Shown piece by piece: positions 1 to 64,000 of a DNA stretch of 64,000 nt. This stretch comes from Planctomycetia bacterium. Lineage in GTDB: Bacteria > Planctomycetota > Brocadiia > Brocadiales > Brocadiaceae. The notes beneath the pieces were generated by a model, which was not told the origin of the DNA, did no database searches, and saw only the letters and a list, made by a program, of their open reading frames with translations. The position numbers and the translations under genes are program-made. The DNA lies in contig JABTVC010000002.1 in assembly GCA_015075005.1 (NCBI GenBank), positions 1 to 64,000 on the forward strand. Reading direction: 5' to 3'. Each line of letters begins with the position of its first letter. Positions within the stretch are counted from its first letter, which is position 1.

Positions 1-476
1 TCCCCCAGGCCATCTTTGGAAGACACTTTCAAAAGATTTTATTTATAGGGTATTATCTGACAAATACAGCACTTATCACCTTGTTATTTATATCTCTTTC
101 AAAGAAATGGTCTTCATTAGCATCATTACCCAGGAAGATTATCATGTATAGCCAGGCCGCTATAGGGATTGTCAATATCCCCGTTGTGATCTATGCGTAT
201 ATTGAAAACATTGCCCCCAGACTTATGCAATTGCCTTACCATCACTGTATTTATTGCTTTATGGGAAATGGCCTGGTACCTGATGCCCCCATTATGCTTG
301 GGTTATTTATCATTGGTACCTTTGCTATCGGTTGGATGGGTATGCTGCGTCTTCTTTGCATGGTTTCAGAAACACACATTGTAACAGAGAGGCTTTTGGT
401 GAAGGTAAATAGCTTATCGGTCTTGTGCCTGCTTGCCTCCCTTGTGATGGTGACAATACATTTGATGCTTACATGA
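1..476 (+). CDS. C-terminal part of an unrecognised membrane protein with a HHCxxC motif (partial at left edge)
   Basis: The reading frame is open from the first complete codon (base 3) to the TGA at 474-476, so this is the tail of a longer gene cut by the window edge; the TTG at 81 is only the first start-like codon inside it. About three hydrophobic segments are visible, and between the first two lies a short loop with His-His-Cys-Ile-Tyr-Cys, a possible metal- or haem-binding site. It is followed after about 90 bp by a NosL-like protein on the same strand, suggesting a shared copper or haem handling role. I do not recognise the family; function is unknown. Confidence 0.6.
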   Translation, partial: PQAIFGRHFQKILFIGYYLTNTALITLLFISLSKKWSSLASLPRKIIMYSQAAIGIVNIPVVIYAYIENIAPRLMQLPYHHCIYCFMGNGLVPDAPIMLGLFIIGTFAIGWMGMLRLLCMVSETHIVTERLLVKVNSLSVLCLLASLVMVTIHLMLT

Positions 477-569
477 CAAAATTTTTCACCGGGTGGCACG
501 GATAAACAAGTTTGTCCGTGTGATTATGAATTGTCTGTATTTGCTTCAGTTAACTAATTGAATTCTCAC

Positions 570-989
570 ATGACAAAAAAATTCTGGATCGGACTCATTA
601 TTATTTTCATCATTGCGCTCATAGGGGTATCTTATCAAAAATTCGTGAAGAACCCGCGTTGTGCTTACGATGGTTCAGCAGTCACACCCATCTATGAGGT
701 TGATATTGTCCTTAAGGATCGGTCAACAAAAAAATTTTGTTCTATCTATTGTGCGGTGCAATGGTTCAAAAACAATGTCCACCGGATGGATCATGTTATC
801 GTTACCGATGAAATGAGGGGGAATAAAATAGACTCATATATGGCCTATTTTGTAGAAAGTGAACTGGTCACAAATAAAACCAACGACAATCGCATCCATG
901 TATTCCAGCAACGTCAGGACGCTATCACCCATGCCGAAAAGTTTCACGGCACGATGACAGACGACCCGTTTACCATGGACGAGTTTTGA
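570..989 (+). CDS. NosL-like membrane-anchored protein
   Basis: A 139-residue protein starting at the ATG at 570; a TTG at 558 is in frame, but the ATG directly precedes a normal signal-anchor. An N-terminal hydrophobic stretch (about residues 6-20) suggests one membrane anchor with the rest outside the cytoplasm. Cys31 and the pair Cys57/Cys61 (FCSIYC) resemble the metal-binding cysteines of NosL-type copper chaperones, and the C-terminal A-x3-FHG region also looks like the NosL fold. No nos genes are visible nearby, so copper delivery to another enzyme is an inference. It follows the truncated HHCxxC membrane protein and may be co-transcribed with it. Confidence 0.55.
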   Translation: MTKKFWIGLIIIFIIALIGVSYQKFVKNPRCAYDGSAVTPIYEVDIVLKDRSTKKFCSIYCAVQWFKNNVHRMDHVIVTDEMRGNKIDSYMAYFVESELVTNKTNDNRIHVFQQRQDAITHAEKFHGTMTDDPFTMDEF

Positions 990-1033
990 AGCATCGCAAT
1001 AAAAAGCAAGGCTTACCATATCGAACAAGGAAT

Positions 1034-1103
1034 AATGAATGTCGAAGGATAAGAAAACTTCATAATTCGAAATTCCCTGCTCGTTATTCGTTATTCATTA
1101 CAC
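1034..1103. repeat. Intergenic inverted-repeat element
   Basis: The stretch between the NosL-like gene and transketolase (990-1198) has no gene. It carries a low-complexity imperfect inverted repeat: GAACAAGGAAT near 1023-1033 pairs with ATTCCCTGCTC near 1072-1082, and the flanks consist of ATTCGTTATTCATTA-type words. Such elements are often dispersed repeats, but I see no second copy in this window. Confidence 0.35.
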
Positions 1104-1198
1104 GGTTAAATTAATCCGTAATTTTAACTTAGCTCTTATGGGGAATGCAGACCACAAGGTGTAGGTGCCACGTTATTTGCTAAAATTTTGACAAATGC

Positions 1199-3211
1199 TT
1201 ATATACCCCATTTTTTAGCAATCTCACTTAAGATATTCTTTGTCGTAAAACCATAGTGATCTGCTAATATTTTTGCTGGTGCCGAGGCACCATACCGATC
1301 GATTCCAATGACAAGACCATCGAATCCAACAAATTCATACCAGCTGCTTTTCCCGGCGGCTTCAATAGCCACTCGTTTCTTACAGGAAGGTGACAGTATG
1401 CTATTCTTGTACTCTTCAGATTGAGACCGAAACAGCTCAAAGCTAGGCACACTGACCAGCCTTGCCTGGACACCCTTCGCCTGCAATTGTAACGTGGCTT
1501 CAAGGGCAATAGAGACCTCTGAACCGGTTGCCATAAGGATAATCTCAGGGGGTTTTGTCGAATCCTTCAATTTATAAGCGCCATGTTTTAATTGACTTTG
1601 TGGTGGATAGATTGAGCGGTTAATTACCGGCACATCCTGGCGGGTCAGGATCAGAACCGTTGGGCCATCTTTATGATTGAGCGCCTCTACCCATGCTGCG
1701 GCGGTTTCTGTGGCATCTGATGGCCGTATTACAAGCATGTTTGGAATTGCACGCAGGGATGGTAGATGTTCGATGGGTTGATGGGTTGGCCCGTCTTCCC
1801 CGACAAAAATACTATCGTGGGTAAATACATAGATCACCTGAATCCCCATTAGGGCTGCAAGTCGAATGGAAGGCCTCATATAATCCGAGAACATCAGAAA
1901 GGTCGAACCAAAGGGGATAACACCTCCGTAAAGTGCCAATCCATTTAAAATACCACCCATGGCATGCTCCCTGACCCCAAAATGAATATTCTTCCCTGTA
2001 AATCTATTTTTGTCCAGAGAAGGGGCACTTTTGATGTACGTCTTTGTCGATGGGCAAAGATCAGCAGAGCCACCCAGAAAAGAGGGTATCCGCTGTGCAA
2101 TTACCTGCATCATTTCTCCGGATGCTGAACGGGTAGCCATTGAATCTTTTTTTATGGTTTTGAGTAATTCGGATTCCAAATCTTCAGGAATCTCTTTTTT
2201 AAAGTAGGCATCCCATACCTGGGAAAGATTTGGGTCTTCTTTTTTCCCTGTATTAAACAGAGACTGCCAGTCCACATACTCTACCCGGAGTTCTGCAATA
2301 CGGGTTTGACAAAGCTGTTTTACTTCATCCGGGATGTAGAATGCCGGGCTTTTAGGCCAGCCGAGGTTTTCTTTTGTTAATTCGAGTTCTTTCGCTCCCA
2401 GCGGCTCGCCATGAACTGATGCCGTATTCTGTTTATTGGGACTGCCTTTGCCAATGTGAGTCCTGGCAATAATCAAAGAAGGCTTCTCTTTTTCATTTCG
2501 TGCCGATTCGATAGCCCCGGCAATTTCATTATGGTCATGCCCGTCGATCTTGTATACGCGCCAGTTATAGGCCTCAAACCGTTTTGCAACATCTTCTGTA
2601 AAGGTAAGAGATGTATTTCCCTCAATAGAGATTTGGTTACTATCGTAAATATAAATAATACGGGAAAGTCCGAGATGTCCTGCGAATGAAGCTGCCTCTG
2701 ATGTTATGCCTTCCATCAGTTCACCATCGCTCACAAGACCATAAATATGATGGTTAATAATAGTTCTGCCATCTTTGTTAAATCGGTCAGCTATCACCCG
2801 TTCAGCCAGCGCCATACCCACTCCGTTGGCAAATCCCTGACCGAGAGGTCCCGTAGTAACTTCTACCCCGGGGGTATGCCCATATTCAGGATGACCGGGA
2901 GTCTTGCTCCCAAATTGGCGGAATTGTTTTATTTCATCTAAGCTCAGATCGTAGCCAAAAAGATGTAACAAAGAATACAATAACATGGAGCCGTGCCCGG
3001 CAGACAGGATAAATCTGTCCCGGTTTGGCCATTGTGGGTCTTTTGGGTTAAATCGCAGGAATTGCATCCAGAGAACAAAAGCGATGTCCGCACATCCCAT
3101 AGGGAGACCGGGATGACCTGATTGCGCCTTTTCAACAGCGTCTGCAGAAAGCATTCTTAAGGTGTTTGATGCCAGATCAATTTTGTGTTTATCTATTTTA
3201 CTTATAAGCAC
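1199..3211 (-). CDS. tkt: Transketolase
   Basis: A full-length (670 aa) thiamine-diphosphate enzyme that moves two-carbon ketol units between sugar phosphates in the non-oxidative pentose phosphate pathway and in carbon recycling. The N-terminal TPP domain has the [12 protein letters not shown] and [13 protein letters not shown] motifs and the metal-binding SDGELMEG loop, where Ser replaces the more usual first Gly. The central Pyr domain contains [17 protein letters not shown], and a C-terminal transketolase domain follows. Translation begins at a GTG: a clear AAAGGAG lies six bases before it. It stands alone between the plus-strand NosL-like gene and proC. Confidence 0.97.
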
Positions 3212-3379
3212 GAATAACTCCTTTATACAGATTCCCTTTTAGAATAATTATTTGAAGCCCCTTTTTGAAGCACATCGTTACCCATATAGGATATACTGTA
3301 GAGTATGGTAATGTCGTTCACCCTCCTTGCGAAGCAGGGGATTAAGGTGAGTACTATAGTTTGCTATACTACACGATAT

Positions 3380-4195
3380 TTATAGCGATTCACCCAATTT
3401 CTTCGATTTTAAGGTAGCAGCCTCAACAGCATGTATAACGGCCGATCTAAGTCCGCCGTCTTCTAATTTACTTATCCCTTCAATAGTTGTGCCCCCCGGT
3501 GAGGTCACGGCATCTTTCAACTGTGCAGGATGCTGCCCTGTTTCCAATACCATCTTTGCAGCTCCCAGTACAGTTTGTGCTGCCAGAGTGGTGGCCACAT
3601 CCCTTGCCAACCCCATCTTGACGCCACCATCAGACAATGCCTCAATGAACATATACACGTATGCAGGACCACTTCCACTCAACCCCGTTACGGCATCAAG
3701 ATACTTTTCATCAAGCTCAAATACCTTACCAACGGCGCTGAATATGGTGAACACCAACTGCCCGTCTGCATGTGTAGCGTACTTGCCAGGAGCAAAAGCA
3801 GTGGCTGATGCACCTGTCAGACATGGGGTATTGGGCATTACCCGGATTACTCTAACGTCTCCTTGTAACCGGGATTCAATAAAACGAATAGGTATACCGG
3901 CTGCAATTGACACTACTAAATGACGATGGGTAATATCATTTTTTAAATTGACGAGTACGTCGTTCATCAACTGCGGTTTTACCGCTAATATGATAATATC
4001 GGCAAAGGAAGTAACGTCCTTGTTGTTTTGAGTGGTCTTTATACCGTGTTCTTTTGTTAAAAGTCTGCATCGTTCTGCAACCACATCGCTTACCATAATA
4101 TTGTCAGGTGTACTCAATTTGGCATTAATAATGCCATTGCTTAGTGCCTCGCCCATCTTTCCACCGCCAATAAATCCTATTTTTTCTTTTAGCAT
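3380..4195 (-). CDS. proC: Pyrroline-5-carboxylate reductase
   Basis: A 271-residue enzyme for the last step of proline synthesis, NAD(P)H-dependent reduction of pyrroline-5-carboxylate. The N-terminal Rossmann motif is GFIGGGKMGEAL (residues about 7-18). The C-terminal dimerisation domain has the family signature around VTGLSGSGPAYVYMFIEALS and the TSPGGTTIEG segment. Length is typical. The ATG lacks a strong Shine-Dalgarno. A 168 bp gap without obvious genes separates it from transketolase downstream, so co-transcription is possible but not shown. Confidence 0.96.
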   Translation of the reverse strand: MLKEKIGFIGGGKMGEALSNGIINAKLSTPDNIMVSDVVAERCRLLTKEHGIKTTQNNKDVTSFADIIILAVKPQLMNDVLVNLKNDITHRHLVVSIAAGIPIRFIESRLQGDVRVIRVMPNTPCLTGASATAFAPGKYATHADGQLVFTIFSAVGKVFELDEKYLDAVTGLSGSGPAYVYMFIEALSDGGVKMGLARDVATTLAAQTVLGAAKMVLETGQHPAQLKDAVTSPGGTTIEGISKLEDGGLRSAVIHAVEAATLKSKKLGESL

Positions 4196-4533
4196 ACTAT
4201 GCTATCCCAAATAATTCGATTTTAATCCTTAGGAACTTCCATACCAAAGGGGTAGGACTGATAACCTTGTTTGTGCGTACACAAAGGAATTCAGCTTACA
4301 ACTCAGGCACTGAAATAGAAGGTAAGAAAGTTTTTATACGAGACATTTTATGGTTTTTCCCGTTAATTACCCAAGTATCTTAACATTTTAATCCCTTCAA
4401 ATTCTATATCTTTTTGTCTTTGCTTCATATTTTGTTTTTGGGGGGAATATTTTTCAAAGGTATGGTTGTAGAGCGAAGAGTCTCTTCGCTCTACATTAAA
4501 AAATAGCTGCAGGCCTAATTACATAGTGCTGAG
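4196..4533. other. Intergenic gap with a perfect 12-bp hairpin
   Basis: No gene is visible. At 4468-4494 a perfect inverted repeat, GTAGAGCGAAGA and its complement around a 3-base loop, sits between the end of the helicase gene and the start of proC. Neither strand has a T-run after the stem, so it is not a textbook intrinsic terminator. It may be a REP-like element or an mRNA-stabilising hairpin. Confidence 0.5.
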
Positions 4534-5892
4534 TCAACGTGTTCCGCGCGAGTGGTGCGATCTGCGTGTCGATGCATCAGTCGTGTGCGAAACATGGGGG
4601 TGGCCAGGCTTCGTTGCCTTAGGGCGACCCTCCTTCGTTGTCTTTGTGGTTGATGCCTTTCGTGTCGTGGATCCGAAACTGGTTGATTTTTGTACCCCTG
4701 TCCGTCTTGTAGTAACTTGTTTATGACGGCGCTGCGGTTGATATCGTTCAGATGCTGACTTTTGCGCGGGCGCAGTGTAATTGAAGTCCTTCAGTGTCCG
4801 TCGCTCGAGCTTTACGTCAAGGGCGTTTTCTATGGTGCGCACCATAGATGCATCTTCCCGTGTGATAAGGGTAAACGCATCGCCGGTTTTGGCTGCACGG
4901 CCGGTACGACCGATGCGATGAGTGTAAGCCTCTGCGGTGTCAGGTATGTCGTAGTTAATTACGTGAGAAATCCGCGAAACATCGATCCCGCGAGCGGCAA
5001 TATCGGTTGCTACCAGGATCTTGAACGAACCATCACGAAAGCCATCGAGAGCGGCCTGACGTTGGTTCTGCGATAGGTTACCCTGTAACGAAGTCGCGCA
5101 GTAGCCCGCTTTTTCGAGTTGCCGTGACACCTGCTTGGCACGATGCTTGGTGCGTGTAAAAATAAGTACCGATTCCGTATTTGTGTGGCGCAAAATCTCC
5201 GTCAGCATCGAAGTTTTGAGGTGCTGATCGACCGGATACAGTGCATGTGATACCGTGGTTAACGGTACCGTGTGGTCGATTTGTACCGTAACCGGGTCAC
5301 GCAGAATATCGTGTGCAAGACGACGGATATCGGCGGGCATCGTGGCGGAGAAAAAGAGTGTCTGCCGCTGAGCGGGCAGGTGCTTTAATATCTTCCGCAC
5401 ATCAGGCAAAAAGCCCATGTCGAACATACGGTCAGCCTCGTCAAGCACGAGCACTTCTACCTGTGATACATTGATGGTGCCCTGTCTTAAATGATCGAGG
5501 AGACGGCCGGGGCAGGCTACGGCGATTTCTGTTCCGCGACGCAGTTTCTGAATTTGTGGGTTTATAGACACACCTCCATAAATGGTAACACTGCGTAAAC
5601 CTGTTTGCTTGCCCAGTCCACCAATAGCCTCGTGTATTTGCTCTGCCAGCTCACGAGTTGGTGCAATTATGAGAGCGCGAAGTCGTTCGCGCGGCCCTTG
5701 CATCAGGCGCTGCAAAATCGGCAACACGAATGCTGCAGTTTTGCCCGTTCCGGTCTGGGCCAGTGCCATAACATCGCGACCTTGAAGAATTGACGGAATA
5801 GATTGAAGTTGTACCGGCGTGGGTGTAATGTACCCAAGCGCCTGCACGCCAGCCGCAATGTGCGGGTGGAAATTAAACGTTTTAAAATTCAC
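4534..5892 (-). CDS. DEAD-box ATP-dependent RNA helicase, RhlE-like
   Basis: A 452-residue RNA helicase acting in ribosome assembly or RNA turnover. The ordered motifs are present: Q-motif region, AQTGTGKT (motif I), PTRELAEQ, GGVS, DEADRMFDMGF (motif II), SATMP (III), and in the second RecA domain LIFTRTK, ATDIAARGIDV and HRIGRTGR. The last 75 or so residues are a Lys/Arg/Thr-rich low-complexity tail typical of the RhlE/CsdA group, which binds RNA non-specifically. The start has AGGAG upstream. The gene looks visibly richer in G+C than its neighbours (31 of 60 bases in one stretch I counted), which may point to acquisition by transfer. Confidence 0.93.
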   Translation of the reverse strand: MNFKTFNFHPHIAAGVQALGYITPTPVQLQSIPSILQGRDVMALAQTGTGKTAAFVLPILQRLMQGPRERLRALIIAPTRELAEQIHEAIGGLGKQTGLRSVTIYGGVSINPQIQKLRRGTEIAVACPGRLLDHLRQGTINVSQVEVLVLDEADRMFDMGFLPDVRKILKHLPAQRQTLFFSATMPADIRRLAHDILRDPVTVQIDHTVPLTTVSHALYPVDQHLKTSMLTEILRHTNTESVLIFTRTKHRAKQVSRQLEKAGYCATSLQGNLSQNQRQAALDGFRDGSFKILVATDIAARGIDVSRISHVINYDIPDTAEAYTHRIGRTGRAAKTGDAFTLITREDASMVRTIENALDVKLERRTLKDFNYTAPAQKSASERYQPQRRHKQVTTRRTGVQKSTSFGSTTRKASTTKTTKEGRPKATKPGHPHVSHTTDASTRRSHHSRGTR

Positions 5893-6404
5893 TGAAACTC
5901 CTTATGGTTAAAATATGAGCCAGGTCACGTTAGTTAATGGCCCTCTGATAAATGATAATCCAATTGCCCTTTGTAGCATCCGGAATTACCTGACCAGAAT
6001 TATTCAAAAGTTGAGAGGGAAAGATTTGAATGTGAGCCGTGAACCTGCATTGTGGGTCAGAGACTCTTGTCCGGTCTGATAGAATTAGGCAACTACAAAT
6101 AGCCAATCACCTACTTCAGTTAGCGACTATTACGTAGTCCGCCTATACCATCGAACACGATGTCCGACTAGCATAAGATGTGAAAGGTTACGATGTTATA
6201 TTTTATACGTAGCAGGTTATCTGAAACCTATATTACATACAACAATGCCGCTTAACGATTAAAGTATATTTATGATTATACAGAATATTTCCATTAATAA
6301 AACAAAATATTAATATTTATTTTGCTTGCACAAAATAATAACAATGCTAAAATTCCGGGCAATCAACTCAATCAAATACCTGTAAGGGTTGGAGGATGCT
6401 TGCT
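5893..6404. other. Gene-free divergent intergenic region
   Basis: About 510 bp between the divergently oriented helicase and App1-like genes. I see no ORF, tRNA or strong hairpin. The half next to the App1-like gene (6230-6350) is very AT-rich and probably holds its promoter. Confidence 0.5.
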
Positions 6405-7523
6405 ATGAAACCCATACTAACTTTTCTGTTCATCTGTTCACTTGTTAGTTGCTCTCATGTTTTTGACGGTACATACGCGACGGCAGCCTTGGATGAAAAG
6501 CACGTAACTTTTTACCCCACATACGGGTATAAGGAAGGGGATACCTGGGTAATCCCAATGCGCGTCTGGGTTCATGAACGTCGTGGCCTTGTTGAAAAAG
6601 TGTTGGCAAAAATGGCGGCATTTATGGGTAATCTGGATTCAAACGAAATCGATAACTTCCGTTTACGCATCCAGGATTTCATAGCGGATAGTGAATCTCA
6701 CGAGATCGTTACCTTTAAATTTGACAATGACCCTGAGAATCAGGCATACCGTGTGCAGAACGGACATGAAACCTTCCCCAAAACAGACATGAATGGCCTC
6801 ATAGAGGGCTTTATGGAAATCCCGGTAACGAAAGCCAGGGAGCTGTTAAGCCGGCAAGGTTCGCAGGATGGCTGGCTAACCTATCACGCTGTGGAAAAAG
6901 GGTACTCTGGCATAGGGCGAGTCCGTCTGATTGAATCCACCGGACTATCAGTGATTTCGGACATTGACGATACCGTGAAGATAACCGAAGTTCCCGCAGG
7001 TTTGAAAGTTGTGGTCAGAAATACATTCTTCCGTGACTTTATGGCCGCGCCTGGGATGGCGAAGATGTATCAGGAATGGCATAACGCCTCTTTTCATTAC
7101 GTTTCAGGAAGCCCCTGGCAATTGTACGGGCCGCTTTCTCAATTTCTCTTTAGGGGAAAAGGGGGTTTCCCTGAAGGTACTTTCCATATGAAGTATGTGA
7201 GGAAGAATCCCCTGAGCGCAAATTCCTGGGAAGACCTTCAAGGACTGGTCACGAATGAGAACGCCACTTTTGAGCAAAAATTGGCGCAGATAAGTGAAAT
7301 CATGCAAAAATTCCCGGAGAGGAAGTTTATTTTGGTAGGAGACTCCGGTGAGAAAGACCCTGAGGTTTACCGCGAGATAAAGAAGAGATTTTCTGATCAA
7401 GTGCAGGAAATCAGGATTCGTGACGTCGTCAATGACAGGGAGAAAAATAAAAGTCGATTGGAGGGTATGACCATCATTCAAGCCGCAACGGTGATCAGGG
7501 GTGCTGCTCATTTCGAAAACTAG
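6405..7523 (+). CDS. App1-like phosphatase domain (DUF2183) lipoprotein
   Basis: The likely start is the ATG at 6405, nine bases after GGAGG; the in-frame ATG at 6396 abuts that GGAGG. The protein then opens with a lipoprotein signal ending in LVSC, so it should be lipid-anchored outside the cytoplasm. The C-terminal half has the HAD-like phosphatase signature of the App1/DUF2183 family: the nucleophile motif SDIDDTVK (about residue 190), FHYVSGSPW, and LVGDSGEKDPEVY with the acidic motif IV. The family includes yeast phosphatidate phosphatase App1; the substrate here is unknown. It is monocistronic, with AT-rich DNA upstream. Confidence 0.85.
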   Translation: MKPILTFLFICSLVSCSHVFDGTYATAALDEKHVTFYPTYGYKEGDTWVIPMRVWVHERRGLVEKVLAKMAAFMGNLDSNEIDNFRLRIQDFIADSESHEIVTFKFDNDPENQAYRVQNGHETFPKTDMNGLIEGFMEIPVTKARELLSRQGSQDGWLTYHAVEKGYSGIGRVRLIESTGLSVISDIDDTVKITEVPAGLKVVVRNTFFRDFMAAPGMAKMYQEWHNASFHYVSGSPWQLYGPLSQFLFRGKGGFPEGTFHMKYVRKNPLSANSWEDLQGLVTNENATFEQKLAQISEIMQKFPERKFILVGDSGEKDPEVYREIKKRFSDQVQEIRIRDVVNDREKNKSRLEGMTIIQAATVIRGAAHFEN

Positions 7524-7998
7524 CAAGCGTAGCATGAATGGAGTGAATCCCGAAGTGATGTCCATAATGTCAGGCATTCACAGTGCTACGTTATAGAATA
7601 AATGCTCCAAAGAATACTTGAGTCTCATAGCCAGCCAGTACTCAGCAAATGATTTAAATGCCCTCTCTGCTCTGAATTTCACACCACTACCAATCTAAAT
7701 ACTAACCTCGCCAGGTGGTTCCGTTGTAAAAAAAACTTTAATACCACCGACATAGCCATGCTCGGGACACACTCCTCTTTCCTCGATGCCGTCTATCTGC
7801 TCAAATCTGTTTTACCTCTATACCTTAATTCCACGTAATCTGAGAATCTCAGGGTCATTTAGGGTCATTTATTGTGGGGCTTAGCATCTTCGCACTCCTC
7901 ATACATAAAACTACAGTAGATGCCCTTTTGATTTTCGACTACCTTTTCTTTGGTGGAGACGTTATGCGCTGCCCATTTCCCACTTCCGCGAGGGCATC
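7524..7998. other. Intergenic region with a short coding-like relic
   Basis: About 475 bp with no complete gene. On the minus strand, 7697-7812 encodes an open stretch of roughly 38 codons with a protein-like composition (a CPEHGYVGG segment, then FFTTEPPGE and a stop). It lacks a start codon and could be the tail of a decayed gene. A direct duplication of AGGGTCATTT lies at 7852-7871. Confidence 0.3.
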
Positions 7999-8736
7999 TC
8001 ACCTACCACCTTCCTTCTTCAGAACCAAGGAAATACTAACCACTGTCCCATGGTCATCAAATAACTTCGTCATTCTGGTGTTGATGGAAACAGGAGTTTG
8101 AGTGTTTGCCGGTAATATTTGAAAATCAGTAGTTTTCTCCCGGGTAGCCAGGAGAGTGTCTGCAGGGATAGATACGTTCATGCGGGACAGATGTGCTTGG
8201 AGGTCTATGTTTGTGATATCTGCTTCATGGATATTCAGGAGTTCTTTTGCTATTTGGTTTATGTGCGTAATTTTCCATTGTCCATCGGCAACAACCACGC
8301 CTTCTTCCAGCCCCGACAAGACTGATTCAAGGATATTCATCTCTTTCTCTTTTGAGGGCGTTTGTCTCATACGCAACAGTGATTTTATCCTCGCAAGGAG
8401 TTCTGCTTTGTTAAAGGGCTTGCTGATAAAGTCGTCAGCACCCGCTTCAATCCCTTTAATCCGGTCATCCTTTTCATGCAAGGCAGTAATCATTACGATA
8501 GGTATATCCTTCATCTTTTTATCTGCACGAATCTTCTGGCACACCTCGTATCCTGTTAACCCTGGCATCATAACGTCCAGTAATATTAAGTCAGGGTTTT
8601 CCGTTTTTGCCTTTTCTAGCGCTTCTTCACCGTTATATGCCTCAATTACATCATACTCAGATGCTGTTAGAATCACCCTGAGCAGTTTTACATTTTGTGT
8701 GATATCATCAGCCACTAATATTTTTGCCTTGTTCAT
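7999..8736 (-). CDS. Response regulator, receiver domain plus PAS-like domain
   Basis: 245 residues. An N-terminal CheY-like receiver (1-120) has the acidic pair VADD, the phospho-acceptor Asp in LILLDVMMPG, the switch Thr in VMITA and the Lys in ISKPF. A PAS-like sensor domain follows (about 135-240, starting LESVLSGLEEGVVVADG). There is no DNA-binding or catalytic output, so it probably works by protein contact in a phosphorelay. It ends a cluster in which a hybrid histidine kinase and a single-domain receiver are encoded just upstream on the same strand. Confidence 0.9.
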   Translation of the reverse strand: MNKAKILVADDITQNVKLLRVILTASEYDVIEAYNGEEALEKAKTENPDLILLDVMMPGLTGYEVCQKIRADKKMKDIPIVMITALHEKDDRIKGIEAGADDFISKPFNKAELLARIKSLLRMRQTPSKEKEMNILESVLSGLEEGVVVADGQWKITHINQIAKELLNIHEADITNIDLQAHLSRMNVSIPADTLLATREKTTDFQILPANTQTPVSINTRMTKLFDDHGTVVSISLVLKKEGGR

Positions 8737-8743
8737 ATCTTAT

Positions 8744-9115
8744 CTATTTTTTTATGTATTTTTCTATGATGAGTGGTAATTCCTGGGTATTAATAGGCTT
8801 GCTGACATAGGCATCGCAACCTGTTTCTAAGAATTTTTGTTCATCTCCCTTCATGGCATAAGCGGTTACGGCAATAATGGGGATATCTTTTGTAACTGCA
8901 TCTGCCTTGATTTGTTTCACCAGGGTAAGACCGTCTATTCCCGGAAGTTGTATATCCATAAGGATAATGTTGGGTTTTTGATTCTTTAAAAGGTTTAATG
9001 CCTCCTCGCCAGTGGTTGCTTCGATCACATTATATCCCTTTGCCTTGAGCACCACGCGTACAAGTTTTCTATTTTTTTCATTGTCTTCGACAACCATTAC
9101 ATTATTGTCAGGCAT
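8744..9115 (-). CDS. Single-domain CheY/DivK-like response regulator
   Basis: 123 residues forming only a receiver domain: VVEDNEKN acidic pocket, ILMDIQLPG with the phospho-acceptor Asp, PIIAVTA, and VSKPI. It is encoded seven bases upstream of the receiver-PAS protein and about 150 bp downstream of the hybrid kinase, so it is a likely phosphate shuttle between them. No output domain is present. Confidence 0.93.
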   Translation of the reverse strand: MPDNNVMVVEDNEKNRKLVRVVLKAKGYNVIEATTGEEALNLLKNQKPNIILMDIQLPGIDGLTLVKQIKADAVTKDIPIIAVTAYAMKGDEQKFLETGCDAYVSKPINTQELPLIIEKYIKK

Positions 9116-9264
9116 ACATTTTTTCCCTTAACGAAATAGGACTTATTATTCAATATTTAAACCCGGAGGCACAGGGGCACAGAAAAAGTTAAAACTACTC
9201 ATTTCGAAATCTTATTTTAAAATACAAATACTCAATTTTCACCTGAAACTACGCTGACTGTTTA

Positions 9265-11691
9265 TTACGTATCAGCCTTTTCCATATGTGATGCTTCTAT
9301 CTTTTTAATCGCTGCAAGGAGGTCTTCATTTGTGTGGATACCCTTTTTAACCAGGGCTAAAATATGGCCATTTAATACCTTTTTGTCTTCTGGTGTAATG
9401 TCCTTTGCGGAACAGACGACAATGGGTATTCCCTTTGCTGTCGGGTGTGTCCTCAGCTTCTCGATCACGTCAAAGCCGCTGATATCCGGCATCATAAGGT
9501 CAAGTATCATAAGATCGGGATTATTATGAATGGCGAGGTTGATTCCGGCATTGCCACTATACGCCTTCAATACGTCAAAGCCTGCATCTTCGAGTACGGC
9601 GCTCATAAATTTAACGGCCTTTTCATCATCATCCACAATTAATATTTTCTTGGAATTGCCCTTGTTCCTTTCGTGGGACATGCAGCTATTTACGGTATCA
9701 AGGAATCTTACCCTGTCGATGGGTTTCATTAAATATTCTGCTGCGCCCAGGCTAAAACCGAGTTCTTTGTTGTCTATCATTGACAGTATAATTACGGGTA
9801 TGTCGGCGACGTCAGGTGAATTTTTTAGTTCGGAAAGAACGTCCCATCCGTCTTTCTTTGGCAACATAATATCCAGGGTAATTAAAAATGGATGAAATTC
9901 CATAGCCTTTTTAATAGCCTCTTCTCCATCCACAGCTACGATAACATTATAGCCGGCATTTGTTAAGTATAAGGTAAGGATGTCCGACGCCATGCGGTCG
10001 TCTTCGACAACCAAAACAGTTTTTGCCTCTTTTCCACCCGGGGCTATTATCTGCCGGGGCATTGCCGCAGGCTCTTTTGGTTTTTTAGTCCTGGCCTGAG
10101 CCTTTAAGGGTAATGCGAAAGAAAAGACACTCCCCTTTCCATATTCGCTTTCAAACCAGATTTTCCCTCCATGCATCTCGACAATCCTTTTGGTCAGGGC
10201 AAGCCCTAATCCTGTTCCTTCGTACTTTCGGGCAATCGAGCTATCTGCCTGCCAGAATTCTTTAAATACCTTCTCCTGATCTTCTGATTTCATCCCAATT
10301 CCTGTGTCAGATACCGACACCTGCAACATGTCGTCCACAATGCCAGCCTCTAAGATTATCGTTCCTTTTTCGGGTGTAAATTTTATAGCGTTTGATAGCA
10401 GATTATATAAGATTTGTTTAAATTTAACACGATCTGCTTCAATACTCTTTACATCAGTCAGTATTGCCGTCTTTAATTCCAGGTGTTTCTTACTCGCAAG
10501 CCCCTTTAATATCGTATACACATCCACAATGGCCTCAGGCACAAGAAAAACCTCGGGCTGGAGTTCCATCCTGCCTGCCTCAATCTTGGATAAATCTAAT
10601 ATATCGTTAATCATTTGGAGGAGATGGCATCCACTGCTGTGAATATCATTAACGAAGTCCGTTTGTTCTTCGTTCAGGTCGCCGGCAATCTTATCCCGGA
10701 GTACCTCTGCAAAGCCAATTATGGCGTTAAGTGGTGTACGTAATTCGTGCGACATATTAGCCAGAAATTCCGACTTCATTTTATTCGCCCGTTCCAAGGC
10801 CAAAATAACCTGCTGCAAATGAGCAGTTTTCTCGGTAATTCGTTGCTCAAGTGTGACATACGTTGATTGCAATTTGGTAGACATATCATTAAATGCCCTG
10901 CCAAGTTGTCCCACCTCGTCCTTAGACGACACATCTACCTTTGTCGTAAGGTCACCTGTCTTTGTAATAGTGGCCACAGCAGCCGTTAATCTCTCGATTG
11001 GCTTCATAAATTTTCCTGTCGTTGGGAAAATAATAGCCACAATTAACAAGATGCTGATAGAACTGACGGTAATGAAAAAGGCAACATTAGCCGCAAATCG
11101 TTGTTCAGCTATCTCTTTTGGAATAATGACACTAATTGCCCCTCGTAATTCACCTACCTTATAATCGTAACCCACGTCATAATTTTTTTGTATAAACTCC
11201 GGGGCATGTTCTCTTTGCCCGTGGCAAAGGAGGCAATCCTCTTTTACGTATAAGGCATACAGATAACGCTCCACCCTTTTCCCATCTATGACATCGCTTT
11301 CCCAATATTCATGAAGACTGGTATCTTCCTCCATTTCCCTGAGTACCTTTTCTTCAAAGAGGTCAGGTTTATTGAACAAGTTTCGATACCTCATACTCGT
11401 TTGCTTAATAATATACCCTGTCTTTTCTGCAAATTTTACTCCAATAGCATGGCCAGAAACGGCAGGAATAAAAACTTTTGTCTGTTCAGTGATTTCCATT
11501 TTGGATGTTTGCAAAGCGGAAGCGAGATAACTTCTGGTGGTTTCTAATTCCGTAGCGATCAACTTAGCCTTTTCCCGAACCTCTTTGGTAAATTCGTGAC
11601 GTGTTCGTTTGTAAATTGAAAAGGCAATTATGCCGTTCAAGGTGACCAGTAATACGACCAATAATATCACAAGTTTGTGTCTAATCTTCAT
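9265..11691 (-). CDS. Hybrid histidine kinase with a haem c-binding periplasmic domain
   Basis: 808 residues. TM1 is at about 7-27, followed by a periplasmic Tll0287-like (DUF3365) domain to about 195 carrying one covalent haem motif, CLLCH at 153-157. TM2 is at about 201-222, then HAMP (223-275), a coiled segment, and HisKA with the phospho-acceptor His315 in MSHELRTPLNA. HATPase_c follows with the N and G boxes (NLLSNAIKFT, DTGIGM, GTGLGLAL). Two receiver domains at the C-terminus each have LDIMLP or LDLMMP acceptor motifs. The haem suggests sensing of redox state, NO or another gas; this is inference. Its ATG overlaps the end of the GH15-ferredoxin gene by 11 bases, pointing to translational coupling. 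Confidence 0.93.
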   Translation of the reverse strand: MKIRHKLVILLVVLLVTLNGIIAFSIYKRTRHEFTKEVREKAKLIATELETTRSYLASALQTSKMEITEQTKVFIPAVSGHAIGVKFAEKTGYIIKQTSMRYRNLFNKPDLFEEKVLREMEEDTSLHEYWESDVIDGKRVERYLYALYVKEDCLLCHGQREHAPEFIQKNYDVGYDYKVGELRGAISVIIPKEIAEQRFAANVAFFITVSSISILLIVAIIFPTTGKFMKPIERLTAAVATITKTGDLTTKVDVSSKDEVGQLGRAFNDMSTKLQSTYVTLEQRITEKTAHLQQVILALERANKMKSEFLANMSHELRTPLNAIIGFAEVLRDKIAGDLNEEQTDFVNDIHSSGCHLLQMINDILDLSKIEAGRMELQPEVFLVPEAIVDVYTILKGLASKKHLELKTAILTDVKSIEADRVKFKQILYNLLSNAIKFTPEKGTIILEAGIVDDMLQVSVSDTGIGMKSEDQEKVFKEFWQADSSIARKYEGTGLGLALTKRIVEMHGGKIWFESEYGKGSVFSFALPLKAQARTKKPKEPAAMPRQIIAPGGKEAKTVLVVEDDRMASDILTLYLTNAGYNVIVAVDGEEAIKKAMEFHPFLITLDIMLPKKDGWDVLSELKNSPDVADIPVIILSMIDNKELGFSLGAAEYLMKPIDRVRFLDTVNSCMSHERNKGNSKKILIVDDDEKAVKFMSAVLEDAGFDVLKAYSGNAGINLAIHNNPDLMILDLMMPDISGFDVIEKLRTHPTAKGIPIVVCSAKDITPEDKKVLNGHILALVKKGIHTNEDLLAAIKKIEASHMEKADT

Positions 11692-14017
11692 GGTTCTTTT
11701 CTACCGTAATTGCCCCTACCGGGCAGCACTTTTCAAATCCTGACTTAATATCCCAATCTGTTGCCTTCCCGGCAATAATCTTTGCCTTGTCCTCGATCAC
11801 ATCCATGACTCCATTCGATTTCTCAACGCAGATTCCACAACCAACACACCGCTTCTGGTCCACACGGACACGAATACTGTCACTGCCTTTTTGCAGACTT
11901 ATCTGGTCAAGGTACCGGATGTGTTCTTGGTCCAAAATTCCTTCTCCATGTGTTGGGGAATGTTTTTTTACCTGCTGCCGGCCTGCCCGGTCGTAACGGA
12001 ACATCGACCGCCCGCATTGCCCGCAGGTATGTAATTCCTGCAATTTTTCAAGATAATCCATTACCGTTTGTACTACCGTAGCGTGGCTCCATGTCAGGGG
12101 AGAAACAGAAATAGGCACTCCGGTAAATGGATTTATCTGCTCTGCCAGCACACCGGAGGGTAATGCACGGGATACGGTCCATCGTAAATAATTTACCACG
12201 CGTTCGAGATCTTCAAAAGACCTGGCTGTTGATACATAGTATTGCGCTAACCACATCGTACAGATTATCCACGGATTTCCCGGAATTGTGTCATCATTTC
12301 CAACACGCTGGTATTGGTCATGCTCATACCGCGCAATGCCTCCTATGTTGGTTTTGACCCATAAGGACTCTTCGATTGCTTTCATCGTGTTTTGTATTTT
12401 GATGTCAGCAGGCTCATACACGCCAAAGGCGAACATCCCATACAAACTGGCATCAATGGTTGCATCGATTTCATATCCCCCGTCTTTCTTTGGATAGATC
12501 ATTCGCAAAAATCTCTCGTGCTTCTCGCTGTAAAGATATTGATCTATTGCCTTTTTAATCTGTGCCGCAGTCTTTCTGTATAATGTTGACTTTTCCGTAT
12601 GATAAAATATATCAGAAATATTTGCAGCTGCCATCAGTCCGCCATATACCGTAGCAGTTGTAAAAGAGAGAATACCGCGTCTTTCTTCCCACAGATCGTA
12701 CGAAGGAAGCGGCAGTCCTGTTTGTTCATCCAGATAACTCACCAGAAAATCTGCTGCCTTTTCGATAAAGGAATGATAGAGGGGGCGTATTTCATCCACC
12801 CTTCGATACAGATAATAATATTGCCCTATTACCCAGAGAAGCAAGGCTGTTTCATCTTCCTGGATAGGCACATGTATTTCTTCGCCCTTCACCCACGGAT
12901 GCCAGGAACTTCCAAAAGAACCGTCAGGGTTATATTTATGCAACAAAAAACCATCTTCCCCCATAACACTTGCGCAGAAATTGTACGGCGCAATAACATG
13001 TGCACAGAAATCAAAAAAATTCCGGCAGGTGGTGGTGTAACCTGCCTTCATCAGGGCATAGGATACCAAAGCGCCATCTCTCGGCCACATATAACTATAG
13101 GTATCTTTTGCAAATTGCTTGATATCAGAATCATTTGCTGCAATGATAGCGCCGCCACTATCTATTTGAGTCATAAGGGTTAACAGGCTTCTTTTAAAAA
13201 GGCCAACTACATCAGTTGGCAGGTTACCAAAATTGAATTCTTCTTTATTAACCCAATGGTACCAATAACTTGACGTCCTGTCGAGTATTGTTTGCGGTTT
13301 TTCGCTTAAGAGGATGTCGTTCAGGTCATCAATCTCACCGTAATTTTTGCCAGCTGCGATCCAATAATATACAACAGCTTCTCCAAGAGGTGGAATTTTC
13401 AGTGAAATGCCAATTGTCGAGTCAACGGAGCCCTGCGCTATGGGGTTTCCACCCAGGATTCCGTCCTCGGCATCCCGCCACGTCCCCTCAGCACCACGGA
13501 GTCTCTTAATCCCTGTTGCGTATTCTCTAACACCCCATACATCTCCGGCAGAACAATTTATTAAGAAATACCGGGGACCTTTGTAGTGAATAAGGCAATT
13601 CAGTTTGGCATCATAAAATACGGTATCACCAATCTCGTTCTCCATTACGCTCAGATCCTGATGAAAAAAAAGGCGAGCCTCTCTTTTTTGATTTTTAAGA
13701 TTCAGAACTTTTACCTTACGCATATAGATGTTCTTCTCAAAATCAACAACATCATTGCAGACAAGCTGGAGACCCATTCTTTCATGAAATGCATGCACAT
13801 CTGTCACAAGGGTTTCTTTTTGGTATCCCAGGTTGAGCTTCCATTCCCGTGCGTTGACCCACGAAAAGCATTCTTGTGTCCACACACCAAATCTGTTTGG
13901 ATAGCCCAGGGTTTGATTTTCCTTCCCAATACGCGGATAATAAATATCCCTGATCGTATAGTCAGCATCAAATGCAACCAATAATGAACCGTTACCGACG
14001 GGAATATCTCTTGGCAC
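11681..14017 (-). CDS. GH15 glucoamylase-like glycosidase fused to a C-terminal ferredoxin domain
   Basis: 778 residues. Most of the protein (1-650) matches the bacterial/archaeal glucoamylase family GH15: an N-terminal beta-sandwich (VGNGSLLVAFDADYTIRDIYYP), the (alpha/alpha)6 barrel with SYMWPRDGALVSYALMKAGY, the putative acid Glu in YDLWEERRG, and the putative base Glu in AEQINPFTG followed by PLTWSHA. Unusually, residues 663-670 hold a CGQC knuckle. The last 60 residues are a [4Fe-4S] ferredoxin motif: Cys724, Cys727 and Cys730 (CVGCGIC) with the fourth ligand in EKCCPVGAI. No signal peptide is seen, so it probably acts on cytoplasmic glucans such as glycogen. It is coupled to the haem kinase gene. 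Confidence 0.88.
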   Translation of the reverse strand: MPRDIPVGNGSLLVAFDADYTIRDIYYPRIGKENQTLGYPNRFGVWTQECFSWVNAREWKLNLGYQKETLVTDVHAFHERMGLQLVCNDVVDFEKNIYMRKVKVLNLKNQKREARLFFHQDLSVMENEIGDTVFYDAKLNCLIHYKGPRYFLINCSAGDVWGVREYATGIKRLRGAEGTWRDAEDGILGGNPIAQGSVDSTIGISLKIPPLGEAVVYYWIAAGKNYGEIDDLNDILLSEKPQTILDRTSSYWYHWVNKEEFNFGNLPTDVVGLFKRSLLTLMTQIDSGGAIIAANDSDIKQFAKDTYSYMWPRDGALVSYALMKAGYTTTCRNFFDFCAHVIAPYNFCASVMGEDGFLLHKYNPDGSFGSSWHPWVKGEEIHVPIQEDETALLLWVIGQYYYLYRRVDEIRPLYHSFIEKAADFLVSYLDEQTGLPLPSYDLWEERRGILSFTTATVYGGLMAAANISDIFYHTEKSTLYRKTAAQIKKAIDQYLYSEKHERFLRMIYPKKDGGYEIDATIDASLYGMFAFGVYEPADIKIQNTMKAIEESLWVKTNIGGIARYEHDQYQRVGNDDTIPGNPWIICTMWLAQYYVSTARSFEDLERVVNYLRWTVSRALPSGVLAEQINPFTGVPISVSPLTWSHATVVQTVMDYLEKLQELHTCGQCGRSMFRYDRAGRQQVKKHSPTHGEGILDQEHIRYLDQISLQKGSDSIRVRVDQKRCVGCGICVEKSNGVMDVIEDKAKIIAGKATDWDIKSGFEKCCPVGAITVEKNHED

Positions 14018-14137
14018 CTTCGTATTCCTTCAAAAGTTTGTATTCCACTTTATTCTCAAAAAACATCATCTGAATAGATATTTGGTAACACAGACAAACC
14101 AGATTACTCGTGTCACCCTGTTTTAATTAATAGAGGG

Positions 14138-14803
14138 TTATTCCATCTTCCAGCCTTCTTTACCGATTAAGGGTACAAAGGTGCACTCCAGGATATCGCG
14201 GTCTCCCACGCCCTTTTCTGACTTTACCAGCTGATGTAGCACCTGATTATACGGATTACCAATGGGTATTATCAATCGCCCGTCGATTTCAAGCTGATCT
14301 ATCAGGCTCTTTGGGATGTGAGGCGCACATGCTGTAACAATAATTCCCTGAAAAGGCGCTTTATCCGGCAATCCAAGACTTCCGTCTCCCGTGATTACAT
14401 CCACGTTATTACATCCCGTCTCTTGCAAAACAAGTTTTGCTTTTAACGCAAGGGCTTCGTGTCTTTCGATGGTATAAACATGACCTGCGAGCCTGCTAAG
14501 GACGGCAGCCTGATAGCCTGATCCTGTGCCAATCTCTAATACCTTTTCTTTCCCTTTTAATTCAAGACATTGCGTCATAATAGCTACCATATAGGGTTGT
14601 GAGATAGTCTGTCCTTCACCTATGGGTAAAGGACAATCATCATATGCCGCGTGTCTGTACAATTCAGGCACAAACTCGTGCCTGGGTATCTCTGACATCA
14701 CCTTCAATACCCGCTCGTCATAGATACCACGGTTCACCAGTTGGTATTGTACCATGTGAAACCTGCCTGCAGCATATGTATCGGTGTTTTGCGAAGTATT
14801 CAA
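14138..14803 (-). CDS. pcm: Protein-L-isoaspartate O-methyltransferase
   Basis: 221-residue SAM-dependent enzyme that repairs isoaspartyl residues in aged proteins. Family motifs are in order: the PRHEFVP and PIGEGQTISQPYMVA substrate region, motif I VLEIGTGSGYQAAVL, the YTIER acidic motif, and GDGSLGLPDKAPFQGIIVTAC. Length is normal (about 210). An in-frame ATG at residue 17 (MVQYQL) is an alternative start. It lies 40 bp downstream of rtcB and about 120 bp upstream of the GH15 gene on the same strand, so it belongs to the proteostasis/RNA-repair block. Confidence 0.95.
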   Translation of the reverse strand: MNTSQNTDTYAAGRFHMVQYQLVNRGIYDERVLKVMSEIPRHEFVPELYRHAAYDDCPLPIGEGQTISQPYMVAIMTQCLELKGKEKVLEIGTGSGYQAAVLSRLAGHVYTIERHEALALKAKLVLQETGCNNVDVITGDGSLGLPDKAPFQGIIVTACAPHIPKSLIDQLEIDGRLIIPIGNPYNQVLHQLVKSEKGVGDRDILECTFVPLIGKEGWKME

Positions 14804-14843
14804 AGCTCACCATCAAAAAAATAGATTACAGACTCTGGAATAG

Positions 14844-16288
14844 TCATCCTTTAATAACACATAACGGTTTTAACTGAACAATTTTCTTACTGATCCCGGC
14901 GCGTTCCACAATATTTACAACTTCGGTCACATCCTTATACGCCTCTGGTATCTCTTCGTCCATCGTTGCCCGGCTATCGGCACGGACAAGAATCCCTTTT
15001 TCTTTCAGCTCACGGGCAATGTTACGGCCCTTAGCCGTCCTTGTAGCCTGGCCCCTGCTCATAACCCTTCCTGCCCCATGACAGGTACTTCCAAAGGTAT
15101 CTGCGTAGGCCTTCTCCGTGCCTACAAGCACATAGGAACAGCGTCCCATATCGCCTGGTATCAAAACGGGTTGACCCACCGATTTGTACGCATCCGGGAT
15201 CTGTGGATGATATGGCGGGAATGCACGCGTTGCCCCTTTCCGGTGCACACACAACCGCTTCTTTTCCCCCCCTACAATATGTTCTTCAAATTTAGCAATA
15301 TTATGACACACATCGTAAACGAGGGATATTTTTGACTCCTTTGGGCCTATATGTAATGCGTCTTCAAAGGACTCTCTCACCCAATGGGTAATCATTTGCC
15401 GGTTGGCGAAGGCATAGTTGGCTGCACAGGCCATCGTAGCGAGATATTCCTTTCCCTGCGGAGAATTAATGGGGGCGCAGCAGAGCTGCCGATCCGGCAA
15501 TTCTATATTATATTTTCGTGATGCATCAATCATGACCCGTATAAAATCATCGCAAACCTGATAGCCCAATCCTCTGGAACCCGTATGTACAACGATAGTA
15601 ATCCCATCCTGTTCGAGTCCCAGCACGCGGGCAATTTCCTCGTCATACACTTCCGATACATAGCCAACCTCAACAAAATGATTGCCAGAACCCAAGGTTC
15701 CCAATTGTGCCCGGCCTCGTTCTAAGGCTCGAGCTGAAACCAGTTCCGGGTCTGCTCCCGGAATGCAACCCTTTTCTTCAATATGTTCCAGGTCTTCTTT
15801 TGCGCCATAACCCTCTGAAACTGCCCATCGTGCCCCGTTCCTGAGCACGTTTTTTTCGTCCTGCTGCGAAAGTTTTAAATCCTTGCGGTGCGACCCCACT
15901 CCTGATGGAATATTGGTGAAGAGGGTATTCACGAGGGCATCCAATTTGTTGGTAATTTCTATACGGCTGAGCCCCGTCCTCAACAATCTTACCCGCAGTT
16001 GATATCGTACCCAACGCCACCAGGAGAGACTATCCCTCGTCAATATCAAATGCAGCCACTAATAGGAAATCCATATCCCCAGTGAATATCAGGCATCCCC
16101 AATGAATGTCCAATTATTCCCGGAAGACAAGAGACGTTGATCACCTGTTGCAGGCTTTCATCTTTCTGAATTTCTTCCATCATGTGCTCGTCGGCATATA
16201 CAATGCCATCAACCCGCATCTTGCCTTCCCTTGGGATACGCCACCGATAATCGTCTATCTTTTGAATTTTATATTTGTTATCTGCCAT
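14844..16288 (-). pseudogene. rtcB: RtcB RNA ligase, interrupted by three frameshifts
   Basis: RtcB joins 2',3'-cyclic phosphate and 5'-OH RNA ends in tRNA splicing and RNA repair. The first piece (16288-16046) ends in [14 protein letters not shown]. The second (from about 16049) carries SGNHFVEVG, VVHTGSRGLG and the guanylylated-His motif CHGAGR. The conserved link between them is present but scattered over frames: AAFDIDEG in one frame (16056-16033), ISPGGVGYDINCG in the original frame (about 16033-15992), and VRLLRTGL in a third. The shifts near 16034 and 15992 would each be cured by one more G in a three-G run; the shift near 16055 needs one base removed or two added. This is a true pseudogene or a sequence error. 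Archease lies directly upstream. Confidence 0.85.
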
Positions 16289-16398
16289 AAAGCAAAACCC
16301 CTTTTCTGTATCCGTATGTGTTTAGCCATCGGCGGTCAGCATTCAGATGAGTGGATAAATGATGTAAGGGATAACGGCCGTTCTTCCCTGCTGCTTCC

Positions 16399-16815
16399 CT
16401 ATAAATCAAATATAACCCGTGCCTTCCAGTGATGGTCTTCCTGAATAATGGATAAATTATGGTAAGTAACTGCCTTTATCTCTGTTTTAATCACATGCTT
16501 ATTCTCGATAAATGCCTCACCTCGTACGACGGCATTGAGTTGATTATCGGTAATGTCTACAACATAAAAATTGCTGAACAGGAGATTTTTTACGTCATGC
16601 AAGTATAATAATTCACTTAACCAATTAACGAGTACTTGTTCTTTATCTATCCCGGAAATGCTTATTTTATATTCGTACTTACCTTCTACCCGTGATAAAT
16701 CCGTGATGATGTCAAATAATGCAAACGCTGCATGAGAGAATAATTCTTGTAATGAGCTACCAAATACGTCTATCCCAATATCTGCCGTGTGGTCTACAAG
16801 TATATATTTAGTCAT
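16399..16815 (-). CDS. Archease (RtcB-activating protein)
   Basis: 138 residues from the ATG at 16815, which is preceded by GAGGGAG; the open frame extends further upstream but lacks homology there. The protein begins MTKYILVDHTADIGIDVFG, the archease signature with the Asp-His-Thr-Ala-Asp metal site, and has LVNWLSELLYLHD in the middle. Archease stimulates RtcB guanylylation and multiple turnover. Here it sits about 110 bp upstream of rtcB on the same strand, the usual pairing. Its intactness suggests that the adjacent RtcB should also be functional. Confidence 0.92.
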   Translation of the reverse strand: MTKYILVDHTADIGIDVFGSSLQELFSHAAFALFDIITDLSRVEGKYEYKISISGIDKEQVLVNWLSELLYLHDVKNLLFSNFYVVDITDNQLNAVVRGEAFIENKHVIKTEIKAVTYHNLSIIQEDHHWKARVIFDL

Positions 16816-16961
16816 AAGTCTCCCTCGTAAGCGGACAGATATCAGCAGATACCTTTGAGTTTTTAAACAATCGCCAGAAACGATTGCAGTGCCAGGGCCA
16901 TCCACCCGCAGGTATATGTGGCCATCCCCTGATCGCTGAAGGCTGATCCCTGAACCATGCA

Positions 16962-17423
16962 CTACGGCATGACAAAATCGTGTTCAGGGTGCCTGATAGT
17001 AAGTACCGGACAGGGGGCCTTGCGTACGACCTTTTCTGCCACACTACCCATAATTGCATGGGATAGTCCCGTCCTGCCATGCGTGCCAAGCACAATTAAA
17101 TCAATCTTGTAATCCTTTGCGGCCCTAATAATCTCGGCAAACGGAACCCCCTGGATAACAATGGCCTCAACCGATATTTTGTTTTTTGTGTCTTCATTTA
17201 CACACTTGAGCAGTCTCTCTCTCAACTTATGAATAGTCTCTTCGTCGACGATATTGACATTATAGAGATCCGGATCATTAATATCGTAGACACGAATATC
17301 CAATACGTACACCAGATAGAGCTTTGCCTGGTATTTTTCAGCGAATTCGATTGCATACTTCAGGGCCATCTCTGAATAAACCGAGTAATCAATCGGACAG
17401 AGTATATTTCTTATGTTAACCAT
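16962..17423 (-). CDS. Universal stress protein (UspA family)
   Basis: 153 residues with a single Usp fold. The start IRNILCPIDYSVYSEMALKYAIEFA gives the nucleotide-binding Asp. The C-terminal ATP-binding motif G-x2-G-x9-G-S reads GTHGRTGLSHAIMGSVAEK, so it is likely of the ATP-binding subtype. It lies 20 bp downstream of lon and directly before archease on the same strand, consistent with a stress or quality-control operon. The exact role is unknown. Confidence 0.93.
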   Translation of the reverse strand: MVNIRNILCPIDYSVYSEMALKYAIEFAEKYQAKLYLVYVLDIRVYDINDPDLYNVNIVDEETIHKLRERLLKCVNEDTKNKISVEAIVIQGVPFAEIIRAAKDYKIDLIVLGTHGRTGLSHAIMGSVAEKVVRKAPCPVLTIRHPEHDFVMP

Positions 17424-17443
17424 GTAATCCCCTCCTCTTTTTC

Positions 17444-19792
17444 TTATTTCTGAATAAGCACCGTATCTATGGCATCATCGACCTTTTGGATATAAACGCA
17501 TTGGATCTTATCGCGGATTTCCTTGTCAATTTCCTCGTAATCCTCCCTGTTTTTTAAGGGTAGCACAATTATCTTCACCCCAGCCCTTATGGCTGCAAGC
17601 ACCTTTTCTTTCACTCCTCCGACGGGCAACACGTTTCCCGTCAGTGTAATTTCTCCGGTAAGGGCTGCTTCTCTCCTTGCCAGCCTGTCCGTCAAAAGCG
17701 AAATCAGTGCCATACACATGGTAATACCTGCGGAAGGCCCGTCTTTCGGTATAGCACCGGAAGGGACATGGATATGGATTTCTGAGGTATCATAAAAGTT
17801 TTCGTCTATGCCGAGCCGTTTTGCATTACTTCTGACATAGCTGAGTGCAGCAATGGCTGATTCCTGCATGACGTCGCCCAATTGTCCCGTGAGAGTTAAC
17901 TCTTTTTCTCCCTTCATCCGGGATACTTCTACAAAGATTATATCTCCGCCTGTCTCTGTCCAGGCAAGTCCGGTGGCTACTCCAACCCTGTCTTCTTCAT
18001 CGGCAACCTGATAGAAATATTTTCTTGGACCGAGAAATTTTTCTACTATCTCCGGCAGTATTACCTTTGTGACCTGTCCGCCAGCAACTATCTCCTTGGC
18101 AATCTTCCTGCACACCGATGCAATTTCACGTTCAAGGTTCCTCAGCCCTGCTTCTCTCGTGTATTCCCGAATGATCTTATAGAGAGATTGATCCTGAAAT
18201 ATGACAGGGTGCTGTTCCAATCCGTTTTCTTTAATTTGCTTCGGAATCAGAAATTGATACGCTATCCTTAATTTCTCCTCTTCGCTGTACCCGGGGAGAT
18301 ATATGACCTCCATCCGGTCTCTCAGTGCCGTATGAACGGTATCAAGAATATTGGCCGTCGTGATGAATAACACGTGAGAAAGATCAAAAGCAATATCGAG
18401 ATAGTGGTCAACAAAACTAACGTTTTGTTCAGGGTCCAGGACTTCCAGCAAGGCAGAAGCAGGATCTCCCCTGAAATCGGCACCAATTTTATCAATCTCG
18501 TCGAGCATGAATACGGAATTACAGGAGCCTGCACGGCAAATTTCCTGCATAATACGTCCAGGCAATGCACCTACATACGTACGTCTGTGCCCACGGATCT
18601 CTGCTTCGTCACGGATGCCCCCCAAAGAGATACGAATGAACTTTCTGCCCAAAGTACGCGCAATTGATTTCCCTAATGAGGTTTTACCCGTTCCCGGAGG
18701 ACCGCAAAAACAGAGAATAGGGCCTTTCAGTTTTTCCTTTAATTTACGTACCGCCAGGAATTCAAGGATACGCGCCTTAACCTTCTCCAGACCGTAATGG
18801 TCTTCATCCAGGATACGCGCAGCCTGACCGATTTCCAGATTATCCATGGTCCTTTTGTTCCAGGGAATGTTAATGAGGTAATCCAGATATGTTCGGGAAA
18901 CCGGATACTCAGCCGATGCCGGATTAATATCCCTCAGCCTCTCTAGTTCTTTAATAGCCACATCTTCTACCTCCTTGGGCATCTTCGCCTCTTTAATCTT
19001 TTCTTCCAGCTTATTGATTTCTTCCATGTGGGGGTATTCCTGTCCCAATTCTTTCCGGATAGCTCGTAACTGTTCCCTCAGGAAGTATTCTCGTTGGGTC
19101 TTTGACATCTCTTTCGCGACCTCTTCATCAATCTTTCCTCGAACCTGTTTCAACTGGACTTCTTTGTTCAGATAGTGGAATACAACCCTTAATCGTTTTT
19201 TGGGGTCAATCATCTCTAAGAGTTTCTGTTTTTCATGAACAGGTAATTCCAGATAAATCGCTGCCAAATCAGCCAATATCGATGGATTATTGATGGTATC
19301 AATCATAGAAATAACGTCTTTAGGCAATGTCTTTCCCAACATAGCGCTCAGTTTAAAGAGTGTGATAACACTTTGTATAAGGACGTCGATCGTTTCAGAT
19401 TTTTCTGTAAATTCCCGAACCTCTTCAATCCGGGCTTTACAATAGGGTTCTGTTTGTACGTGATCTGTGACCTTGATCCGCACCACTCCTTCTATAAGGG
19501 TTTTTATGGTGTCTGGAGTAGATTCAAATACCCTGACAATCTTTGCGGCAGTTCCAAACTCATAAAAATCATCCGGTTTAGGTAAATCGACATCATACTT
19601 TAGTGCTACGACACCGATACATTCATTTCTGGAAACGGCTTCGTTTACCGCTTTTACCAATCCTTCTCCCGTTAAAAACAATGGAAGAATCGCGTGCGGG
19701 AAAATTACATCGTCCTTCAGCGGGACAACGGTAATACTTTCTGGCAGCGTCCCGTAGTTCATTTTGTGAAAAGAAAAATTTGTTTTTTCCAT
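17444..19792 (-). CDS. lon: ATP-dependent protease Lon
   Basis: 782 residues, the normal size of bacterial LonA. The N-terminal substrate-binding domain starts ESITVVPLKDDVIFPHAILPLF. The AAA+ domain has Walker A GPPGTGKTS, Walker B VFMLDEIDKI and the arginine-finger region. The C-terminal serine protease domain carries the catalytic Ser in PKDGPSAGIT and the catalytic Lys in GGVKEKVLAA. Lon degrades damaged and regulatory proteins in the cytoplasm. It lies 30 bp downstream of ftsH, so two AAA+ proteases are probably co-transcribed, followed by Usp and the RNA-repair genes. Confidence 0.98.
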   Translation of the reverse strand: MEKTNFSFHKMNYGTLPESITVVPLKDDVIFPHAILPLFLTGEGLVKAVNEAVSRNECIGVVALKYDVDLPKPDDFYEFGTAAKIVRVFESTPDTIKTLIEGVVRIKVTDHVQTEPYCKARIEEVREFTEKSETIDVLIQSVITLFKLSAMLGKTLPKDVISMIDTINNPSILADLAAIYLELPVHEKQKLLEMIDPKKRLRVVFHYLNKEVQLKQVRGKIDEEVAKEMSKTQREYFLREQLRAIRKELGQEYPHMEEINKLEEKIKEAKMPKEVEDVAIKELERLRDINPASAEYPVSRTYLDYLINIPWNKRTMDNLEIGQAARILDEDHYGLEKVKARILEFLAVRKLKEKLKGPILCFCGPPGTGKTSLGKSIARTLGRKFIRISLGGIRDEAEIRGHRRTYVGALPGRIMQEICRAGSCNSVFMLDEIDKIGADFRGDPASALLEVLDPEQNVSFVDHYLDIAFDLSHVLFITTANILDTVHTALRDRMEVIYLPGYSEEEKLRIAYQFLIPKQIKENGLEQHPVIFQDQSLYKIIREYTREAGLRNLEREIASVCRKIAKEIVAGGQVTKVILPEIVEKFLGPRKYFYQVADEEDRVGVATGLAWTETGGDIIFVEVSRMKGEKELTLTGQLGDVMQESAIAALSYVRSNAKRLGIDENFYDTSEIHIHVPSGAIPKDGPSAGITMCMALISLLTDRLARREAALTGEITLTGNVLPVGGVKEKVLAAIRAGVKIIVLPLKNREDYEEIDKEIRDKIQCVYIQKVDDAIDTVLIQK

Positions 19793-19822
19793 CGTTTCAA
19801 TTCAGGGTTATGTAAAAGCCTT

Positions 19823-21688
19823 TTACACAAGCGTATTTTTCGCATCGGCCTTGTGAAGTTCTTCCAGAAGTTTTTTCAATGCTTCTCCCTCAATAACCTC
19901 TTGTTCCATAAGGGTCTTTGCCATCCCTTTCAGGATTTCCTTCTTTTCAGTCAATAATGCTTTTACGCGATGGAACGATTCATCGATAATCTTCTTAATC
20001 TCCAAATCTATTTCTCGTGCAGTTTCCTCACTGTATTCCTTAGTCGCGGCAAATCCTCCGCCCAAAAAAAGCGGTCTGTCTCCTTGCTCGAAGGTTACCA
20101 GGCCCATCTTATCACTCATGCCATATTCCTTGACCATCAGCTTGGCGATCTCTGTGGCCTTTTCTAAATCATTCTGTGCACCCGTTGATATTTCGTTAAA
20201 GATAATTTCCTCTGCAACCCGTCCACCGACTAATATGGCTATCCGATCCAGGAGTTCTGCCCTGGTCATAAGATATCTGTCCTCGGTAGGTTTTTGCAAG
20301 GTATATCCCAGCGCCCCAATTCCTCGCGGGATCATCGAAATTTTCCGGACCGGATCTGCATGCGGCACAGAACAAGCCACCAACGCATGACCCGATTCGT
20401 GATAAGCGACGATCTCCTTCTCCTTCATATTCATCAGGCGTTTTTTCTTCTCCAGCCCCGCCATAAGGCGGTCAATTGCCTCTTCAAACTCTGGCATGCC
20501 TACATCCTTTTTGTTCCTCCTTGCTGCAAGCAAGGCTGCTTCGTTTACAAGATTGGCAAGATCTGCACCGACAAATCCCGGAGTCATCGCAGCAACCGAA
20601 TGCAAATTAATCTCTTTTTCCAATTTCACATCTTTTGCGTGCACTTTCAGTATTGCCTCACGGCCATGAAGATCTGGCCGGTCAACAACCACCTGACGAT
20701 CAAATCTTCCAGGCCTCAACAACGCAGAGTCTAACATTTCAGGACGGTTGGTAGCGCCCATAATGATTACCCCCTTGTTGGAATCAAAACCATCCATTTC
20801 TACCAGCAATTGGTTTAGTGTCTGTTCGCGCTCATCGTGTCCACCCATAGGGTTTGCGCCACGAGCCTTGCCAAGGGCGTCAAGTTCGTCAATAAAGATA
20901 ATACACGGCGCTTTCTGGTCTGCCTGATTAAACAAATCCCTTACCCGTGCAGCACCCACCCCAACAAACATCTCGACAAACTCTGAACCACTCATATTAA
21001 AAAATGGCACGCCGGCCTCACCTGCCACCGCTTTTGCCAGAAGGGTCTTTCCTGTCCCGGGAGCCCCAACAAGTAAAACACCCTTGGGTATTTTACCCCC
21101 CAGGGCGCGAAATTTCTCAGGCGTCTTTTAAAACTCAATAATTTCCTGCAGTTCCTCCTTCGCTTCATCGATTCCCGCCACGTCGTCAAAGGTTACATTC
21201 AGGTCTTCCTGGACATAGAGGCGACCTTTGCTTTTACCAAAGGTCATAATACTGCTGGCAGGACCAAATCGTTTAAATACAAAACGCCAGATCACGAACA
21301 AGATTAATAATGGCATTACCCATGAGAAAAAAAACGTCCTGAACCAAGGACTCTCATAATGCCCCGCGTACCTGACACCCATTGATTCCAAGTCTTTCAC
21401 CAGGTCAGGATCATCCACGCGGGCCGTAATAAAGATCACATTTTTTGTTGTGCCACGTTCTATCTCCCGCAACTTACCGCGGATCATAGTATTGGTAATG
21501 TGGCATTCCAGGACAGTTCCTTCTTTGATCATTCTTTTAAAATCACTATAGGTAATATCCCGGACTCCAGGATTCATCAAATACATCTGCAGGAGTATAA
21601 AAAATCCGAAGGCAATAATAATATGCCAAACTGAAAATTTCTTTGGCATTTGAATCTTTATTTTTTTGAAATCCTTGAACATAACCAC
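19823..21688 (-). pseudogene. ftsH: Membrane AAA+ metalloprotease FtsH with an in-frame TAA
   Basis: The full frame would give about 621 residues, normal for FtsH. N-terminal: two membrane segments around a periplasmic domain (TM near 20-38 and about 118-135). The region VTFDDVAGIDEAKEELQEIIEF is then interrupted by TAA at 21128-21130, and the same frame continues [28 protein letters not shown]. Later come Walker [12 protein letters not shown], the SRH region, and the zinc site HESGHA. The TAA stands where FtsH proteins usually have Leu (EFLK), so one T-to-A change explains it. It is a sequence error, a recent nonsense mutation or readthrough. Both halves are otherwise intact. Confidence 0.9.
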
Positions 21689-22550
21689 TCCTTAGATTGA
21701 AATCATACCATTAAATATTTAGGGATAATATCGAATTCTCCCTGCTTGGTGCAGAAAACCGCATCCTGCTCAGCGACCGATCTCTTTCAGATATTGTCCA
21801 TGAAATAGGTCTAAAAATACTTTGCATAGAGAATCCCGATAATAATATTGATTATTTTAACAGAAAGAACTTAAACACTCAAAAGAACTTTATAACCATT
21901 CCTGTTTATTGTATATTCCCTGGAATAAACGGGGAATATTTAAGGAATCACGAATATTTTGTACAAATAGTTGTTGTAAAAAACAGCGTATTTCCCCTAA
22001 GCCAGTTTTATACTTGCGAATCGAGCTGTATATATGACTGGGTTGATTAAGTCCCTGCTAAATCAACAAGACGTCCGTACTATTCCCCATGTGGCACACT
22101 ACAATCAGAAAAGACTTAATCAACAGGGTCATATAGTAAGACCAGAACATCATACATCATAAGTTACATCTTAAACAGTGGAAAAACTAAATTTTACTGT
22201 TTCGTCTAAACTTCATAACTCCGTCGTCAACGGGAGCATTCCCGATTCGCTCTCGTTTTTTTCAAAAAAACTCACGTGTTACAAAAATTTGGAAATACAC
22301 CCATCGCCAACCTTAGTCGACAACATGCCTGACGCTTTCCAACACTTTGCCAGCACACGGATGAACTGTATCCACGTGACACGGGAAGGCCAAACACGCC
22401 GACAAAGAAACATGAAGTCCATCGCCGGGACTTCCTATACATTTAGCCACTTGCCAAATATTTCCTTGCCTTATAAGCCCTAAGACTTATATACTGCACA
22501 TATTATGGTGAGGACTTATAATTCCGGGAGATGCCAGAAGGATATGGGTT
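21689..22550. other. Long intergenic region with two inverted repeats
   Basis: About 860 bp between divergent ftsH and the satD-like gene. I see no credible gene; a 101-codon ORF at 22178-22483 has no family features. Structures seen are a hairpin ATATTCCC/GGGGAATAT at 21913-21939 and a 23-bp imperfect inverted repeat at 22031-22053 and 22113-22135. Confidence 0.5.
22031..22135. repeat. 23-bp imperfect inverted repeat, 59-bp spacer
   Basis: The left arm begins TATATGAC and ends TTGATTAAGTC; the right arm is its reverse complement except for a 3-base block. Total span is 105 bp with no coding potential. It could be a small non-autonomous element (MITE-like) or a structured RNA region. Confidence 0.6.
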
Positions 22551-23258
22551 ATGAAAAATAGCGGGCTTTATGCCGTGGTGACCGGAGACATCGTTGGCTC
22601 TTCAAAACTCACAACTGGTCAGCGAGGCCGTTTATTATCGGTACTGAAATCTTCGTTCAATACTATCAAAGATATCCTGCCCGATGGAATACGCGCACCC
22701 TTTGAAATACATCGTGGTGATAGTTTTCAGGGCGTGTTATCCAGACCAGCGGCAGCTCTCCGGGTAGCTATCGTTATCCGCGCCAGTCTGCGCCACGGCG
22801 TTGAAACACAACAACGTCGCTACGCACTGGACGCACGGGTCGCGGTAGGTGTTGGGTCAATCGATTTTCTTCCTGCTGGCCGGGGGTCAGAAGGAGACGG
22901 AGAGGCATTTCGCCGTTCCGGGCCGGTTTTGGATATGATGAAGGGAGACCATCGGCTAATCATCCGGACTCCATGGCAAGCGGTTGATGCAGAACTTGCT
23001 ACAGAATGTGCCTTACTCGATACCCTGATAAACAGATGGTCTGGCGAACAGGCCCAGGCGATACTTGGACAAATCCGTGGCTTAACACAAGAGATGGCTG
23101 CCGAGGAATTCGGCGTTTCCCAACCGGCGGTCCGCCAACGTTTAAAAAGTGCAGGTGGCTGGGCAATCGAAGAACTATGCCGCCGCTATGAACAGCTAAT
23201 TCGCGAAAATGAAGCACAGGGGCTTATAATGAAGCAATATAAGGCCAGGAGCTTATAA
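22551..23258 (+). CDS. SatD-like protein with C-terminal helix-turn-helix
   Basis: 235 residues. The N-terminal two thirds match the SatD family, beginning YAVVTGDIVGSSKL, with FEIHRGDSFQGVL and a GDGEAFRRSGPVLD segment; the fold resembles nucleotide-cyclase-like domains, but I see no proof of catalysis. Residues about 185-215 form a sigma-factor-like helix-turn-helix (LTQEMAAEEFGVSQPAVRQRLK), so DNA binding is likely. The stop overlaps the start of the DUF3307 gene (TAATG), so the two are translationally coupled. The pair recurs in many bacteria, with no firm function known to me. Confidence 0.7.
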   Translation: MKNSGLYAVVTGDIVGSSKLTTGQRGRLLSVLKSSFNTIKDILPDGIRAPFEIHRGDSFQGVLSRPAAALRVAIVIRASLRHGVETQQRRYALDARVAVGVGSIDFLPAGRGSEGDGEAFRRSGPVLDMMKGDHRLIIRTPWQAVDAELATECALLDTLINRWSGEQAQAILGQIRGLTQEMAAEEFGVSQPAVRQRLKSAGGWAIEELCRRYEQLIRENEAQGLIMKQYKARSL

Positions 23259-24067
23259 TGCACGACACATTGAGTCAAAACGATGTATTGCCACTCTTAC
23301 GTCTTATCGTTGCCCACCTGATTGCAGACTTTTTATTTGAGAGAAATTTCCTGACAGGACAGCGGTCCAAGAAAAAATGGAGGTCTGGCTGGCTGTATAT
23401 GCATGGGGCATTGGCTGGGGCACTCGCATTTACTCTTACAGGCTTCTGGAATGCACTTTGGCTCCCGTTCGTTATTTTTATTTCACACGTGTTACGTGAT
23501 GGTTTGAAGTCTCAGGGAGAGGATACGGCCCGATTTTTCCTGCTTGATCAATTAGGACATTTGATCATTATTTTCGGATGCTGGATATTGCTGATCCATG
23601 GTTCTCTATCACACATCGTTACATTTCTGGCCTCACGTACATCAGATGTAAGGTTTTGGACCATAATCCTGTCCTATATTATAGTAATCTGGCCAGCCGG
23701 CGTGCTGACCGGCAAGATTACAAAACCGTGGCGACATGAAATAACAAAAGAAACACCATCCCTGGGTCTGGAGAAGGCAGGGCTGTGGATTGGACGTCTG
23801 GAACGCGTTTTAATACTGACTTTTGTTCTACTAAAACATTTTGATGCTGTTGGCTTCCTGATTGCCGCGAAATCAATCCTACGGTTCGGTGAGATTCGGA
23901 CTCAAAACTGCCGAAAAGAGGCTGAATACATATTAATCGGTACCATGATTAGCTTTGCAATAGCAATCATTCTGGGGATATTTACGAGTTGGATGTTGCA
24001 ATATCCATTAGTCCTGGAAAATAGCAATTCAGACAATATCGGCTATTGGGATTTATTTGAAATTTAG
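23258..24067 (+). CDS. DUF3307 membrane protein
   Basis: 269 residues. The N-terminal DUF3307 region has LLRLIVAHLIADFLFE, then WLYMHGALAGALAF and VLRDGLKSQGEDTARFFLLDQLGHLI. Five or six hydrophobic segments predict an inner-membrane protein. It is coupled to the SatD-like gene upstream. Function is unknown; the pairing suggests a membrane component with a cytoplasmic nucleotide- or DNA-binding partner. Confidence 0.75.
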   Translation: MHDTLSQNDVLPLLRLIVAHLIADFLFERNFLTGQRSKKKWRSGWLYMHGALAGALAFTLTGFWNALWLPFVIFISHVLRDGLKSQGEDTARFFLLDQLGHLIIIFGCWILLIHGSLSHIVTFLASRTSDVRFWTIILSYIIVIWPAGVLTGKITKPWRHEITKETPSLGLEKAGLWIGRLERVLILTFVLLKHFDAVGFLIAAKSILRFGEIRTQNCRKEAEYILIGTMISFAIAIILGIFTSWMLQYPLVLENSNSDNIGYWDLFEI

Positions 24068-24316
24068 GCTTCGAGTTGACTTGATTAATAAATTCAAATC
24101 TCTTTAAACCGGTAAGACAGGAGGACGTCCTCAAGAAGATACAAGAAATGGTTGATACATAGTTGATACATATTGGAATGATGTTCAGAAAAAGGAGCCG
24201 ACAAGGGCGTGAGATATCGCAACCATTCAGTTGAAGCCGGAGCTCAGAAAAAAGTTTCTTCGTTCCATCCTTCATCCCGACTCCCGTCTCCTGAATTCTG
24301 AACCATTAAGACCTAT

Positions 24317-24949
24317 CTATATCTTCAAAATCAGCGGCTGTATTTGTTCTTTAAACAGCATTAAAGCATTGGCACGATGGCTGATCTTGTTTTTGATGAA
24401 AGGATTTAATTCGGCAAAGGTCTGATGGTAATCGGGCACATAAAAGATGGGATCGTAACCAAAGCCATACTTGCCCTTAGACTCTTCAGTAATAAACCCT
24501 TCACAACGACCTTCGACAGTAAAGAACAACCCATACGGACCAGCAAGGGCGATAGCACAGACAAACCTTGCCGTACGTCTTTTCTTCGGTACACCGATTA
24601 ATTCTGATAATACCTTTATTCTATTTTCTTCATCGGTGGCATTGTTCCCCGCATACCTGCATGAATAGACACCAGGGCGTCCATGCAGGGCGTCAATCTC
24701 AAGTCCCGAATCGTCTGCCATTGCCCATGTATTGCAGACCTTTGCCAGGATGGTTGCCTTTTTTACGGCATTTTCCTGAAACGTAGTTCCGTCTTCTTCT
24801 ACCTCTGGCAAAAAAGGAAAATAGTCCTGGCCCCGAAGCACTATGCCATGGACATCCTTAAGAATTTCCTTTATCTCCACCCTCTTTTTCTCGTTTTGTG
24901 TAGCTACCAAAATAGTCTTTGTATGTACCGTATTTACGAATGAAGTCAT
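24317..24949 (-). CDS. rdgB: XTP/dITP diphosphatase (RdgB/HAM1 family)
   Basis: About 210 residues from the ATG at 24949 (AAGAGAA lies upstream); an in-frame upstream start at 25003 would add 18 residues with no homology and overlap the HepT-like ORF. The enzyme removes non-canonical purine triphosphates. The signature motifs are LVATQNEKKRVEI, WAMADDSGLEIDALHGRPGVYSCRYAG and GKYGFGYDPIFYVPD, then KNKISHRANAL near the end. It follows rph, a pairing seen in many bacteria. Confidence 0.95.
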   Translation of the reverse strand: MTSFVNTVHTKTILVATQNEKKRVEIKEILKDVHGIVLRGQDYFPFLPEVEEDGTTFQENAVKKATILAKVCNTWAMADDSGLEIDALHGRPGVYSCRYAGNNATDEENRIKVLSELIGVPKKRRTARFVCAIALAGPYGLFFTVEGRCEGFITEESKGKYGFGYDPIFYVPDYHQTFAELNPFIKNKISHRANALMLFKEQIQPLILKI

Positions 24950-24951
24950 AG

Positions 24952-25188
24952 CTATTCTCTTGCTTGTAAAATGGATTCTGTTTTTTGAATTAATATCACA
25001 CAAATTGGCTCTGCAGTCTGAATGAATTTTTTTATCGTATTCCAGCGGCTGTCCAAATATTCATGGGCAACTATGTTTCTGAGGACAGCCCATTGAGAAA
25101 TATATTCACCATCCGTATAGGTTTTCCAATTGACCTTTGAGAATTTTGAAAAATCAGATATTTCTGGCTCCATATGTATATCTTTCAA
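24952..25188 (-). CDS. Short HepT-like (HEPN/DUF86) protein, N-terminally short
   Basis: 78 residues from a TTG (or 73 from the ATG at 25173). The segment WAVLRNIVAHEYLDSRW contains R-x4-H (Arg37, His42), the HEPN-type RNase motif of HepT toxins, followed by a helix like the family's C-terminus. HepT proteins are normally about 110-140 residues, so the first helices are missing. The frame opens only about 25 codons upstream, inside the end of rph. No MNT antitoxin is adjacent. It may be a relic or a minimal RNase, and it is tightly packed between rph and rdgB. Confidence 0.5.
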   Translation of the reverse strand: MKDIHMEPEISDFSKFSKVNWKTYTDGEYISQWAVLRNIVAHEYLDSRWNTIKKFIQTAEPICVILIQKTESILQARE

Positions 25189-25225
25189 TCTGTGGTTACC
25201 AATGCTTTTTTGAATTTCCGTAATC

Positions 25226-25903
25226 TCACAAATGCCTTTTTGACATCTTTAACATCTCGGATAATTGGCCGTCGCTAAAAACGTACTCTTCTCCTGTGCC
25301 TTGTAATTCAACAAATTTACCATCTCCGGTCATTACAATATTCATGTCTACCTGTGCAGCAGCATCTTCTGCATAACAAAGGTCCAACAGAACAACACCA
25401 TTCACAATCCCAACGCTTACCGCTGCGATACTATTAAGGACAGGGTTTACCTTAATCAGGTCTTTGCTCTTCAGCCATTGGATAGCATCCATCAATGCCA
25501 CATAACTACCTGTAATAGCAGCCGTGCGCGTACCTCCATCTGCCTGAATAACATCACAGTCTATCCAGATGGTCCGTTCTTTCAGCAAGGCAAGATCTAT
25601 GATGGAACGTAATGAACGACCAATAAGTCTTTGTATTTCATGGGTTCTTCCTGTTACTTTTCCTTTAGATGATTCCCTTGGAACCCGAACCGGTGTGGAG
25701 CCTGGTAGCAAGGAATATTCTGCTGTAATCCAACCTTCACCAGTGTTTTTGATATGGGGAGGCACACTTTCTTCAACCGAAGCGGTGCAGATGATCCTGG
25801 TATTGCCGGTCTCAACGAGTACAGAGCCCGCAGCATATTTCGTAAAATGCCTGTTAATAATTACTGGACGTAATTCATCGTGTGCACGATTATCGACTCT
25901 CAT
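25226..25903 (-). CDS. rph: Ribonuclease PH
   Basis: 225 residues; a phosphorolytic 3'-5' exoribonuclease that trims tRNA 3' ends. The motifs [16 protein letters not shown], the [17 protein letters not shown] segment, [28 protein letters not shown] and [17 protein letters not shown] are all present. The length is slightly below the usual 235-240, at the C-terminus. It follows argF by four bases on the same strand. Confidence 0.97.
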
Positions 25904-25907
25904 TATT

Positions 25908-26837
25908 TTATTTCCGCAAGAAAAGTTTTAAAAGTGCCTTTTCTACATGAAGCCTGTTTTCTGCCTGATCATAAACAACAGAGTGCGGCCCATCAATGAC
26001 TTCGTCCGTGATCTCCTCTCCCCGATGGGCAGGCAGACAGTGCATTACCTTAACATCATTCTTTGCTAATTTCAAAATGTCGTTATTAATTTGAAAACCC
26101 CTGAAAGCCTCCTGGCGGGCATCTATTTCTGCCTCTTGTCCCATGCTGACCCATGTATCCGTATAGAGCACCTGTGCGCTTTCAGCTGCGTCTTTTGGGT
26201 CATGATACAGATGTATTAAATCATTTCCGCCTGCCATCTGCTTCGTTTTAGCAATAAAATCTGCTGTAAGTTCATACCCCTTTGGTGATGCAACATAAAA
26301 ATGGAGACCCAGTTTTGCACAAATTTGCGCTAAAGATCGCGCAACGTTATTTCCATCCCCTATAAAGGCTATTTTTACATGAGCATAGGTGCCGAATTTC
26401 TCCTTGATGGTATACATGTCTGTAAGTGCCTGACAAGGATGGAGATAATCTGATAAGGCATTAATAACTGGTATGGATGCGTATCTGGCCAATTCCTGAA
26501 TAGTGTCATGGCCAAACGTACGAATAACTATCCCCTCTACGTAACGTGAGAGTACCCGGGCACCGTCTTTTACCGCCTCTCTTTTGCCAAGATTTATATC
26601 ATTTTGAGTCAGGTAAATGGCATGCCCTCCCAGCTGTAACATGGCCACTTCAAAGGAAACACGTGTACGCATAGAACTCTTTTCGAAAATCATCCCGAGA
26701 ATTTTTCCATTCAGACACTTTTCGTCGTGCCCCTTGCTGTGCCTTTCTTTGAGTTCCCAGGTAACATCAAATATTTCCTCGATGTCCGCCAGTGAAAGAT
26801 CTGCAATTGAAAGTAAATCCCTGCATTTCATAGGCAT
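25908..26837 (-). CDS. argF: Ornithine carbamoyltransferase
   Basis: 309 residues; forms citrulline from ornithine and carbamoyl phosphate in arginine synthesis. The carbamoyl-phosphate site is [11 protein letters not shown], with the HPCQALTD motif and the ornithine-binding [11 protein letters not shown] near the C-terminus. Its start overlaps the end of argD by ten bases, so the argB-argD-argF-rph genes form an operon. Confidence 0.97.
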
Positions 26838-28030
26838 TCTCTCATAATTGGAGGTTTAGAAAGGATATCTTTTATAATCTTCAGGCCCTCATCGATGTGC
26901 TCTTTTTTAACATTAAGCGGAGGCATAAAGCGAATGACTTTGTCGTGAGTACAATTAAGGAACAGGCCTGCCTGGATACAATTTTTGATAAACTCTGCCC
27001 CCCCCACCGTAAGTTCAATTCCAATCATGAGGCCGGTACCACGCACCTCGTGTATAATTTTATATGTTTTTTGAAGTAATTTTAACTGTTCAACAGAATA
27101 CCTGCCAATTTTTGCAACATTATCAAGCAGGCCTTCTTTTTCAATCGTTTCAAACACGGCCACCCCTGCTGCACATGCCAGAGGATTCCCGCCAAACGTA
27201 GACGCATGGCTGCCGGGGACAAGGCTCTTTGCGATTTCTTTTTTAGCCGTCATTGCACCGATGGCCACACCACCACCAAGCGCCTTTGCCAATGTCATAA
27301 TATCAGGCTCAATATCATAGTGCTGATATGCAAAATATTTTCCGGACCTCCCCATACCGCATTGAACTTCATCGAGGATCATCAGCAATCCTCTTTCGTC
27401 ACACAGCCTTCTTATCCCTTGCATAAATTCTTCGGTAGCGATATTAATACCCCCCTCACCCTGGATAGTCTCCAGCATGATAGCGCAGGTCTTATCGTCG
27501 ATTGTTTTTTCCAGTGCCTCCAAATCATTAAATGGAACGTAAGAAAATCCTTCAACAAGCGGGGCAAATCCTTTTTGATATTTTGGTTGTGCAGTTGCGG
27601 TAACCGTGGCGATTGTCCTGCCATGGAACGAGTTTAAAAAAGTAATTATCTTATATCTGCCGGTATTTGAGTTATGGATACGGGCAAGTTTGATCGCTGC
27701 CTCATTGGCCTCTGCGCCACTGTTACAGAAAAAGCACTGACCACCAAAGGATTTTTCAGAAATGTACTTTGCCAGTAATCCCTGTGGCTCTGTATAATAG
27801 ATATTTGGTGCATGCTGGAGTTTCGCAGCCTGGCTTTGAATGGCTGCAACGACATTTGGATGACAGTGCCCTAACAGACTCACCGCCCAACCTGAAAACA
27901 GGTCAAGGTAGCGCTTGTCCTCTGCGTCCCATATATTCACACCACTTCCTTTGACCAGCAAGATAGGATTCCTAATATAGTTGGGAATGACATAGCGATC
28001 ATAAATTTCTTTAATCTCTTTTGTATTCAT
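26828..28030 (-). CDS. argD: Acetylornithine aminotransferase
   Basis: About 400 residues from the ATG at 28030, which has AAGGAA seven bases upstream; a possible start at 28087 would add 19 residues directly after argB. PLP-dependent class III aminotransferase: FSGWAVSLLGHCHP, CNSGAEANEAAIKLAR, ILDEVQCGMGRSG, and the Schiff-base Lys in TLAKALGGGVAIGAM. It catalyses N-acetylornithine formation from the semialdehyde. It is encoded between argB and argF. Confidence 0.96.
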   Translation of the reverse strand: MNTKEIKEIYDRYVIPNYIRNPILLVKGSGVNIWDAEDKRYLDLFSGWAVSLLGHCHPNVVAAIQSQAAKLQHAPNIYYTEPQGLLAKYISEKSFGGQCFFCNSGAEANEAAIKLARIHNSNTGRYKIITFLNSFHGRTIATVTATAQPKYQKGFAPLVEGFSYVPFNDLEALEKTIDDKTCAIMLETIQGEGGINIATEEFMQGIRRLCDERGLLMILDEVQCGMGRSGKYFAYQHYDIEPDIMTLAKALGGGVAIGAMTAKKEIAKSLVPGSHASTFGGNPLACAAGVAVFETIEKEGLLDNVAKIGRYSVEQLKLLQKTYKIIHEVRGTGLMIGIELTVGGAEFIKNCIQAGLFLNCTHDKVIRFMPPLNVKKEHIDEGLKIIKDILSKPPIMRECL

Positions 28031-28087
28031 TCTTTTATTCCTTGAGTCTGACAGAAAATGCTCTTCATCTGTCTTGATTATTCTCAT

Positions 28088-28975
28088 TTACACGATAATT
28101 TGCGTTCCGACACCTTTGTCGGTAAAAATTTCCAATAAAAGTGCATGCGGAATTAGCCCGTTGATAATATGCGCCTTCTTTACCCCTGCTTTCACGGCAC
28201 GAATACAAGCCAATGCCTTAGGTAGCATTCCATCACTGATTATCTTTTTATCAATAAGCTCGTGAACTTCATCTTCGTGCAACGTAGAAGCAAATGACTT
28301 CTCGTCATTCGGTTTCGTCATAATGCCGTGCGTGTTGGAGAGAAAAACAAGCTTCTCTGCACCAAGCGATTCTGCTATAAACGCGGCAACATTATCTGCA
28401 TTGACGTTATAAACATCCCCACTTATACCTCTTGCAATAGGCGGCACAATGGGAATCGTACATGAATTACATAAATTCAAAAACTTATCTTTATCAATAG
28501 CCGTAACTTTACCCACAAAACCAATATCGAGTTTTTTTAACTCCCCACGATCTGTCTTCGTTTCGACATAGTATTTTTCTGCCTTTACGGCGCAATCCCC
28601 ATTTTCCCAAACACAGACAGCATCATTGCCCAAATCGGAAATCTTTTTTACTATAGCTGCGCTGATCTGATTGATCAGTACATCTTTTGCTATCTCCAGG
28701 GTCTCACGATCAGTAGTTCTATGCCCCTCGACAAATTTCGGACTCAATCCCCTCCTTGTCATTTCCTGGCTAATATGAGGGCCACCACCATGCACCAGTA
28801 CGGGCAGGATTCCAACGGTCTTCATAAAGACAATGTCCTGAAGCACGCTAGTTAGCACTTCGTCGCTAGACATTGCCCCTCCACCAAACTTGATTACAAC
28901 CACTTTATTTTTAAATGATCGTATATAAGGAAGGGCTTCGATGAGTATACTTGCCTTACGTATGGCATTTTCCAT
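28088..28975 (-). CDS. argB: Acetylglutamate kinase
   Basis: 295 residues; phosphorylates N-acetylglutamate in arginine synthesis. The kinase-fold motifs are VVIKFGGGAMSS, VHGGGPHISQEM, and VYNVNADNVAAFIAESLGAEKLVFLSN with the catalytic loop, then GGMLPK-like DGMLPKALACIRAVKAGV. It is the first gene of the argBDF-rph set, with about 190 bp of upstream DNA for its promoter. Confidence 0.97.
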   Translation of the reverse strand: MENAIRKASILIEALPYIRSFKNKVVVIKFGGGAMSSDEVLTSVLQDIVFMKTVGILPVLVHGGGPHISQEMTRRGLSPKFVEGHRTTDRETLEIAKDVLINQISAAIVKKISDLGNDAVCVWENGDCAVKAEKYYVETKTDRGELKKLDIGFVGKVTAIDKDKFLNLCNSCTIPIVPPIARGISGDVYNVNADNVAAFIAESLGAEKLVFLSNTHGIMTKPNDEKSFASTLHEDEVHELIDKKIISDGMLPKALACIRAVKAGVKKAHIINGLIPHALLLEIFTDKGVGTQIIV

Positions 28976-29187
28976 GAACGAATATACCTGTGCTACATAC
29001 CAAAAGCCTAATGATAGTAAAAAGAAGTCCGAATTATAACAAAAGAGGGTTTCGTGTCAAGGGCAAACACAGGCGTTTCGCAATTTAAGAGGAAAAGTTG
29101 CACCAAACGATTTTGCCGCACGAGCAGGAATCTCCATACATTTGGGCATCTATGATAAATTTTTGGAAAGTACTCATTGTTGAATGG

Positions 29188-31122
29188 CTACAAAATCTTA
29201 TGGGCTTCGATCTTTTCATACAGTACCTTTCGACTGATTCCCAGCAGTTCTGCGGCCTTGGACTTATTGCCTCCCGTTGATTTTAGTGCATCCATAATCA
29301 TCTCAATTTCTAATTGCTTTTGGGCTTCGTAAAGAATTCCTGCAGATTTATATTTTTGCACCTCCACAGCAGATTTATTACAAATCTCTTGCGGCAACAT
29401 CTCCACCCCAATCATACCATCATCAGGTGAAAGGGTGACAACCCTTTCGACAACATTCCTTAATTCCCGCACATTGCCAGGCCATCTATAATTTGAAAGA
29501 AATACCAATGCCTCCGGGGTAAAACCTTTGAAACGCTTACCAACATCGGCGCAAATCACCACCAAAAAATGTGCAATGAGCAAAGGGATATCCTCTTTGC
29601 GTTCACGCAGCGGTGGAATGTGGACGGGCACAACGTTTAACCGGTAAAAGAGGTCTTCCCGGAACCCCCCGCCAATCATAGCGGCCTTCAAATCTTTATT
29701 GGTTGCAGCAAGGATACGCACATCAACCTTAATTGTCCTGGTCCCGCCTACCCGTTGCAGTTCCTTCTCCTGCAAGACGCGCAGCAGTTTTGCCTGGGCC
29801 TGAACATGCATTTCTCCAATTTCATCAAGAAAAATTGTTCCCTTATCTGCCACCTCAAAAAGACCCTGCTTAGTCCCCATCGCACCCGTAAATGCCCCTT
29901 TTTCATAACCAAAGAGTTCGCTTTCGATTAAATCCCTTGGAATCGCAGCACAGTTTAAAACCACAAAGGGCTGGCCGGACCTCGAACTGTTGTAATGGAT
30001 GGCCTTTGCGATTACCTCCTTTCCTGTACCGCTCTCGCCGGTAATAAGGATACTATAAGGAGAGTCAACAACCTTTTTCACCAATTCTACTGTTTCTTTG
30101 ATCTTTAAACTCGTACCAATAATATCGTCGAAAGAAGAGGAAACCCTTTGCTGTTTTTTGAGATTTTTATTTTCAAATTCAACCCGCTCCTTGGCCTTTT
30201 TAAGGACATCAAGGAGTTCTGCATTATAAATTAACAATGCTACCTGAGACGCGATACCGGTAAAAAGATCCAAGTCTGCCTTAGAAAACTCGTAGTTTTT
30301 ACTCTTGCTTTCTATTTGTAATATACCTAACGTCTTTTGAGGACATATGAGGGGAGCACACAGGATGGAATTAGCGCCAATTATCTTTATACTCACACTG
30401 ACCCCGGAATCCATTTGTGTATCCATAATAAGTAAGGATTTTCGTTCCCTGATGGCACGCTGGGCAAGCGTCTGACTCAGGAGATTCTCTTCCGCTGGCA
30501 GAGTAGTGTCCCTTGTCTGAATTGTCCGAATGGTCAATGTATCCTCTCCGGGGTCTTGTGAAGCCACAAAGCATCGCCCGGCATGGGGAAACACGGCAAA
30601 TATAATTTGTATAATCTCTTTCAGCAATACATCAATATCGAAAATATTATCGATTGCCTTAGTAATATCCTGGAAGATTTTTAAGCTTTTTTGTAATCGC
30701 TCAAATTCCTCTTTGCCAGCGGTCTCATGGCTTATTTTTTCACCAATAGTACCAATCGGTACAGGATCTTTTGATGCCATGATAATTTGTGTGTACTCGC
30801 TGGAAGGATATGCCGTGCAATCCGCATGTATGGATTCGGTATTTCTGAAGATGAGGGTATGCTGCCCGATACCTATCTGGCCACCGCCAGGAATGACTTG
30901 GGGAGTAATTATGCGTTCATTATTTAGGAAAACCCCATTCCGGCTGCACATATCCTCAATAAAATATCCTTCATCAGACTTGCTGATTTTTGCATGATGA
31001 CGAGAAACCATGAGATCATCAAGCATGACATCGGTAGTGGGTGCACGACCAATAATGGTGATATCTTTTAAGGAATATTTTTTTTCCTGCCCCGGAATGG
31101 TTACATCGATTAGTTCGGCCAT
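29188..31122 (-). CDS. Sigma-54 activator with FHA and GAF domains
   Basis: 644 residues. The N-terminal FHA domain (about 1-95; IIGRAPTTDVMLDD then VSRHHAKI) binds phosphothreonine peptides. A GAF domain (about 150-310) is followed by a coiled linker. The AAA+ sigma-54 interaction domain (about 335-570) has Walker A GESGTGKE, the GAFTGA loop and TIFLDEIGEM, and a Fis-type helix-turn-helix closes the protein (NKSKAAELLGISRKVLYEKI). FHA replaces the usual receiver domain, so a Ser/Thr kinase signal is likely. The target genes are unknown. It lies 30 bp downstream of rseP. Confidence 0.94.
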   Translation of the reverse strand: MAELIDVTIPGQEKKYSLKDITIIGRAPTTDVMLDDLMVSRHHAKISKSDEGYFIEDMCSRNGVFLNNERIITPQVIPGGGQIGIGQHTLIFRNTESIHADCTAYPSSEYTQIIMASKDPVPIGTIGEKISHETAGKEEFERLQKSLKIFQDITKAIDNIFDIDVLLKEIIQIIFAVFPHAGRCFVASQDPGEDTLTIRTIQTRDTTLPAEENLLSQTLAQRAIRERKSLLIMDTQMDSGVSVSIKIIGANSILCAPLICPQKTLGILQIESKSKNYEFSKADLDLFTGIASQVALLIYNAELLDVLKKAKERVEFENKNLKKQQRVSSSFDDIIGTSLKIKETVELVKKVVDSPYSILITGESGTGKEVIAKAIHYNSSRSGQPFVVLNCAAIPRDLIESELFGYEKGAFTGAMGTKQGLFEVADKGTIFLDEIGEMHVQAQAKLLRVLQEKELQRVGGTRTIKVDVRILAATNKDLKAAMIGGGFREDLFYRLNVVPVHIPPLRERKEDIPLLIAHFLVVICADVGKRFKGFTPEALVFLSNYRWPGNVRELRNVVERVVTLSPDDGMIGVEMLPQEICNKSAVEVQKYKSAGILYEAQKQLEIEMIMDALKSTGGNKSKAAELLGISRKVLYEKIEAHKIL

Positions 31123-31153
31123 AGAAATAAAGGACAGAGCGTGAGGTCATTTG

Positions 31154-32965
31154 CTAAAGCGTCAGCAACCGCATGATGTCGTTCCGTGTAGCGTAAATGA
31201 CCAGGGTAATAATAAGACCGAAACCTATATATTGAGCAATGGAAAGTGTTCTTTGACTCACAGGGGAACCCTTGATTCGTTCAATGGCTAAAAACAGCAG
31301 ATGGCCGCCATCGAGCACGGGAACAGGTAAAATATTCAGCAGCGCGAGCTGGAGACTCAAGATACCGAGAAAATACACCAGTTTACCAAAACCCACCTTT
31401 GCAGATTCGTAAGATGCCTGAGCGATAAGAATAAATCCACCCACATTCTTTGTTGAAAGTCTTTGTGAGAAAAATCCCTTTACCGTGAGATATAATCTCT
31501 GCACATTGATAATAGCCTTTTCCGTGCCCACAAGACACGAACCAAACAGGCCATATTGCTTTATTACCGTTTTTTCCCGAAATTTTACTCCAATACTTCC
31601 CACGGCATTCTTTTCATCTTTTTGGGGTTCAATAGTAGATACAAATCGCTCATTTCCCCGCATCCACTCAATTACCATCGGTTTCCCCTGGCTCACCATC
31701 ACCATCTGCAGGAGGGCATTCCAATCTTTTGTCTCTTTCTCGTCAAGCGAAATAATCCTGTCACCAGGTTTTAATCCAATCTTTTCTGCAGGGAACCCCT
31801 CAACAAGCGAATCCACCTTCAGTCCATACAAAGGGGTAATCCCGCCTATAAATTCTTCTTTTGCTTTTTCGTCATCAAACAATACATGAATGAGGGTTAT
31901 CTTGTCATTCCTTTTAACGGTAAAGATACATGTCTTTTCCTCAGAGTCGATAACCTGCCTTCTTATGTCCGTAAAACCCATCACAGGCTGCGAATTCACC
32001 TCAACGATCTCATCACCTTTTACAAAACCTGCTTTGCTTGCAAGACTATTATTTTTTACACCATCAAGTATTGCCGTAGCACCGGAGAGGCCAAGCATCC
32101 ATCTGGCAGACTTGAAAGGAGCCACGTTAAGCTCAACTTCTTTATTATCTCTCAGCACAGTAATCACCATCTCTTTCGCGGGACTTACGGCCTCAGCCTC
32201 ACGAAACTCATCCTCTGTAGAAATCCGTTTGCCATTTACAGCAACCACGACATCCTTGACCTGTATACCTGCATTGCGAGCCGGGGAGTTGTTGTTTTCA
32301 AAGGCGAATATCTTATCAATTTCCAGGCTGGTAGCCGGCATAATTCCTATACGCTGGATGCCATGCTCTGCATCGTATCTAGGTACAACATTTACATCAA
32401 AGGTTTTATTGTCCCGTTCAACTTTGAGATTTACACCGTCAGACGGATTGCTCAGGGCAACAATCGTAAAAAGATCCTCAAAATCAGGGTCACTGCTTCC
32501 ATCAATCGAAACTATTTTGTCCCCACGCTGAATTCCAGCCTCCCATGCTGGCCAACCCGGCACGACCTGCCCCACCTCTGATGTAATAAAAGGCACACCA
32601 ATCTGAAAGGCAACAACAAAGGCAACAAATGCCAAAACCGCATTTAATCCAACCCCCGCCACCAGCACTGAGGCACGCTGTCCTACGCTCTTTGAGGAAA
32701 ATTCCCAAGGAGAACCATCCTTCTCTTCTTCCGGACCTTCACCAGCCAGCTTGACATAGCCACCCAACGGAAACAAAGAGAGCCGATACTCAGTTTCTCC
32801 CCATTGTTTTTTAACTATTGCAGGTCCAAAGCCCAGGGAAAAGGCCAGCACACGGACACCTATCTTTTTTGCCATAAGGAAGTGCCCTAATTCATGAACA
32901 AAGATAAGCAGGCCGACACCGAGAATAACAAGAACAACATTGGTTGATACGTTTAAATAAGGCAT
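31154..32965 (-). CDS. rseP: RseP-like site-2 protease with four PDZ-like domains
   Basis: 603 residues, well above the usual 350-450. The zinc site HELGH is at residues 24-28 in TM1, and the distal LDGGH site is in NILPVPVLDGGHLLF near the C-terminus. Between TM2 and TM3 I count four PDZ-like repeats at about 128-195, 213-283, 293-365 and 378-445, each with an A-G-hydrophobic-x-x-G-D type turn. E. coli RseP has two. Family role: intramembrane cleavage of anti-sigma factors or lipoprotein remnants. It overlaps the end of dxr by 13 bases. Confidence 0.92.
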   Translation of the reverse strand: MPYLNVSTNVVLVILGVGLLIFVHELGHFLMAKKIGVRVLAFSLGFGPAIVKKQWGETEYRLSLFPLGGYVKLAGEGPEEEKDGSPWEFSSKSVGQRASVLVAGVGLNAVLAFVAFVVAFQIGVPFITSEVGQVVPGWPAWEAGIQRGDKIVSIDGSSDPDFEDLFTIVALSNPSDGVNLKVERDNKTFDVNVVPRYDAEHGIQRIGIMPATSLEIDKIFAFENNNSPARNAGIQVKDVVVAVNGKRISTEDEFREAEAVSPAKEMVITVLRDNKEVELNVAPFKSARWMLGLSGATAILDGVKNNSLASKAGFVKGDEIVEVNSQPVMGFTDIRRQVIDSEEKTCIFTVKRNDKITLIHVLFDDEKAKEEFIGGITPLYGLKVDSLVEGFPAEKIGLKPGDRIISLDEKETKDWNALLQMVMVSQGKPMVIEWMRGNERFVSTIEPQKDEKNAVGSIGVKFREKTVIKQYGLFGSCLVGTEKAIINVQRLYLTVKGFFSQRLSTKNVGGFILIAQASYESAKVGFGKLVYFLGILSLQLALLNILPVPVLDGGHLLFLAIERIKGSPVSQRTLSIAQYIGFGLIITLVIYATRNDIMRLLTL

Positions 32966-34101
32966 TTTTTAACCTCCTGTCTTGCCCAGGTGTCTGCTGC
33001 CAGTATATCCCCGAGGCAAGGGTTTTTAATAAAATGATGATTATGTATCACCTTTTCTACATATGAAGCAATCTCTGTGAATTGAATTTTACCAACCAGA
33101 AACGCCTGCACCGCCACCTCATTGGCAGCATTAAGCGTAGCCCCCATCGTACCGCCCTCTTTAGCAGCCTGATAGCCAAGCCGCAAGGCCGGAAACTTCT
33201 CCATGTCTGGCTTCTTGAATGTGAGACTTCCTACACTCGATAAATCCAATGATTGTACCATGAGCGGGCTCCTTTCCGGATATGTTAAGGCATACTGGAT
33301 GGGCACCTTCATATCCGGCATCCCCATTTGAGCTATAACCGACCCATCACAAAATTCCACCATAGAGTGGATGATTGATTGCGGATGTATCACAACATCG
33401 ATTTGATCGATTCTCAGATCAAATAGCCATTTAGCCTCAATAATCTCCAATGCTTTATTCATCAGCGTTGCCGAATCTATGGTGATCTTCTGTCCCATCT
33501 GCCACGTAGGATGCTTGAGTGCCTGTGCGGGTGTCACATCAGAAAGTTTTTCCATCGGGTAATCATAAAAAGGCCCGCCAGATGCAGTAATAATGACCCG
33601 CTTAACCTCACATGGCTTACCGGAATGAAGAGACTGAAAAATTGCACTGTGTTCACTGTCTACCGGCAATATTTGATCTTTTCTGGCCAGCGGCATTACA
33701 ATATGCCCGGCCATAACCAGCGATTCTTTATTGGCCAGAGCAAGCATCTTTCCTTGCTCTATGGTAGCAATAGCCGCAGGTAAGCCGACCGCACCCACAA
33801 CGGCTGAAACTACAACGTCCACTTCTTCTCGTGAAACAATTTCCTTGAGACAATTGCTTCCGGTAAGTATATTTAGCTGATTTTTATGAAAGCGGCGCCT
33901 TAGCTTTTCGACAGACTCACAATCATTTAAGGCAACATATTCAGGCTTGAATTCCTCGACTTGCTCTGCAAGTAACTCCCACCGCGAGTTTGAAGATAAA
34001 CCAACCACCCGAAATTTATCCTTTAAATTTCGAACAACTTCTAAAGTATTTTTACCAATAGAACCAGTAGAACCAAGGACAACAATATTTTTCATAGTCA
34101 C
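32953..34101 (-). CDS. dxr: 1-deoxy-D-xylulose 5-phosphate reductoisomerase
   Basis: 382 residues; second enzyme of the MEP isoprenoid pathway. The NADPH site is GSTGSIGKNTLEVV. LALANKESLVMAG and PVDSEHSAIFQSL give the catalytic metal region, and KITIDSATLMNKALEIIEA is the family signature. The start overlaps ispG by four bases (ATGA). In anammox bacteria, MEP products feed hopanoids and quinones. Confidence 0.97.
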   Translation of the reverse strand: MTMKNIVVLGSTGSIGKNTLEVVRNLKDKFRVVGLSSNSRWELLAEQVEEFKPEYVALNDCESVEKLRRRFHKNQLNILTGSNCLKEIVSREEVDVVVSAVVGAVGLPAAIATIEQGKMLALANKESLVMAGHIVMPLARKDQILPVDSEHSAIFQSLHSGKPCEVKRVIITASGGPFYDYPMEKLSDVTPAQALKHPTWQMGQKITIDSATLMNKALEIIEAKWLFDLRIDQIDVVIHPQSIIHSMVEFCDGSVIAQMGMPDMKVPIQYALTYPERSPLMVQSLDLSSVGSLTFKKPDMEKFPALRLGYQAAKEGGTMGATLNAANEVAVQAFLVGKIQFTEIASYVEKVIHNHHFIKNPCLGDILAADTWARQEVKKCLI

Positions 34102-35150
34102 GCCATGAGGGCAATTTCTTCTAAAAGCTCATCTACCATCCGGTCTTCCGGTATCTTTCGCACCTTCTCGCCCTTCTTAAAAAGGAACCCGAACCCCTTC
34201 CCGCCTGCTATGCCAATATCAACCTCACGCGCTTCTCCAGGCCCATTCACTACACACCCCATGATAGCAATCTGTAAATGCTTTTTATCAGCCGGCAAAC
34301 GCTGCCTAACCTGCTCTACAATATTCACCAAATCTATTTCACAGCGTCCACACGTGGGGCAGGAAATAAGTTCTGCTCCCCGTCGTTTATAAAGGCCCAG
34401 GGCCTCAAGGATATCATAGCCCGCCTTTACCTCTAATTCCGATGCACCCGTGTAAGAGACACGCAAGGTGTCGCCAATACCTTCGGAGAGTAAGCCGCCG
34501 ATACCAATAGCAGACTTAATCATCGCCAGGCTTGGTGGCCCTGCTGCTGTAACACCTAAGTGCAGCGGATAATCACATTGGATAGCTATTGATCTATAGG
34601 CATCCAGCGTTGAAGGGACATCAGAAGCCTTGAGTGACAATACGACATCTTTAAATCCGAGCGATTCAAAGTGTTCACAATACCTCAAGACAGTCTTTAC
34701 CATCAACGTGGTTAGATTTTCATGTTCATCCCCTTCACCGCGCACGGAACCGGAATTAACTCCGATACGAATAGGAATACCCTTATTTTTAGCGGCAAGT
34801 ATTACCTCTTCGAGCTTTTTCCTGTCCTTCATGTTTCCGGGATTGATTCGTATTTTATCAACTCCCTGAGCTATAGCCTCAAGAGCAAGATGATGTCCAA
34901 AATGAATGTCAGCAACAAGCGGAATACTTATCTGCCTTTTAATAGCACCAAGACACCTGGCCGTAACAATCGTGGGTACTGCCACACGGACAATGTGACA
35001 TCCGATTGCCTCCAGTTCCTTAATCTGCCGGACAGTAGCATCTATATCCTCGGTATGGGTCTTGGTCATTGTCTGGATGGAAATGAGATTATCTCCCCCC
35101 ATCAAAACACCACCAACATTAACCACCCGAGTTTTGCGCCTTTGAATCAT
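34098..35150 (-). CDS. ispG: 4-hydroxy-3-methylbut-2-enyl-diphosphate synthase (IspG/GcpE)
   Basis: 350 residues; an Fe-S enzyme late in the MEP pathway. The TIM-barrel half has QTMTKTHTEDIDATVRQI and IRINPGNM. The [4Fe-4S] ligands lie in ISCPTCGRCEIDL and the MGCVVNGPGEA motif. It is first of the ispG-dxr-rseP group on the minus strand. Confidence 0.97.
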   Translation of the reverse strand: MIQRRKTRVVNVGGVLMGGDNLISIQTMTKTHTEDIDATVRQIKELEAIGCHIVRVAVPTIVTARCLGAIKRQISIPLVADIHFGHHLALEAIAQGVDKIRINPGNMKDRKKLEEVILAAKNKGIPIRIGVNSGSVRGEGDEHENLTTLMVKTVLRYCEHFESLGFKDVVLSLKASDVPSTLDAYRSIAIQCDYPLHLGVTAAGPPSLAMIKSAIGIGGLLSEGIGDTLRVSYTGASELEVKAGYDILEALGLYKRRGAELISCPTCGRCEIDLVNIVEQVRQRLPADKKHLQIAIMGCVVNGPGEAREVDIGIAGGKGFGFLFKKGEKVRKIPEDRMVDELLEEIALMA

Positions 35151-35160
35151 AATTTTTGTT

Positions 35161-35463
35161 ATTTAAGTAAACGCGACATAAAAATTGTACACTCAAGCGA
35201 CACAAATGATCATGTCACCTTTTTTTAATCATTTTGTATACATCCCTGTATATTAGCACGGATACATTGAAAAATTTCGCATCAAAGAGACAAAAAATGA
35301 GGATTGTCCCTATTCCAAAACTTGCATACCAGCCAAGTCTTGCTGAATTTATCAAAATATTGATTATATGAATGTTTTGTTAATTTATCAATTGTTAATT
35401 TCACGGGAGAAGCCTTCACCAAAATTATAGTCATCGCTGGTCGTGTTTCAGCCATTTTTTGAT
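35161..35463. other. Intergenic gap before ispG
   Basis: About 300 bp between the nxr terminator and ispG. An 83-codon ORF on the minus strand (35533-35282) runs through the terminator hairpin and has no recognisable features, so I do not call it. The part next to ispG is AT-rich and probably holds the ispG promoter. Confidence 0.4.
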
Positions 35464-35503
35464 CAAAAAAAATTCCAGTGAGATTTACGATCTCACTGGA
35501 ATT
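35463..35503 (-). terminator. Intrinsic terminator of the nxr cluster
   Basis: A perfect 14-bp stem (AATTCCAGTGAGAT and its complement, 35471-35484 with 35490-35503) around a 5-base loop, followed on the minus strand by a run of eight T. It lies about 55 bp after the stop of the last cupredoxin gene, so it ends the nxrC-to-cupredoxin transcript. Confidence 0.9.
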
Positions 35504-35556
35504 ATAAAAGCATACTTTCCGAAACAAAGGCATTTACTAACTTAAGCCACAAATCA

Positions 35557-36285
35557 TCATCTTCTTCTCTTTAACTCAAAATTTGCAGTAGCGGCCTTTC
35601 CTGCCTCCACCGTAACGTCCTGTGATACCTCCTTGAGTTTCTCGTGCCATGTCTTTACTACATATTTGCCAGGCGGAACTCCTTCTATTGTATAGTTTCC
35701 GTCTTTATCCGTCATTGCAAAATAAGGATTTTCAAAAGAAACGGCGAAACCAGCCATTTCACTATGAACATTACAAAGGAGCGGCGTCTCACCTACAACA
35801 TCAAAAACCACCTCTTTCACAACGCCTGTAGGATATGTCCCCAGGTTAAATTGCAAGGCTGCTGTGGGAGGAGAAAAGACATTGTGGCGAACTGCATCGC
35901 TGTTTGGAAAATCTGCCGTGGTGCCCTTCTGTATGGCTACAACACGGGGTACGTAAGTAAGATTTAACTGGTCAATAACCGCATGCTCTGTAGGAGGAGC
36001 AAACTTATTATCCCCAACTTTTTCAATAAAAACAATTGCATCTGCATTATTCCTCATCTTTTGACACGTTACAACACCTGTAATGGAACCGGCATTGTCT
36101 ACCTTAGGTAAATTCCTGACCACTTTCTTTAATTTTTGCTGTGCTTCCTCAAGCTTCTTCGTTGCTTCGGCTGCTTCCTCAGAAGTCAAAGCCTTCTTCT
36201 CGTCGGCTTGAGCCCATACACGTGAGTTCGATGAAATTGCGATACATAAAATCGCAAGAATACCTGAAATAAGATATTTTTTCAT
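35557..36285 (-). CDS. Exported cupredoxin with CarboxypepD_reg-like C-terminus
   Basis: 242 residues. A signal peptide (about 1-26, ending VWAQ) is followed by a short charged coiled segment (30-60). The cupredoxin fold has the type-1 copper ligands His134 (RHNVF), Cys171, His174 and Met177 in CNVHSEM, the C-x2-H-x2-M spacing of amicyanins. The last 60 residues form a beta-sandwich like carboxypeptidase regulatory domains (GNYTIEGVPPGKYVVKTWHE). It is last in the nxr transcript, about 100 bp after nxrA. It is a plausible periplasmic or anammoxosomal electron carrier for NXR. A second protein of the same design lies at 53766-54515. Confidence 0.88.
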   Translation of the reverse strand: MKKYLISGILAILCIAISSNSRVWAQADEKKALTSEEAAEATKKLEEAQQKLKKVVRNLPKVDNAGSITGVVTCQKMRNNADAIVFIEKVGDNKFAPPTEHAVIDQLNLTYVPRVVAIQKGTTADFPNSDAVRHNVFSPPTAALQFNLGTYPTGVVKEVVFDVVGETPLLCNVHSEMAGFAVSFENPYFAMTDKDGNYTIEGVPPGKYVVKTWHEKLKEVSQDVTVEAGKAATANFELKRRR

Positions 36286-36383
36286 AAATCTTTTCTCTCC
36301 TCCATCTTTGGTTTAAAATTTCTAAAATAAGCGAGCTAACAGACTTTTTTCATCTGTTAGCTCACTTTTATCTAACACGAGTA

Positions 36384-39300
36384 TTATGCCTTTTCTACTT
36401 TTATCAACTCGCCGCTAATGTACTTCTTCATGAAATCGTTTTCGTTGCCGGTCGTATATCCGGTTTTTGCCGGATCCCATACTCCCTTACCGCCCATACC
36501 GCCATCCTCTGCCTTAGTTACCTTCACCAAGGTTTCTTTTGGAACAGTATTGATTCCATGATTATCACCCTCGAAGCCAAAAATAAACTTCATACCAATC
36601 TTTGCTTTGTGGAACAGGCTGTCCAACTGGTGCATCGGCATTGACCAATCCCTGGTAAGACTCTGCTGGGAACCATAACGGAAACTGGATTGATAACCGG
36701 TACCCGCTGATAATGCCCTGCCATCAGGTCTTGTTTCATGCGCCTTCACACTTCTTTCCGTTGCAATCCACGAAGAGTGCTTAATCATCGTTACCCCGTA
36801 AGGGTAAGATGAATTGTACTTTGCCCTCAGCATAAGCCTGGATACTTTATAGAAAGGATCATTCGGTTTCCAGCCTTCGTATGGCCTATCGGCCGGGTTA
36901 GCATCGACGTAAACGTAATCACCGTCATTGATACCCAAATCCTTAGCTGCCTGCGGGTTTATATTAATCTGATGTTCACCAACGCCTGGCATTCTCTTAT
37001 CCATTCTGTATGGATCACCAAAGTTGTTATTCCAGATAAAATTCCAGTCTGTTACAGCCCATTGTGAATGCACCGTATGTCTGGATTTAGGCGTTACACA
37101 AAAGAACTTATATCCTTTTTCCCACAGGAAGTTCTTTGTTTGCTTTGTCTCAGCCCATGATTTCTTGATATTCCGTACCGTTCTGTCGTCCCAGTGCTCT
37201 GCATTCTCTGGAACTCCATAATCATCGGGACGGATATATGGATTAGTGCTTACAATTACATTTGGTAAGTACTGAGTTGCTTCAGGCCCCTCACGATGTA
37301 CGATGAAATTTTCGCCATACTCAATGATTTCTGATTCATCATTGTAAGCCTGCAATCTTCCGGTTGGTGTATAGAATGGTATACTTTCGTGTACCTGTTC
37401 CCAGAATGGATGCCTTGGATAAGTCCTGTAATTTAATAAGGCAACACCAGGTTCACCGTATTTGCCATTTATGATATCATCAAAAGTATACCCTTTGCCG
37501 GTCGTACTACCATCCAGCAATCTGTTTATATAAACCTCAGGTCTGCCCTCCAAAGCAAATTTCCAGACGTCCCTGAATCTCATATCCCTGAGCAATTCAC
37601 CCAGCTTAGCCGCCATGCCAGCAATGATCATCACATCGTCCTTGGAGTCATTAACTGGCCTTATACCACCCTTCCATATCTGGAAGAACGGATTTGAGCA
37701 TGAACAGGTAATCTCGTGTGTCTCAAATTCCATCCATGAATTGGCAGGAAATGCAAAGTCTGCATACTCGATAGAACCCGTCATTTCAATATCAGTAGAC
37801 ATAATCTGCTCAATATTGGGGTTCACATTCTTCAGCATATGATACACATGCTTTGCATTATTGACCAGGTTTACATTGGTAAACCACATAACCTTGGTCG
37901 GTGTAGGCATATGTGTCTTCCCTGTAAAACATTTGCGCCCGTACTTGGGTGTGTTAACAATCAACGGCCTGTCACTATGATTCCAGTACGCCACTTCCTC
38001 GTCATATGCACGGCCTTTCACCTTCAAATCCATTGCTGATGCATCTGGATCGAGGTTTGGATTAAATACATCCTCAGCTACCCAACCATAAAAACCAGGG
38101 CCGCTCCATTTGGAAGCCTGGAAATTACCTGCTTTGTAATTACCTGCCCACGTATGTGAACCTGAACCCATATAACCAACGTTCCCGGTTAACATTAATG
38201 GTAAGTAGGTTGACCTATTCATTAATGTTGCATGAAACCAGTGATTAATACCTTCACCGTAATGGATCGCTACTGGTTTTATAGTCGCAATATCGTGCGC
38301 CAACCTTACGATTAACTCTTTTGGAGAATTGGTTATTTCGACTACGCTGTCGATATCATAATCTTTAAGGTGTATCTTATACATCTCAAAGAGCGGCATG
38401 ACCTCGACATCTTTACCATCAACAGTTTTTACCATGAATGTACCATCGAGTGCAGGATCAATCCCTTTAGCCGCCAGTTTATCACCAACATCGTCCCTGG
38501 TGATCGGTTTTGGGCCATTCGTCTTTGCATCCCAAACTACAAAGTCCCCCAGAATTTCTCTCTGATCATCATGCAAACCATGAATCTTATAGCTGGCACC
38601 ATGTGAAATATCTTCTAATTTGTAATCAGGAAATATATCCCTGGCCTGCAATCTTTTTAAGGTATCGGTTCTTACGAGTAAAGGGAAATCGGTAAACCTC
38701 TTTACATAATCTGCATCATACAGCTTTTCGTCCATTAAAATCTTCGTTAAGCCTAGGAAAAGTGCCGTGTCTGTATTACACTTTATCGGTATCCAGTAAT
38801 CTGCTTTTTGGGCAGACGGACTATATTCTGGTGTAATAACAACAATTTTTCCGCCTCTTTCCATAACCTGGGTAACCCAGTGTGCCTCAGGCATTTTATT
38901 TTCGATCAGGTTTTTTCCCGTTTGGATAAGCAACTTCGAAAACCTTACATCATTCATATCAACATCAGATGTCTGCAAACCATGCGAGAAAGGATGACCA
39001 GGCGCCTGATCCCCATGCCACGTATAGTTCGACCAATTCCTTCCGCCTAATGCCTTATCAGGCCCAACGCCCCTGTTGTGGCTATCAACAAGAGACAGCA
39101 TATTATTAAACCGGTACATCCCATATTTACCAATTACACCCAAAAGACCCATACCACCACGACCTTTGAAGGTACGTGTGCCGGCCCCTTTCATAGCATC
39201 CACCATTTCTTTCGGATATCCCTGTTCTATCAGCTTTTTAGCGCCTTCTTCACCACTGTACTTCTTGGTAATATGAATTATCCCCTTCGACGCATATGTC

Positions 39301-39833
39301 CAAGCCTCATCCCAGGATGCCTTTAAAAGCTCATCCTGACCCCTGGCATCAAACATATACTTTGATTTATTTTCCGGTGTCAATTCCGGAAACCCATCAT
39401 CTGCCCACTGCTTCCAGCCTTTTCTGATAAGCGGATATCTCAACCTATATGGACCATAAACCCGGCGGTGAAATGTATAACCTTTCAAACACATCCTGGG
39501 ATTCCAGTTCCTCGTCGCCTTATTTCCGTAAAGGTCTGAGTAATTCTGATGGTCGTAATTCTGTTCAACCCTCATAACCACTTCATTTCTTACAAACGCC
39601 CTTACCCTGCAGGCATGGGTGTCATTCGGCGAGCAAGTAAAGGTAAATGTTCGATCATACCTATACTGGTCACGATATACGCTTTCCCATGCACGGTCGG
39701 GATAGGCATCCAACGGATTTCCCACCTCAACTACAGGCTTCAACAACCTGAACGCCATTGCCTTATTAGCAAGGGTAAATGTCGCTCCTGCTGCACCTGC
39801 CACCTGTAGGAAAGCCCTTCTTGTAAGTTTCAT
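36384..39833 (-). CDS. nxrA: Nitrite oxidoreductase catalytic subunit NxrA
   Basis: 1149 residues from the ATG at 39833 (GGAG upstream); the open frame starts ten codons earlier. The Tat signal is MKLTRRAFLQ. It is a type II DMSO-reductase-family molybdenum enzyme that oxidises nitrite to nitrate, or the reverse. The FS0 cluster motif reads Cys67-x3-Asp71-x3-Cys75 with Cys115, so Asp stands where most relatives have a second Cys. The probable molybdenum ligand is Asp275 in TWHGDQAPG. Further family regions are WIPIKCNTDTALFLGL and HYGEGINHWFHA. In anammox cells the enzyme is inside the anammoxosome. It follows the zincin-like gene by about 60 bp. Confidence 0.97.
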   Translation of the reverse strand: MKLTRRAFLQVAGAAGATFTLANKAMAFRLLKPVVEVGNPLDAYPDRAWESVYRDQYRYDRTFTFTCSPNDTHACRVRAFVRNEVVMRVEQNYDHQNYSDLYGNKATRNWNPRMCLKGYTFHRRVYGPYRLRYPLIRKGWKQWADDGFPELTPENKSKYMFDARGQDELLKASWDEAWTYASKGIIHITKKYSGEEGAKKLIEQGYPKEMVDAMKGAGTRTFKGRGGMGLLGVIGKYGMYRFNNMLSLVDSHNRGVGPDKALGGRNWSNYTWHGDQAPGHPFSHGLQTSDVDMNDVRFSKLLIQTGKNLIENKMPEAHWVTQVMERGGKIVVITPEYSPSAQKADYWIPIKCNTDTALFLGLTKILMDEKLYDADYVKRFTDFPLLVRTDTLKRLQARDIFPDYKLEDISHGASYKIHGLHDDQREILGDFVVWDAKTNGPKPITRDDVGDKLAAKGIDPALDGTFMVKTVDGKDVEVMPLFEMYKIHLKDYDIDSVVEITNSPKELIVRLAHDIATIKPVAIHYGEGINHWFHATLMNRSTYLPLMLTGNVGYMGSGSHTWAGNYKAGNFQASKWSGPGFYGWVAEDVFNPNLDPDASAMDLKVKGRAYDEEVAYWNHSDRPLIVNTPKYGRKCFTGKTHMPTPTKVMWFTNVNLVNNAKHVYHMLKNVNPNIEQIMSTDIEMTGSIEYADFAFPANSWMEFETHEITCSCSNPFFQIWKGGIRPVNDSKDDVMIIAGMAAKLGELLRDMRFRDVWKFALEGRPEVYINRLLDGSTTGKGYTFDDIINGKYGEPGVALLNYRTYPRHPFWEQVHESIPFYTPTGRLQAYNDESEIIEYGENFIVHREGPEATQYLPNVIVSTNPYIRPDDYGVPENAEHWDDRTVRNIKKSWAETKQTKNFLWEKGYKFFCVTPKSRHTVHSQWAVTDWNFIWNNNFGDPYRMDKRMPGVGEHQININPQAAKDLGINDGDYVYVDANPADRPYEGWKPNDPFYKVSRLMLRAKYNSSYPYGVTMIKHSSWIATERSVKAHETRPDGRALSAGTGYQSSFRYGSQQSLTRDWSMPMHQLDSLFHKAKIGMKFIFGFEGDNHGINTVPKETLVKVTKAEDGGMGGKGVWDPAKTGYTTGNENDFMKKYISGELIKVEKA

Positions 39834-39896
39834 ATCTCCTACTCCTTTCCCAATATAAAACACTTTATATAAAAAGTTTATTCTAATTAAACAATA

Positions 39897-40850
39897 TTAG
39901 CAAACAATACTTCTTACCTTGTAAGCCTCTATACATTGCCCACACACACCATCTCCCGGTTCCCAACCAGGAAAATCTTTTTTTATTGCATCCACAAGAT
40001 GAACATCTTGTTCAATGTTTTCCACCCACCGATAAGTACGAAATTGGCATAGCGGGCATTGGGCACCTGGCAATATCGTTTTTTTCTTCTTTAGCGCGTG
40101 CTTTATGGGTAACCCTTCAGAAATTTTTATTACTTCATTCACATCTTTTGCCAGTCCCAGTATCTTATCATGTGTTAAATTCTCATCTTGCCACAGAACA
40201 TCAAAAATAGCAATTTTCACTTCCTCAGGAATCTTTTTATAGAGAGACTCAAATTCTGCATATCTTCCCCCTTTGTCAGATAATGTTTCTTTCCTATTCC
40301 TGATTAATCGGCTATCGACGTAGATATCCCAAAAAGTACAATAGCGCTCCTTAACGATACTCTCTTCCATGGGATTACCACCGAGGCGTTCATCACGATA
40401 GCCGTATGATTCACTGAGCATATCAGATGCATGCATCAGTTCGTGCCTGACCAATTTTTTTAGATAAGGAATATCCAGGTAACGGTCTGGCAGTAATTTA
40501 ATAACAATCTTTTTTTGACCAACCTCCTGGTTCATTCCTTTTGTAAGATAAGAGCCTTCATCAAAGTTGTTCACCGCCTTTGCAACCACTCCACCACAAG
40601 CTTTCTTTCCAAGCTCAGGAAACTCATCAAAGACCTCCTTTATTGCCTTTGGTAACTCGAGTTTTTTAAAGAAGTCCCATTCGATCTTTTTAAACTGCGA
40701 AGGCCTTTCATCTAAGGAAAAATTTTCGTAAACCGGATCAATACAAGAATGATATTCGGTGGTAAAAGAAAAATCACCCTTTCCCTCCTTTGTCTTTAAT
40801 TCTCCAAATATTACTTCTTCAATCAGACTTGGGTCAAATTCCAGCTTCAT
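39897..40850 (-). CDS. HExxH zincin-like protein with a C-terminal zinc ribbon (nxr-associated)
   Basis: 317 residues from the ATG at 40850, one base after the chaperone stop and with GAGGAA upstream. RHELMHASDML gives a zincin-type HExxH (His-Glu-Leu-Met-His), and acidic residues follow in YGYRDERLGG and MEESIVKERY, though I cannot assign the third ligand. The C-terminus has two Cys pairs, CPLC and CGQC, a zinc ribbon. No signal peptide, so it is cytoplasmic. Its place between the chaperone and nxrA suggests a role in NxrA maturation, for example proteolysis or folding control. I do not recognise a named family. Confidence 0.75.
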   Translation of the reverse strand: MKLEFDPSLIEEVIFGELKTKEGKGDFSFTTEYHSCIDPVYENFSLDERPSQFKKIEWDFFKKLELPKAIKEVFDEFPELGKKACGGVVAKAVNNFDEGSYLTKGMNQEVGQKKIVIKLLPDRYLDIPYLKKLVRHELMHASDMLSESYGYRDERLGGNPMEESIVKERYCTFWDIYVDSRLIRNRKETLSDKGGRYAEFESLYKKIPEEVKIAIFDVLWQDENLTHDKILGLAKDVNEVIKISEGLPIKHALKKKKTILPGAQCPLCQFRTYRWVENIEQDVHLVDAIKKDFPGWEPGDGVCGQCIEAYKVRSIVC

Positions 40851-40851
40851 A

Positions 40852-41646
40852 TCATTCCTCATTGAAATCTTCAGAAGTCGCGCAGGATAAACACTCATCG
40901 GATGCCCCAGCCACCGCCTCCTGATTGAGATCGGACTCCTTGTATATCTCCGTCTTAATATCCATGTGTTTCATTTCTAACCTCAAGAACTCTTTTGTCA
41001 GAGCAGATACGGCATAGTAGAAACCTTCCCCAGCCTTCCTGCCAAAGAGAACCGAGAAAAGAGGCGCCCATTTCCCCAGATGCTCTTTCAAGAACTTCTT
41101 TTGCGCATCCACGCATATCTGCGCTTTTTCATCTCCATGGTTTTCCAGGGCGTAGGCTTGCTTATACAGCAAAAAGTGCATAAACTCTAACTCTACACTA
41201 ATATGGTCGCATCGTTCTTTCTCTATATCGGAAATATCAACCCCAAAAGCCTTATAAAAGCCTTGAATATCACCCAACTCATGCACTTGCTGAAACACAT
41301 GAGCTGCGCCATATTGAGTTTCGTACAAAGGACACTCTTTCGACATGGTGTGTCCAACGATGCGCTGATAGACGCCTTGTAAGGTTTCAATGGCTGTAAC
41401 CCTGAACAATCCCCGGACCTCTTTCAAACATCTTTTTAACTCCGCACCCTCATCTATACCTCCGTAACAGAGCACCAACTCTTTCTCGTGTTCCTGGAAA
41501 TCAGGACTTTTCAGCATTGACAGATTTTTCTCTGTTGGGTAAAGAAAACAGGCAGACAAAATTTGATACATTGCACTCCTTGCAAGCAAATCACTTACTC
41601 GCGGTGCAATTTTTTGATCTAAAAGACTACTTGTGTCTACTTCCAT
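40852..41646 (-). CDS. TorD/NarJ-type molybdoenzyme chaperone
   Basis: 264 residues from the ATG at 41646, which has GAGG six bases upstream. All-helical; the segments LLARSAMYQILSACFLYPTEKNL, YETQYGAAHVFQQVHELGDIQGFYKAFGVD and DHISVELEFMHFLLYKQAYA match the TorD/DmsD/NarJ family, which binds the Tat signal and guides cofactor insertion into the catalytic subunit. It is encoded between nxrB and the zincin-like gene, the NarJ-like position. A short Cys-containing tail (CLSCATSED) is unusual. Confidence 0.9.
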   Translation of the reverse strand: MEVDTSSLLDQKIAPRVSDLLARSAMYQILSACFLYPTEKNLSMLKSPDFQEHEKELVLCYGGIDEGAELKRCLKEVRGLFRVTAIETLQGVYQRIVGHTMSKECPLYETQYGAAHVFQQVHELGDIQGFYKAFGVDISDIEKERCDHISVELEFMHFLLYKQAYALENHGDEKAQICVDAQKKFLKEHLGKWAPLFSVLFGRKAGEGFYYAVSALTKEFLRLEMKHMDIKTEIYKESDLNQEAVAGASDECLSCATSEDFNEE

Positions 41647-41660
41647 AAGAAACCTCAATT

Positions 41661-42872
41661 CTAAATTGAATTGTAATGTTTAGGGTCTCTGATGTAAACA
41701 GGCTCTTCTATCGTAGTTCTTACAATTTCCTGCCCATCTTCACCATACCCAATAACGGTATCGTTGAACATCTCAAACTTCTTGCCGTGAATCGTCGTCT
41801 CAAACACCTTTGGCCCTTCCTCAATCTTGTACTCAAATATAATAGCTTGCGCCATTCTGAATAAGGACATCACCGCAAGTCTTTCGCGAGAAGGCACCAT
41901 AAATTTATCGATTGCTTCATCGACACCTGGACCGAACATCTGTCTTAAATATGGCCTTGGCGCCCACCTGGGAGGAATATAATAGATATTAGGCTCTGTT
42001 CCAAACTGAGGATACAGCGGCAACGCCAGCTTGTCATGCCGGATCAACCATGTAACCGGATTCTTTGGATTATCATCCAAAAATCCCTGTAAACGGATCT
42101 GTCCTACACAGGCCGCCATACACCTGGTCTCCATTGGACGTCCCTTCGTTATAGGATCTTTTCCCTCAACACGCGGATAACAGGCGATACACTTTTCGCT
42201 TACCCTTGTCAAACCTCTATACATGGGTTTTTTGTAAGGGCACTGTTCAACACATTTTCTATAACCCCGACATCTCTTCTGATCGATAAGAACAATTCCA
42301 TCTTCTTTTCTCTTGTAGATAGCCTTCCTTGGGCAGGCAGCCAAACAACCCGGATACGTACAATGATTACAAAGTCTCTGTATATAGAAAAACCAACGGC
42401 TGTGTTCGGGCAACGAAGAGTATTCGTCCGCCTTATTACTTTTTGCAACATCTTCACCAATGTTTGGAGACCGCCATTCCTTATCTTCAGGGATATATCC
42501 AACGGCCCATTGATTTATATTCTTCTTTGAAGCAGCTTCAAATATGGTATCGCCTTCATACACACCATAAGGAGATGTTTTTTCATCTTTTTCATCTGTA
42601 TACCAGGTATTTTCGCCATTATCAATTAATTTTAATGTTTTAATATCCCAAGACTGCGGATATCCGCCATAAGGTTTGGTTTCCACATTGTTCCACCACA
42701 TGTGCTCCTGCCCCTTGTTATAACTCCACGCACTTTTGCAGGCCATAGTACATGTCTGACAGGCAATACACCTGTTCGTGTTAAATATTGCAGCAAACTG
42801 CCGCTTCGGTCTGGATTCGAAATAGGGATACTCCATCCGTCTCCCTAAATGCCAGTTATGCACCAATGTCAT
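41661..42872 (-). CDS. nxrB: Nitrite oxidoreductase iron-sulfur subunit NxrB
   Basis: 403 residues with four cluster-binding motifs: Cys35/38/41/45 (CIACQTCTMAC); Cys168/171/176/180; Cys201-x2-Tyr204-x2-Cys207-x3-Cys211, where Tyr replaces a Cys and so predicts a [3Fe-4S] cluster; and Cys228/231 with Cys251/255. It carries electrons from NxrA to NxrC or external carriers. It lacks its own signal peptide and is probably exported with Tat-dependent NxrA. It follows nxrC by about 40 bp and precedes the chaperone gene. Confidence 0.97.
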   Translation of the reverse strand: MTLVHNWHLGRRMEYPYFESRPKRQFAAIFNTNRCIACQTCTMACKSAWSYNKGQEHMWWNNVETKPYGGYPQSWDIKTLKLIDNGENTWYTDEKDEKTSPYGVYEGDTIFEAASKKNINQWAVGYIPEDKEWRSPNIGEDVAKSNKADEYSSLPEHSRWFFYIQRLCNHCTYPGCLAACPRKAIYKRKEDGIVLIDQKRCRGYRKCVEQCPYKKPMYRGLTRVSEKCIACYPRVEGKDPITKGRPMETRCMAACVGQIRLQGFLDDNPKNPVTWLIRHDKLALPLYPQFGTEPNIYYIPPRWAPRPYLRQMFGPGVDEAIDKFMVPSRERLAVMSLFRMAQAIIFEYKIEEGPKVFETTIHGKKFEMFNDTVIGYGEDGQEIVRTTIEEPVYIRDPKHYNSI

Positions 42873-42913
42873 TTTTCAATCCTCCTTAACCATTATTTCC
42901 AAAATAGAGAAAA

Positions 42914-43888
42914 CTACTGCCAAGCAACCCTTTCCAGTGTAGCAGGATGCCACTGAGTCGATATGTTCTTTTGACCATTCCTGTCTTGTTCACCACCATT
43001 CCATACCGCCATATTGAAATAGGTAGTCCCTCCAGGCACGAGCTGTACATCGTGCGGATCTACCGTAATTAATGAACGATACATAATTACCGTCCACACC
43101 CCGTCCTCATATTTACTGCATCCATTTACGTCCTGATGAGCTTGCGTGGTAAGCGTACCAAAACCCTCGGCATTTAAATCCTCTACCACTCTTCCCCTTC
43201 CAGGCTGAGAAAGCAGGTTATTAGCAGCCCTACCCCCCGACAAAACCTCTATACTAGTTATTAATTCCCGATGATAATATGCACTATAAGGATTAAAATT
43301 AAAATCATCATGCATATTCGGGTACTGTACTTCGACATCTTCCAACTCGCCCTTAACCAGCAAATCTGCCTCCCAGTCCGCCTTCCAATGCCAAAGATTT
43401 ATTGGTTTTTCCCGATCTCCCATTCTGGGGCTGAAGTGTTCCGCCGGCGTTATCTCCACTGCCCCCAGAGGAAACATCAAAGCAACGGCATCTCTAAACT
43501 CCTGAACCGCAATTGCTCTGGCATTTTTCGTAGAATCACTCCAGGAAATCTTAAAATATATCGTTAGGCCGTCATGGATAGCTTTTACTTCTGCACTACT
43601 CACAGACCCACCGCCATTCGGAAAGGCCTTATCCTGTTTTTGGAGCGGAACCGTAACGGCTTTTGCATCCTTAAAAAAACCCTGTAACGAATCCACATCC
43701 AAATGATAAGGTCTGTCCATTTGTACAAACTTCACCTCTACCACCTCTTTCGCCGGAGTAAATTCTTCCTCACTTGCCTCTTTCACTCCAGGTGCTGTTT
43801 CCTCAGCAGCAAACAATGCACTACTAAGAAAAGCACAGCTTAAGAGGGCCACGCCATATCTTTTTAACAATAAGTAATTCTTCTTCAT
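42914..43888 (-). CDS. nxrC: Nitrite oxidoreductase haem b subunit NxrC
   Basis: 324 residues. A cleavable signal peptide (about 1-28) leads to an ethylbenzene-dehydrogenase gamma-type (EB_dh) haem-b domain: YFKISWSDSTKNARA, DAVALMFPLG, NLWHWKADWEADLL and VWTVIMYRSL. Such subunits bind one haem b with Met and Lys ligands and pass electrons to soluble carriers. First gene of the nxrCB-chaperone-zincin-nxrA-cupredoxin set; a candidate promoter lies about 80 bp upstream. Confidence 0.93.
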   Translation of the reverse strand: MKKNYLLLKRYGVALLSCAFLSSALFAAEETAPGVKEASEEEFTPAKEVVEVKFVQMDRPYHLDVDSLQGFFKDAKAVTVPLQKQDKAFPNGGGSVSSAEVKAIHDGLTIYFKISWSDSTKNARAIAVQEFRDAVALMFPLGAVEITPAEHFSPRMGDREKPINLWHWKADWEADLLVKGELEDVEVQYPNMHDDFNFNPYSAYYHRELITSIEVLSGGRAANNLLSQPGRGRVVEDLNAEGFGTLTTQAHQDVNGCSKYEDGVWTVIMYRSLITVDPHDVQLVPGGTTYFNMAVWNGGEQDRNGQKNISTQWHPATLERVAWQ

Positions 43889-43964
43889 TTACATCCCCCC
43901 TTCCTTAATAATTTAAATACCGCAAGAAAAAGCCCCCTCCCAATTAATTCATACCTTAATTTTA

Positions 43965-43993
43965 AATCTAATACATATATGATAAGAAGTCAA
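43965..43993 (-). promoter_or_regulatory. Candidate sigma-70 promoter of the nxrCBA set
   Basis: On the minus strand, TTGACT (43988-43993) and TAGATT (43965-43970) are separated by 17 bp, about 77 bp before the nxrC start. It is the best sigma-70-like match in the 660-bp gap before nxrC. It was found by eye only. Confidence 0.4.
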
Positions 43994-44548
43994 CCTCCTT
44001 CCCAAATACCCTGACTCCACCACGCATTACAAACTACAACCTTGTAGATATTCAAATTGGACTAATACGCAAATTGTACTCCATGAAATACTTACACTTC
44101 AAACAAAAAAAACATATCCTAATTTCCCAATTCATAACAGTTTACATAATTCATTTACTAATTTTAATTAATAGGTACAGCAACGATGGTATTTCTTTTA
44201 TGAAATGCGCAATACACAATTGAAACCAAAATCAAACATCAATGACCTTCGGTCGCAATAACGAGAAAACCTCCTCTCTGACTGTAATTCTGTGCTTGGC
44301 GAGGACTATTCAAGATTTCCCCCTTCGATCGAAATGGCAATTACAGATGAATTAATTGCAGTGTGGAATATGGTTGATAAATACTCGACATTTCGCAAAT
44401 GGAAGGTGATAAATCTTTACTATCTTCTGTCGGTAATTCTATGTACTTCATTAATAAAACATAATTTTAATGTTTCATGGAAGCGCGGCAACCCATAACT
44501 ACAGCACTTCCTTTTGGCAGAGGAAATAGGAAAGCATACAATATTTCG
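43994..44548. other. Intergenic gap between the Usp fusion gene and nxrC
   Basis: Roughly 550 bp, AT-rich. A 68-codon plus-strand ORF (44292-44498) has no features and is not called. The length suggests that the cytochrome genes and nxrC are separately transcribed, or that this is a long regulatory leader. Confidence 0.5.
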
Positions 44549-45886
44549 TTATTCATATTTGTTGTGAAACGTATCTTTACCAATAAATAACCGCTTAGCC
44601 TCATCAACAATATTGACCGTTATTTCCTGATATCCTTTCTCTTGAGCATATTCTTCAATCTTTTTCCTAACCACGCCCCTAACAAACGAAGGTATTTTCT
44701 CGGTTTGAGTTTGTGCTTCCTGCGTCCAGACAGGCACCAGCCTTTTTATACCCGCCGTATTGCATTTTTTTTTATCGCTTTTAACCATTCCTAAGGAACC
44801 ATTTTTATTAAGCTGGTATTCCTGGCTGTTTGCCGTAGAATCCTTTACGTTTACAGGCATCCGAAACGCAGAAAAATCAACCATATTGTCAGGCTTAGCC
44901 TCCAGATTACCTCCTGTAAGCAAAATATTACACGGTGACAATCTTAACAAATTTTCTGTAGTACTACCAATATCCAGCCCATTTGTGTTATGAATTCCTG
45001 TACGCCCTATTATTAAAGTTGAAGGGTTTTCTTTTTTGATGTAACTCAAAATTTTGTCGTACGGTTTACCGTCCATAAGAACCGTATCTAGCTCTACCCC
45101 AGCATCTTTTGCCATTCTATTTGCCCTATCCAGATGATTCTGGTATATCTTTGCCAAACCTTTGTCAATAATCTCCTCATGGAGGGTTTCCTGCTCTTTA
45201 AATCTGAAGACTTGCCCAGCCTCTTTGGAAAGTACATTCGCAATACTTTCAAAAGCAACACGATGGTAATGCGGATCAAAAACTGAAACTGCAACTAGTT
45301 TTGTATTGAGCGACTTTGCGAAATTAATAGCCGATTTAACTCCCGCAATCGACGACATACTTCCATCAACCGCAATCACAACCTTTCCCACCAGGCATCT
45401 ATTCTTTACTACCAAGACATCCGTTTTGATACGCCTTACAACCCTTTCGCAAACACTTCCGATTACATTCTCATTAATAGCAGCCAGTCCTAGCGCACCC
45501 AGGATCACCAGATCATACCGATTTCGGTTAACTTCCTTAATAATTTCGTAATAATTTTTACCTTCCAACAAAAGACTTTCGTGTGGAACCGCTTGTTCAC
45601 TGCACTTCTTCTTAAATACATCCAGATACGATTCAGAAATCAACTTGAGTCCCTGATTAATCAGTGTACTATGGAGATCGCGCTGTCGCTGCAGGACATT
45701 TTCGTCTTGGTACTGAGGTGGCAGCCCTTTTTCCATATCACGGAATCGCCTCTGATGTAATGATGCATCGTAGACATGACATCCTACCAGTGAGGAGCCA
45801 AACTTACGTGAAAGGTCTATACCTATCTCGATACAAAAATCGGAATGACGGGAATTATCAACAGCTATAAATATTTTTTTATACAT
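44549..45886 (-). CDS. Tandem Usp domains fused to a PCP_red-like domain
   Basis: 445 residues. Two UspA-type domains (about 1-160 and 165-335) each end in a nucleotide-binding loop, LVILGALGLAAINENVIGSV and IIGRTGIHNTNGLDIGSTTE. The last 60 residues, from WTQEAQTQTEKIPSFVRGVVRKKIEEYA, resemble the PCP_red domain found at the end of dark protochlorophyllide reductase subunit B, here in an organism not expected to make chlorophyll. The gene closes the cytochrome set (19 bp after the monoheme cytochrome) upstream of nxrC. A regulatory or assembly role near NXR is inferred. Confidence 0.85.
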   Translation of the reverse strand: MYKKIFIAVDNSRHSDFCIEIGIDLSRKFGSSLVGCHVYDASLHQRRFRDMEKGLPPQYQDENVLQRQRDLHSTLINQGLKLISESYLDVFKKKCSEQAVPHESLLLEGKNYYEIIKEVNRNRYDLVILGALGLAAINENVIGSVCERVVRRIKTDVLVVKNRCLVGKVVIAVDGSMSSIAGVKSAINFAKSLNTKLVAVSVFDPHYHRVAFESIANVLSKEAGQVFRFKEQETLHEEIIDKGLAKIYQNHLDRANRMAKDAGVELDTVLMDGKPYDKILSYIKKENPSTLIIGRTGIHNTNGLDIGSTTENLLRLSPCNILLTGGNLEAKPDNMVDFSAFRMPVNVKDSTANSQEYQLNKNGSLGMVKSDKKKCNTAGIKRLVPVWTQEAQTQTEKIPSFVRGVVRKKIEEYAQEKGYQEITVNIVDEAKRLFIGKDTFHNKYE

Positions 45887-45904
45887 ATGAGTAACTCATG
45901 GTTT

Positions 45905-46477
45905 CTAACATTTCGACGATTCGTTCCTAAGCTTCTTCCACTCACTTATTGCTCCTCCCGCCAAAGCAAGGGTTATCATAACAACAAAAGCCCAACGCAT
46001 TGAGGATCGAAGAGCACTTACTTTTTTATCTTCAACAGCAATCTCTTTAGCCACAACTACCGGTTTCTCCGCATCCTTCGCCGAAAACCCTCTAATAAGG
46101 GCTACCAGTTCTTTTATCCTTTTATCCGTAAGCGTCTTTCCCCATGGAGGACAGAGATTAGATTTTTCTACAGCTTTAGAACCTTCCGTAATTGACTTTA
46201 CAAGTTGATCGTCCGTCCTTTTTTTCATGTAATCTGCATCGGTAAAGTTTCTAGGCTTCGGTTTCAAATCAATTGTAAAAAACGTACCATCACCTTTCCC
46301 TTTCGCCCCATGGCATGGAGAACAATAGTATTCAAAAGTTTTTTTGGGCGACAACAGAAAAACCTGATCTCGAGGGGAAACATCCCCCGCGTTCACAGCA
46401 GAATACCCGCTCACAACACCTGGCAAAAACAATAAGGTTATAATAATTTTCCTCACGAATGAAAAATATCTCATCAT
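45905..46477 (-). CDS. Monoheme c-type cytochrome with C-terminal anchor
   Basis: 190 residues. The signal sequence is followed by one haem c motif, CSPCH at 52-56, with the class I cytochrome c pattern CHGAKGKGDG and a downstream Met region (KSNLCPPWGKTL). A hydrophobic helix at about 165-183 anchors the C-terminus. The start overlaps the tetraheme gene by four bases. A likely membrane-tethered electron carrier in the nxr-linked chain. Confidence 0.92.
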   Translation of the reverse strand: MMRYFSFVRKIIITLLFLPGVVSGYSAVNAGDVSPRDQVFLLSPKKTFEYYCSPCHGAKGKGDGTFFTIDLKPKPRNFTDADYMKKRTDDQLVKSITEGSKAVEKSNLCPPWGKTLTDKRIKELVALIRGFSAKDAEKPVVVAKEIAVEDKKVSALRSSMRWAFVVMITLALAGGAISEWKKLRNESSKC

Positions 46478-47955
46478 TTACCCTCTTTCTTCTGCACATG
46501 ATCCACCAAGAAACCTAGCATCTGCTTCAACTCATCATCTGACAAACCAAAGTTTGGCTCTACACCCTGAGGATTTGCCAGTTGCGGGTTTTTCAAGTGA
46601 TATAGAATATAAGAAGACCGCAATCTATCCCCAACAGTTGCAAGGTTAGGCCCAACAACTCCACCGCCTTTGGTACCTTCTGCATGACAAGTATTACAAC
46701 CCTTTTCATAAAAAAGCTTCTCGCCCGACGCGACCACTTCCACAGATGGTGCGCCATCCTTATAAAAATCAGGAAGCGTCTCTTTAAAAAGAAGATTCTT
46801 TTCAATAAACTCCGTAGCGAACTTTGCGTCTTCTTCAGTCAAATTAAACTTTGGCATTTGCTGGCTTAACGGTCGAATTATGTCAGGTGCCTGCAAAAAT
46901 ACCCTCTCCCAGTCCATCTTGATCTTGCTGCCGGCAAACGTTAGATTCGGAGCATAAGATCCACCTTTATCCTGAATGCGGTGACAGGTCAGGCATTTAA
47001 TTTCATAGAGAAGCTTTTCGAATCCGGCTAATACATCACGTTTTTTCTCAACCACCGGCATTATTTCGGAAATCCCTTTAATGTCATGACATACAAAACA
47101 TCTTGCTTTTTCAACTATATTTTTACCGGTTTCAATAAGGGCACTATCTTGTCTCAGGCCAGCAAATTCTTTTTCAGATAAAACTTCAACTTCCTGCTCT
47201 ACAGGTGCCACAGTTCCTTCGTCTTCTTCTTTTTCCTCCGGGATAAACTGCGTATCACGCATTACAAATTCTACAATGCCTCGAACATCATTATCAGTAA
47301 ACCGATACTGAGCCATCATTGTATCAGGAAAGTGACTTTTGGTATTACTAAGCCAATCGTATAACCAATTTCTGTTTATCTTTGTTGTAATTTCCCCTAA
47401 GTCAGGACCAACTCCAACATTTCCACCGGATCCTTTTATCGGATGACATATCGTGCAACGCGCACGCCCCCACACACCCTTTCCGTTATTAAACACCTTG
47501 TCCATCTTCTCGTATTCTTCGTCAGAAAGCTCGTCCTCTTTTTTCAACAAAAAACCCTCCCATGTGACATCAGGAACGTCTTTTTCGGCAATACTATTCA
47601 GATAAACAATTACTGCCTTAATTTCATCAAAATTCAAACCAAGATTCGGCATCTTTGCATTCTGAACAGTTTTTTTTGGATTTGCTATCCACCTGGAAAG
47701 CCATCCAACGTTCGCCTTATGAATAACATTTACTAGTGGCGGCCCATTTTTTACTCTTTTGTAAGGATCTTCCAGCTCTATGGGAAGGACGGACCACTGC
47801 TCAGGAATACGATATTTCATGTCTAATTCGAGATAAAGGGTATCTATCTTTCGGTCCTGCCCAAATGAAATAGTACAAAAAACAGTTAATGGCATACAAA
47901 CAACCGTCATTAATAATATTTTGTGTAAACTAATTATCGACTTTAACCTCATCAA
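46474..47955 (-). CDS. Tetraheme c-type cytochrome
   Basis: 493 residues with an N-terminal signal and four CxxCH motifs: 167-171 (CTICH), 286-290 (CFVCH), 321-325 (CLTCH) and 420-424 (CNTCH). The first 130 residues have the shape of another cytochrome c domain without a haem motif (WLSRWIANPKKTVQNAKMPNLGLN). Several M-P-x-x-x-L segments could supply the Met ligands. The repeated cytochrome c modules suggest an electron wire between carriers. Confidence 0.92.
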   Translation of the reverse strand: MMRLKSIISLHKILLMTVVCMPLTVFCTISFGQDRKIDTLYLELDMKYRIPEQWSVLPIELEDPYKRVKNGPPLVNVIHKANVGWLSRWIANPKKTVQNAKMPNLGLNFDEIKAVIVYLNSIAEKDVPDVTWEGFLLKKEDELSDEEYEKMDKVFNNGKGVWGRARCTICHPIKGSGGNVGVGPDLGEITTKINRNWLYDWLSNTKSHFPDTMMAQYRFTDNDVRGIVEFVMRDTQFIPEEKEEDEGTVAPVEQEVEVLSEKEFAGLRQDSALIETGKNIVEKARCFVCHDIKGISEIMPVVEKKRDVLAGFEKLLYEIKCLTCHRIQDKGGSYAPNLTFAGSKIKMDWERVFLQAPDIIRPLSQQMPKFNLTEEDAKFATEFIEKNLLFKETLPDFYKDGAPSVEVVASGEKLFYEKGCNTCHAEGTKGGGVVGPNLATVGDRLRSSYILYHLKNPQLANPQGVEPNFGLSDDELKQMLGFLVDHVQKKEGK

Positions 47956-47983
47956 ATACTCCTTAACGTGATATGATTATATG

Positions 47984-49576
47984 TTATTCTTCTTCCACTT
48001 TTGGTGGGAACCTGCGCAATCTTGCAATAAACCACATTTCAACACTTCCGCCCATAATGATGGCAATCAGTACATAGACAAAAACCGTCTTTGGCACCTG
48101 CTTTTCAAGTGAAATATAATACCAGGACGAAACAGACTTTAGCCCCCCTACATCGCTATTCGAACCATCCCAGACAGCAAAGGCAATGGGGATGAGTTTC
48201 CCAATTTCGAATTGCATGTCTCCCTTTGTATCCTCAGTCACCAAGGTTCTTTTTAAAACAACCTTCCATCGCCCGTTTTGGTAAATACCCCTGCCTGCGA
48301 CATTCTGGCTTTCTGGAGGTTGAATCGTAACGTTCTTAAATCCTTTTGCGTTCATTTCGCTCACACTACCCGACTCGTTTTCCGGTGCTTCCACAACCGC
48401 ACCAAATCCTTCATTCCAATACGCCTTCCAGCTCCACAAATTTACCGCTCCACCAGAATCGCCCATTGCAAAATACGGTTTTTTCAGTGATTCAGGGATT
48501 TTTGTCGGGAATTGAAGTGATACCGCATCTCTAAAAACTTCCTCTTGTTTGTTTGTTGCATCATCCCATTCTAACAAAAATGCTATCTCATTTTTATTAT
48601 ACAGCGCCTTTACCATTATCGCATCTATGGACGGCGCCCATTGTCTGGGAGTTGCAATTATTTGACCTGCCAAAGGTATCTCAACCGCGGTAGCCTTACT
48701 CCAACTTTCATCCGAAGCATCTGATGGCAATTGGTCACCTTCCCATAATTTTACCTTTACAACAACGTCAGAGGCTATATCTTTCGCTAAACTTTTCACA
48801 TAGTGGACAACATGCCAGCGATCTTCATCAGAAAGTTTTTCTAAATACGAACCCATGGGTGTTTCATTAAACCCTGTTGATATGGTTCGATAAATATCTT
48901 CAATTGTATTACCACCTTTAAAATTCCAGCTCTTCGTTAAATCCCTCGCCCGATAAGGCATATTCCACTCAGTTTGCAACGCTACAGTCAAAGGCCCATT
49001 GCCTCTGCCATCTTCGCCGTGACATTCGTAACATTTTGTTTCCTTAAAGAGCTCTTGCCCTCTATTTACACTTTCTGGTGTTGAAGCGATACTTATAACT
49101 GAAACGACCTGTGGCGTAGCGTCTTTCTTGAATTGCTCATTAAAGGTCTTGATATAATGAATGGCCTGCCATCTCTCTTTTTCGCTAATCGTATTCCAGA
49201 AAGGCATAGCCGTTCCTTCGATACCACTTGTAATTATCCTGAACAAATCTTCGTCCGTTGGCACAGAGCCAAACACTGTGGAGCGAACCTTATACTCATT
49301 TCTTGTAAAATTCCTGGGCTTTGGAAACATCGTTTTGGAGGCGGGGCCATCTCCTTTTCCCTCAATTCCATGACAGTACCAACATCTTTTCTCGTAAACC
49401 TTCTTGCCTTCTGCCACAGCCTCTGGTGTTTCTTGCAATTTTTGAGGTACCTCATGCTTATACGTTCTAAATAGAAGTGATGACTGCGCTGACACCTCGC
49501 CACAAATCCAGAGAAAACAACTGCCAATTCCGATTAATCCAAAACAAATTAATCCTTTTTTTAACGCTTTAATCAT
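47984..49576 (-). CDS. Diheme cytochrome c fused to an NxrC-like haem b domain
   Basis: 530 residues. After a signal peptide, two class I cytochrome c domains carry CWYCH (65-69) and CYECH (182-186). From about 265 to 495 the protein resembles NxrC/EB_dh: ALYNKNEIAFLLEWDD, DAVSLQFPTKIPESLKKPYFAMGD and NLWSWKAYWNEGF match NxrC closely. A C-terminal helix (about 498-518) anchors it. It would carry two haems c and probably one haem b, a membrane-bound relative of NxrC that could dock with NXR or substitute for it. Confidence 0.9.
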   Translation of the reverse strand: MIKALKKGLICFGLIGIGSCFLWICGEVSAQSSLLFRTYKHEVPQKLQETPEAVAEGKKVYEKRCWYCHGIEGKGDGPASKTMFPKPRNFTRNEYKVRSTVFGSVPTDEDLFRIITSGIEGTAMPFWNTISEKERWQAIHYIKTFNEQFKKDATPQVVSVISIASTPESVNRGQELFKETKCYECHGEDGRGNGPLTVALQTEWNMPYRARDLTKSWNFKGGNTIEDIYRTISTGFNETPMGSYLEKLSDEDRWHVVHYVKSLAKDIASDVVVKVKLWEGDQLPSDASDESWSKATAVEIPLAGQIIATPRQWAPSIDAIMVKALYNKNEIAFLLEWDDATNKQEEVFRDAVSLQFPTKIPESLKKPYFAMGDSGGAVNLWSWKAYWNEGFGAVVEAPENESGSVSEMNAKGFKNVTIQPPESQNVAGRGIYQNGRWKVVLKRTLVTEDTKGDMQFEIGKLIPIAFAVWDGSNSDVGGLKSVSSWYYISLEKQVPKTVFVYVLIAIIMGGSVEMWFIARLRRFPPKVEEE

Positions 49577-49662
49577 AATATTCCGTACTCTTCTTCCCTT
49601 GCTGTTTATGAATTAATTACTCAAACAGTGTATAACAACTCCATTTTAACGCCTTATATACC

Positions 49663-50433
49663 CTACTCTTGCTTTTCTCTTTGTCGTGGCATGACACCGG
49701 CGGTATCATATTCCCCCATAATAATCATCCAGATTTCATCATCCTTTAAGTCATCTTTCCATGATGGCATTGCAGAATCCCACGGAGTTGCTTCAGAGGG
49801 CAAACCAGGACCCCCTTCTTTAATACGCCAAAAAAGATAATTGTCTACCACCGTTGCAATTGTACCAGGATCTTGAAAATTAATTGGTCTCAAACGAAAA
49901 GAATTTGCAAACGGTCCGTTACCATCTGCCTTAGAACCATGACATGGTCGACAATATGTTTGGAAAAGTATCTTTCCCTCCTCTATGCTTTTCCGCTGAG
50001 CCTGGTCATCTTTTTGCCTGAACGGATTCTCAAGTTTTTCAAAGTCCTGTGGCAAGGTTGGATGCTGTATCCTCAATTCGACCGGCGACGCAGCTCCGGG
50101 GATTGACCATGTATATACAAACCAGCCGACAAGAACAGGAAAAGCCACGAACAGCATATTTCGCAAAAACGATTGTATTACATGTCCACTGCCGGGAAGT
50201 AAAAAACTCAAGAAATCTGCAAACTTCTGATTACTTGTAGTTGCATAAACCAACCCCGCTAAAACACCCATGATCATATACCACATCATTAGGGTGCTCG
50301 GTGTTGGCATAGGGTGATCCTTTGCCATTAACACCTGAAAAATTTTCGGTGAAGCATATTTAAGAAAGACAAACAAACAGCCAATGGCTGTGAGTATCCA
50401 TATCAACAAAAATGTATTGCGCTTATTAGCCAT
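49663..50433 (-). CDS. Membrane-anchored monoheme cytochrome c
   Basis: 256 residues. Three predicted membrane helices (about 7-25, 47-64, 90-108) precede a cytochrome c domain with CRPCH at 161-165 and the CHGSKADGNGPFA pattern. The C-terminal DDEIWMIIMGEYDTAG segment is typical of cytochrome subunits of quinol-linked complexes. It lies between the diheme-NxrC fusion and the diheme protein, so it may be part of the same membrane complex as the bd-like subunit. Confidence 0.9.
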   Translation of the reverse strand: MANKRNTFLLIWILTAIGCLFVFLKYASPKIFQVLMAKDHPMPTPSTLMMWYMIMGVLAGLVYATTSNQKFADFLSFLLPGSGHVIQSFLRNMLFVAFPVLVGWFVYTWSIPGAASPVELRIQHPTLPQDFEKLENPFRQKDDQAQRKSIEEGKILFQTYCRPCHGSKADGNGPFANSFRLRPINFQDPGTIATVVDNYLFWRIKEGGPGLPSEATPWDSAMPSWKDDLKDDEIWMIIMGEYDTAGVMPRQREKQE

Positions 50434-50480
50434 TCATACGCTCCTAACTATTATTCCATTCGCATATATAGCAACATGAT

Positions 50481-51431
50481 CTATTTCAAACTTTGTAAAA
50501 ATGACACGATACCATAAAAATCTTTTACACTTAAAAGCTCGCCGATATTTCCAGGCATAATAGATACTTCCTGCTTTTTCATCTCGGCAACTTCTGATTT
50601 TGGTATAACAATCTCCTCAATTTCGCCGCTTTCTTCCTTCAATAACACGAGCTCTTCTTCTGTTTCACTTTTAATCAATCCATTGTACGGAATACCGTCC
50701 GAAGTTATCACGTACATCGTTTCATATCCTTTCACAATCTTTGCGCTTGGCTTAAGGATAGACTCGAGGAAATATTCAGGGGTTTGAATTGCGCCAATAC
50801 CTGTCAGATCGGGCCCAACCTTCGTCCCTCTCCCATTTACAACATGGCATTTCCCACAGGTAACCGGACGAGTTTCATCAAAAAACACATTTTCTCCTTC
50901 TTTTGCATCCACCACAATCGGTGCTACCCATGGTTTAACTTTTTTCTTTGACGCCTCAGGTATCTTATCCTTGTACTTCATGATAGCACTAATATCCAGC
51001 TCACCACCCAGCGTTTGAAGAAAAGCCAAAACTGCCAATATCTTTTCGCGGGACAACATGATAGGCGGATCAAATACCTTGGGCATGATTTTGTCATACC
51101 CTTTTACCACATACTTTTCCGGTTCTACTATGGATTCAACAAGATAATCCAAACCTGTAGGCATATTCAATTCTTTTGCACGCTCTTCCGCTCTAGCCCA
51201 CAATCCTTCCTGATCGGGACCTCTCGTAGCACTCCCACTGGTTCCAATCTTATGACAGGTACTACACTGTCCGTCACCCCAAAATATCTTCTCCCCAGCC
51301 TCAGGACTCACGCCGCTGGCAGTCTCACCACCGCCTGTACCGGAAAGCCCTGACACATAAATTGTAATATAGATATAAAATCCTATAACTGCAATTCCAA
51401 AAGCTGTAATTTTCAACATACTCTTATTCAT
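50481..51431 (-). CDS. Membrane-anchored diheme cytochrome c
   Basis: 316 residues. An N-terminal helix (about 9-29) serves as anchor or signal. Two haem motifs, CSTCH (56-60) and CGKCH (192-196), lie in two cytochrome c modules with EPEKYVVKGYDKIMPKVF and KPSAKIVKGYETMYVI as paired elements, which suggests internal duplication. The C-terminal half resembles the haem-binding domain seen in many planctomycete proteins. It is encoded next to the bd-like subunit. Confidence 0.9.
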   Translation of the reverse strand: MNKSMLKITAFGIAVIGFYIYITIYVSGLSGTGGGETASGVSPEAGEKIFWGDGQCSTCHKIGTSGSATRGPDQEGLWARAEERAKELNMPTGLDYLVESIVEPEKYVVKGYDKIMPKVFDPPIMLSREKILAVLAFLQTLGGELDISAIMKYKDKIPEASKKKVKPWVAPIVVDAKEGENVFFDETRPVTCGKCHVVNGRGTKVGPDLTGIGAIQTPEYFLESILKPSAKIVKGYETMYVITSDGIPYNGLIKSETEEELVLLKEESGEIEEIVIPKSEVAEMKKQEVSIMPGNIGELLSVKDFYGIVSFLQSLK

Positions 51432-51547
51432 AAGTTCTTTCTATGCAATCAATTTTACCATCTTAAATATTTTCACTTTATTAATCCTCACAAGCTTCCG
51501 TTCCCCAGCTATTCCGTGCACCAGTAAACCTCTTTTCTCACACAACT

Positions 51548-53707
51548 TTAGTGCGCATTCCCATAGTCATCTCCAGACACTTCATAATTATATCCTTTCG
51601 GCTTTGCCTCTTCTTTCTTCTCGCCTAAATTTGCCAGCCAAAACACAAAAGTAACCAAACCTAAGAAGAGCACAACAATTAAACCAACCACTCTTCCCAT
51701 ATACGACAAGGTCGGTGTGTACGCCCACGGAGAAGTGTCCTGCAAGACACCATATATGTGCCAATCCATTCTGAGACCGGAACGAATAAAGCCCATCAAT
51801 CCCATCAGGATAACAATAACAATACACAGGAGAAGTAATGTATATTGCGACCTTACAGGCATCTTCCCCCATACAATCCCACCCACAAGCTTCGCCTTCC
51901 GGAACATAAAGACATCGATAATGGCGTTCATAATCAAACAACTCATCACGATCGCAACCTGAGTAACAGACAAGTATCTTAACACCAAGTTGGCCTTCTG
52001 CATGACCTGAAAACCGTAATACCAAAAATAGAGCACAGCAATGCCTGCAGTAACTGCAAACAACAGTGTCTGCCCCAGTTTCCCTTTGTTTTTAAAAGTC
52101 AAAAAAGCAGCCAGGCAAACCGCAAATGCCTGGATATAAAGTGCCCGTATAAGCGGATTCACAAAAACCTTAATATTAGCATCTAACTCCACAAAATTGA
52201 GCGAAACAGCATACGAAACAAGCATCAGCAAACAAAAGATCAGGGCAGAAAATATACCTATCTTACCCGCCTTACCTTGTTCAGAGAACGGAACCATCTC
52301 CCCTTTATTACTTCGCCGATAAATCAGGAAGGAAAAGAAGGTCGCCAAAATAATCAGATTGACCACGGCGTTTTTCGCAGCCATAACACCAAAATATTTT
52401 GAGAAAGGATGGTATTGCTCGCCGATCATCGCCCTCTCTTCACCGCTCAATGGCAGGTTATGAGGGGTAAGCCATACTGCAAAACACAAAAAAATAACAA
52501 AAATAAGATACTTAATAAATCTGGTGTATCGCTCCGAACCTTTAATCCTTCCCATCCCTAGCCACAAGTAGTAATTAACGCCAATGAAGAGCATACCAAT
52601 CAAGATTGCTTGAATAATAAACGTCCAGGAAAATGCGCCACCCATCATAATATTCCCCATTACGGGACTGGCACTATACACCTCTCGCCCCAGCCAATAT
52701 CCTGCAAACGGCAACGGGATCAGCGCACCAACACCTATAAAATTTCCAACGTAACCCATCCAGTCATAATGCGCCCTCTCTTCTTCCGTCTTTGCTCCCA
52801 GGAATTTGACTGCTGCATAAGCACCAACCACAAAGCCACCAAAACAGACATTAGCAATCAACCTATGAATGTTTACAGGCATCCATAGCAGGTTATACAC
52901 AGCCTGATACATACTGAGGACTTTTCCTGTCGCTGGCACAATCCCGGCCGGACTCATCATATACGTCGCCCAGGAATTAGTTATAAACATAAGCCCTGTT
53001 CCAAAAAGATTAAGCATCACACCCAATGATATATGGAACCACTTCTTCGCTGCAGTGCCCTTAAGGATATCCCATGAATAATAATATCCATAGAGCGTAA
53101 ACGCTTCACCGAAAAACAATAAAGCATACACATACATTGTCGGTGCAAAGACATTCGTCATATGCCCCATGAACTCAGGATACAGACCGAAAAGACAGAA
53201 CGCAAGCAACCCGCCCAAGGAAGCAGTCGTAGCAAAGGCCGCAGACAGTAGCTTGGTAAACTCCTTCGCCATCTTGTCGTACTTTATATCACCACCCTTA
53301 AATCCCACAATCTCCACAATAACCGCGAAGATGGGAACGCCAAGCACAAAGGCAGCGAACATGAGATGCAACTCTGATACAATCCAAACCACCAAGCGGG
53401 AATCTATCCCAAAAAAAGTTCTGTACTGAACAGGCACTATTTCTTCTTCCTCTGCCGCTACAGCAGTTGTGGTACCAACATCTGTCGCTGGCTGTCCTTC
53501 AGAAGATTGTGACGACCCGGACACTTGTCCGCCCTCAAACTGAGGTAATTCCACACCAGAAACGGCGGCTTCCTGGGCCACCTGAGCCGGAGCTTCAGAT
53601 GCAAATATTTTTTGGGAAAGCGTGAGAGGCAAAACAAACGAAAGAATAAACAACCACACAAACGCACTTTTCTTTGTAACCATAAGCAATATCTTCACGT
53701 TATTCAT
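51548..53707 (-). CDS. Cytochrome bd oxidase subunit I-like membrane protein
   Basis: 719 residues. After an N-terminal signal and a Gln/Ser/Glu-rich linker (about 40-95), at least twelve hydrophobic helices follow. LVVWIVSELHLMFAAFVLGVP, EFMGHMTNVFAPTMYVYALLFFGEAFTLYGYYYSWD and NIHRLIANVCFGGFVVGAY hold His residues placed like the haem ligands of CydA-type proteins. No CydB partner is visible. Related bd-like proteins accompany nitrite oxidoreductase in Nitrospira and anammox genomes. With the adjacent cytochromes it could form a membrane oxidoreductase; the terminal acceptor is unknown. Confidence 0.8.
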   Translation of the reverse strand: MNNVKILLMVTKKSAFVWLFILSFVLPLTLSQKIFASEAPAQVAQEAAVSGVELPQFEGGQVSGSSQSSEGQPATDVGTTTAVAAEEEEIVPVQYRTFFGIDSRLVVWIVSELHLMFAAFVLGVPIFAVIVEIVGFKGGDIKYDKMAKEFTKLLSAAFATTASLGGLLAFCLFGLYPEFMGHMTNVFAPTMYVYALLFFGEAFTLYGYYYSWDILKGTAAKKWFHISLGVMLNLFGTGLMFITNSWATYMMSPAGIVPATGKVLSMYQAVYNLLWMPVNIHRLIANVCFGGFVVGAYAAVKFLGAKTEEERAHYDWMGYVGNFIGVGALIPLPFAGYWLGREVYSASPVMGNIMMGGAFSWTFIIQAILIGMLFIGVNYYLWLGMGRIKGSERYTRFIKYLIFVIFLCFAVWLTPHNLPLSGEERAMIGEQYHPFSKYFGVMAAKNAVVNLIILATFFSFLIYRRSNKGEMVPFSEQGKAGKIGIFSALIFCLLMLVSYAVSLNFVELDANIKVFVNPLIRALYIQAFAVCLAAFLTFKNKGKLGQTLLFAVTAGIAVLYFWYYGFQVMQKANLVLRYLSVTQVAIVMSCLIMNAIIDVFMFRKAKLVGGIVWGKMPVRSQYTLLLLCIVIVILMGLMGFIRSGLRMDWHIYGVLQDTSPWAYTPTLSYMGRVVGLIVVLFLGLVTFVFWLANLGEKKEEAKPKGYNYEVSGDDYGNAH

Positions 53708-53765
53708 TAGCAGTACGCCTTCTTAATCGAGTAAATTATACATTCCATTATAAAGTATGATCACA

Positions 53766-54515
53766 TTATTTCTTAGTATATACAAAGTCAACCGTAGTCT
53801 CTTCTTTAGGTTTTACGGTTACATCACCCGTCTTTTTCCCAAGCTTCTCCTGCCAGGCCTCAATCTTATAAGAACCCGCCGGCACATTTTCTATCCTAAA
53901 CCGACCACTCTCATCCGTAACAGCAAAATAAGGATTTCCCTTTACCACGATAAAGGAACTCATCCATTTGTGGACATCACATGTTATCTTAACCACCTCA
54001 GGGAGATCAAACTTTTTTGTAAGTTTACCACCACCTGACACCCCTTCATTAAAACCTGCATTTTTGATAGACCAGGAGTGGAGGTTATGCATCACGTTAT
54101 CGCTATTCAACAAATCCACACTAGCCCCAGCCGAAACCACAAGCACATGAGGAACAAACAGACATTCTTTCTGGTCTAGCACAGCATTCGTCATATCTGC
54201 CTTTTTGCCTGATGCAATATCAACTAAAGAAACCACGGCATTCTTAATACCCTTGGACTCCCCGTTAATTACCAACTCCTCCGACAATTTATCCTCATGT
54301 CCACAAGTTTGCTCATCCTTATTGACCTTTAATACTTTTGCGGTTGGGACGTCACCGTCAAACTTGACAATTCCGACTATCATCCCCCCATCTTTCACAT
54401 CAACCTCATTATACGCATCTGCAATTGCAACTTGGCTCACCCACACCGCAGTACTCATCACACCAAATATCAAACCACCCACAAAAGCCACGCATCGAAA
54501 ACTCTTTACCATCAT
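53766..54515 (-). CDS. Exported cupredoxin with CarboxypepD_reg-like C-terminus (second copy)
   Basis: 249 residues; the second ATG (54512) has GGAGG at six bases and may be the true start. After the signal peptide the copper site appears as His143 (or His146) in MHNLHS with Cys179, His182 and Met185 (CDVHKWM), again C-x2-H-x2-M. The C-terminal domain (RFRIENVPAGSYKIEAWQEKLGKK) is similar to that of the cupredoxin at 35557-36285. Residues about 65-120 hold extra Cys and His (QTCGHEDK, QKECLF). It begins the cytochrome operon and lies just upstream of the bd-like gene. Confidence 0.88.
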   Translation of the reverse strand: MMVKSFRCVAFVGGLIFGVMSTAVWVSQVAIADAYNEVDVKDGGMIVGIVKFDGDVPTAKVLKVNKDEQTCGHEDKLSEELVINGESKGIKNAVVSLVDIASGKKADMTNAVLDQKECLFVPHVLVVSAGASVDLLNSDNVMHNLHSWSIKNAGFNEGVSGGGKLTKKFDLPEVVKITCDVHKWMSSFIVVKGNPYFAVTDESGRFRIENVPAGSYKIEAWQEKLGKKTGDVTVKPKEETTVDFVYTKK

Positions 54516-55024
54516 TAACCTCCATTATTAATCTTCTAATTAACGCAAAAAGATTATCGTAAATTATGTACAAATTATCTAAAGGCGCGCATAATACATT
54601 CATAAAAAGAATTTGTCAACCGCAAAATTAGAGCAAGACAACCGCGGCCAACTAAATATCCCGTCGCATCTTAGAAAACTTAACAACATCAGAAACAACA
54701 TAACAACATTCATTCCTTTTTTAAAAAAAAACAAAAAAAACTAAAATAAATTTGTAACTAATTAAATTACAAATTCTTAGTTTCTCTATGATAACACCAA
54801 AAACACCTTTTTTGTGTGTATTCGCCGAAATAATAAATTTCAACAATGAAATAAGAGTTTCAATAAAGTATTACAAAATTATTTAAGTATACTAAAATAT
54901 TTTCACCTGAAAATAAAGCCGGTTGTCTAAAAGATAAACATTTTCATGACCCCTTGTGACCGTTAGGTCATGGATGTTTCATTTATCTCTCACCGGGACA
55001 TAAACCATGCATCCCGACTCACAA
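54516..55024. other. AT-rich intergenic region
   Basis: About 500 bp without a gene, with long A/T runs near 54719-54775. A short hairpin, CATGACC (54945-54951) with GGTCATG (54966-54972), lies near the end of the next gene. The region probably contains the promoter of the cupredoxin-cytochrome operon; I do not see a clear match. Confidence 0.45.
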
Positions 55025-56122
55025 CTAATTTAATGTCCTCTTCAATGTTTCAATATCCTTGGGCTTGGTAAGCTTACCGGAATTTACTATCACATCGGGT
55101 TCCATCTTGAATCTTCTAACCCATGCAGTCTCTGAAGGAGGTTTCCAATATAACTTGTACTGCCCTGACGATATATTCATAAAACAATATGCACCATCTT
55201 TATCTGTTTGGGTTTCAATCTCCAGTGCACCTTCTACCGGATGATACCCCTTAGCTAAAAATCCACCCTTTTCTAACATTTGTAACTTTACCTGACAATC
55301 CGGAAGGGGTTTTCCGCTATGCAATATCCTCCCTTCAACCCTACCTAGATTCGGATCCTGGACAACGGGTTTTTCTTTCTTCATGCCTTCTTCACCTGCC
55401 TTTACACCCTCATTATCCGGTAATTCATTTGACATTTTTTGTTTCAACCCGGATGCTTCTGTAGCCACAACCCCCCTTTGTTCATTCACAGAAGATTCAT
55501 TTGCATCTTCAGTCACCCCTTCCGTTTCAATCTTAGATAGCTCACCTTCCACCCCTAAACCATCCTCTTTCATCTTTTTCGTTCTTAACCGATAATTTTT
55601 CCCCTCGAGGACCTTCTCATCAGAGGAAATCCTTAGCTCATCAGCCTTCCCTTTTTCCCTCATATCATCAGCAAACTTGGGTGCCGGTCCCCGTTCTCCC
55701 ATGTGCCCTGTTTTTACCCCTTCCACCACTACATCTCCGGCTCTTTGTTCACCTTCAACTGCACCTGAAACCAGAGATGCCTGTTTATCCTCTGAATGAA
55801 AAGACATCAGCAGGGATGAAATTGTGGATGTAGGGATTAGTACATGAATGGCCTCCTCTGTAGTGTCTTTGATCTTACACACCACGGACACATTTACACG
55901 ATTCAATATAATCAGATCAGGGTAATCATTGGTATTTAAAAATTGCACCTTCAAGGATTTTATGTCTTTTTTTAATAGTATAGCTTTTACATATTCACCG
56001 GTAAAACCCGTTACCTTGAGATCGATATCTTTACCATCTTTCCTTAAAGTTATGGTGTCCCCGCGCACCGTTGTGAAGAAAGCCAGCACTATACACAGCA
56101 CAATACCCACAAATTTCACCAT
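55025..56122 (-). CDS. Secreted protein with C-terminal CarboxypepD_reg-like domain
   Basis: 365 residues from the ATG at 56122 (a TTG two codons earlier is also open). A signal peptide (about 1-21) is followed by a small beta domain (about 22-110) that starts DTITLRKDGKDIDLKVTGFTGEYVKAI, then a long Glu/Lys-rich low-complexity linker (about 115-265). The C-terminal beta-sandwich reads VEGRILHSGKPLPDCQVKLQML, with DKDGAYCFMNISSGQYKLYWKP. This final domain recalls the ends of the two cupredoxins. Function unknown; it sits before the cytochrome operon, separated by a 500-bp gap. Confidence 0.75.
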   Translation of the reverse strand: MVKFVGIVLCIVLAFFTTVRGDTITLRKDGKDIDLKVTGFTGEYVKAILLKKDIKSLKVQFLNTNDYPDLIILNRVNVSVVCKIKDTTEEAIHVLIPTSTISSLLMSFHSEDKQASLVSGAVEGEQRAGDVVVEGVKTGHMGERGPAPKFADDMREKGKADELRISSDEKVLEGKNYRLRTKKMKEDGLGVEGELSKIETEGVTEDANESSVNEQRGVVATEASGLKQKMSNELPDNEGVKAGEEGMKKEKPVVQDPNLGRVEGRILHSGKPLPDCQVKLQMLEKGGFLAKGYHPVEGALEIETQTDKDGAYCFMNISSGQYKLYWKPPSETAWVRRFKMEPDVIVNSGKLTKPKDIETLKRTLN

Positions 56123-56206
56123 GAACAACCACCCCTACAAGAGCTTAAAGTATATAAAATTTCCCCTATCTTGCTTAGTTTAACATCAGCAAGTCTTATA
56201 TCAACC

Positions 56207-56247
56207 AAAAAAAAGGGGTGTCACGTCTTTCATGCGTAACACCCCCT
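56207..56247 (-). terminator. Intrinsic terminator after the metallophosphoesterase gene
   Basis: GGGGTGT-C-ACG (56215-56225) pairs with CGT-A-ACACCCC (56235-56245), one mismatch, followed on the minus strand by eight T. It lies about 40 bp after the stop of the metallophosphoesterase gene. Confidence 0.85.
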
Positions 56248-56287
56248 ATTTTCCAAAATTAATTATACAACCATCAACATCGTTATT

Positions 56288-57121
56288 TTATAACTTTACC
56301 GTTAACGTAAACAACGTAATTTCCGGCCGCGCACAAAATCTCACCGGAAAACTGGAAATTCCAATGCCTTTATTTACATACATCCACGTTTTCCCTTCAC
56401 GAAACAGCCCCGCAGCATAACGAGCGCCAAATTTTGAGTAGACAACAGGGGTACCATAAAGAGGCAAACTTACCTGCCCGCCATGGGTATGACCTGCCAT
56501 AACAAAATCGACATCAGTGGCCTTTATCATTTCAATTGCATCTGGATTATGGGCCAATAAAATTTTGGGTTTATCATCAGTGCCTTTCAGCGTCCTCTCT
56601 AAATTCATCTTCCCTCTCCACAAATCATCTACCCCTGCAATGAAAATATATTCCTTTCCCCTGTAAAGCGCGACATGCTCATCAATTAAAACATGGATAC
56701 CACTTTCAGATAACGCACTGAAAGTACGGTCTTTATTATCGTGATTCCCCAATACGGCAAAGACCCCTTCCTTCGCCTTTAGTTCTGCCAATTCATCCGC
56801 TACGGGTAAAAGAAATGTGGATGCACGATAAGACGGGTCATAAACATAGTCTCCTGTCAACACAATAATATCCGGAGATAATGCATTCACCTTCCGAACA
56901 CACCTTCTCACAAACTCCCTGGGAACATATTTGCAATGGTGAATATCCGACAATTGGGCAATAGTTATCCCCTCAAACCGGTGCGGCAAATCTTTGATCT
57001 TTATAGGAATGTGATTTAATTCAACCCAGCGCGGTTCGAAAAATCTGCCGTAACTTCCTGCAAACAGAACTCCGATTCCTGCCCCAAAGACACTCCGCAT
57101 GAACATTCTTCTTGAAATCAT
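56288..57121 (-). CDS. Exported metallophosphoesterase (YkuE-like)
   Basis: 277 residues. An N-terminal Tat-like signal (SRRMFMRSVFGAGIGVLFAG) is followed by the calcineurin-like phosphoesterase motifs AQLSDIHHCKYV, VLTGDYVYDP, VLGNHDNKD, LLAHNPDA and VMAGHTHGGQVSLP. YkuE-type enzymes bind two metals and may act on cell-envelope phospholipids; the substrate here is not known. It ends at a strong terminator. The upstream neighbour is a small Cys-rich protein. Confidence 0.93.
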   Translation of the reverse strand: MISRRMFMRSVFGAGIGVLFAGSYGRFFEPRWVELNHIPIKIKDLPHRFEGITIAQLSDIHHCKYVPREFVRRCVRKVNALSPDIIVLTGDYVYDPSYRASTFLLPVADELAELKAKEGVFAVLGNHDNKDRTFSALSESGIHVLIDEHVALYRGKEYIFIAGVDDLWRGKMNLERTLKGTDDKPKILLAHNPDAIEMIKATDVDFVMAGHTHGGQVSLPLYGTPVVYSKFGARYAAGLFREGKTWMYVNKGIGISSFPVRFCARPEITLFTLTVKL

Positions 57122-57173
57122 TGTCCGCCGCTGGCAAATTCATCAGAAAATACGCTATTTTTATCAATAAGCA

Positions 57174-57398
57174 TCATCGCTCGAGAGCACACGGCGACAG
57201 ACAATCCACACAGATACCTTCTTCCCATTCTTCTCTAACAAATTCCATCCAATCTTCCGGGGTTTTGCGGCAGGACAAACAAATTCCGAGATCACAAAGC
57301 CCTTCGGTGGTATTGCATGCATCCTTTATTGCTGCACCACAGCAAGCGCATTGCCACGTAATCATATCGCTGCTTACATGCCCACCAACATCACACAT
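57174..57398 (-). CDS. Small Cys-rich protein (zinc-ribbon-like)
   Basis: 74 residues from the ATG at 57398, which has GGAG six bases upstream; the open frame begins earlier at 57434. Ten Cys residues occur, most in pairs: CACC, CDLGICLSC and CVDCLSPC. The pattern suggests two zinc sites or Fe-S binding. No family recognised. It follows the CBS protein gene and precedes the metallophosphoesterase gene on the same strand. Confidence 0.7.
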   Translation of the reverse strand: MCDVGGHVSSDMITWQCACCGAAIKDACNTTEGLCDLGICLSCRKTPEDWMEFVREEWEEGICVDCLSPCALER

Positions 57399-57430
57399 GG
57401 AACACTCCTTTCTCCTTTGTACATAAAATC

Positions 57431-57847
57431 TCACTTCCTCTTTTTGCTCTCGTCCACAAAATATTGCAATACATCCGTCTCGGTAATCAAACCAACCAAC
57501 ACATCCTTGTCCCTAACGACCGGCAGCGCCCCGACCTTCTTATCAATCATCACCTGGGCAGCCTCTTCAATTGTTGCATCAGGGGCAACAGTAACCACAT
57601 CTTTCGTCATTACTTCTGAAACCTTAATAGAATCCAGAAACTCCTTATTTTCCTTCCAATTCGTTAGAATAGAGGTTAATGAGGCACGATAGAGGTCTCT
57701 TTGTGTCAAGATACCAACAACACCCTCTCCTTTTACAACAGGTAAATGCCGTATCCGTCCCAAATACATAATATCAGTTGCAAATCCAAGCTTTGAATCA
57801 GCATTCAATGTTACCAGCTGTGTCTTCATCACATCTTTTACAAGCAT
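57431..57847 (-). CDS. CBS-pair protein
   Basis: 138 residues composed of two CBS motifs (about 5-60 and 75-135): VKDVMKTQLVTLNAD, RIRHLPVVKGEGVVGILTQRDL, then VSEVMTKDVVTVAPDATIEEAAQVM and GALPVVRDKDVLVGLITETDVL. CBS pairs bind adenine nucleotides and act as energy or redox sensors. Its start lies inside the end of the upstream gene (50-bp overlap), so the two are coupled. Confidence 0.93.
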   Translation of the reverse strand: MLVKDVMKTQLVTLNADSKLGFATDIMYLGRIRHLPVVKGEGVVGILTQRDLYRASLTSILTNWKENKEFLDSIKVSEVMTKDVVTVAPDATIEEAAQVMIDKKVGALPVVRDKDVLVGLITETDVLQYFVDESKKRK

Positions 57848-58607
57848 CCTTTTCCTCCATTTCTATTGCATTTTTAAGCCTTATTTCCCAATCCTGTCCA
57901 TAATGATTTTGAAGATTTTTCTCTATCTTTTCCTGCCATTCACGATATGCCTGCCTGATCGTACTGACGGGTTGATGCTTTCTTGACAAATACAGGATAT
58001 TCTGTGTTTTTTTAGGTATGGGAATCAAAATATAGTCAAATTCTTCTCCATGAATAGTTAGCGTTGCGAGATGAACATCCTTTGTTTTTAATATTTTTTC
58101 CCTCGCACAGGTTGTATCAACGCTCGGGCATATATGTCCGAGCGCCCTTATATCATCCCGAATTGCATAAAAGGCCTGCCAATCTCGTTTGTATACAAGT
58201 TTCTTATAGTCACCGGAAGCAGCATATTCATTAAAGATACACGGGCCGGAGATTTTCTGATACACCGATTCTCCCGCCTCATCAGGATAACCCCTGCATT
58301 GCACGGGACGAGATTTATAAATACCACAGCGCAAGTCCATTGTGATGCGAGCATCGGTCGTGTCGCTGAAGATTGTGAAATCCAGAAATTTACAAGAATC
58401 ATACAATTCGTTTTTATATCCCTCACTCGTCACCAGGAGTTTAACATGGGGATAACCTGTCCCCTTTTTCCAGAGAAATCTAAAAAAACCAATATGTTCA
58501 TTCTTTGGGGGGATAACACAGGTAAAACAACACATCCCATCAGAACATTCACTCTTTGCAAAAGTTACGTTACCCTGATTTTCATTGAGTATACAACTAC
58601 TATCCAT
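57798..58607 (-). CDS. YkgJ-like cysteine-cluster protein
   Basis: 269 residues. The CxxxCC-type cluster CSDGMCCFTC (about residues 19-28) with CGIYKSRPVQCRGYP and a later Cys (SGPCIF) matches the YkgJ (UPF0153) family, which binds zinc or an Fe-S cluster. The C-terminal half is extended, with a CARE segment and a KDACKRCDED tail. Function unknown. The 3' end overlaps the CBS gene. Confidence 0.8.
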   Translation of the reverse strand: MDSSCILNENQGNVTFAKSECSDGMCCFTCVIPPKNEHIGFFRFLWKKGTGYPHVKLLVTSEGYKNELYDSCKFLDFTIFSDTTDARITMDLRCGIYKSRPVQCRGYPDEAGESVYQKISGPCIFNEYAASGDYKKLVYKRDWQAFYAIRDDIRALGHICPSVDTTCAREKILKTKDVHLATLTIHGEEFDYILIPIPKKTQNILYLSRKHQPVSTIRQAYREWQEKIEKNLQNHYGQDWEIRLKNAIEMEEKDACKRCDEDTAGNIEC

Positions 58608-58976
58608 ATTTTCCTGCCGATCTCTTCCGTGTTCTTCCTGTTAGGAACTCAGCTTGAAGTACGTTCACTACTATTGTCAGTTAACAGGCCGATTATTCTC
58701 TATTTGGTTATAAGCATTTTTAAGTTCTCTTCTTCGGCCCCTGCTGGTAAGAAATGAAGAGACACAGAAATATAACGTATAGATAAATCTTTTCAAATGC
58801 AAGGAAAAAACTTTTTTACACTACTTTAACAGCACAGTTCATTTTGCGCAGTATTTTCAGAAAAATCTTGCTTTTTACCTGGCATTATTTTAGTGTTATA
58901 TTGTTTTTGTCAGATGATTTTTATTGCCTTATTTTACCTCAGCATCTCCTAACTAGTCAGATTTACCTTCGCCAAA
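58608..58976. other. Divergent intergenic region
   Basis: About 370 bp between the YkgJ-like gene and the sensor-like gene. A 207-codon plus-strand ORF (58134-58757) crosses into it, but mostly overlaps the YkgJ-like gene antisense and is not called. No RNA gene is seen. Confidence 0.45.
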
Positions 58977-59975
58977 TTGAAGCATAAAAATAGAATACTT
59001 TTTACTTGTCTCATAGCAATTGTGACTTTTTTGGTGCTGTTAGGGCTGTTAGCTTTAAAGATACTTGGGACAGCGCTCAGGAGTGAAGTTGAAAACCACC
59101 TGATTTCTGTTCTGGAAATAAAAAAAATGCAGATACAAAATTTTTTCTCTGAGAGATATGGAGATGTTAAAATCCTTTCCAGAAATCCGATTATTATACA
59201 AAGCCTTCCTTGTTTTTCCCATGCCTATAAGCATGGTGGATTCAGTGACCCAAGCTATAAACAAGTAGAAACCGAATTTACTCCTCTGTTCATACACTTT
59301 TTAACACAGCAAGGTTATCAAAACATACTCCTTGTAGATGAAGAAGGATATGTTGTGTATGGGGTAAAAAACGACGAAACTCTTGGAACAAATTTAAAAA
59401 CCGGGAAATTCAGCACAGTTACGATTGGTGAGATATTTAAAGAAGGCCTAACAAATCTTATATTCTCTGATTTAACTAAAAGTGAAAAAACTAAAAACTT
59501 TATATGCCTGGGAGCTAGCCCTGTCTACGATCACTCAAACAAACTCATCGGGGTTGTTATCGTTGAAATTCCCTATTTCAAACTAGATGAAATCTTGTCG
59601 CAGAGGGACGGTTTGGGTAAAACTGGTGAAATTTATATCGTCGGTAGTGATAAATTGATGCGATCAAAATCACGATTCCTCAAGCAAAATACTATTCTGG
59701 AACTGAAGATTGACACAGAATCATCTCAGGATGCACTCCGTGGCAATACTTCTGTCCAACGTATACAGGATTATCGAAACATCCCTGTACTTAGCGCGTA
59801 TACACCCCTTGACAAACTAAAGGATGTTCATTGGGTACTCTTGGTGGAAAAAGACGAAAAAGAGGTTTTGAATCATTCCCGTGTACTTGAAGCATACCTT
59901 GTCGTCATTGCCGCTGTGATCGCTACTATCTCGATTGCATATCTCCGCTTTACCAAAAAGAAAGATATTCCTTAA
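58977..59975 (+). CDS. dCache-like membrane sensor without an output domain
   Basis: 332 residues from a TTG, the only plausible start after the stop at 58950. Two membrane helices (about 8-30 and 305-325) flank an extracytoplasmic dCache-type domain (FFSERYGDVKILSRNPIIIQSL, NILLVDEEGYVVYGVKNDETLGTNL, GKTGEIYIVGSDKLMRSKSRFL, VPVLSAYTPL-like). Only about six residues follow TM2, so there is no kinase, methyl-accepting or cyclase output. It could be a truncated chemoreceptor or a co-sensor. It stands alone and converges on the SulP gene. Confidence 0.8.
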   Translation: MKHKNRILFTCLIAIVTFLVLLGLLALKILGTALRSEVENHLISVLEIKKMQIQNFFSERYGDVKILSRNPIIIQSLPCFSHAYKHGGFSDPSYKQVETEFTPLFIHFLTQQGYQNILLVDEEGYVVYGVKNDETLGTNLKTGKFSTVTIGEIFKEGLTNLIFSDLTKSEKTKNFICLGASPVYDHSNKLIGVVIVEIPYFKLDEILSQRDGLGKTGEIYIVGSDKLMRSKSRFLKQNTILELKIDTESSQDALRGNTSVQRIQDYRNIPVLSAYTPLDKLKDVHWVLLVEKDEKEVLNHSRVLEAYLVVIAAVIATISIAYLRFTKKKDIP

Positions 59976-59993
59976 TGCCTCAAAAAGTTCAAA

Positions 59994-60027
59994 ACATGCA
60001 CGGTCAGATACTTCTGCCCGTGCATGT
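59994..60027. terminator. Possible bidirectional terminator hairpin
   Basis: A perfect 10-bp stem, ACATGCACGG (59994-60003) with CCGTGCATGT (60018-60027), between the convergent sensor and SulP genes. On the minus strand it is followed by TTTTGAACTTTTT, a broken T-run. Confidence 0.55.
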
Positions 60028-60117
60028 GCTCGCGTCACATGAAACTTCAGCAATTATCTTCCCTGCTGAAAACATAAAATCACGAAAAATGCAGTTATAA
60101 CCCTTCTCCGTCTTTTG

Positions 60118-62163
60118 CTACACACTATTTTCTCCATTATTTCCTGCATTTCCTACAAACAGATCAGAAAACTGCCCTTGCTCTTCAGATTTAGATAGAG
60201 ATTTTGTGCTGTAAGGCAAGACGGCCTCAATATTTTCAACACAAACAATAGTAGTAATATGATATGGCAAAATCTGCTCGCGCAGGTATTCCAAAAGCCC
60301 TTCAGTTTTCTCAGTTTGAAGCAAGGCTTCTATCCGTATCAACGAATCAGCAGATGACAATGTTTCTGTTTCTGTTTCTGTTTCTGTCAATCTTCCTACA
60401 GGTTCTACCGTCATAAATTGGGCGATCCCAAGATTACAAAACCCGGTTCTCAATTGTTTCAAAAGGAGAGAATTTGCAATAATGGTAACACGCTTCCTCA
60501 TAAGCAATTCTTGATCAAGCTTACGCGAAGAGTCCGGATGGCCAGACGCCTTTTTATGACCTTCCAAACCTATCACCTGCAAGGTAACATTGTTTTGTTC
60601 AAATTCCCGTTCTAATTCGTGTAACTTTTCCATTACGCTATGGTCAACCAGTTTTACCTTACTCATATTTACAATCACATTGTTGCGTTGAATAAGGCCT
60701 AATTGCTCTATTTTTCCTTTGAATGGGATCCAGTTGCTGAAGACGGCTGAATCTCTGACTATAATTGCTAACGTGTTCCTATCACGGATTTTGATATCTA
60801 AATAGGGCTTGAACAAAGAACGGAGCGGTACACCTTCGATTATATTTATTAATAAATTTACCCCGATACCGATAGCAATACCAATAACCAAGTCGGTAGC
60901 CAAAACCCCTATTACTGTCGACATAAAGATAATTAATTGCTCAACCCCGATCCTGTATGTATTAATATACTCACGGGGAGAGGTTAACTGAAAACCAGTA
61001 AATACAAGCATTGCTGCCAGGGCTGCCAAGGGTATCTGACAAAGCAGAAAGGGTATCAAGCCCACAAATAACAGTAAGAAGATTCCATGATACATACCCG
61101 CAAAGCGCGTACGCCCCCCGTTGTATATGTTTGCCTTGCTACGCACGATTTCTGAGATTACCGGCAAACCACCAATAAACGCACAGAAGGTATTTGCAAT
61201 TCCAACAGCAAGTAAGTCACGGTTCAGATTGGTCTTGCGTTTCCAGGGATCAATGATGTCTATTGCCTTTGCGCTGAGCAGAGACTCGATACTTCCGATT
61301 AATGCAAACATTATCACCCATTTCCACCCAATAACTGTCTTTAATCCAGAAAAATCCGGATTGGTAATTGCCTTAAACATATTGCTGGGAACATCGACCA
61401 GGAATTTTTTGCCAAGTTCGAATTCATGGCCTTGGTATATATAAGTCTGTTCACGTGAAATACCCAGATACAAGCCAAGTGGTATGGCAAAAAACAGGAC
61501 AAACATTGGGGCGGGTATCATCTGGATAAGCTTACTTCTCTGTTTTATATAGGGGAGACCAAACATAATCACCAAGCTTCCAAAACCTATAGCCGCAATA
61601 TAGGGATTCATATGCATTATTATAGAAGGGACATGGGCAATCAGCTCAAAAGGCCCCCCCGCGGCACTGACGCCCAATGCTATGGGGAATTGTTTGAGTA
61701 TAATAATTATACCGATTGCAGCTAGCATTCCATGAACGGCCGATAAGGGAAAGAAATCACCCAGTGAGCCAACGCGAAGCAAACCAAACAGGATCTGGAT
61801 GCAACCCGCAGCAACTCCAACGCCCAAAGCCAGCCGGTACGCTTGAAAATCTGCCACAGGATCTCTTCCCCCGGTAAATCCAAAATCAATTACCGTACCT
61901 ATTGCGATTACAATTAATCCGGCAGCAGGACCTTTTATTGTCAACTGAGAATTACTTATGAATGTCGTAACTATAGAACCAATAATTGCTGAAAATATAC
62001 CTGCGATCGCTGGATAGCCACAAGCCAAAGATATTCCAAGGCAAAGTGGAAGTGCAATCAAAAAAACGAGAAAACCCGCCTTTAAATCGTATTGTAAATT
62101 TTGTGTCGGTCCGGCAAGGCCCATCTTTGGAACTTGCCCCTCAGGCAATTTAGACACTGTCAT
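60118..62163 (-). CDS. SulP-family anion transporter with STAS domain
   Basis: 681 residues. The transport core (about 25-430) has ten or more helices with GLIVIAIGTVIDFGFTGGRDP, LAVGIANTFCAFIGGLPVISEIVRSKANIYNGGRTRFAGM and the ALAAMLVFTGFQL region. A STAS domain (about 455-560; NVIVNMSKVKLVDHSVMEKLHELE) is followed by a 120-residue tail with an in-frame (GTTTCT) repeat coding for alternating Glu-Thr. SulP proteins carry sulfate, bicarbonate or other anions; the SNSQLTIKGPAAG motif fits the bicarbonate/sulfate group, but the substrate is uncertain. Confidence 0.9.
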   Translation of the reverse strand: MTVSKLPEGQVPKMGLAGPTQNLQYDLKAGFLVFLIALPLCLGISLACGYPAIAGIFSAIIGSIVTTFISNSQLTIKGPAAGLIVIAIGTVIDFGFTGGRDPVADFQAYRLALGVGVAAGCIQILFGLLRVGSLGDFFPLSAVHGMLAAIGIIIILKQFPIALGVSAAGGPFELIAHVPSIIMHMNPYIAAIGFGSLVIMFGLPYIKQRSKLIQMIPAPMFVLFFAIPLGLYLGISREQTYIYQGHEFELGKKFLVDVPSNMFKAITNPDFSGLKTVIGWKWVIMFALIGSIESLLSAKAIDIIDPWKRKTNLNRDLLAVGIANTFCAFIGGLPVISEIVRSKANIYNGGRTRFAGMYHGIFLLLFVGLIPFLLCQIPLAALAAMLVFTGFQLTSPREYINTYRIGVEQLIIFMSTVIGVLATDLVIGIAIGIGVNLLINIIEGVPLRSLFKPYLDIKIRDRNTLAIIVRDSAVFSNWIPFKGKIEQLGLIQRNNVIVNMSKVKLVDHSVMEKLHELEREFEQNNVTLQVIGLEGHKKASGHPDSSRKLDQELLMRKRVTIIANSLLLKQLRTGFCNLGIAQFMTVEPVGRLTETETETETLSSADSLIRIEALLQTEKTEGLLEYLREQILPYHITTIVCVENIEAVLPYSTKSLSKSEEQGQFSDLFVGNAGNNGENSV

Positions 62164-62353
62164 ATACCTCCTCTTACAAAAACGTTAGGTGTTTACGGAA
62201 CTTACTTAAAATGGCCTCCTTTTTGCCAATGCCACAAAACATAGCAAAAATATCATTTTCCCTTCGTATTCGGCTTAGCCCGACCTTCGCAATTCGAGGG
62301 GTATACGAGCCGCTAAGCCGGTAAATACAAGGGGTCATGTAAAAAGGTCGGCA
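62164..62353. other. Intergenic DNA with a 9-bp inverted repeat
   Basis: Upstream of the SulP gene; CGGCTTAGC (62271-62279) and GCTAAGCCG (62312-62320) are inverted copies. They may be part of an old insertion sequence end next to the transposase remnants, or an operator. No gene seen. Confidence 0.4.
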
Positions 62354-62566
62354 CTACAGACCCGTCTGTCCGGTGGCATAAACCTTGGGCGGCGGTTGAC
62401 CGAGAAGCGTCAATCCCAGTTGCGCGAAAAGAAGAGAAACATCCTTTTCCAGTTGATGCCAGATGGGACGGATGGAAAGAGTCCCTTTCAAATCCTTAAA
62501 AGCTTGTTCAACGCGAGTCAATAGCAAATAAAATTCCCAGGCGATTTCAGGGAAAGCCGCCTGCAT
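62354..62566 (-). pseudogene. Transposase remnant (IS1634/IS4-like)
   Basis: A 70-codon fragment. LTRVEQAFKDLKGTLSIRPIWHQLE is the conserved region around the last catalytic Glu of IS4/IS1634-type DDE transposases, and the final LGLTLLGQPPPKVY resembles their C-terminus, with the usual intervening sequence deleted. No intact transposase or terminal repeats are seen. Confidence 0.75.
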
Positions 62567-62660
62567 ATGGGAACGAAGCAGAACTTTATTAAAAAACGCA
62601 CATAAAAAAATATTTTAAGTCGTAAGTGGCGTCGGACACAACTTATTACTTTTCAATGCT

Positions 62661-63098
62661 TTGCGACTAATATTTGCCCTTGATTTGTCTCTTTATTCCT
62701 GTTCCACAAAAGACGGGCTTCTTGCCATCGATGACACGGGTTGCCCTCAACCCTTTGCAAAAAAGACCGAAGGCGCAAAATGGCAATATTGCGGACCTGT
62801 CAAGCGGGAAGAAGTCTGTAATGTCGGAGTCGGCGCTGCCTTCGTCTCACAAGCAAAGCACTTCCCTGTTGACATAATACCCTATCTCCCTGCCTCTGAA
62901 TTCCCAAGAGAAAAAAGCAATTCTCAATTTAAAGACAAAATACAAATCGCTAGAGAACTTTTCGACCTCTGCTCACAAAGCTTCGGTTTCTCAGGCACAG
63001 CATTCGACTCATGGTATGCCGCAGCCAGGCTCTTTAAACACATCCATTATGTTCCGCATTTTCGATACGTGTTGTCAATAACTTTGAAATTCCTATAA
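62661..63098 (+). pseudogene. Transposase remnant (IS701-like DDE)
   Basis: About 145 codons, with only the catalytic centre preserved: LLAIDDTGCPQPFAKKTEGA contains a catalytic Asp, and GFSGTAFDSWYAAARLF the second. The N-terminus and everything after HIHYVPHF are missing or degenerate, so it is not active. It lies head to head with the other transposase fragment, a scar of nested insertions. Confidence 0.75.
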
Positions 63099-63217
63099 AC
63101 GTATCAAAAATTATTCCAAAAAGTGCTCTTCGTAAAAAAAACATAAGTGCTTGTTATTTATAGTGTGTATCGTCTGAAATAAAAAATGCAATACACAGGT
63201 GCATAGCCAGCGCATTA

Positions 63218-63243
63218 CAAAATGAAACACTGTTTTCATTTTG
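63218..63243. repeat. Perfect 10-bp hairpin
   Basis: CAAAATGAAA (63218-63227) and its complement (63234-63243) around a six-base loop, about 60 bp beyond the 3' end of the group II intron. Confidence 0.6.
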
Positions 63244-63302
63244 CACCACTACAATTTGCAATTACATCCGATTATTAAGGAAAAATTCTTTATAAATCAA
63301 GG

Positions 63303-64000
63303 GTCGGTAGAGTAGAAACAGACGACGAGAACTTAGGCAGAAGTTTGTTTTCTCTGTTTGCTGGCTGGTTTCCCGCCAGTGCCACCATATCTCCGCCATA
63401 TACTTATCATCTGCCCCCCTCGTCAAACCGTGCATGCGATTTTCCCGCACACGGCTTTCCGACAGTCTTCTTCTTAAGCTTTCACAGGTTGTCTGACAGG
63501 AACATATTTTGTTGGGTCTATTAGCCCATATCTATTGACTAATTCCTTAAACGCTCCTCGATTATAGAGCTTGCTCCTGCGCTGACTTTTCCTCTTATAA
63601 TATCTCGTCAATCTCTTGAAAAGATAATATCGTAGGTCTCTTTTCGCCTTGTTTGGATACGTTACTCCCTCTATTGTGAAGTAATTTATCCATCCTATTG
63701 TTATTGCATTCAATTCATTAGCTACTTTTTCCGCCGCTTTATGCCCATTGCTCTTGAGGTAGTTTCCTATCTTTTCCCTAACCTTCTTTTGTGATTTCTT
63801 GCTTGGTTCTATGTTCCAGTATTTCTTGTGTTTCCTACCAAACAAATCTTCTGAGAAGGATATGGTATGTCCGAGAAAGTCAAAGCTCTCTTCTTCAGCT
63901 TTTACTATTTTACTCTTATCCTCGTTAAGACTCAGCTTTAACTTCTTTAACAACCTGTTGAGATAGTCTAATGCTTCACGAGGTATTCGCTTTGCCATCA
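63303..64000 (-). mobile_element. Group II intron, 3' portion (runs off the right edge)
   Basis: The element contains the maturase gene and, after it, a domain V-like hairpin at about 63424-63459: AGCCGTGTGCG and CGCATGCACGGTT around a GAAA-type loop, with the AGC triad. A run GAGGGGG and a last segment ending CTACTCTACC put the 3' splice site near 63303, to within several bases. The 5' part lies outside the window. Confidence 0.75.
63474..64000 (-). CDS. ltrA: Group II intron reverse transcriptase/maturase, C-terminal part
   Basis: The frame stays open to the right edge, so the N-terminal reverse-transcriptase core lies outside the window. The visible part has the end of the RT thumb (LDYLNRLLKKLKLSLNEDKS, FDFLGHTISFSEDLFGRKHK) and the maturase-specific GIIM domain (ELNAITIGWINYFTIEG), closing with FKELVNRYGLIDPTKY. 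It promotes intron splicing and mobility. Confidence 0.92.
   Translation of the reverse strand, partial: MAKRIPREALDYLNRLLKKLKLSLNEDKSKIVKAEEESFDFLGHTISFSEDLFGRKHKKYWNIEPSKKSQKKVREKIGNYLKSNGHKAAEKVANELNAITIGWINYFTIEGVTYPNKAKRDLRYYLFKRLTRYYKRKSQRRSKLYNRGAFKELVNRYGLIDPTKYVPVRQPVKA

Follow-up and report, generated by a model that had tools for sequence, protein, structure and literature searches.

ZNP, a zincin-like protein linked to a single clade of periplasmic-type NXR, is a candidate biogenesis factor with repeated loss of its HExxH motif

Why does an NXR gene cluster encode a protein with an HExxH motif between a molybdoenzyme chaperone and the catalytic subunit? The locus lies in the window studied here, i.e., the whole 64,000-nucleotide stretch of DNA that was analysed, which comes from an anammox bacterium and whose NxrB has near relatives named Candidatus Brocadia. 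An earlier note on this DNA had described a protein with HELMH and two C-terminal CxxC motifs at 39897-40850, coupled to a TorD/NarJ-like chaperone and located before nxrA, and had suggested that it could be either a dedicated NXR maturation protease or a metal-dependent factor of quality control. The motifs, coordinates and gene order were confirmed. The gene, termed znp for NXR-linked zincin-like protein, is on the minus strand (40850..39897 including the stop) and encodes 317 amino acids, and the plus strand at these coordinates is crowded with stops. The HELMH codons (residues 136-140; 40431..40445) are followed on the minus strand by the D143 codon of HExxHxxD (40422..40424), by a second helix segment, R169..W174..D179-x-R181 (40308..40346), and by the C-terminal ribbon CPLC..C303xxC306 (residues 265-306; 39933..40058), in which the two CxxC motifs are C265-C268 and C303-C306. 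An alternative in-frame ATG upstream at 40898 would give 333 amino acids; the conserved start (MKLEFDP/MRLEFDP) is that of the 317-residue form, and no signal peptide was evident in ZNP by eye.

The neighboring genes, all on the minus strand, were assigned by Pfam and NCBIfam models of the nitrate-reductase-delta and type II DMSO reductase families. The genes nxrB (41661..42872, Fe-S subunit) and nxrC (42914..43888, haem b subunit, EB_dh) are upstream of torD-znp-nxrA. The torD gene (40852..41658) encodes a TorD/NarJ-like, type II DMSO reductase chaperone (PF02613, E 7e-19; TIGR03482, E 6.7e-28, under the cut-off of the latter model), and its TGA stop (40852-40854) is separated by 1 nt from the znp ATG, which has GAGG directly upstream. 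The nxrA gene (36384..39863) encodes the catalytic subunit with the Tat signal MKLTRRAFL and likely starts at 39833; with this start, MKLTRR, the gap from znp is 63 nt.

The motif combination in ZNP is not one that composition readily produces: a protein so composed would contain HExxH 0.012 times on average, and HExxH together with two CxxC motifs occurred in only 2 of 20,000 shuffles. The dN/dS of znp against near relatives is 0.06-0.10, similar to torD, and the gene is under purifying selection. By cluster position, znp is the equivalent of Kuenenia kustd1701, which was listed as an "unknown protein" (PMC6423088). The transcript of kustd1701 decreased 5.5-fold under NO along with the whole NXR cluster, and its protein was undetected whereas the NXR subunits were detected (PMC6423088), a combination that fits a low-abundance accessory protein.

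ZNP represents a genuine family, associated with a single clade of periplasmic-type NXR. Among anammox bacteria, znp is present in all NXR loci whose contig extends that far, and NXR-linked copies were found in 28 of 33 Brocadiaceae-type and 11 of 14 Scalindua-type genomes (the underlying genome listing also counted unlinked short paralogues). The exceptions are genomes with the NxrB match near a contig end (G014, G034, G044, G054) and assemblies in which NXR-type nxrB was not found (G006, G016, G017, G027, G046). Among 118 Nitrospirota genomes, all 18 with NXR-type nxrB, defined by at least 70% identity, carry ZNP (in one case interrupted by an assembly gap), and six with an nxrB relative of ~51% are without it. 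Eight more Nitrospirota genomes have a full-length ZNP and no nxrB found, possibly due to multi-copy nxrAB that were not collected in MAGs. The gene is present in nine of nine Nitrospina genomes tested, and also in NXR loci of Verrucomicrobiia and Poribacteria. In the Planctomycetota sample of 343 genomes, those outside the Brocadiales families include 32 with NXR-type nxrB, 29 with a ZNP match (weak in two cases) and 25 with both (P = 8.9e-27, Fisher's exact test, indicative only because related genomes are non-independent); most of these pairs are on a single contig within ~6 kb.

The earlier note had named genomes with functional nxrA and no znp as evidence against its proposal, and the distribution partly bears this out. 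Twenty-one genomes with NXR-type nxrB lack ZNP; they comprise Alpha-, Beta- and Gammaproteobacteria, five Elusimicrobia, a Dehalococcoidia, an Actinobacteria and a Phycisphaerae. For Nitrotoga, a confirmed nitrite oxidizer, nxr loci were described with A, B, C and a chaperone only (PMC6050957). On the NxrB tree, ZNP presence takes 7 changes versus 24.7 after shuffling, and 15 of the negatives group in a single clade. A twin-arginine signal is likewise present on NxrA from ZNP-negative clades, so ZNP is dispensable for Tat export in general. Neither this signal, found on both sides, nor any NxrA indel separates ZNP-positive from ZNP-negative enzymes, and both were rejected as dividers. A C-terminal CxxC of TorD, considered as a feature that accompanies ZNP, was likewise rejected because the CxxC tail is present with and without ZNP. 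As separate observations, one Brocadiales lineage (L120, L222, L223, L224) has NXR-type NxrABC and TorD with no linked ZNP and only a short paralogue elsewhere, and the NXR-type nxrB found in MAGs of Proteobacteria, Elusimicrobia, Chloroflexota and Actinobacteria (L084-L102, L110, L115, L118, L121, L123, L128) could possibly mark unrecognised nitrite oxidizers or nitrate reductases.

Three gene orders recur, namely TorD-ZNP-NxrA in anammox bacteria, NxrC-ZNP-NxrA-NxrB-TorD, and NxrC-NxrA-NxrB-TorD-ZNP, and wherever ZNP could be placed it adjoins nxrA, torD, nxrB or nxrC, or lies a few kb away. The gene does not always adjoin nxrA, a point that the earlier note had proposed to check: in Nitrospira it heads an operon of ZNP, ferredoxin, TorD, NxrC, a radical SAM/B12 protein, a protein of 370-380 amino acids and a TPR protein, and nxrAB is away from this operon in most contigs read. 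TatA comes next on two Nitrospira contigs (L237 and L238, with Pfam confirmation for L237 only). The gene content of this operon is that of a maturation/export unit. In Scalindua, genes for a radical SAM/B12 protein and a ferredoxin are downstream of nxrA. Operon linkage to one molybdoenzyme clade, one of the criteria for redox enzyme maturation proteins, was found for ZNP. What looked like an internal deletion in a Nitrospira copy (G527) proved to be a run of N and was rejected.

The aligned relatives from anammox bacteria, Nitrospira, Nitrospina, other Planctomycetota, Verrucomicrobiia and Poribacteria have a common architecture: the N-terminal region is helical and is followed by RHExxHxxD, a helix carrying R169, W174 and D179-x-R181, and the ribbon CPLCxFPTxxW...GxCxRC. 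None of 28 ZNP relatives reached the cut-off of any Pfam or NCBIfam model, the ZNP of the window matched no Pfam family at E ≤ 1, and PDB sequence searches with ZNP and three alignments gave no match. The matches below the cut-offs point weakly to zincins: Peptidase_M76 (PF09768) in 4 of 18 members of a mixed set (best E 7.5e-4, under the gathering score), SprT-like (PF10263) in two members (best E 0.013, gathering score not reached) and WLM (E 0.095). In the NXR-linked set M76 was matched by 1 of 28 members (E 0.097), so the weak M76 signal comes mainly from unlinked short paralogues. These are separate HELMH proteins of ~205-260 amino acids in Brocadiales, ribbonless and unlinked to nxr (L037-L043, L047, L048), which in the single locus scanned follow mfd (TRCF) and a SurA-like PPIase.

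Structure prediction gave a full-length model with pLDDT 87 and a domain model with pLDDT 93.6, both with three strands, the HExxH helix and then a long helix carrying W174 and D179. All representatives with an intact HExxH carry an acidic residue at position 162 or 179, neither position being universal alone, and D179 is a candidate third metal ligand. Judged by its secondary structure, a zincin-like topology of the model is plausible. No PDB entry was matched by Foldseek at E ≤ 1e-3; the best matches were selecase, a minigluzincin (probability 0.82, E 0.38), and 4l7a, a putative zinc metallopeptidase (probability 0.41, E 0.15), and a BFVD fold search gave weak SprT/M34-like matches only. The zincin-like core of the earlier note is made plausible by the predicted topology, with no profile above cut-off and no significant PDB match. 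On the strength of the models, ZNP likely adopts a zincin fold.

If ZNP were a peptidase throughout, the HExxH motif would be expected to persist wherever the rest of the protein does. Among the aligned sequences of 56 NXR-type representatives, 45 retain H136 and 48 retain H140, compared with 55 for each of E137, D143 and R169, 56 for W174 and 52 for R181, and the second helix segment is the most conserved part of the domain. The motif is broken in 13 of the 56. On the ZNP tree its loss requires at least 8 changes by a quick method, with some long branches, and the starred branches alone force 3. The broken forms in NXR-linked orthologues include RREFLH, RREFLY, RAELVR, RVELTR, RNEWRH, RRELLF and, in two Nitrospina, IQEFMH, and these orthologues retain the remaining conserved core. 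E137 is kept even where the histidine pair is incomplete; without both histidines it would be useless to a zincin mechanism, and its conservation indicates a structural or binding role. The four ribbon Cys are present in 50 of 56, and the other six representatives are without the ribbon region; ribbon loss coincides with HExxH loss in five of these six (P = 0.002, uncorrected for relatedness). In the motif table, each complete copy from Brocadiaceae or Scalindua retains both HExxH and ribbon, and each complete Nitrospira copy retains HExxH. From this sequence record, proteolysis is probably not the shared job of the family, and the anammox, Scalindua and Nitrospira copies may have peptidase activity. 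One genome has two ZNP copies, one (L098) with RHEIQH and a second (L184:1489-2424) with RREIQR, a possible enzyme/pseudoenzyme pair.

The ribbon also occurs elsewhere. Stand-alone ribbon proteins were found in Nitrospirota without NXR-type nxrB (L233:6941-7420, a tandem double ribbon, and L234:7141-7590), so the module is not confined to NXR. In the NXR loci of Scalindua, a gene located between nxrB and torD encodes a protein of ~200 amino acids with a ZNP-type ribbon (CPLC..CRxC), no HExxH and an N-terminal hydrophobic leader that looks signal-like by eye (L031:4141-4773, L032:5420-6055, L033:7780-8385, L034:6050-6664, L072:2688-3284). It is present in 12 of 14 Scalindua-type genomes and as a fragment in one more, has no separate gene in Brocadiaceae, and is a candidate for an extra exported NXR component.

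We consider it probable, at roughly 0.6, that ZNP is a dedicated NXR biogenesis factor, a zincin-shaped scaffold that acts with TorD on apo-NxrA or NxrAB. ZNP would reside in the cytoplasm and serve one clade of Tat-exported NXR. Together with the TorD-like chaperone it would bind apo-NxrA or NxrAB before export, and hold or proofread it while the Fe-S clusters and Mo-bisPGD are loaded. The zincin-shaped domain would act mainly as a binding scaffold, and the ribbon would provide a second module, for binding or for metal sensing; the zinc site retained in anammox bacteria and Nitrospira may hold structural Zn or be catalytic, and many relatives have lost the histidines while retaining the rest of the protein. 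This reading draws on the linkage and co-occurrence with NXR, the 1-nt spacing from torD in the window, the gene content of the Nitrospira operon, the few changes needed on the NxrB tree and the transcript and protein data for kustd1701, with FdhE as a functional precedent. A scaffold is favored over an enzyme by the near-invariance of E137, D143, R169 and W174 against the two histidines. The intact HExxH of all complete anammox, Scalindua and Nitrospira copies, needless for a scaffold, counts against a pure scaffold, and the eight Nitrospirota genomes with ZNP and no nxrB found, as well as the Tat signal on NxrA of ZNP-negative clades, also count against the reading. A more far-reaching version, that ZNP is a new zincin-fold family rich in pseudoenzymes and serves the nitrate-producing NXR of anammox bacteria, Nitrospira and Nitrospina as an obligatory second chaperone, with lineage-dependent peptidase activity, is put forward tentatively, at somewhat less than even odds.

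The maturation protease of the earlier note survives best among the alternatives and is nevertheless unlikely. Here, an active zinc peptidase in anammox bacteria and Nitrospira would clip an NXR subunit or maturation intermediate, and pseudoenzymes would have arisen where the step had become dispensable. The intact RHELMHxxD of the complete Brocadiaceae, Scalindua and Nitrospira copies, the acidic residue at 162 or 179 as a possible third ligand, and the strand and helix arrangement of the models, including the second conserved helix, are all consistent with it. It is weakened by the broken motif in NXR-linked representatives, two Nitrospina among them, by a fold search with no significant match, and by the literature, in which we found no NXR cleavage other than that of signal peptides. 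Dedication to NXR is supported by co-occurrence and by the presence of znp in NXR loci; proteolysis as the general function is not supported.

We give considerably less credence to an Atp23-type quality-control protease and chaperone that would degrade NxrA failing cofactor loading and also aid assembly. Its appeal lies in the resemblance of HExxHxxD to Peptidase_M76 and in Atp23 itself, which the title of Osman 2007, as cited in PMC8452992, describes as both processing peptidase and chaperone; the near-lack of M76 matches in the NXR-linked set and the repeated HExxH loss argue against it. Equally improbable is delivery or sensing of metal or Fe-S/Mo cofactors through the ribbon and the histidine site, for which the widely kept ribbon Cys, the iron binding of FdhE via CxxC pairs (PMC10609526) and the ferredoxin and radical SAM/B12 genes in the Nitrospira operon and adjoining the Scalindua locus could speak, since the six ribbonless orthologues, five of them also lacking HExxH, leave no universal metal site.

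We know of no heterologous production of active NXR from the ZNP-associated clade, and a conserved second accessory beside TorD would be an obvious candidate for a missing component in such production. The repeated loss of HExxH with the rest kept makes enzyme versus scaffold directly testable.

Membership in the conserved NXR gene set was probably noticed in 2013, when "one putative zinc finger" protein was listed in the set shared by Kuenenia, Nitrospira and Nitrospina (PMC3578206). The lineages and gene set match ZNP, and this protein is probably ZNP, with an HExxH or zincin domain unmentioned there. In the open-access papers searched, neither the HExxH domain nor the wider distribution nor its repeated loss was found to be described.

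Among known systems, the zincins Atp23 (M76), SprT, WLM and selecase have an HExxH helix after a short sheet, as the ZNP models do, and are the source of the weak profile or fold matches; ZNP differs in staying under the Pfam cut-offs, in having no Foldseek match at E ≤ 1e-3 and in its repeated HExxH loss. FdhE, which carries CxxC motifs, accompanies periplasmic formate dehydrogenases exclusively and was inferred to function at the transport step (PMC10609526), resembles ZNP as a non-subunit protein with CxxC pairs that is genetically tied to an exported Mo-bisPGD enzyme, and proofreading before Tat export was inferred for it (PMC10609526). Unlike ZNP, FdhE has no HExxH domain and is tied to FDH rather than NXR, and the profile searches found no sequence match between them. 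TorD, NarJ and DmsD (REMPs) are, like ZNP, accessories dedicated to one molybdoenzyme and encoded in its operon, but they belong to another family, and ZNP is present alongside TorD. We regard ZNP as representing a new family of molybdoenzyme accessory proteins.
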